From an uncultured Luminiphilus sp. (lineage in GTDB: Bacteria; Pseudomonadota; Gammaproteobacteria; Pseudomonadales; Halieaceae): 33,127 bases of DNA. The DNA is taken from NCBI GenBank assembly GCA_905182485.1, contig CAJJBO010000002.1, forward strand, positions 1 through 33,127. The letters are read 5' to 3'. Of this stretch, positions 1 to 33,127 are shown in pieces. The notes under the pieces were generated by a model that saw only the letters and a program-made list of their open reading frames with translations, did no database searches and was not told the origin of the DNA. A program made the position numbers and the translations under genes. Numbering within the stretch: the stretch's first letter is position 1; every line of letters begins with the position of its first letter.

Positions 1-195
1 GTAAGCGATATCGGATGCTGCGCAGTCGGGTAAAAAGTGGACGCCCTCTGTCAGGGTGTCGGTCGAAACGTGCAGCACCCAACCATCGGTAGTATCGATG
101 ATCGCCGCATCGTCACCAACACCCAGTAAGACGTGATCTGACGATCCCATGTCACCGAAGAACTGATGAATCAGGTCAAACTCAGTGAGCGCCAT
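1..195 (-). CDS. thiL: Thiamine-monophosphate kinase ThiL, N-terminal part (cut by window edge)
   Basis: This is the first 65 codons of ThiL, which phosphorylates thiamine monophosphate to thiamine diphosphate with ATP. The start reads MALTEFDLIHQFF, followed by VGDDAAI and STDTLTEGVHF, the N-terminal signatures of the family that help bind Mg-ATP. The ATG overlaps the nusB stop (TAATG), so the two genes are translationally coupled. A nusB-thiL order after the riboflavin genes is standard in gammaproteobacteria. The rest of the gene lies beyond position 1. Confidence 0.93.
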   Translation of the reverse strand, partial: MALTEFDLIHQFFGDMGSSDHVLLGVGDDAAIIDTTDGWVLHVSTDTLTEGVHFLPDCAASDIAY

Positions 196-641
196 TAGTC
201 CTCTTTGGCGCGTTCTACCGTGCGCAGTTCAGACGCGACCTTATCAAGAATGCCATTAATATAGCGGTGAGATTCGGTGGCGCCGAACTTCTTGGCTAAC
301 GACACCGCTTCATTGATCACCACTTTATAGGGGACATCAATGCGCTCCTTGAGTTCGAAAGTCCCCATGCGCAATAAGTTTCGCTCTATGGGATCAAGGT
401 CATCCAACGCACGGTCAAGCAACGGCGAAAACAGTGCCTCGAGTGACTCAACATCCTCCATCACACCGCGGAGTAGCGCTTGAAAATACTCGCCGTCGGT
501 ATGACGGAAATCATTATCGACTCGAAATTCAGCATCGATATCGACCAACGACGCATCGGAGAGGGTCCATTGGTAGAGCGCTTGCAAACCAAAGTGGCGC
601 GCTTTTCGTCGCTGTGCAGCAAGTGTATTCGGCTGCGACAT
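195..641 (-). CDS. nusB: Transcription antitermination protein NusB
   Basis: NusB (148 aa) pairs with NusE/S10 on boxA RNA in rRNA antitermination complexes. The sequence has the usual N-terminal ARHFGLQALYQW helix, the central LDPIERNLLRMGTFEL segment and the C-terminal VINEAVSLAKKFGA...YINGILDKVA block, and its length is typical. The ATG overlaps the TGA of ribH (ATGA), and the stop overlaps the thiL start. The frame is intact from end to end, in contrast to ribH just upstream. Confidence 0.97.
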   Translation of the reverse strand: MSQPNTLAAQRRKARHFGLQALYQWTLSDASLVDIDAEFRVDNDFRHTDGEYFQALLRGVMEDVESLEALFSPLLDRALDDLDPIERNLLRMGTFELKERIDVPYKVVINEAVSLAKKFGATESHRYINGILDKVASELRTVERAKED

Positions 642-1141
642 CAGCTGCGCAACGCGCTGAGCAGATTAACCATTTCGACTGCACTCATCGCCGCCTCAAC
701 ACCCTTATTCTCGGAATCGTCGCTCGAGCGAAAAACCGCCTGCTCAAGGGTATCCACCGTCAGCACACCAAAGGCAACGGGCTTCCCCGAGCGCAGTGCC
801 ACCTCGCCGAGGCTCATACTCACTCACCGGCAACATACTCGAAATGAGGCGTGCCGCCTCTGATCACCGCGCCAAGCGCAATCACCGCGTCGCAATCGGC
901 TCTCTCGGCCGCCACCCTGGCATGCCAAGGGCACCTCAAAAGCACCGGGCACCGTCACGACACGTACTTTGTCATCGGCGATACCCATCTGCTGCAGCGC
1001 TTGTTGGGCACCGGCAAGCAACCCATTCACAATGCCTTCGTTCCAGCGGGTAATCACAATGACATACCCCCCTTCGTTGCCCGAAATGCGCTCAGCGGCG
1101 TTGTCGATACCCTTAGCACCGCTCGATTGTGACTCGACCAT
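641..1141 (-). CDS. ribH: 6,7-dimethyl-8-ribityllumazine synthase RibH, two frameshifts
   Basis: RibH condenses the pyrimidinedione intermediate with dihydroxybutanone phosphate to give lumazine, the precursor of riboflavin. The N-terminal frame runs from ATG at 1141 through [15 protein letters not shown]. Homology then moves to a second frame ([31 protein letters not shown]) by a shift near 920, and to a third ([22 protein letters not shown]) by a shift near 820. Joined, they give a protein close to the family length (about 156 aa) with a slightly long N-terminus. Both shifts look like single-base errors, since all conserved motifs are present. The start lies 13 nt after the ribBA stop. Confidence 0.9.
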
Positions 1142-1154
1142 ATCCTATGACCTT

Positions 1155-2284
1155 TCAGTTATGCTCAGGACCACCGGGCGAGATAAACTCGACCACCTCT
1201 AATCCAAAACCCGCCAGCGCATTGTACTTGGTGGGTGAGGCCAGCAGCTTTATCTGGCCCACACCGAGATCTCTCAGTATCTGGGCGCCCAGCCCAATCT
1301 CATTGTACCCCTCCGCACCGGACGGTTGATCCACCTCGGTATCACCCAGCAATCGATCAATATCGTGCATCAGGTCTTCGGGTGATTCAGGTTTGCTGAG
1401 TAGCACCAGTACCCCAGAATTCGCCTCTGCGATGGCCGTCAAAACTGGCATCGAGAGACCAACTCGCCATTCCGTCGAGGGAAGTCCCGATCAAATCTCT
1501 CAACACAGCGGTGATGTGCACCCGCACCAGTGTTGGGGACGCGGCATCGATGACGCCCTTACTGAGCGCTAAATGCACTCGTCCATGGGTGGCATCTTGA
1601 TACGCTCGCATTTCAAAACGACCAAAGCGACTTTCCAAGATCCCTTGTCGCTGCACAGTAACGGTTTTTTGGTTCGCCAACCGATAGGTCACGAGGTCTG
1701 ATACACGGCCGACTACCAGCTCATGTCGGGCAGCAAATTCAGTCAGAAACGGAGCATCGGCGACCGCACCCTCAGCATCGAGTACCTCAGTGAACACGGC
1801 TGCAGGCGACAGCCCGGCTAACGTCGCCAGATCGATGGCTGCTTCAGCTGGCGCGGTGCGCGTGAGCACCCCTCCGGTCGCCGCCGCAATCGGAAAGATA
1901 TGTCCGGGCTGCACGAGATCGGCTGGGCGGGTCGACGGATCCACCGCAACACGCACCGTGCGAGCGCGATCGGCAGGCCGAAATACCCGTATCAATTCCT
2001 GTCGTCGCCTCGATCGATAACGTAAAGGGCGACAGCGATTCATCGCCTTCAACCATGAAGGGTAAATCGAGCTCTGCACAGCGGGCTCGCGTCATCGCCA
2101 GGCAGATCAGTCCCCGCGCCTGCCGCGCCATGAACGCAATATGATCAGCCTCACAGTGCTCCGCACTCACCACGACGAAACCCGTCATGCCACCTGCACT
2201 ATGCTCATTCAGTAACAGACAGGTGTGCCCATGACGCAGTGCACTCAGTACCTGATCGATACCAGCATAATCTTCGACCGACAC
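1155..2284 (-). CDS. ribBA: RibBA-type protein (DHBP synthase / GTP cyclohydrolase II-like) with both active sites altered; two frameshifts
   Basis: About 375 codons from a GTG start that overlaps the ribE stop (TAGTG). The fold signatures are clear: HIAFMARQARGLICLAMT, TGIS...ADRARTVRVAVD, QPGHIFPIAAATGGVL and EAAIDLATLAGL (DHBP synthase), then ILESRFGRFEM, LVRVH, LGAQILRDLGV and FGLEVVEFI (cyclohydrolase II-like). The DRENEGD loop of active DHBP synthases is replaced by LNEHSAGGMTG (residues 25-35), and the GHTEA histidine is a proline (TAPAEAA). The C-terminal domain lacks the zinc cysteines; a non-cyclohydrolase C-terminal domain is known in Pseudomonas-type RibB proteins, but loss of the DHBP site too is unusual. 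Shifts lie near 1995 and 1470, away from these sites. Catalysis is doubtful; a paralogue may supply it. Confidence 0.85.
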
Positions 2285-2895
2285 TAGGTGGCCTCCGCGC
2301 TGGCTTCGAACTGCATCAGGCGCTCTAAATAGCGTGCAATCACATCCACCTCTAAATTGACCGGGCTGCCTAAACGATATTCACTGAAGACCGTCTCCTC
2401 CCAAGTCTGCGGAATGATCGTGAGTTCAAAATGACTACCCTCCACCTGATTCACGGTCAGGCTGGTTCCGTCGACACAGATACTGCCCTTCATTGCGACA
2501 TAGCGCGCCAGCGTCTCTGGAGCCGCAATACGGACGCGCCAAAAGCGCGCATCCTCGATAATGCCGTCGACGTGGCCTACACCATCGACATGCCCACTCA
2601 CCAGATGGCCACCTAGTGGCGTACTGAGCGTCAACGAGGTCTCTAAATTGACCGAGTCGCCAATGCCTTTCGTGCCCAGTGTTGTCAAAGAAAGACTCTC
2701 CGGTGAGACATCGGCCCAATAGCCCTGTCCGGTCAGTTCTGTCACGGTGAGGCACACGCCGCTAGTGGCGATACTGTCGCCCAGCGAAACCCCCTCTAAC
2801 GGTAGCTTTCCGCTCTCGATGCACAAACGGATATCTTGCTCACCCGACTCAATGGCAGCAATATGGCCAACAGCCTGAATAATCCCTGTAAACAC
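2284..2895 (-). CDS. ribE: Riboflavin synthase alpha subunit RibE (RibC in some nomenclatures)
   Basis: Riboflavin synthase (203 aa) dismutates two lumazine molecules into riboflavin and the pyrimidinedione. The N-terminus MFTGIIQAVGHI is diagnostic. The two lumazine-binding barrels appear as GVSLGDSIATSGVCLTV and MKGSICVDGTSLTVNQV, and GGHLVSGHVDGVGHV lies between them. The start is GTG, preceded by AAGGAG at good spacing. The gene follows ribD after 29 nt and its TAG overlaps the GTG of ribBA. The frame is intact. Confidence 0.97.
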   Translation of the reverse strand: MFTGIIQAVGHIAAIESGEQDIRLCIESGKLPLEGVSLGDSIATSGVCLTVTELTGQGYWADVSPESLSLTTLGTKGIGDSVNLETSLTLSTPLGGHLVSGHVDGVGHVDGIIEDARFWRVRIAAPETLARYVAMKGSICVDGTSLTVNQVEGSHFELTIIPQTWEETVFSEYRLGSPVNLEVDVIARYLERLMQFEASAEAT

Positions 2896-2924
2896 AACAG
2901 CTCCTTTTTGGTGTATCCCAACGA

Positions 2925-4048
2925 CTAAGCGCTCAGCAACGCGGGGGCGGCCATCGGGGTCGCCATAATACGCAGATCTGTGCCGAAACGGGTCACCTCT
3001 TCAAGCTGAAATTTGGGGCTCTCTGCCAGCGTATCGATCGTAAAGCCCGCCATGGGCCGACCCGTATCGCCGAGCAGGCAGGGGGCCTGGTAGACCACGA
3101 GTCGATCTACCCATCCGCCCTCAATCAGAGCCCCCGATAACTGCGGGCCCGCCTCGATCAAAATATTGTTAAACGACTGCGTCCCAAGATAATGAACCCA
3201 GTCGTCCAGCACAATCCGTCCACCTTGATCCGCGGGTAACTGATGTTGCGTAATCGACACGTCCATCTCGATACCCGGTGCAGTGATGACGGTGGTCGGC
3301 GCCCCCTTCAGCACCCGCGCGTCGACCGGCGTGCGACCTTGCGAATCCAACACCATACGATGCGGCGGCGAGCGCAGTGCCCGCTCGCTTTCCCTCGCGA
3401 CTGAGCGAGGACTGATCAGGCCGCAGAGTGAGCTGGCAATCGTCGGCGAGGACCGTACCAATACCCGTCACAATGAGATCTGACTCTGCCCGCAACCGCT
3501 GCACATCCTGCCGGGAAGCCTCGCAAGTAATCCACTGACTTTCACCCGTTGCCATGGCCCACTCGACCGTCTAAAGACGCCGCAACCTTGAGCGTGACCT
3601 GCCCCCATCCCCGTCGCATACGGTGCAAGAATCCCGCTAGGTGCTGCTCGGCCTGATCCGCCAGCACACCCACCTCAACGGCAATACCCTCCGCCCTCAG
3701 CAAGGCGATGCCCTGGCCGGATACGCTGGGATTAGGGTCCTCGATCGCCACCACCACCCGCGTCACACCCGCCTCGATCAGGGCCTGTGCACAGGGGCCT
3801 GTGTGCCCCTGATGACTACAGGGTTCCAGCGTGACATAGGCGGTAGATTGTTGCGCGTTGACGGCACTTTGCAGTGCCATCACTTCTGCATGCGCCTGAC
3901 CCACCGGCTGAGTGTAGCCCGACCCGATCACCTCACCATCACGCGCTAAAACGCAGCCAACGGCGGGATTCGGGGCTGCCCAAAAACGGGCTTGGCGCCC
4001 CAGATCGATCGCGCGTTGCATCAACGCCCGATCAGCCGCCTCACTCAC
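2925..4048 (-). CDS. ribD: Bifunctional pyrimidine deaminase/reductase RibD, two frameshifts
   Basis: RibD deaminates and then reduces the GTP-derived pyrimidine in riboflavin synthesis. The N-terminal deaminase domain has the zinc site HAE (residues 53-55) and [11 protein letters not shown] (cysteines about 77 and 86). The reductase domain starts with [11 protein letters not shown] shift near 3556 moves the frame to ATGESQWIT...[11 protein letters not shown], and another between about 3370 and 3420 moves it to [21 protein letters not shown], which continues to the end ([15 protein letters not shown]). The total of about 374 codons equals the family length. The ATG overlaps the nrdR stop (ATGA). 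Confidence 0.93.
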
Positions 4049-4518
4049 AAATCTTCGAAAATGCCTGCCTCAGCCTCTAGCGATTCAATCGCATCACGGA
4101 ACTCAGCGAGGTCTTGAAAGCTACGATAGACCGACGCAAAACGAACATACGCCACATGATCCAGCACTTTGAGTGAGCTCATGACTTGCTCGCCCACCTT
4201 TAAGGATTGAATCTCACGTTCGCCAGTCGCGCGCAAACGATGTTTAATTTGGTCAATTTCCGCCTCAATACTCTCTACCGATACGGGGCGTTTTTCGAGG
4301 GCCCGCAGGAGCCCGGAACGCAGCTTTTCCTCATCGAAAGGCTCCCGACTGCCATCTTGCTTGATGACCCTCGGCAAGACCAGTTCAGCCACCTCGTAAG
4401 TCGTAAAGCGCTCAGCACAACTGAGACATTCTCGCCGGCGACGCACCTGAGCGCCCTCGGCGACTAATCGAGAATCAATCACTTTCGTCTCGTCGGTACT
4501 ACAAAAAGGACAGTGCAT
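4045..4518 (-). CDS. nrdR: Transcriptional repressor NrdR
   Basis: NrdR (157 aa) is the (d)ATP-sensing repressor of ribonucleotide reductase genes. It has a zinc ribbon with cysteines 3, 6, 31 and 34 (MHCPFC...CLSC) and a following ATP-cone ([20 protein letters not shown]). The C-terminal region [14 protein letters not shown] is typical. It heads the riboflavin operon, lies 34 nt downstream of glyA, and its stop overlaps the ribD start. No NrdR box or nrd gene is visible in this window. Confidence 0.97.
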
Positions 4519-4552
4519 ACGATCGACAGCGCCTCAGGCGGCACTGCTCCTG

Positions 4553-5851
4553 TTAGCGAGCGTAAACCGGCCACGTTGCGCACAGCGCTTTCACTTGCTC
4601 GCGCACTGCGGGAATCACCTCGGCACTACTGCCGCCCTCAAGCGCAGCCAAGACATCGCAGATCCAGCCAGTCAGTTGCTCCGTTTCGGCAACACCAAAG
4701 CCACGTGTCGTAATCGCCGGGGTGCCCAATCGCAACCCAGAGGTCACGAAAGGAGAGCGTGGATCGTTAGGCACCGCATTCTTGTTGACGGTGATGTAGG
4801 CCTCGCCTAGGGCTGCATCGGCGTCCTTACCGGTGTAATCCTTGCCAATCAAATCGAGCAGCATCAAATGATTATCCGTGCCACCTGACACAATTTTGTG
4901 GCCCCTCTCAATAAAAGTGGCAGCCATCGCCTGAGCATTAGCGATAACCTGCTTTTGGTAATCGATAAATTCAGGCGCCATCGCCTCTTTAAAAGCGACC
5001 GCCTTGGCTGCAATCACGTGCATTAATGGCCCGCCTTGAGCACCGGGAAAAATGGCCGAATTAAACTGCTTCTCTAGCGCCTCGTTACGACGCGCCAAAA
5101 TCAGGCCCGAGCGCGGACCACGCAAGGTCTTGTGGGTAGTGGTGGTCACGACATCGGCATGCGGGATGGGGCTGGGATAAACGCCCGCTGCTACCAGTCC
5201 GGCGACGTGCGCCATGTCGACGAGCAGATAAGCACCGACCTCGTCAGCAATCTCTCGGAAAATCGACCAATCTAGGGTCCGGCTATAAGCCGAAAACCCA
5301 CCAATAATGAGTTTTGGTTGGTGGGTGCGCGCCAGATCTCGCACAACGTCGTAGTCAATCAAGCCTGTGTGCTGGTCAATGCCGTACTGAACAGCATTAT
5401 AAATCTTGCCCGAAAAATTTACCGACGCTCCGTGGGTTAAATGCCCTCCGTCCGCAAGACTCATGCCTAATACCGTGTCACCGGGCTTGAGCAGTGCTTG
5501 AAAAACCGCAATGTTGGCGCTGGAACCAGAGTGCGGCTGAACATTGGCAAAGTCAGCACCGAATAGGGCCTTAGCGCGCTCGATGGCCAGCGTCTCCGCC
5601 TGATCAACAAACTCACAGCCGCCGTAATATCGCTTGCCTGGATAACCCTCTGCGTACTTGTTGGTCAATACAGAGCCCTGCGCCTCCAGCACACGCGGGC
5701 TGCAGTAATTCTCTGATGCGATGAGTTCGATATGCTCCTCCTGACGCACTGTCTCGGCGTGCATTGCTGACCAGAGCTCGGTATCAAAGGCTTCGATGGT
5801 CTGTGCGTCGCGATCAAGATACTGCGACAACTGAGTAGCGGCTTGATTCAT
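4553..5851 (-). CDS. glyA: Serine hydroxymethyltransferase GlyA
   Basis: GlyA (432 aa) interconverts serine and glycine with tetrahydrofolate as the one-carbon carrier and PLP as cofactor. Signatures include [42 protein letters not shown] and [14 protein letters not shown], with the PLP-binding lysine near residue 241. The N-terminus is about a dozen residues longer than that of E. coli GlyA. The ATG has an AGGA element 8 nt upstream. It is divergent from ugd, with 167 nt between the two starts. The frame is intact. Confidence 0.98.
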
Positions 5852-5944
5852 AATGTGATCCTACAGGTTAGGTGGGAGCAGGCTAGCCCCCAACGTAGCG
5901 CGATAAAGTAGAATGTTAGCGGAACACGGCGCAGGCGTCAGGAT

Positions 5945-5967
5945 TTTGTGGGGAAAGCCCTCACAAA
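5945..5967. repeat. Inverted repeat in the glyA/ugd divergent intergenic region
   Basis: TTTGTG (5945-5950) and CACAAA (5962-5967) pair perfectly, and the inner GGG/CCC can extend the stem with one bulged T, leaving a four-base loop. It lies in the 167-nt region between two divergent starts, so it could be an operator or a leader hairpin. There is no T-tract. Confidence 0.4.
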
Positions 5968-6018
5968 TACCCATGTCTGCGGCAATACGCAATTTGAGGC
6001 GTCCCGAGGGGCAATATT

Positions 6019-7359
6019 GTGCGCATCAGTATCTTTGGCAGTGGTTATGTTGGCCTAGTGCAGGCAGCCGTATTCTCTGAGGTGGGTCACGATGTGATCT
6101 GCATGGATATCGATGGCGACAGAATCGCCCGTATTCAGAACGGCGATATTCCCTTTTTTGAGCCTGGGCTCAGTGGATTACTGCAAGCGGGTCTCACGCA
6201 GCAGCGGCTTCGCTTCACCAGCGATAGCGAGGATGCCGTCGAAAACAGCGACTATTTGTTTGTGTGCGTCGGGACGCCCTCCTTACCCGATGGCAGTGCT
6301 GACCTGCAGGCGGTCATCGCCGTCGCCACCGACATTGCCAAACACATGACGAGCCGCAAAGTCATTGTCAACAAATCCACGGTCCCCGTGGGCACGGCCG
6401 ATCAGGTGCAAAGCTGCATTGCCGACGGACTCGCGGCTCGGCAAATCAGCATTCCCTTTGAAGTCTGCTCTAACCCAGAGTTCCTAAAAGAGGGGTCTGC
6501 CTTGGCAGACGCATTGAAGCCAGACCGCATTATTGTCGGAGCGCGCTCTGAGGAAACCGTGGCTGAATTCCGTCGGCTGTATGAAGCCTTCAACCGCAAC
6601 CACGACAAAATGATGTTTATGGATCCACGCAGTGCGGAACTGACGAAGTATGCCTCCAACGCCATGCTGGCGACCAAAATCAGTTTCATTAACGAAATAG
6701 CCAACATCGCCGAGGCCGTGGGCGCTGACATCGAATCCGTCCGACAAGGCATGGGCTCTGATTCCAGAATCGGCTTTCAATTTATCTATCCCGGTATCGG
6801 CTATGGTGGCTCTTGCTTTCCCAAAGACGTCCGCGCACTGGATCACCTGGCCAAAGAATGCGGCACTGGCGCGCAACTGTTGTCCGCCGTTCACACTGCT
6901 AACGAACGCCAAAAGCAAAAATTGTCTGACCGTATCCTCTCGCGACTGGGCCCAGATCTCACCGGCCGAACCGTGGCCGTATGGGGGCTCGCTTTCAAGC
7001 CCAACACCGATGATATGCGTGAGGCACCCAGCCGCGTCTTAATTGAGGCGATCTGGGCAGCAGGCGGCCGGATAGCGGCTTTTGATCCAGAAGCCATGGA
7101 CAACTGCCAAACGATCTATGGCGAGCGTGACGATCTGCACTATGCCGAGAGCAAAGAGGCGGCACTCGACGGCGCCGATTGTCTCGCCATTTGTACCGAG
7201 TGGAAGGCATTCAGGTCGCCTGACTTTGAGGGCATCAAGCAACGACTCACCTCTGCCCTTATTTTCGATGGCCGAAACCTCTACGACCCCCAGTATATGG
7301 CGGCACTAGAGATCGAGTACTACGCCATTGGCCGGGGCCGCTCAGTGTTGTCTGACTGA
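6019..7359 (+). CDS. ugd: UDP-glucose 6-dehydrogenase
   Basis: This 446-aa enzyme oxidises UDP-glucose twice with NAD to UDP-glucuronate, a precursor of exopolysaccharide and lipid modifications. It has the Rossmann motif GSGYVG at residues 7-12, CSNPEFLKEGSA, NAMLATKISFINEIA and the catalytic cysteine in GYGGSCFPKDVRAL near residue 265; AVWGLAFKPNTDDMREAPS starts the C-terminal domain. The start is GTG with GAGGGG about 7 nt upstream. It stands alone with no polysaccharide genes nearby. A related nucleotide-sugar dehydrogenase is possible, but UDP-glucose is the best guess. Confidence 0.93.
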   Translation: MRISIFGSGYVGLVQAAVFSEVGHDVICMDIDGDRIARIQNGDIPFFEPGLSGLLQAGLTQQRLRFTSDSEDAVENSDYLFVCVGTPSLPDGSADLQAVIAVATDIAKHMTSRKVIVNKSTVPVGTADQVQSCIADGLAARQISIPFEVCSNPEFLKEGSALADALKPDRIIVGARSEETVAEFRRLYEAFNRNHDKMMFMDPRSAELTKYASNAMLATKISFINEIANIAEAVGADIESVRQGMGSDSRIGFQFIYPGIGYGGSCFPKDVRALDHLAKECGTGAQLLSAVHTANERQKQKLSDRILSRLGPDLTGRTVAVWGLAFKPNTDDMREAPSRVLIEAIWAAGGRIAAFDPEAMDNCQTIYGERDDLHYAESKEAALDGADCLAICTEWKAFRSPDFEGIKQRLTSALIFDGRNLYDPQYMAALEIEYYAIGRGRSVLSD

Positions 7360-7542
7360 GCAATATGCGCGACGTACTGTCAGCGCGCCACGCCCACACA
7401 AGCCGCTTGCCGTTTGGTCTAGGCGCCGCAGCAGCTGCGCGCTGGTAAATAGCTGTGCATTTTGGACATGATGCCAACAACCTGGGCGAGCAGATTACTG
7501 ACTGATTCAGTACACTCCCCATCCTGATAGTTCTAAAGCCTA

Positions 7543-7565
7543 GGCGGCAGAGAGACTGTGCCGCC
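7543..7565. other. Stem-loop between ugd and ettA
   Basis: GGCGGCA (7543-7549) and TGCCGCC (7559-7565) form a perfect 7-bp stem with a nine-base loop. It lies 33 nt before the ettA start, in the 238-nt gap after ugd. No T-run follows on either strand, so it is a weak terminator candidate and could equally be a leader structure of ettA. Confidence 0.4.
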
Positions 7566-7597
7566 AAAATCGTTCGCTCAACCGATGGAGCCAAGTC

Positions 7598-9260
<1,663 letters not shown>

Positions 9261-9314
9261 CCTCTTGATAACAAGTACGGGGTGAGCGTCTGTCGATAAC
9301 GATGACGACAGGCC

Positions 9315-9346
9315 GAGCTTACCCTTAGGAGCTTACCCTTAGGAGC
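9315..9346. repeat. 14-bp tandem duplication at the 3' end of radA
   Basis: The unit GAGCTTACCCTTAG occurs at 9315-9328 and 9329-9342, with a partial third GAGC after it. The second copy includes the radA stop codon (TAA at 9341-9339 on the minus strand). The rest of the 78-nt convergent ettA/radA gap shows no clear terminator. Confidence 0.85.
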
Positions 9347-10719
9347 AAGCCTCGAGGGCCTCAGACAAACGCGATACCGGCACCACTTCAAGGTTGGGAA
9401 TCGGTTTTTTAGGCGCATTGCCCTTCGGCACTATGGCGCGTCTAAAACCATGCTTCGCTGCCTCAGCCAAGCGCTCCTGACCACTGGCCACGGGTCGAAT
9501 CTCACCAGACAAGCCTACCTCGCCAAACACCACCCAGTCTTGAGGCAACGGTCGATCGCGAAGGCTCGACACCACTGCAAGCAATAACGCTAAGTCAGCC
9601 GAGGTCTCCATCACTCTCACCCCCCCCACCACATTCGCGAACACATCCTGATCACCCACCTGAATGCCGCCATGTCGGTGCAGTACCGCCAGCAACATCG
9701 CTAATCGATTCTGTTCGAATCCAACCGTGACGCGCCGCGGATTACCCAGCGAGCTGTCATCAACCAACGCTTGAATCTCCACCAGCAACGGTCGAGTGCC
9801 TTCCCACACGACGACAACCGTCGTCCCCGGAGGATACCTCTTCTCCGCGCTGTAGAAAAATAGCTGAAGGATTGGGAACTTCGCGCAGACCCTTATCAGT
9901 CATCGCAAAAACGCCGAGTTCATTAACCGCGCCAAAGCGATTTTTATTACTGCGCAAGGTTCTAAATTGACTATCGCTAGAACCCTCTAACATAAGTGAA
10001 CAATCAATCATATGCTCTAATACTTTGGGGCCTGCCAATGATCCATCTTTAGTCACATGACCAACCATGATCAATACTGTCCCCGTCTGTTTAGCAAATC
10101 TTACCAGCATGGCGGCACTTTCTCTGACCTGAGAAACACTGCCGGGCGCAGAGGCTACTTCAGCAATATGCACCACTTGAATGGAGTCAACGACCAGGAT
10201 TTTAGGTTGTAGAGATTCTGCAGAGGCCAAAATGGCATCGACATCTGTCTCTGCCATCAATTGCAGTTGATCTGTAGGCAGCTGAAGGCGATTGGCCCGC
10301 AGCGCAATTTGCTCTGGTGATTCTTCACCGGTGACGTAGAGCGCCGAATGCGACGACGCCAATCGACACAGTGTTTGCAACAGGAGCGTGCTTTTACCCG
10401 CGCCAGGGTGCCCCCCTATGAGAATGCTGGCGCCCGGGACAAACCCGCCGCCTAAAACACGATCAAATTCGTCGAACCCAGATGCCAACCGCGGTGAGTC
10501 GACAATGGAAACGTCCTCTAGCCGCTTAACCGCCGCCAGACTGCCCGCAAAACCGCCGCGCGTCGCTGCCCGACCGCTCGACCCTTTTTTAGCCGCCGGC
10601 GCACTCAAGCGAAATTCAGTCAGCGTATTCCATGCTTGGCATGCCCCGCATTGACCCTGCCACTTGGGGAAATCTGCCCCACAATCGTTGCAGACAAACG
10701 CTGTTTTTGCCTTGGCCAC
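9339..10719 (-). CDS. radA: DNA repair protein RadA (Sms), one frameshift
   Basis: RadA is a RecA-like hexameric ATPase that drives branch migration during recombination. It has an N-terminal zinc finger (C10, C13, C24, C27), the Walker A motif GGHPGAGKST, the RadA-specific SNKNRFGAVNELGVF segment and a C-terminal Lon-like domain (FANVVGGVRV, DWVVFGEVGLSGEIRPV). A single-base shift near 9830 breaks the frame at the junction of the two domains; the other frame gives PGTTVVVVWEGTRPLLVEIQ. The joined length of about 460 codons is normal. It is divergent from the DnaT-like gene. Confidence 0.95.
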
Positions 10720-10808
10720 GCGAAACTCCTGAGAAACTGATCCTAAAGGCTGTATTGATCGAGCTAAGCCGGTATCCTATCAGACCATTTGGTTTGCGCC
10801 CGATCACC

Positions 10809-11891
10809 ATGCCTTCCGGTTCCCTCATTCCCGACCGCCAATTGACTTTCTCGCCCGAGTTGGCCGAAACCATCGGTCTAGAAGAGGCCATTTTACTGCA
10901 GGCACTGGGCACCAAACTGACAGATCGCGACGGTTGGACAACGATCGTCCTCCAAGAACTCCAACAAACACTGCCCTTCTGGTCGATAGACCACATTACT
11001 CAACTGAGTGATAGATTAGTGGCGCTAGGCATTCTCGCGCGCTCAGCGCATCACGACGCCGCGATCTTGATCCTGTCGGCAACGGCCTTGGCCGAGCCCT
11101 CACGGCGCGTTGAGTCTGAGCCGACTACCCCGATCCATCACCCCGGCGCTGCATTCGAGGCTCATGGCCGCCACTGGCAACCCAGTGAGGCCTTGATTGA
11201 CCTACTGGTGATGACCCAGGGGATCCCCCGCACTTTTGTCGACTCCATCGCGGCACAGTTCCTGCCCTCAGAGAGCGGCCGAGATATCGACACCCAATTT
11301 CGGCAACATGCCCTCGCACGCTGGCGGACGCAACAAGGGCTTACCACGGCATTTGAGATCAGTACCCCACCACCATTTGGTAAAGACTGGCGGCCGAATC
11401 AAGATGCCTTCGAAATTCTCGAGCAGGCAGGCATTGATGCAGAATTTGCCGACTCTGTGAGAGGGGAATTTGTCCTGTATTGGCGAGAGCGGGGTGGCCC
11501 CCCAAAAGAAATCAATACCCGCTTTGTCGAACACGTCCGCCGCCGTTGGTTGCGTCATACTAGTCAGATACATCACAGCACGGAGCCGACACGGATACCA
11601 CGACACTGGCAACCCGACGTGGCGGTCTATGACACCCTTGGGCTGGCCGGCATCTCGGAACACGATGCCAAGGCATTGCTGCCCGAGTTTGTGATGTATT
11701 GGCTAGACAGTAACGAAGTACACACTTCTTGGAACAGCAAGTTTCTGCAACATGTGAAGCGCCAAACTCAGAGCGCGAACTATGGAGATCCCAATGGCGG
11801 AGCAAAAGGACGCGGCGGCGCTGGCGCAAGCCATCGTTCAAAGGACCGAAGCCTCAACGACGACCTCACCGACACCAGCTGGGCCAACTGA
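10809..11891 (+). CDS. DnaT-like primosomal protein with three DnaT-type DNA-binding repeats
   Basis: A protein of 360 aa if it starts at ATG 10809; an upstream in-frame ATG would overlap the divergent radA. Residues 1-95 (RQLTFSPELAETIGLEEA) resemble the N-terminal domain of DnaT-like proteins. Three repeats follow, near residues 120-180, 190-250 and 262-325, each of the form W-x-P ... G-I ... EFV-YW ... F-xH-xxR: HWQPSEALIDLL, DWRPNQDAFEIL...EFVLYW and HWQPDVAVYDTL...EFVMYW. Repeat 1 is the most divergent. E. coli DnaT has one such domain, which binds single-stranded DNA during replication restart. Its 3' end overlaps the next gene by 98 nt, so the C-terminal Gly/Ser-rich tail may be a frameshift artefact. 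Role at a primosome is inferred. Confidence 0.8.
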   Translation: MPSGSLIPDRQLTFSPELAETIGLEEAILLQALGTKLTDRDGWTTIVLQELQQTLPFWSIDHITQLSDRLVALGILARSAHHDAAILILSATALAEPSRRVESEPTTPIHHPGAAFEAHGRHWQPSEALIDLLVMTQGIPRTFVDSIAAQFLPSESGRDIDTQFRQHALARWRTQQGLTTAFEISTPPPFGKDWRPNQDAFEILEQAGIDAEFADSVRGEFVLYWRERGGPPKEINTRFVEHVRRRWLRHTSQIHHSTEPTRIPRHWQPDVAVYDTLGLAGISEHDAKALLPEFVMYWLDSNEVHTSWNSKFLQHVKRQTQSANYGDPNGGAKGRGGAGASHRSKDRSLNDDLTDTSWAN

Positions 11892-12462
11892 CGCGTCAGA
11901 GCCGCTTGACGCGCAAGGGATCGAGGCCATTAATCAGGTCTTTGGGCTATTCCGACTGAACTACCACAACCAATATTATGCCGCGTGGTCTGATTCAGAG
12001 CAGGTCAAGCAAGTCAAACGGCTTTGGCTTGAGGCGCTTGACGCCTATCCCACCGCAGTCATCTTGCGTGCTGCTCAACATGCCATTGAAACCAGTGACT
12101 ATTTGCCCAGGCTCTCATCGACGAGGCGAATAATCCGACGGGCAAGGGGACGAGCAGTCGCCCTATGACGCCTATCGTGCCGTCTTCAGCCCCCGCGTGC
12201 AACTCTGTGAGCAGCTTGGCGCCACCCTGCTGTTTACCTCGCGGGTTGTGACTGTGGTTGGTTTTTTTTAGCCAACGAAGCAGAGCATCGAACCTGGCCA
12301 CTATTTCGCGAACACTATGAACGCTGGGTCAGTCGCGCGGCACGAGGCGAAATACTGAAGGGACCTGAGCGGGTCAGCATTGCGCCCCCTGACGACGAAC
12401 CACCGAGCACCGAGGAACAAATAACGCAGTTAGCACAACTACGAAGAGAAATCGGTCTCTGA
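11794..12462 (+). CDS. Lambda P-like replication protein, at least three frameshifts
   Basis: The start is ATG 11794 with GGAG six nt upstream (an in-frame ATG lies at 11782). After a Thr/Ala/Pro-rich segment comes INQVFGLFRLNYHNQYY...VKQVKRLWLEALDAYP, which resembles the helical N-terminal part of phage lambda P-type helicase loaders. Beyond about 12105 the homology continues in other frames: ALIDEANNPTGKGTSSR, PYDAYRAVFSPRVQLCEQ, then WRHPAVYLAGCDCGWFFLAN...PLFREHYERWVSRAARGE up to TGA at 12462. In lambda, P delivers DnaB to the origin. Here it follows a DnaT-like gene and faces dnaB, which fits helicase loading, but the family call rests on pattern similarity alone. The stop overlaps the convergent Hpt gene by 24 nt. 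Confidence 0.6.
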
Positions 12463-12870
12463 CTCATTAGTCGGGCTGGCGCTATCGAGCCAATACGCAA
12501 TCGCCTCTCGTAATCGCGTCGCCTGCTCGATCATCTTCTGATGGTTCGCCAACAGCTGCGGGTCATCCGCTTCTTTACAGGATTGTTCTAACTCACTCGC
12601 AGTAGCCGTCAGCATCGGTGCATAAAGGGTAGCGCTGGTGCCCTTTAATCGGTGTGCGATCTGCTGCAAAGTGGCTCGATCATTGGCCTCGATGGCGATA
12701 GTACTGGCATTTATGTCGGCTAACAGTTCGCTGACAAACAGCTCTAGCAATGAGCAAACCCCGTCATGATTTCCCCCCATCAGCTCGGTGAGCGCGGCAA
12801 AATCAATAGGAAGCGGGGTGGTTTGCATCGAGTTTAGTCGACCAAATAGCTCGGCCTTAACGAACGGCAT
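12439..12870 (-). CDS. Stand-alone histidine phosphotransfer (Hpt) domain protein
   Basis: A protein of up to 143 aa made almost entirely of one Hpt domain. The phosphoacceptor is probably His73 in IAHRLKGTSATL, matching the Hpt motif HxLKGxS. A second in-frame ATG at 12828 would shorten the N-terminus by 14 residues; neither start has a good ribosome binding site. It lies 18 nt downstream of dnaB and may be co-transcribed with it. No histidine kinase or response regulator is in the window, so its partners are unknown. Confidence 0.8.
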   Translation of the reverse strand: MPFVKAELFGRLNSMQTTPLPIDFAALTELMGGNHDGVCSLLELFVSELLADINASTIAIEANDRATLQQIAHRLKGTSATLYAPMLTATASELEQSCKEADDPQLLANHQKMIEQATRLREAIAYWLDSASPTNESETDFSS

Positions 12871-12888
12871 CGCGGCTGCTTGAGCACG

Positions 12889-14319
12889 CTAATAACCCGC
12901 GTAGTCATCGCGGGCAAGGTTTTCAAAACGGGTGAATTCACCCTGGAAAGCGAGCCGGCATGTGCCGATAGGGCCATTTCGCTGCTTACCAATAATGAGC
13001 TCCGCAACCCCTTTATCCGGCGAATCTTCGTGATACACCTCATCACGATAAATAAACATCACCACATCCGCGTCTTGCTCGATCGCACCAGATTCACGTA
13101 AATCTGAATTAACCGGCCGCTTGTTCGGTCTTTGCTCGAGGGCTCTATTGAGCTGTGACAGGGCAACGACCGGACAGCGGAACTCTTTGGCGATCGCTTT
13201 TAAGTTACGCGAAATTTCCGAGATCTCTGCGGTACGGCCTTCGTTGGAACCCGCCACCCGCATCAACTGGAGGTAATCGATCATGATCATGGCAAGATCG
13301 CCATGCTCTCGCGATAATCGACGCACACGTGACCTGACTTCGGTTGGCGTCAGCGCCGGCGTATCATCAATAAAAATCGAAGTGTCCTTCAGTTTGGCCA
13401 TCGCCGCCGACAATTTAGGCCAATCGTCTTGCTGTAACTTTCCCGTACGAACGCGGGACTGATCAATTTTACCGAGCGAAGACATCATTCTAATGACCAG
13501 CTGCTCGGCTGGCATCTCCATCGAAAAAACGACAATCGGTTTTTCTGTATGAGCTGACGCATTCTCGACCAAATTCATTGCAAAGCTGGTTTTACCCATC
13601 GACGGTCGGCCCGCAACAATCACTAAATCTGAAGGTTGTAGTCCCGATGTTTTTTTGTCCAAATCGATAAAGCCGGTGGTGAGTCCCGTAATATCGCCCC
13701 CCGTGTTGTAGAGCTCCTCAATACGCTCCAACGCGCCAGAAAGCAGCGGGGCCATGCTTTGAGGACCTCCTGATTTGGGGCCGCTCTCAGACACGGTCAT
13801 GATCAGTCGTTCGGCCTCATCGACCAATTCATCCGCGCTACGTCCCTCAGGGTTAAAGCCCGCGTTGGCAATGTCTTGCGCTGCATCAATGAGTTTGCGA
13901 AGCAGCGCTCGCTCCCTGACGGCGCGGGCGTAGGCGCTGACGTTGGCCGCCGTTGGCGTCTGCTCTACGAGGTCGGTCAGGTAGGTGTGGCCCCCAGCCG
14001 CATCCAGCTCGCCGGTAGCCAGTAGCCGGTCGGCAACCGTAATGACGTCAATCGGTTCGTTACGATCCACCAGCAGCGCGATCTGGCGGAAAATGGCGCG
14101 ATGCTCTGGACGATAAAAATCGTTGGCGTTCACTTGCTCAGCAATCGCGTCCCAGCTCTCCGGCGCTAGCAGAATACCGCCTATCACCGAGCGTTCCGCC
14201 TCGATTGACTGGGGTTGCATGCGGATCCGGGAAATATCCGGATCGTCAGAGGTGAACGAGTTCAAAACGCTGCCTTTTGTTGTGCACCATCGGCCGATCG
14301 CCGTGACACTGGCGCTCAT
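12889..14319 (-). CDS. dnaB: Replicative DNA helicase DnaB
   Basis: DnaB unwinds DNA ahead of the replisome as a hexamer. The N-terminal domain begins at MQPQSIEAERSVIGG, and the RecA-like domain has Walker A AGRPSMGKTSFAMNL, MIMIDYLQLM and QLNRALEQRPNKRP...DLRESGAIEQDADVV. About 30 residues precede the usual N-terminus. The true start may be the TTG that begins MNSFTSDDPDIS, or the ATG of MQPQS, rather than the outermost one. It follows rplI after 104 nt, as in many gammaproteobacteria. The frame is intact. Confidence 0.96.
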   Translation of the reverse strand: MSASVTAIGRWCTTKGSVLNSFTSDDPDISRIRMQPQSIEAERSVIGGILLAPESWDAIAEQVNANDFYRPEHRAIFRQIALLVDRNEPIDVITVADRLLATGELDAAGGHTYLTDLVEQTPTAANVSAYARAVRERALLRKLIDAAQDIANAGFNPEGRSADELVDEAERLIMTVSESGPKSGGPQSMAPLLSGALERIEELYNTGGDITGLTTGFIDLDKKTSGLQPSDLVIVAGRPSMGKTSFAMNLVENASAHTEKPIVVFSMEMPAEQLVIRMMSSLGKIDQSRVRTGKLQQDDWPKLSAAMAKLKDTSIFIDDTPALTPTEVRSRVRRLSREHGDLAMIMIDYLQLMRVAGSNEGRTAEISEISRNLKAIAKEFRCPVVALSQLNRALEQRPNKRPVNSDLRESGAIEQDADVVMFIYRDEVYHEDSPDKGVAELIIGKQRNGPIGTCRLAFQGEFTRFENLARDDYAGY

Positions 14320-14423
14320 TGAGCGGGCCCGTCATCAGCCATCGGGCCGAATAGAGTACCTGTGACAACGGCAACGCGCCAGCAGATATCGGAAGTTGCG
14401 GGGCTTACATGCCCCGGCGGGGG

Positions 14424-14873
14424 TTATTCAGCGATAATGTGGATTGCGACCGAGGTCGACACGTCCGCATGTACCTGAATCATAATCTCAAATTCGCCCA
14501 GTTCACGAATGGCGCCCTCAGGCAAACGGACTTCTGCCTTATCGACGTCACAACCGGCGGCAGTGAGCGCGTCGGCAATATCGCGGGTGCCCACTGAACC
14601 AAATAACTTGCCTTCTTCTCCAGCGGTGGCAGCAATCTCAACGGCCGTTAACGCTGCCAAGGCATCGCCTCGCGCTTGCGCTGCAGCGAGGGTCTCGGAC
14701 GCGGTTGCCTCGAGCTCTGCTCGGCGTGTTTCAAATTTAGCGACGTTATCGGCTGTTGCGGCAACCGCTTTTCCCTGAGGGATCAGAAAGTTGCGACCGT
14801 AACCCGGCTTCACGTCAACCGTGTCACCTAGACCGCCGAGACTACCAATGTTTTCCAATAATATAACTTCCAT
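14424..14873 (-). CDS. rplI: 50S ribosomal protein L9
   Basis: L9 (149 aa) starts at [17 protein letters not shown], the invariant N-terminus, so the in-frame ATG at 14894 is rejected. [17 protein letters not shown] is the L9 signature, followed by the long connecting helix and the C-terminal rRNA-binding domain ([16 protein letters not shown]). It lies between the DUF2232 membrane protein and dnaB, the usual order. Confidence 0.97.
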
Positions 14874-14929
14874 CATTAGTTTTAATATCTGCAATGCGGT
14901 CGACCTTCTTCAATTCATAACCGACAGTG

Positions 14930-15811
14930 TCAGTCTCCATCGGGGCCTTGACCGGCAGATCGGCTCCACCTACCCCTGACATCGGCAAAGGTGTCGATCA
15001 CGACACACCCCACCCACAACCACTTCACTGGATCAATTACGATCCACAATGCATACATGAGAGCCAACCAAGTGACCCCTTTGCCCGCTCGCTTCGCAAA
15101 AGCATGAAGCAGCGAGAACCCTACAATGGTGAGGGGCAACACAACCACCGCGCTCCACACTCGCCAGTCAGCGCCCATCCACCAAAGGATCAGGGCCGCG
15201 CTGGCCATCAACAGCACCGCGCCAACCGGCAGCCGTAATGCGCGAAACTCCTCTCCAAACCCACCCGGGTTATAAAGAGAGGCCTGCCAATAGCGCCCCA
15301 AAATCAGACTCAGCAGCGCGATCACCGCGTTGCCGGTCGCCAGCAGTGCGGCGACCTGAGGTACCGACACCGCGTTAAACACCATCTCCGCGGCCTCACC
15401 TTGGGCCAGTTCCTGCTCGAGCTGCGCCAGCGCCTCCTCCAGGGTCGCGACTAACTCCTGTAAAAACACACCATTGAACAGTGTTAAGGCAGCGCCGCCG
15501 AGCAATGCTAGCGGCACACTAGCCATCACAGCCAGCGATAGACTGACACTTTCGCGCAAAATGACCGCCAAACTAAACGTACCCAGTAATAACAGTACGC
15601 TTCCCGTATCACCGCTGATTGCAGCGATAATAATGGCGGGCAAGATTGCCCACAGTGTCAGCCAGCCGCCGGAGGCCGAACCGTTTCTTAACGTGACCAG
15701 TGCAATGGCTGCGGCACTGACCCAGCCAAATAACAAACTCCCCGACCCCAGTACCGCGACGCCCAGTGCTTGCCACCGGCCGCGCATGATAAATTCAGCG
15801 AGGCCGCGCAT
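14930..15811 (-). CDS. DUF2232-type integral membrane protein between rpsR and rplI
   Basis: A 293-aa hydrophobic protein with about eight predicted membrane segments (for example LTLWAILPAIIIAAISG, VLLLLGTFSLAVIL, LPVGAVLLMASAALILWWMG). A central charged stretch (EEALAQLEQELAQGEAAEM) probably forms a helix outside the bilayer. Membrane proteins of this type (DUF2232) commonly sit between rpsR and rplI in Pseudomonadales. Function is unknown. The family name comes from position and general appearance and was not searched. Confidence 0.75.
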   Translation of the reverse strand: MRGLAEFIMRGRWQALGVAVLGSGSLLFGWVSAAAIALVTLRNGSASGGWLTLWAILPAIIIAAISGDTGSVLLLLGTFSLAVILRESVSLSLAVMASVPLALLGGAALTLFNGVFLQELVATLEEALAQLEQELAQGEAAEMVFNAVSVPQVAALLATGNAVIALLSLILGRYWQASLYNPGGFGEEFRALRLPVGAVLLMASAALILWWMGADWRVWSAVVVLPLTIVGFSLLHAFAKRAGKGVTWLALMYALWIVIDPVKWLWVGCVVIDTFADVRGRWSRSAGQGPDGD

Positions 15812-15820
15812 GGTTAATGC

Positions 15821-16048
15821 TTAATTGTGCGCGTCGGTGTAAGGCAGTAACGCAAGATATCGCGCGCGTTTAACCGCAGTCGCCAGCTGTCGCTGATACT
15901 TGGCCTTGGTGCCTGTAATGCGGCTCGGCACAATTTTCCCGGTCTCTGATACATACTGCTTCAACGTGTCGAGATCCTTATAATCAATCTCCTTCACACC
16001 CTCAGCGGTAAAACGGCAGAACTTTCGTCGTCGAAAAAAACGTGACAT
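15821..16048 (-). CDS. rpsR: 30S ribosomal protein S18
   Basis: S18 (75 aa) shows [42 protein letters not shown] and a basic C-terminal helix ([14 protein letters not shown]), all standard. It binds S6 on the small-subunit platform. It lies 3 nt after rpsF, and the two are surely co-translated. Confidence 0.98.
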
Positions 16049-16051
16049 GGC

Positions 16052-16516
16052 TTATTCCTCGCTTGCTGCTTCTGAGTCTGCTGCCGGCTCGGCAGCCTCT
16101 TCAGAGGATGAATCTGCAGTCTCTGCTGTCGCAGCTGTTTTACGCGCATCGTTATCGTTGCGTTCTTGATATCGCGCCTTACGCTCTTTGTCCTCACGCT
16201 CGGCTTTCATGAGCAAGGACTCTTCTAGTACCGCTTCGTCGCGTCGGATGACCAGATTACGGATGACGGCGTCGTTATAACGGAAGGTGGTCGTCAACTC
16301 TTCCATGGCCTCGTTAGTGGCCTCGACGTTCATCATGACGTAGTGCGCCTTATGAATTTTATTGATGTGGTAAGCCAACTGCCGTCGGCCCCAATCTTCC
16401 AGGCGATGAACCGTGCCACCATCTTTTGTGATGACAGCGCTATATCGTTCAATCATTCCGGGGACTTGTTCAGACTGGTCCGGATGGACCATGAACACAA
16501 CTTCGTAGTGTCGCAC
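16052..16516 (-). CDS. rpsF: 30S ribosomal protein S6
   Basis: S6 (154 aa) begins [18 protein letters not shown] and contains [21 protein letters not shown] and HYVMMNVEA, the conserved core. The C-terminal third is an acidic Glu/Ala/Ser-rich tail, which varies in length among gammaproteobacteria (E. coli S6 carries added glutamates). First gene of the rpsF-rpsR-DUF2232-rplI-dnaB group. Confidence 0.98.
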
Positions 16517-16607
16517 TCGCGTACTCCCTATGGTTTACAGCCACCCACGTTGTGGTGCGGCAAGGAGGAAAGGCCTTTATGGGCCCAGCCAAATTTTTGA
16601 GGGGGGG

Positions 16608-16636
16608 AGTCTACAAAGGACACAACCGCTTTGCAA
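16608..16636 (-). promoter_or_regulatory. Candidate sigma70 promoter for rpsF
   Basis: On the minus strand TTGCAA (16636-16631) and TAGACT (16613-16608) are separated by exactly 17 nt, a good -35/-10 pair. Transcription would start near 16600 and leave a leader of about 85 nt. The leader contains GCCGCACC and short inverted repeats, which could hold an S6:S18 autoregulatory element, but this was not confirmed. Confidence 0.5.
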
Positions 16637-16671
16637 ATGCCAATTATGGGTGGTGATGCCGCGGCTCGCAG

Positions 16672-17418
16672 TCAGCCGCGACGCTGCCGCACCGCTTCGA
16701 ACAAACAAATACCCGCCGCGACCGACACATTGAGACTCGATACACTGCCCGCCATGGGCAAGTGCACCCTGTAATCGCACAACTCTTGGGTCAAACGCCT
16801 CATTCCCGACCCCTCCGAACCCAGCACTAGCGCACACGGACCGGCTAAATCTTGTTCGAAAAGCGTCTCGGTGGCGTCGCCACTGGTGCCCACAATCCAA
16901 ATACCTGCTGATTTGAGTGACTCGATTGTCCTCGCCAAATTCGTGACTCTCAGCCAGGGCACCGATTCAGCTGCGCCGCACGCCACCTTGCGCACCACCG
17001 CGTTGACGTCAGCACTGCGATCTTTGGGGAAAATCACCGCAGTTACCCCCGCAGCCTCGGCGCTGCGCAAACAAGCGCCTAAATTATGGGGGTCGGTAAC
17101 CCCATCGAGAATCAGTATGAGTGGCACCGCGGCCTGACCTACCAAACTCAGTAAATTTGCCTCGCTCATCCCCTCGTTACTGTCAGCGGCATTCGAATGC
17201 AGTACCGCCACAACGCCTTGATGACGACCCTCAACCCGCTCATCTAGGGTCTGCCGTGGACACGGCTCTAGGGCAACGCCTTGATTCTGCGACAATGATT
17301 GCAGGGCTTGCATGCGTTTGTCATTGCGATTCGATTGGACAAGGACCCGCTTCACTCGCTTCGGGTCTAGCCGCAGGAGACTTTCCACGGCGTGATAACC
17401 AAATACCGTCTCTTCCAT
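16672..17418 (-). CDS. rlmB: 23S rRNA (guanosine-2251-2'-O)-methyltransferase RlmB
   Basis: RlmB (248 aa) is a SPOUT methyltransferase that modifies G2251 in the 23S rRNA P loop using S-adenosylmethionine. It starts VFGYHAVESLLR. The knot motifs are LILDGVTDPHNLGACLRSAEA, LVLGSEGSGMRRL and VHLPMAGSVSSLNVSVAAGICLFEA. It lies 3 nt after rnr, the usual rnr-rlmB pair. The frame is intact. Confidence 0.97.
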   Translation of the reverse strand: MEETVFGYHAVESLLRLDPKRVKRVLVQSNRNDKRMQALQSLSQNQGVALEPCPRQTLDERVEGRHQGVVAVLHSNAADSNEGMSEANLLSLVGQAAVPLILILDGVTDPHNLGACLRSAEAAGVTAVIFPKDRSADVNAVVRKVACGAAESVPWLRVTNLARTIESLKSAGIWIVGTSGDATETLFEQDLAGPCALVLGSEGSGMRRLTQELCDYRVHLPMAGSVSSLNVSVAAGICLFEAVRQRRG

Positions 17419-17421
17419 GGG

Positions 17422-19985
17422 TCAGCGCTCTTTGCGCGAACTGCTGGCTCGTTTTGACGATTTGGCAGCAGCCGACTTGCCTGTCTTTTTGCGGCTCTTC
17501 GGTTTTTTCGTCGCGCCGCCGTCCTTTACATCAGTCTGACCCGATTGAGCTGTACTCGATGCAGGCTGACTCGATTTGGCCTTGCTCGACTTGGCCTTGT
17601 CCGACTTAGCCTTGTTCGACTTGGCCTTGTTCGATGCAGGCTGACCCTGGCTCTCATGATTGGCTTTCTGGGCGGTCTTGCGCTTCTTCTTGGAACGTTC
17701 GCGGCTGGATTTATCCTTTTTGGCACCCTCACCCGGCTTGCGCGGCCCTGCCCCAGCAGCACGCTTTGAGCTCGCACCATCGGCCAATTCAAGATCAATT
17801 TTGCGATCATCCAGATCGACGCGGGCGACCTTAACGGCGACCACGCCGCCCAGTTGAAACACCTGACGGGTTCTCTCACCCACCAAACGCTGTTTGGCCT
17901 GGTCAAAATGATAGTAATCACCGGGCAGCGCGCTCACATGCAACAGGCCTTCTATGTACAGGTCGTGCAACTCGACAAAAACGCCGAAGTTCGTCACGGC
18001 CGCAATCACGCCCGAGAAAGCGTCGCCAATACGATCCTTCAAAAATTCGCATTTGAGCCACGCATCCACCTCTCGCGTCGCATCATCGGCACGTCGCTCG
18101 GTCATCGAGCACTGCTCACCCAGCGCCAACATGCCGGCCATATCATAGGGGTAAATCACTTCGCGCCGCAGCCCTTTAGCGCCGGGGACGCGGCTCACGT
18201 GGGCACTCTTACTGCGACCTCGAATAACCGATCGAATAGCACGATGCACTAATAAGTCAGGGTAACGGCGAATCGGCGACGTGAAGTGGGCATAGGCCTC
18301 AAAGTGAAGCCCAAAGTGCCCGCCATTATCCGGCTGATACACCGCCTGCGAGAGGGATCGCAACAACATGGTTTGAATGACTTGTGCATCATCCCGCCCC
18401 TCAACCGTGCTCAGCAGTGACTGATAGTGCTCGGGGGTGGGTTTCAGACCACCGGGTAATTCGAGGGTCAATTCGCCCAAAAAGGCGCGCAAGTTCTCGA
18501 GTTTTTGCGCACTCGGACCCTCGTGCACACGAAACAACGCAGGCTGCTCGGTTGCCTCCAAAAATCGGGCGGTGGCCACATTGGCGATCAACATGCATTC
18601 TTCAATCAGCTTATGCGCGTCGTTACGGTAGACCGGCTCAATCGCGGCGATCTTGCGCTGCTCGTCAAACACAATACGGGTCTCTTGCGTCTCAAAATCG
18701 AGCGCGCCGCGTTGCTCACGAGCGCCACGCAATACCTCATATAGCGATAGAGCCGAGCGATATCGCCGTACCGCTCGGCGGCCACATTGGGCTTTCGCCG
18801 TCGGCGAGCACAGCGCCCACATCCGTATAGGTTAAGCGCGCATGCGAATGAATCACCGCCTCGTAAAAAACGTAATGGGCTAACTCACCCTCTGGCCCGA
18901 TTTGCATGTCGCAGACCATCGCCAATCGATCCACTCGGGGTTTTAGTGAGCACAAGCCGTTTGACAGGACCTCGGGGAACATGGGCACCACCCGCTCGGG
19001 GAAGTAAACCGAATTTCCTCGATGACTGGCTTCTTCATCCAGTGCACTGCCCACCGGCACGTAATGCGAGACATCGGCAATGGCGACACGAAGCTGGAAA
19101 CCACCCTCTCGCTCTTCACACCACACCGCATCATCAAAATCTCGCGCGTCTTCCCCATCAATCGTGACAAAGGGCACATCGCGCAAATCGACCCGATGAT
19201 GTTTATCGGTCTTCAGCGGGCTCCTCGCCCAGCGTGCCGGCCTCTCGCAGGACTTCGTCGGGCCACTCCCACGGAATGCCATGGGCGCGAATGGCCACAT
19301 CGATCTCAAGGCCGGGATCTAGGTGATCACCGAGCACTTCCACTACCTTACCTTTGGCACCCAGCTTTGCTGAGGGGTAGTCGGTCAACTCAACCGAGAC
19401 CAGTTGGCCATGACGCGCGCCACCCTTGCTGTTGGGCGGTATTAAAATATGGTTTCGGATGCGCGTATTGTGAGAAATCAAATAGCCAATGCCGCTCTCT
19501 TCCATATACCGACCCACAACCTGGGTATGGGCGCGACTCAGCACTTCCACAACTTGACCCTCGGCGCGGCCGCGGCGGTCTACCCCCGATATGGCCACCA
19601 ATACCTCGTCGCCATCGAAAACCTGATACATCTCTCGAGCGGACAGGAATAAGTCGTCACCCTCCTCCTGTAACGGACGGGCAAAGCCATAGCCATCGCG
19701 GTGACCCATCACGCGGCAATGGACTAAATCCATTCGTTTGGGCACGCCATAAGCGCCACGCCGCCCAGAGATAAGCTGCCCATCTCGCTGCATAGCCCGC
19801 AATCGTCTGCGGAGCGCATCGAGGTCCCGCTCCTCCTGCAAATCGAGCTGCTCAGCGATCGCCCCGAATTTCATGGGGGCATCCGCCGCGTCGAGCACAC
19901 CCAATATGATCTCCCGGCTCGGGATCGGATGCGCGTAGCGATCCTGTTCCCGCGAGGCATGGGGATCAGTAGGAGGCTTATTCAT
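17422..19985 (-). CDS. rnr: Ribonuclease R, two frameshifts, Lys/Ser-rich C-terminal tail
   Basis: RNase R degrades structured RNA 3' to 5'. The N-terminal frame has the helix-turn-helix and cold-shock domains ([24 protein letters not shown]). A shift near 19215 moves to the catalytic frame with [20 protein letters not shown] and the metal-binding [10 protein letters not shown] second shift near 18780 moves to the frame with [34 protein letters not shown] and the S1 domain ([20 protein letters not shown]). The last 120 residues are Lys/Ser/Ala-rich with pentapeptide repeats. ATG 19985 ([12 protein letters not shown]) is preferred; an in-frame TTG lies at 20009. Confidence 0.93.
17566..17640 (-). 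repeat. 15-bp tandem repeat encoding the pentapeptide repeat of the RNase R tail
   Basis: Five consecutive 15-bp units resemble CTTGTTCGACTTGGC, at 17566, 17581, 17596, 17611 and 17626; the outer ones are more diverged. On the minus strand they encode five-residue repeats such as [10 protein letters not shown] and SKAKS. This is an in-frame minisatellite able to change copy number without breaking the gene. Confidence 0.8.
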
Positions 19986-20340
19986 TTGGTCTTTACGGCG
20001 CGGTGCCAAAGGATGTCCGGAAGGCCCTTATCAGAGCTCCTGATGCGTGAATTTTAATTGTACGCCTCTCGAAGGCGCTAATCTGCCCAAAACAGTGCTT
20101 TAATTGTGATCGTGTCGGCAGGCGCACCGGCCCCAAGCGATAGTCGCAGTGAACCTCGGGCTGCGTTCACAGCACACAGCGTCGACCGCCCTTGCTTATG
20201 GGTGTATCTATTAGTGCGTCCGTCGAGCTGAGGAGGCTTCGCCGCAGATCGCAAGTGCGATGCCGCCCTTAGGGCAAAATTGACAGTTGTGGGGCGACGC
20301 AGTACGCTCCGCGCCCTCTGACTCAACAGAGTTTCCCGCT
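19986..20340. other. Intergenic region between rnr and tRNA-Leu
   Basis: No supported gene is seen. It should hold the rnr promoter (minus) and the tRNA promoter (plus). A TACAAT at 20062-20057 on the minus strand is a possible -10 for rnr without a convincing -35. A small stem (CGCCT/AGGCG, 20063-20077) lies next to it. Confidence 0.4.
20280..20308 (+). promoter_or_regulatory. Promoter of tRNA-Leu
   Basis: A perfect TTGACA (20280-20285) is followed after 17 nt by TACGCT (20303-20308). The region after it is GC-rich (CCGCGCCC), the kind of discriminator seen at stringently controlled stable-RNA promoters. The tRNA begins 32 nt after the -10. Confidence 0.65.
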
Positions 20341-20427
20341 GCCCAGGTGGTGAAATTGGTAGACACGCTAGCTTCAGGTGCTAGTGCTCGCAAGGGCGTG
20401 GAGGTTCAAGTCCTCTCCTGGGCACCA
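20341..20427 (+). tRNA. tRNA-Leu (anticodon CAG)
   Basis: An 87-nt tRNA with acceptor arms GCCCAGG and CCTGGGC, discriminator A and encoded CCA. The anticodon stem CTAGC/GCTAG encloses TTCAGGT, giving anticodon CAG, which reads CUG. A long variable arm (TGCTCGCAAGGGCG) and GGTTCAAGTCC in the T arm confirm the class II leucine type. In Pseudomonas a leucine tRNA also lies between purA and rnr (recalled). A T-rich run follows at 20438-20449. Confidence 0.97.
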
Positions 20428-20499
20428 TCGCTAACCCTTTTTTCTTTCTGTAAATCAATCTCATGCGTCAATGCGCAACCAGCCACTCCCCACCTCACT

Positions 20500-20534
20500 C
20501 CCCAATATGCACGTTTAAGCGCATCGATTTGGGG
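20500..20534. other. Large imperfect hairpin downstream of tRNA-Leu
   Basis: CCCCAA (20500-20505) pairs with TTGGGG (20529-20534), and inside it ATGCAC can pair with GCGCAT with one mismatch, around a TTTAA loop. It begins 73 nt after the tRNA. No T-tract follows on either strand. It could be a bidirectional stop between the tRNA and minus-strand transcription, or a recombination site of the accessory block. Confidence 0.4.
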
Positions 20535-20551
20535 AAATGGATTTGTCTGGA

Positions 20552-20680
20552 TTACTCGTCGGGTAGCGTCTTCATTACTTCGAACAGAGCATCCATGATG
20601 TCTGTCACATCACCCGCTAGCGCTTCTCGCTCAGCCATTGGTGCATTGCCGAAGTCGATTGCTCCTTGAAGCTTATTCAT
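20552..20680 (-). CDS. Possible small protein, 42 aa
   Basis: An ATG-started frame (MNKLQGAIDFGNAPMAE...) ending in TAA, rich in acidic and hydrophobic residues (DVTDIMDALFEVMKTLPDE). No family is recognised and no clear ribosome binding site precedes it. It may be a true small gene or a remnant of a larger one in the block beside the tRNA. Confidence 0.3.
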   Translation of the reverse strand: MNKLQGAIDFGNAPMAEREALAGDVTDIMDALFEVMKTLPDE

Positions 20681-20813
20681 TATTCATTAATTCTTGAAGT
20701 TCAGCTTTCATATTCACTGCCAGATGCGATGGATGTGGGGGGAGCATATCAGGCTCAGTGAGGCTGGTTTTGCTTCGCAGAGATTGACACCCGGGGGGAG
20801 AGGTCGGCCGAGT

Positions 20814-20930
20814 TCATTGGCGGGAGGGTCCATCTCCATTTACCAACCAGTATTGCGCTCCCATGAGCTGCTGGGCAAAGGCGGGAAGATTCAGTGATGG
20901 CGTCACTCTAACGGTACCTAAAAACTCGAA
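20814..20930 (-). pseudogene. Decayed 3' fragment of a DUF1993 gene
   Basis: Positions 20851-20924 align without gaps to 22889-22962 inside the intact DUF1993 gene, with 9 mismatches in 74 bases. Its translation reads FLGTVRVTPSLNLPAFAQQL against FLGTVRATPSPSLPASAQQL in the intact copy. Five of the eight changed codons alter the amino acid, and at all nine sites the fragment has A or T where the intact copy has G or C. Similarity stops abruptly on both sides. It has no start and is a relic. Confidence 0.8.
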
Positions 20931-21000
20931 CACAGTAGCGAGGCGTTATTTAGTCTCACGAACATCAAGACCACCCTGACTGGAAGAAAAACTATCCAGA

Positions 21001-21495
21001 CTAGCCACGGGGCTCGTAGGCTAAGCTCTGCTGCCAGAAATCGACGACGTAGTTGATCCTTGCGCGCAAAAGCTCCCTATAGGCGGGCAGGTCGCTTAGG
21101 TGCACCCAACGACATTCTATAATGCCCTCTTCGACCTGCGGATCTGTATCGTCATCATCACCGTCATAATCCATTAGGTACCAATGCGTTTTTTTCAGAT
21201 AATCAACCTTCTGGTGACTGGTCGTGTGATAGGTAGAAACAAGCTTACCGAGTATGGTCAATTTCTTTGCTTCAAGGCCGGTTTCTTCTTCAACCTCTCG
21301 AAGCGCAGAGACCTCTGGGAGCTGTAAATCTTCAATGCGCCCTTTTGGCATGTCCCACTTGCCCCGTTTAAATATTAATAATAAGTGATGGCTTCGATTG
21401 CAGACGAGGCCTCCCGCAGACTCTATTAATGGCAGCCCCACCGTATTTTTCAGGGTGTGCTTGCCCGTCGGCGTATTGGCAGTTTTGTTATTCAT
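21001..21495 (-). CDS. Nudix hydrolase, coupled to PPK2
   Basis: A 164-aa Nudix protein. The Nudix box lies at residues 52-74, GRIEDLQLPE...REVEEETGL, with all catalytic glutamates of the REVEEE helix; the conserved first glutamate is a glutamine (Gln58). The KRGKWDMPKG approach resembles diadenosine/diphosphoinositol polyphosphate hydrolases, which cleave phosphoanhydrides in long phosphate chains. The gene begins 7 nt after ppk2, and its AGGA ribosome binding site overlaps the ppk2 stop (TAGGA), so the two are coupled. An acidic run (DGDDDDTD) sits near residue 110. The substrate is unknown. Confidence 0.85.
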   Translation of the reverse strand: MNNKTANTPTGKHTLKNTVGLPLIESAGGLVCNRSHHLLLIFKRGKWDMPKGRIEDLQLPEVSALREVEEETGLEAKKLTILGKLVSTYHTTSHQKVDYLKKTHWYLMDYDGDDDDTDPQVEEGIIECRWVHLSDLPAYRELLRARINYVVDFWQQSLAYEPRG

Positions 21496-21502
21496 TCAAA
21501 TC

Positions 21503-22591
21503 CTAATCGTCACTTCCTTGCAGTTTTAATTCTTTCAGTATGGCGAGCTGCTGTAAAGTCAGGCCTTGAAACTTGACCCCCCCCAATTTGATTGAGTGTG
21601 CTGAGGTGATGTCCTCGCCCGTCAAATGCGCAAACTTCCCACCGCTTAACAACCGCACAACGTGCAACATACAGGTCAGGCGTGCCTCTCTTTTCGTGTT
21701 GGAACCGACCACCACCCAAGGCGATTTTTCTGATGACGCGTGGGCGAACATCAGCTCCTTATAATGGGTGAAGACCTCCCATTTTTTACGCGCCTCTAAA
21801 TCATTGCCAGAGAGCTTCCAAAAGGTCAGTGGATTGTTTAGGCGATCTTCAAAACGAATCAGTTGAGTATCAGGGCTTACGGATAGGTAAAACTTAATTA
21901 AAAGGAGGCCCTTATCGATCAGGCCATGCTCCCAGTGCAGGACCTTCTTCATAAAATACTCGTATTGTTTTTTTGAGCAATAACCCATGGTAGGTTCGAT
22001 CAGCGCTCGGCTGTACCAAGATCGATCAAAAAAAACGATCTCTCCGCTATCTGGCAGCCTTTTTTCATAGCGCCTGAACCAATATTTTGACTCTTTCTTA
22101 CTGGGTACCCCTAACGCCTCTATTCGAGTGTGAGCTAGCATAATATTTTCAGTAAAACGCTTGATGGTCGAGCCCTTACCCGCGGCGTCGCGTCCCTCAA
22201 AAAGAATACATAACCGTTGGCCATTTTTGATCAGTTTCTGTTGAATCCTGAGAATCTCAACCTGTAATCGCCGTTTTTCAATCTGATAATCCTGCTCCGA
22301 AACACCTTTATAGGGTGTTTCAATAGCGATGACCCTCCTGGTTGTCAGTCGAGCTTTATTGTTGACAGATCGAGTAGACGACTCGTCTTTAGGACTGATC
22401 ATCGAAGGGACTTTTTGCTGGGGGGCGTTAGTGACAGCGCCGTCCTTCTCCTCTTTACTTGTATTCGTCATCTGTTGGCCTTTAGACAAAAAACGGTCCT
22501 CCATGGAAACGCTCTGAGCGTAGACACTAAGTTTCTCGTTGGAAAATGAATTTTTTATGTCAGTTGATGATTTGATCGCCTGTTTTGCCAA
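21503..22591 (-). CDS. ppk2: Polyphosphate kinase 2 family protein
   Basis: PPK2 enzymes transfer phosphate between polyphosphate and nucleotides. The kinase core has Walker A FEGRDAAGKGS (about residues 131-141), IVFFDRSWYSRALIEPTMGYC (about 185-205) and FWKLSGNDLEARKKWEVFTHYKELMF; residues 91-362 match a single-domain PPK2. The outer start is TTG 22591, giving about 90 low-complexity residues first. ATG 22471 (MTNTSKEEKDG) has AAAGG at good spacing and may be the real start. Codons are more A/T-rich than in neighbouring housekeeping genes, suggesting transfer. Direction of catalysis (NDP synthesis or NTP formation) cannot be told. Confidence 0.92.
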   Translation of the reverse strand: MAKQAIKSSTDIKNSFSNEKLSVYAQSVSMEDRFLSKGQQMTNTSKEEKDGAVTNAPQQKVPSMISPKDESSTRSVNNKARLTTRRVIAIETPYKGVSEQDYQIEKRRLQVEILRIQQKLIKNGQRLCILFEGRDAAGKGSTIKRFTENIMLAHTRIEALGVPSKKESKYWFRRYEKRLPDSGEIVFFDRSWYSRALIEPTMGYCSKKQYEYFMKKVLHWEHGLIDKGLLLIKFYLSVSPDTQLIRFEDRLNNPLTFWKLSGNDLEARKKWEVFTHYKELMFAHASSEKSPWVVVGSNTKREARLTCMLHVVRLLSGGKFAHLTGEDITSAHSIKLGGVKFQGLTLQQLAILKELKLQGSDD

Positions 22592-22690
22592 CCGACCTCT
22601 TACCCAGCACTGGTGGCTATAGAGTCAAATACTGTTCGCAGTTGCAGGTCTGATCCGGCCTCGCTTACGGGTGACGATAAAGGTACGACA

Positions 22691-22715
22691 AGCGCAGCTA
22701 GCAAGCAGTTGCGCT
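22691..22715 (-). terminator. Stem-loop downstream of the DUF1993 gene
   Basis: AGCGCAGCT (22691-22699) pairs with AGTTGCGCT (22707-22715) as a 9-bp stem with one wobble and a seven-base loop. It lies 140 nt past the DUF1993 stop and before ppk2 on the minus strand. The T-content after it is modest, so terminator function is tentative. The rest of 22592-22854 shows no gene. Confidence 0.35.
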
Positions 22716-22854
22716 GAACAGGAAAGGGTGGGGGCATGCTTTCAAATGAGAGGTCTATAGAGCCAAACGCAAGACAACCTGCGGGTTAGCGGCCACTACT
22801 GATACCGCTACAGGGCACCAATGATCCAGACAGTTCCGCAGCCATCTCACCTCA

Positions 22855-23451
22855 TTAAGGCAAAGCTAGCGGCTTTAACGTGTCCAAGTATTGCGCTCCC
22901 GTGAGCTGCTGGGCAGAGGCGGGAAGACTCGGTGAGGGCGTCGCTCTGACGGTACCCAGAAAATGCGCCACGCCAATATGAACACCCAACGACCTCAAAA
23001 TGCCAAACGCGATGCTGACATGAAAATAGAAGCTCGGTAGCGCGTAAGTCAGAAAAAAGTCTTCGGTGGTAAAGGGCAAGATGGTGTCGCCATATTGAAA
23101 GATGACCTCGCCCCCTGCTGCGGCGTTAACCTGTTCTTTGTCCAGGCCCGCAATATGACTGCGCGCCGTGTTTAGGTGGTCAATAAGGCCTTGAAAATCG
23201 AGCTTTAAATCCATATTGGGGCCACTGATCATTGACGTTGAGGCGGCATGCATCGCCGTATCCGAAAAATGTGCAATCGTAATGACCTGAAAATGTAACG
23301 GCAGCATGTCGGGAAATAGCGACGCGTTAACCATGTCCTCAAGAGACACTTCGAGCTCACTGGCTTGATCCCTGGCTTGCTCAAGATAACCAATAGCGGA
23401 GGTAAGGTACTGTAAGTAACTACAAGCAGTCAGGGTGTAGAGGTCTGTCAT
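22855..23451 (-). CDS. DUF1993 family protein
   Basis: A 198-aa protein matching the DUF1993 family (DinB-like helical bundle, function unknown). Family features are the N-terminal YLQYLTSAIGYLEQA helix, LFPDMLPLHFQV, and DFFLTYALPSFYFHVSIAFGILRSLGV followed by HFLGTV. AAAGG precedes the ATG. The last 40 residues are the part duplicated in the fragment near 20.85 kb. It is separated from ppk2 by 263 nt and is probably transcribed alone. Confidence 0.85.
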   Translation of the reverse strand: MTDLYTLTACSYLQYLTSAIGYLEQARDQASELEVSLEDMVNASLFPDMLPLHFQVITIAHFSDTAMHAASTSMISGPNMDLKLDFQGLIDHLNTARSHIAGLDKEQVNAAAGGEVIFQYGDTILPFTTEDFFLTYALPSFYFHVSIAFGILRSLGVHIGVAHFLGTVRATPSPSLPASAQQLTGAQYLDTLKPLALP

Positions 23452-23610
23452 AAGAATACCTTTCTAAGTCAAGATCAGCGCAAAAATCCGCCGCACACTC
23501 GCCAGGCAAGAGGGTCGTGGCACGACCTAAACGATGGGACGACGAAATGAACAAACCCAGCATACCTCGGCGCCCACACTGAGAAAGCGTGAGTCATCGA
23601 GCAGACAAGC

Positions 23611-24003
23611 TCACCCCCCAAAGACGGCTTCGTGCATCAAGCGGCCCGGCCACAACGTGAAGAGACCTGTCACGAGTAGAGCGAGGACATAAAGCGTCAC
23701 CATCCACCTCTGATGTTGGCGGATATTTCCCGCGCGCGCGTGATACACCGCAACGACTAAAGAAAGCAGCGTCCACGCACTCAGTAGATGAATCGGGCTA
23801 AAGCCGCGCCAGGTCTGGATCGTACTGATAAAAAAAGAAGAAATAGCCACGTAAGTCATCACTGATACCCACACCCATCCCAACCACCGATGCGCAGACG
23901 TGCCCTTGGCTAAGGCTAACTGAATGCCGCCTATGAGCACGGCGAGTAGGGCCAACACCGTATGACTGGGTATCGGCGTGGCTGCGGTTGCTAAAAAGTC
24001 CAT
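23611..24003 (-). CDS. DUF2306-like membrane protein
   Basis: A 130-aa protein with four predicted membrane helices (HTVLALLAVLIGGIQLALAKG, WVWVSVMTYVAISSFFI, LSAWTLLSLVVAVYHA, WMVTLYVLALLVTGLFTL). Histidines near helix ends (SAHRWLGW, IHLLSAW, NIRQHQRW) match the pattern of DUF2306 proteins, which might bind haem or metal (inference). It starts 24 nt after the small His-rich membrane protein and is probably in one transcript with it. Confidence 0.75.
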   Translation of the reverse strand: MDFLATAATPIPSHTVLALLAVLIGGIQLALAKGTSAHRWLGWVWVSVMTYVAISSFFISTIQTWRGFSPIHLLSAWTLLSLVVAVYHARAGNIRQHQRWMVTLYVLALLVTGLFTLWPGRLMHEAVFGG

Positions 24004-24027
24004 TTTTTATCTCAAAAATCACTCACA

Positions 24028-24219
24028 TCACCCGTCTTTCAGATCGGCACTCTTGCCCTTATGGTGAGCTGAGTCGTGAGTTGGGTCATGGTGCGGGTCG
24101 TCGGTCTGATCACGCGAATCGGGCGCCTTGGGCCGCTTAGACACCATCCAGCGGTTAATCATGATCATGCAAGTCATCACCACCGCGACAAAGCCAAGCG
24201 TAAACAAAATGAAGAACAT
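24028..24219 (-). CDS. Small single-span membrane protein with His/Asp-rich tail
   Basis: A 63-aa protein from ATG 24219 (an in-frame GTG lies at 24225), with GAAGG upstream. One helix (FILFTLGFVAVVMTCMIMI) is followed by a basic RWMVSKRPK stretch, which places the tail in the cytoplasm. The tail reads DDPHHDPTHDSAHHKGK and could bind divalent metal. The same strand and close spacing link it to the DUF2306-like gene. No family is recognised. Confidence 0.65.
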   Translation of the reverse strand: MFFILFTLGFVAVVMTCMIMINRWMVSKRPKAPDSRDQTDDPHHDPTHDSAHHKGKSADLKDG

Positions 24220-24389
24220 GCCCACCTACCTTCAGGTTCGTGACCGCGTTAACCCTACCCACTGTAGCACCACACCGCTGAGAAAAAGCGCTAAACCGCA
24301 ACCTGACAACCGCAGGCTAATGGCGTGTCCAATGTATCCACAAACGGAACGCCAACGGGCAGACAACTCGAGCACTTGCGCATAAGGCG

Positions 24390-25253
24390 CTAGGGGCCCG
24401 GTGCTGCAAATGCACCAGCAAATTCTTGAACAAATGCAGTGAAAGACGTGGGTGATCGTTCAAGCAGCGTCTCCACCGCAGGGGTTTGCTCGTCGAGAGA
24501 CCCCGCTGCGATTTCACCAAATAGTTCGCAGACCGCGTCCAGCTGCCATGGCGATTGAATAAACTGTCCCAGAACCTCACGGAACGCCTCTGGTGTCTGC
24601 TCAATATATTTGATGCTGCGTTGCAAGACCGTGCTCATTTGTGCGGCCACATCGTGAAAGGTCAGCAGCTCAGGGCCGGTGAGCCGATAGGTTTGCTTCT
24701 CATGGCCGTCCTCGGACAATATGCGCGCCGCGACCCGTCCGACATCTCGAGCGTCAATCATGGCGGTTTTAGCGGTCCCTAAAGGCAACGCAAAAGAACT
24801 GGCTCGACTGACAGACGCGGCGTACATCAGCATATTCTGCATGTAGTAGTTGGGGCGTAGAAAGGTCCAGTCCAGCTTCAGTGCAGCAATATGTTGCTCT
24901 GTCTCAAAATGATTTTTGGGCAACACCGCCTTAGCATCCGGCCCCGCCTCCATCGACGACACTTTAACCAGGTGCGCCACACCGGCGTCGGCAGCCACGG
25001 TGGCAAAACGTTGTTCTAGCTCGGCCTGATCGGGATGATTCCCCATGACGATTAACGCTCGGGTGACACCCTGCATGGCACGCGCTACTGAATCAGGATC
25101 GGTAAAATCGCCTACCGCCACTTCGACACCGTCACCCGCATGGGCGAACTTGTCGGCATCACGCACAAACGCCCTAAACGGCACGCCTTTGCTCAGCAAC
25201 TCAGTCGCTGCGGCTTTGCCAACTCGGCCTGTTGCCCCGGTCAATAAAATCAT
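24390..25253 (-). CDS. NmrA/SDR-type NAD(P)-binding protein
   Basis: A 287-aa atypical short-chain dehydrogenase of the NmrA/quinone-reductase type. The nucleotide site is ILLTGATGRVG at the N-terminus; VGDFTDPDSVARAM and LVKVSSMEA follow, then FLRPNYYMQNML and a C-terminal helical part. It lacks the YxxxK catalytic pair of classical SDRs, as NmrA-like proteins do, so it may be a redox sensor or a quinone/aldehyde reductase. AGGAGG precedes the ATG. It is divergent from the DUF1643 gene. Confidence 0.85.
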   Translation of the reverse strand: MILLTGATGRVGKAAATELLSKGVPFRAFVRDADKFAHAGDGVEVAVGDFTDPDSVARAMQGVTRALIVMGNHPDQAELEQRFATVAADAGVAHLVKVSSMEAGPDAKAVLPKNHFETEQHIAALKLDWTFLRPNYYMQNMLMYAASVSRASSFALPLGTAKTAMIDARDVGRVAARILSEDGHEKQTYRLTGPELLTFHDVAAQMSTVLQRSIKYIEQTPEAFREVLGQFIQSPWQLDAVCELFGEIAAGSLDEQTPAVETLLERSPTSFTAFVQEFAGAFAAPGP

Positions 25254-25570
25254 AGCGCCCTCCTAAGTCATTCATATGGTGTCGGCTTTTGCACGCTAGC
25301 CCTCTGTCGGCAAGCGGCCGCGAAGCCATCATACAAGTAAAGTAGGGATCATTAGCGGTCGTGGTCGATGTTTTCAGTTAAGGTCACCATCACCACTTGG
25401 TGTGCGCTCTTTCTCAGATCGCCAACGTGCTCGATCAATCGCAACTGTGGTAGCGTCTTCTTAACATCATAGTGATAAATGCAACGGTCGCCTGATATGC
25501 CTCAGAGACTCTACGACCTCTCCACAGCGCTACTAGTCGGCATCACTGATCAACCAGACTGCGCATCACA
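25254..25570. other. Divergent intergenic region without a gene
   Basis: The 317 bases between the NmrA-like gene (minus) and the DUF1643 gene (plus) show no supported frame. A short palindrome, CACCA CT TGGTG (25391-25402), might be an operator. Nothing else stands out. Confidence 0.35.
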
Positions 25571-26074
25571 GTGACAATGTCGGGTTTCTCGGTTCAGGGT
25601 CGCGCCGGCTTTTCTCGCTGCCGACGTTATCGCTATTGGCTCAGACGTCGCTGGAACCACAAGCTACCGCAGTGCACATTTATCGGGCTCAATCCCTCCA
25701 CCGCTGACGCCCACCGCGACGACCCTACCCTGCGGCGCTGTATGAACTTTGCCAACCACTGGGGCTATGGTTCGATCCTGCTGGTGAATTTGTTTGCGCT
25801 ACGATCGACCGATCCCCGCGCATTACGCTTATCTGACGACCCGCAGGGCCCGCGTGCCAATGAATGGCTGCGGCGCGCCTCTCGGGAGTCGGCACTGGTG
25901 ATCGCCGCATGGGGTAATGGGGGCCACCTGCTAGATCGTGCCAACCGCGCGTTGCCGTGGATTGAGCACCCGCACTGCCTAGGCCTGACCGCCAGCGGCA
26001 TGCCCAAACACCCGTTGTATTGCCCCAAAGATAAGCAACCCATTGTGTGGTCCAAGCCGTCCCACTGGTCATAA
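25571..26074 (+). CDS. DUF1643 family protein
   Basis: A 167-aa protein with the DUF1643 hallmarks FIGLNPSTADAHRDDPTLRRC, NHWGYGSILLVNLFALRSTDP, VIAAWGNGG and LGLTASGMPKHPLY. The biochemical function is unknown; it is a common accessory gene in bacteria and phages. The start may be GTG 25571 or ATG 25577; neither has a clear ribosome binding site. The frame is intact. Confidence 0.9.
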   Translation: MTMSGFSVQGRAGFSRCRRYRYWLRRRWNHKLPQCTFIGLNPSTADAHRDDPTLRRCMNFANHWGYGSILLVNLFALRSTDPRALRLSDDPQGPRANEWLRRASRESALVIAAWGNGGHLLDRANRALPWIEHPHCLGLTASGMPKHPLYCPKDKQPIVWSKPSHWS

Positions 26075-26309
26075 GGGCCATTGAGACACACGGCGCAGAG
26101 CGTTAACTGGCCGACCCAATAGCCTGTGTGAACGGATTACTCACAACGGCGCGTTCACTAACGGCGCATCCACAAACGACGTCGTCGCTAACCAATCACT
26201 TTCGGTCGAAATACAGATCGCGGCTCTTAACGATATGCTCAAGAGCTAGGGTAAAGGATTACTCCGACCTCATCCCATCGAGGATCACTCATTGAACAAG
26301 GATGTTGAT

Positions 26310-26931
26310 ATGGCAACTGTAAATTCCAATGCACATGACACTCACAGCACTGATCACCCGCTGGCTGATTTGCCGCTTTATGTACAACAACGACCGCACC
26401 CCGTAACGCAACAGGCGCCCCACGCATCACACCTCTCATCACAACTCACATCACAACTCACATCACAACAGGCAGAAACGCACTCACGATCGCACACAAG
26501 CCGCGGCTCCGCCGAGTGGCCCCTGCCTCTCCTCGAACAACGGCGGCGCATGCCAAGGCCAAACGTACCCGTTACCTTATCCATCGCAATCACCAGCAAG
26601 GCGCCTCACGAGTTATCGCGAACCACCCTAACCGTTATCGATCTATTGCTGAGTGGTGACCTGCTGCGATTACGCTCTGAGGAGAGTAGCCGATACCTTG
26701 CATATTAGCCCCACCACATTGCGCCGCCGGCTAAGGGCTGATCATACGTGCTATCAGTTCTTGCTTGATCGAGCTAGGCAGTACCGGTGCGAGCAGATTT
26801 TAGGCAGCATGTGGCGGCCCGGTAAATGTCTGGCGGAAGAACTGGGCTACCTAGAGGTGAACAGCTTCTACCGCGCATTCCGGCGCTGGACCGGGCATAA
26901 CTACAGCGATCTAAAGCGGCTGTACCTCTAA
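26310..26931 (+). CDS. AraC-type HTH protein with low-complexity N-terminus, one frameshift
   Basis: ATG 26310 has AAGGA seven nt upstream. The first 100 residues are Ser/Thr/Gln/His-rich (including SQLTSQLTSQQ) with no sensor domain. LTVIDLLLSGDLLRLRSEE then continues, after a one-base shift near 26685, as VADTLHISPTTLRRRLRA...FYRAFRRWTGHNYSDLKR. This is the double helix-turn-helix of AraC regulators, with the classic FxRAFRRWTG second recognition helix. Target genes are unknown. The stop overlaps that of the convergent ElyC-like gene. Confidence 0.75.
26437..26469 (+). repeat. 12-bp tandem repeat in the AraC-type gene
   Basis: CATCACAACTCA occurs at 26437-26448 and 26449-26460, with a partial third copy to 26469. 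It encodes a four-residue SQLT repeat, so copy number can change without a frameshift. Confidence 0.8.
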
Positions 26932-27726
26932 CTCACAGTCCGATCAATCGTCTGTTCGCGCTGCGAAGTACCCCAACGATCATAGACCCAGTATCCGACC
27001 CACTCGTGAATCGCCCGGGTAGATCGGCCTCATCGCTCTACTGTTGGCAGCCAACCCGGCACTGGACCAACCGCAGCGGCGTTTGCTGATCCGTTGCCAC
27101 CGCTGTAACGGCAAAACCTTGGGCCACAAAGACCGCCGATGCGCGACGCATATGGCTGGCGCTAGTCACCAACAAAATGTGTTGGATATCGCGCTGATGC
27201 AATAACGCGTAGGTTTGCTGCCCGTTCTCTCGCGTGGTTCGGCTTTCCGATTCTTGCACCAAGGCATCACGAGGAAGTCCAATAGAGCAAGCTTTTCGGC
27301 CATCAGATGCGAGTCAGGTAACGCCCCCTCTACCCGCGTTCCGCCCGAGAGCACCAGCAGCGGCGCCTTATCGGCGAGATACAACGCGGCGGCGCGCCAC
27401 AGAGCGATCGGCGGCGTCATTCAGGTCGCCGTCCCGCCCAAAGCGAGCTTTCACCATTGATCGCCCCCCCCAGCACCACGATCGCCTCGGCCCGCGGCAG
27501 TTCCTCGTCCAGTAAACGCCGGGTATGCCGCCTCGAGCGGCGTCATCAGTGTGCTCGCACCCCACTCTGTTGAGCAGAAGTAAAGCCAGAGCACCGCGCT
27601 CAGCGTGAGCAAACTGGCGGGGGTGTTGCCTCCCCGCCGGCGCAATAATGCGGCCAAAACGAAACATAATAGACTAAGGGAAAGCGGGTAAATCAGCAGA
27701 GTAGCGATGTTACTCAGCAATAACAC
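26928..27726 (-). CDS. ElyC/YdcF-like DUF218 membrane protein, multiple frameshifts
   Basis: From GTG 27726, two membrane helices (LLIYPLSLSLLCFVLAALL, ASLLTLSAVLWLYFC) precede a DUF218 domain spread over several frames: PRAEAIVVLGGAINGES, LWRAAALYLADKAPLLVLSGG, the hallmark ESRTTRENGQQ, ILLVTSASHMRRA, and finally AIHEWVGYWVY before TAG at 26928. At least four shifts are needed (between about 27530 and 27040). ElyC in E. coli affects envelope peptidoglycan and lipid-carrier metabolism. The start is 4 nt after the purA stop, so the two are probably co-transcribed. ElyC and YdcF cannot be told apart here. Confidence 0.8.
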
Positions 27727-27729
27727 GGG

Positions 27730-30213
<2,484 letters not shown>

Positions 30214-30284
30214 TGTGGAATTCCGTCAGGGCGTTACTGTTGATATCACTCGGGAAAAGGATATCACAGCGAAATGCGGCTGAG

Positions 30285-30308
30285 TGGGGGGCGCGACGCA
30301 CCCCCCCA
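30285..30308. other. GC-rich hairpin between hflC and hisZ
   Basis: TGGGGGG (30285-30291) pairs with CCCCCCA (30302-30308) around a ten-base loop, just after the hflC stop. No T-run follows on the minus strand, so it may attenuate rather than end hflKC transcription. A direct repeat GATATCAC (30242-30249 and 30260-30267) lies between it and hisZ. Confidence 0.5.
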
Positions 30309-30323
30309 TTATTCACACCCTAT

Positions 30324-31196
30324 TTACTCGCCAGCCTGCGGATTGCGGAGGTACTGGAAAAACTGGCTGTCAGGCTTTAACAGCATAACATCACTGCCAG
30401 AGCCGAAGGTCTCTCTGTACGCTTGCAAACTGCGCATGAACGAGTAGAACTCCTTATCCTGATTGAAGGCGTCGGCATAAATGCGCGTTGCCTCAGCGTC
30501 ACCATTACCGCGAATAATCTCCGCATCACGAAACGCGTTGGCATCAATCACGGTGACTTCGCGGTCGGCGGCAGCACGTATCCCTTCTGCCAGCTCCTTG
30601 CCTTCGGATCTCAGCTCACGCGCTTCCTTTTCGCGCTCTGCGTTCATTCGGCGATAAACCGACTCTGACACATCGGGGGGCAAATCGATCTTCTTGACCC
30701 GCACGTCGATCACCTCGACACCCAGCTCTTCGTTAGCCACTTCATTGAGCTGCGCGGCAATCGCTAGCATCAGTTCATCGCGCTGGCCCGATACCACCTC
30801 TTGGACCGTACGGACGGCTACCTGGTTACGAAGCCCATCGTTAATCCGCTGAGCCAAAAGCCCTGCCGCTCGAGTTTCCTCGCCGTTCGTCGCGGTGTAA
30901 TACTTCGCGGTATCCGTAACACGAAACTTCGCGTAGGAGTCGACTATGAGTGCTTTTTTCTCCTGAGTGAAGAATCGCTCAGGACTGCTGTCCACGGTCA
31001 ATATACGACCATCGAACTTTCGCACGCTGTTCACAAAGGGCACCTTTAGATGCAAACCGGGCATCAAATTGGGGTCCACGACCTCACCAAACTTGAGCAA
31101 TACGCCACGCTCTGTCTCGCGAATCACGTAGACACTGTTTGACAGCGTGACCAGCACAATGGCTAGCAAAATACCTGCAAGCGTTTGTTTACTCAT
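30324..31196 (-). CDS. hflC: FtsH protease modulator HflC
   Basis: HflC (290 aa) is a membrane-anchored SPFH-domain protein that, with HflK, forms a large periplasmic cage around FtsH and modulates its proteolysis. One N-terminal helix (LAGILLAIVLVTLSNSVYVI) is followed by RETERGVLLKFGEVV, the SPFH core and a long coiled coil (RRMNAEREKEARELRSEGK). The ATG lies 2 nt after the hflK stop. The frame is intact. Confidence 0.97.
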   Translation of the reverse strand: MSKQTLAGILLAIVLVTLSNSVYVIRETERGVLLKFGEVVDPNLMPGLHLKVPFVNSVRKFDGRILTVDSSPERFFTQEKKALIVDSYAKFRVTDTAKYYTATNGEETRAAGLLAQRINDGLRNQVAVRTVQEVVSGQRDELMLAIAAQLNEVANEELGVEVIDVRVKKIDLPPDVSESVYRRMNAEREKEARELRSEGKELAEGIRAAADREVTVIDANAFRDAEIIRGNGDAEATRIYADAFNQDKEFYSFMRSLQAYRETFGSGSDVMLLKPDSQFFQYLRNPQAGE

Positions 31197-31198
31197 GA

Positions 31199-32362
31199 TT
31201 AACGCCCTCCTCGTCGTGTTGCGGCAGCGTCGAGATCACGACGCAATTGCTCAGTCACCTGATCAGAAATCTCGCGCAGATCGCGCTCGGACACACCATT
31301 ACGTGATGCCGCACTCCGCGATTGACCGGCATTGGGCACCATTTTATCGAGTGGGAGGTACAACACGTTATTACCGCCATCGACATCGACCATCACCTTG
31401 TTGGTGTTAGCGAGCACTTCCTGCATCGTGTCGAGATACAACCGCTCACGCGTCACCTCTGGCGCCTTGCGGTATTCCGTCAGTAATTGATCGAAACGTT
31501 GCGCTTCACCATCCGCCCTCGCGATGACTTGTGCGCGGTAGGCATTGGACTCTTCGAGCACCCGCTGAGCACCACCGCGCGCCTCTGGCACAATACCATT
31601 AGCGTAGGACTGCGCCTCATTCTTCACGCGCTCTTCGTCCTCTCGCGCCTTGATCACGTCATCGAATGCCCCTTGTACCTGAGCGGGCGGCTTCGATTCG
31701 TCAATGTTGATCTTCGACACTTGAATGCCGGTCGCATAATCATTGAGGTACTGTTGCAGTCGGTCGCGCACATCTAATCCTATCGCAGCACGGCCTTCGG
31801 TGAGGGCCAAATCCATCGTCGTCCCCCCCACCACATGGCGCAGAGCACTTTGTGCGGCGTGCTGCAATGAGACTTCTGGATCGCGCACCTCCAAAACAAA
31901 ATCCTTTGGGTTTGCTATTACATATTGCACCGACATGCTGATTTCGACGATATTTTCGTCCTGCGTGAGCATTACTTCTCTCAGGCCTGACGCACGCACT
32001 TTAGTCGTGTTGACCGTGATAACTTCGTCGATTAATGGCGGGTTCCACTGCAGGCCCGGCGTCAAGGTGGCAGTGGTACTCACCAAAACGGAGCACGACA
32101 GCGCGCTCTTGCTCATCGAGCTGATAAACGCCCATCAGGGCCCATATTATCAATGCACCGCCAAAAACCGTGCTCAGCAATCCACCGGATATCCCTCCGG
32201 TTGGAGTCCGCCTGCGCTGCCGCCACGACCGCCGCCAAACAGACTGGCAAACTGCTGCTGCAATTTTTTAAAGGCCTCATCCAGATCGGGTGGCCCTTGA
32301 TTGCCGCCGCCCCAAGGGTCGCGAGAGCCTTTGTTACCGCCGCCGGGTTCGTTCCATGACAT
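31199..32362 (-). CDS. hflK: FtsH protease modulator HflK, two frameshifts
   Basis: HflK partners HflC. The start MSWNEPGGGNKGSRDPWGGG, with AGAGGA upstream, is the Gly-rich cytoplasmic N-terminus. A shift near 32215 leads to LLSTVFGGALIIWALMGVYQ, the membrane anchor, and QLDEQERAVVLRFG. A second shift near 32085 returns to TLTPGLQWNPPLIDEV, and the SPFH domain and coiled coil (DVIKAREDEERVKNEAQSYA) then continue to the stop. The joined length of about 387 codons is normal for HflK. Confidence 0.95.
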
Positions 32363-32471
32363 AAGTCGATTCCTCTTCAAAGAGTCCACAGTCTAACAAA
32401 CCCCAGCAGTGGATCGGAGCTTTAGATGACCAACAAAGCACAATACCGCTTTTACCTCGTTAGGGCGCCAC

Positions 32472-33127
32472 TTAAACGTTGAGTCGGTGCCAATCTGCAG
32501 AGTGGCAGCCGGACGTGCATTGTACTGCTGCCGTCTGCTTGCCATTCTTCTTTTGAAACCGCACCGAGTTCATACAACGCCGATCTCAGGCGTGCCCGAC
32601 TGGGGTCTAGCGCAATTTCCTGATCAAACATCGCCACCGATAACCGCTCGCGAATTGCCTCCAGTAACAGCGCCGTCCCCTCGCCAGTCGCCGCCGAACA
32701 ATACACCGCGGTGGGCGTACCCGCCTCATTCCGCTCTATCCGAGGTGGCTGCTCCACCAAATCTAGCTTATTGAACACCACCAACTGAGGCAGGCCATCG
32801 GCCTTAATCTCACCCAACACCGTCTCAACATCCTCCATCAAGACGGCTCGATCAGGGGCTGCGACGTCGACCACATGGAGCAACAAATCGGCGTTAGCCG
32901 TCTCCTCGAGGGTCGCTTTAAAGGCCTCCACGAGCGTCGTCGGCAAGTCGGAAATAAACCCTACCGTGTCGGCGAACAGCACCGGTCCAAACTGCTCGAT
33001 ATCCACTCGCGCCAGCGTGGGGTCGAGGGTGGCAAATAACTTATCTGCAGCATAAACCTGTGAGGCGGTCACGCGGTTAAACAGGGTGGACTTGCCCGCA
33101 TTGGTGTATCCCACCAAGGACAGAATA
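32472..33127 (-). CDS. hflX: Ribosome-splitting GTPase HflX, C-terminal part (cut by window edge), one frameshift
   Basis: This part holds the G domain: LVGYTNAGKSTLFN (G1), LFATLDPTLA (switch I), FADTVGFISDLP (G3) and VVFNKLDL (G4). The N-terminal domain lies beyond 33127. HflX splits stalled 70S ribosomes under stress. Near 32495 a one-base shift at MHVRLPL leads to the family ending ADWHRLNV with TAA at 32472; without the shift the frame runs on to 32452. It lies 109 nt upstream of hflK, the usual hfq-hflX-hflK-hflC order. Confidence 0.95.

Follow-up and report, generated by a model that had tools for sequence, protein, structure and literature searches.

Complementary active-site losses in an operon-encoded RibBX-type protein of Luminiphilus and a second DHBP synthase suggest a heterodimeric enzyme

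The DNA analysed here (the window) is the whole of contig C2, 33,127 bases long, from an uncultured Luminiphilus genome of 2.17 Mb that was assembled in 42 contigs and is 69.6% complete. Its minus strand carries the gene order glyA-nrdR-ribD-ribE-ribBA-ribH-nusB-thiL (Table 1), and the same operon order was found in a family genome assembled as one contig (G006). The ribBA product, termed P, combines a DHBP-synthase domain with a GTP-cyclohydrolase-II-like second domain that lacks the zinc site, and its nearest named relatives are proteins of Luminiphilus and other Halieaceae, including the isolate HTCC2080. With a DHBP-synthase domain, an inactive cyclohydrolase-II-like domain and a place in a rib operon, P is a protein of the RibBX type. 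Flavin riboswitches were sought at the gene for P and at that for the second DHBP synthase described below (termed C), in seven sources of 130,133 bases with the window included, and none was found; the sole Rfam match was to a tRNA.

Table 1. Features of the window. Residue numbers, here and in the text, are those of the V. cholerae DHBP synthase.
Feature	Position	Strand	Remarks
nusB	195..641	-	
ribH (lumazine synthase)	644..1141	-	frame-broken in window and on contig C14
ribBA (P-type RibBX, operon copy)	1155..2284	-	GTG start at 2284; three frames in window
HITAVLRD at cyclohydrolase II zinc-cysteine position	1495..1518	-	from alignment with solved proteins
TAPAEAA at GHTEA metal site	1837..1857	-	H154 to P, T155 to A
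Loop 5, QPGHIFP	1891..1911	-	H137 present; likewise given in trans
Loop 4, TGISAADRA	1957..1990	-	T108 and D114 present; lines the partner subunit's active site; window frame break inside
Loop 1	2180..2212	-	LNEHSAGGMTG replaces DDEDRENEGD; cis residues R38, E39, E41 and D43 gone
ribE (riboflavin synthase)	2284..2895	-	start codon provisional
ribD	2925..4048	-	split over three frames in window
nrdR	4045..4518	-	
tRNA gene	20341-20424	+	Rfam RF00005

In the window, the three minus-strand frames of the P gene are separated by breaks near position 1976, inside loop 4, and near position 1441, about 55 bases past the HITAVLRD stretch. The loop 1, GHTEA-site and HITAVLRD stretches lie away from both breaks. 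The preliminary description of this locus, made from the window alone, placed none of these stretches at a frameshift; this is right, but the gene as a whole is not one frame in the window. Positions 1-2532 were found to overlap the end of contig C14, with 2527 of 2532 positions identical (99.8%) and three gap positions, and this overlap was left unmerged in the assembly. A true second copy of the operon was considered and rejected, C2 and C14 being overlapping contig ends. On C14, P is a single open frame of 375 amino acids with the same substitutions, and in the close relatives G012 and G023 the protein is 99% identical and again carries them. The substitutions are therefore real, since the two contigs and the close relatives agree on them. 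The frame breaks are best explained by sequence error close to the contig ends, because P reads open on C14 and RibH is broken on C14 as well.

The two breaks could also be taken as signs of pseudogene decay in the operon gene. However, P is open on C14 and in relatives, its dN/dS is about 0.05, and RibH and RibD are also broken in the window, so that this explanation is almost certainly wrong. Over 29 moderately diverged pairs among 41 Luminiphilus genomes, P had a median dN/dS of 0.05 and C one of 0.027, and both genes are under purifying selection in Luminiphilus. A decaying pseudogene or an assembly artefact was accordingly rejected, P being intact on C14, open in relatives and under purifying selection.

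The residue calls of the preliminary description (LNEHSAGGMTG, TAPAEAA and HITAVLRD, with no RCDCG) proved right, both on the window reading, in which an RCDCG-type zinc site is absent from the second domain of P, and on alignment with solved DHBP synthases. The zinc-binding cysteine motif of cyclohydrolase II is what we take to correspond to the HITAVLRD stretch of P. The DHBP-synthase fold was recognised by sequence in P of this genome and by structure in P of HTCC2080. An AlphaFold2 model of the latter (24 rows) had a mean pLDDT of 78.5 and matched RibBX 6mnz best; its pLDDT is low at 79-100, a stretch that takes in the greater part of loop 2 and the beginning of loop 4, and it is uninformative there. 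Against the NCBIfam model TIGR00506 (ribB, cut-off 177.45 bits), P of this genome scored 166.9, below the cut-off, and C scored 229.2, above it, while P of Halioglobus passed narrowly at 183.9 bits. The intact P copy scored 38 bits against the TIGR00505 cut-off of 206, and it is not a GTP cyclohydrolase II.

It had been proposed at the outset that the genome be searched for another ribB and ribA. One further DHBP synthase (PF00926) was found, on contig C16; it scored 273 bits, and the C14 reading of the operon copy scored 194. The GTP cyclohydrolase II (PF00925) match was RibA on contig C6. The C16 protein, C, has both DDEDRENEGD and RAGHTEA, and it stays in step with the V. cholerae numbering, at an offset of 12, over the anchors used. 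Judged by these motifs, C would seem to be the functional enzyme and P a dispensable extra. In loop 4, however, C reads PGVSAAQR, whereas P reads TGISAADR as ordinary enzymes do. At four Luminiphilus loci (L041, L045, L047 and L053) a thiolase gene lies immediately upstream of the gene for C and a nitroreductase gene on the far side, and none of the riboflavin genes sought was found in the 16-17 kb read. The vitamins given as needed by four cultured relatives, including L. syltensis, are biotin, thiamine and B12, riboflavin not being among them (PMC3679898). These relatives therefore probably make their own riboflavin, and DHBP synthesis is probably present in them.

What the altered residues would mean depends on how the enzyme is built. 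Each active site of V. cholerae DHBP synthase is described as shared between the monomers: one contributes loops 1, 2 and 3, its partner contributes loops 4 and 5, and T108 and D114 act jointly in the loop-4 lid; in the alignment of that study T108 is strictly conserved and position 114 is D, once E (PMC5228156). The same study cites earlier work on the M. jannaschii enzyme in which T108S is said to abolish activity and D114S to lower it, and simulation still showed Mg entering one monomer in the T108S form and likewise in the T108V form (PMC5228156). In E. coli RibB, whose D113 aligns with D114 in the numbering used here, the G108S and D113G changes are both reported to rescue a dxs defect, with 1-deoxyxylulose 5-phosphate (DXP) raised about 20-fold, and D113G was recovered in living cells (PMC3424233). 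Since D113G is viable, a change at this position need not abolish DHBP synthesis, and C may be weak and not dead.

Copies were counted across the genus, the family and the order. A DHBP-synthase match was present in 53 of 57 genomes of the genus and in 100 of 101 of the family, for which completeness of at least 85% was required of all but the window's own genome. Exactly two matches were found in 85 family genomes, one in 12, three in two and none in G036; the four matches of the window's own genome represent two genes, one of which is split and also appears twice because of the overlap. All seven one-contig family genomes (G006, G031, G086, G223, G357, G362 and G393) had a single C, a single P and no further match. 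In an order sample of 293 genomes, scores of at least 593 bits against the C profile were confined to Halieaceae (12/12) and a family labelled f9 (5/6), and the 13 next-ranking order genomes with fetched loci all read TGISAADRA.

The residues of each copy were then read in 112 distinct genomes of Halieaceae and f9, giving both proteins in 87, only C in 12 and only P in 13; in Halieaceae G171, G245, G306, G326, G359 and G364, with two matches each, only C was read. Rows G058 and G060 (duplicates of G016 and G391) and G363 (partial, without loop 4) were dropped, G062 was merged with G266, and G059, G061 and G062 were grouped with the Halieaceae without a family code. Named-record rows of type C or P repeat genomes already counted and were left out. 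In G079, two differing C copies and one P were seen (L247, L198 and L228), which may reflect contamination or a real second C.

C kept R38, E39, E41, D43, H154 and E175 in all 101 copies, and it also retains H137 and R115. By contrast, the loop-4 T108 and the D114 carboxylate that a DHBP synthase homodimer gives in trans were found in no C copy: position 108 is P in 100 and A in one, and position 114 is Q in 96 and G in five, the Q belonging to Halieaceae and the G to f9. The glycine at loop position 109 (E. coli G108) was kept in 100 of 101. The pattern in P is the reverse, with T108, G109, S111, D114 and H137 kept in 100/100 copies and R38 or D43 in none. C and P are defined by these residues; that none of the 201 copies had both sets whole and none lacked both is not built into the naming. 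Elsewhere P varies. H154 is lost in all 52 Luminiphilus copies, that of this genome (C14 reading) included, and kept in 47 of 48 copies outside the genus (42/43 in other Halieaceae and 5/5 in f9). Among the 43 other Halieaceae copies, E175 is D in every one and E41 is kept in 39, while over all P copies R151 is kept in 99/100 (one unread) and E156 in 99/100. On these readings the cis side of P has decayed to a varying degree, and T108 and D114 have been spared.

The lineage alignment that had been suggested earlier thus showed the substitutions to be conserved. Because R38, D43 and H154 are absent from 52/52 P copies of the genus, the gene is open in relatives and under purifying selection, and genes for both activities exist elsewhere in the genome, the proposal that P is a pseudoenzyme is well supported, and P alone is predicted to be without DHBP synthase activity. 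The accompanying suggestion, that paralogues make the flavin precursors, was too simple, as argued below.

It could be that P has acquired a function of its own, with a new ligand or new chemistry in the rebuilt loop and no relation to C. The Luminiphilus replacement loop does have conserved letters, with S29, G31 and T34 invariant in 12 sequences, although T34 is K in G086. The P proteins of other Halieaceae and of f9, however, have different loops without the Luminiphilus loop-1 motif, and the feature common to all is loop 4, known for its part in the active site of the partner. A separate function for P therefore seems improbable.

Still less probable is that C has turned to other chemistry, as in the DXP-forming G108S and D113G forms of E. 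coli RibB. C does differ at exactly D113, and at the loop-4 neighbour T107 (E. coli numbers), but the glycine G108 itself is kept in all but one C copy and an ordinary dxs gene lies near the rib operon in the two genomes examined. Moreover, no other DHBP synthase was found, yet the relatives seem to be riboflavin prototrophs.

A scan that did not depend on chosen residues was made on the 87 C/P pairs over the first 205 positions. A position was called constant if at least 97% identical in 99 single-type copies, and lost if kept in fewer than 10% of copies. Of the single-type copies, 39 came from genomes and 60 from named records, and they comprise 97 different sequences over residues 60-180; all were chosen for having both residue sets, which left out four Pseudomonas copies. 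The loop bounds used were 103-116 for loop 4 (which takes in D114), up to 43 for loop 1 and from 173 for loop 3, with 150-156 added for H154; the published bounds are 103-111, 34-41 and 175-185 (PMC5228156). Of 64 constant positions, C (89 copies) had lost four, E101, G105, T108 and D114, three of them in loop 4 and none in the cis loops. P (87 copies) had lost 13, counting losses in Luminiphilus, in other genomes or in both: E36, R38, D43 and T94 throughout, D34, N40, E41, H154, T155 and T202 in Luminiphilus, and E39, E175 and M183 outside it. Loops 1, 2 and 3 and the H154 site account for 12 of the 13, and loops 4 and 5 for none of them.

Copies from other lineages served as controls, and 99 of 103 kept both residue sets. 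The other four are extra RibBX proteins of Pseudomonas (G063-G066; L178, L182, L183 and L184), each beside one or two intact DHBP synthases, with a TDDE--HNGEGSL or TDDE--QDGEGAL loop, GHVEA, E175 changed to S or G, and an intact loop 4. Judged on sequence, the Pseudomonas extra is a degenerate paralogue in its own right, and its partners show no reduction; cis loss alone is therefore no proof of pairing. Nor do two copies alone bring loop-4 loss, since in 15 of 19 other-family genomes with at least two matches T108 was kept in 29/29 copies and position 114 was D (26) or E (3); in this set G148 counts as one copy, loop 1 is missing from the record of L426, and V stands at E175 in L421. Operon-slot single copies in other families retain the cis residues.

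In the tree, the single copies with which C clusters (support 100) belong to five genomes of families f4, f10, f11 and f40. These five and two more genomes of the same families have one match each (7/7), with loop 4 intact. No rib gene was seen beside the copy in any of the three surroundings read (G039, G045 and G046), and no DHBP synthase within 3.4 kb of RibH in the six of these seven genomes that have RibH. The C and P clades share a deep split, f9 against Halieaceae. A recent duplication with P and C as sisters was tried and rejected: P stands apart in the free tree, and constraining P with C was weakly rejected (p-AU 0.036) in a topology test on 59 rows with long branches. No firm claim is made about the history of P and C, and all C/P cases may trace to one ancestral event.

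RibH was sought in six genomes, namely the C-only G358, G379, G381, G402 and f9's G178, together with G036. There was no match in four, a weak one in G379, and one in another setting in G402, where the gene is flanked by what we take to be aldehyde-dehydrogenase-like and proB-like frames. Because RibH is missing, weak or elsewhere in these six genomes, their lack of P may be read as absence of the operon from the assembly. Three genomes with one high-scoring match each (G388, G390 and G392) were kept outside the RibH check, and G003 and G399 contain short fragments, possibly parts of the missing C. The RibH-family proteins L396 (G402) and L435 (G039) have no rib gene within the 3.4 kb read around them.

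What is observed, then, is the reciprocal partition of residues, its fixation in two families, selection acting on P and C alike, and unpaired copies that are intact in relatives. We consider it probable, though far from secure, that C and P form an obligate heterodimer with one composite active site, in which P is a dead subunit that completes C. P would pair with C and supply loop 4 (and loop 5) to its active site; C would supply loops 1-3 and the H154 site, that is, the metal- and substrate-binding residues. The parts lost by each would be provided by the other, and both copies would be retained together. Neither homodimer would work well, while C:P would have one complete composite site and one dead site. 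We infer that C and P pair, that the C homodimer has little or no activity and that the DHBP of the cell comes from the pair. The earlier assignment of precursor synthesis to paralogues fails in its simple form, the only other DHBP synthase found having itself lost T108 and D114; as C lacks the two residues that P keeps, it is argued to need P, not to replace it. Several points count against the heterodimer. H137 and R115 in C would be superfluous if C never gives loops, P retains R151, E156 and often H154 or E41 despite its cis decay, and the T108 and D114 mutant data stem from a distant enzyme. The entry of Mg in the simulated T108 mutants, the viability of E. coli D113G, the possible single origin of all cases and the Pseudomonas extras without cis residues weigh on the same side.

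A less likely alternative is that C functions as an ordinary homodimer whose lid is altered, and that P is a regulatory or scaffold pseudoenzyme lending no residues; it might, for example, activate C allosterically as a prozyme does, or belong to a complex of riboflavin enzymes. C keeps its cis residues and passes TIGR00506 (229 against 177 bits), modulation of RibB activity by the X domain has been reported for Shewanella RibBX (PMC10012899), and dead activating paralogues are described (PMC3663545). What this alternative leaves unexplained is the loss of T108 and D114, present in the 99 single-type copies, from 101/101 C copies and their retention in 100/100 of P. It is also conceivable, although we regard this as very unlikely, that the heterodimer is obligate and that pairing sets the chemistry, C with P making the riboflavin precursor and C alone, its loop 4 being altered where E. 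coli D113G is, another product such as DXP.

If the heterodimer of C and P is real, a vitamin enzyme that is normally homodimeric would, across a whole family of marine bacteria, have turned through reciprocal loss into one that works only as a heterodimer, giving a clean natural case of the copies of a symmetric enzyme becoming interdependent, with unpaired relatives as controls. The heterodimer reading predicts two-residue swaps that undo the dependence. It would also call for caution in annotation, as the family model accepts C as RibB, yet C may not work alone.

A literature search, with subscription journals mostly outside its coverage, returned no heterodimeric or reciprocally degenerate DHBP synthase and no RibBA pseudoenzyme. 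RibBX itself is known, and its X domain is described as without cyclohydrolase activity (PMC10012899). P shares with RibBX of A. baumannii (6mnz), Shewanella and Aeromonas the same two domains, the operon slot and the lost cyclohydrolase site, and 6mnz is its best match by both sequence and fold. The Aeromonas protein, however, is reported to keep the DHBP synthase residues and activity (PMC10012899), whereas P lacks the cis residues and C those of loop 4. The E. coli RibB G108S and D113G forms are changed at the same loop-4 position as C (PMC3424233), but they are laboratory suppressors, while the change in C is fixed in nature and accompanied by a partner, P, with the original loop.

The closest parallels in behaviour come from enzymes with dead paralogues. 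Human deoxyhypusine synthase is described as having active sites at monomer interfaces, and in trypanosomatids the complex of a dead paralogue, DHSp, with an impaired partner, DHSc, is reported to have about 3000-fold more activity (PMC3663545). DHSc/DHSp is an unrelated eukaryotic enzyme, whereas in C and P the loss is reciprocal and the complex is a proposed one. In Trypanosoma, the AdoMetDC prozyme is likewise a dead paralogue needed for activity (PMC5201418). That prozyme is said to relieve autoinhibition (PMC5201418) and not, as proposed here for P, to lend active-site residues.
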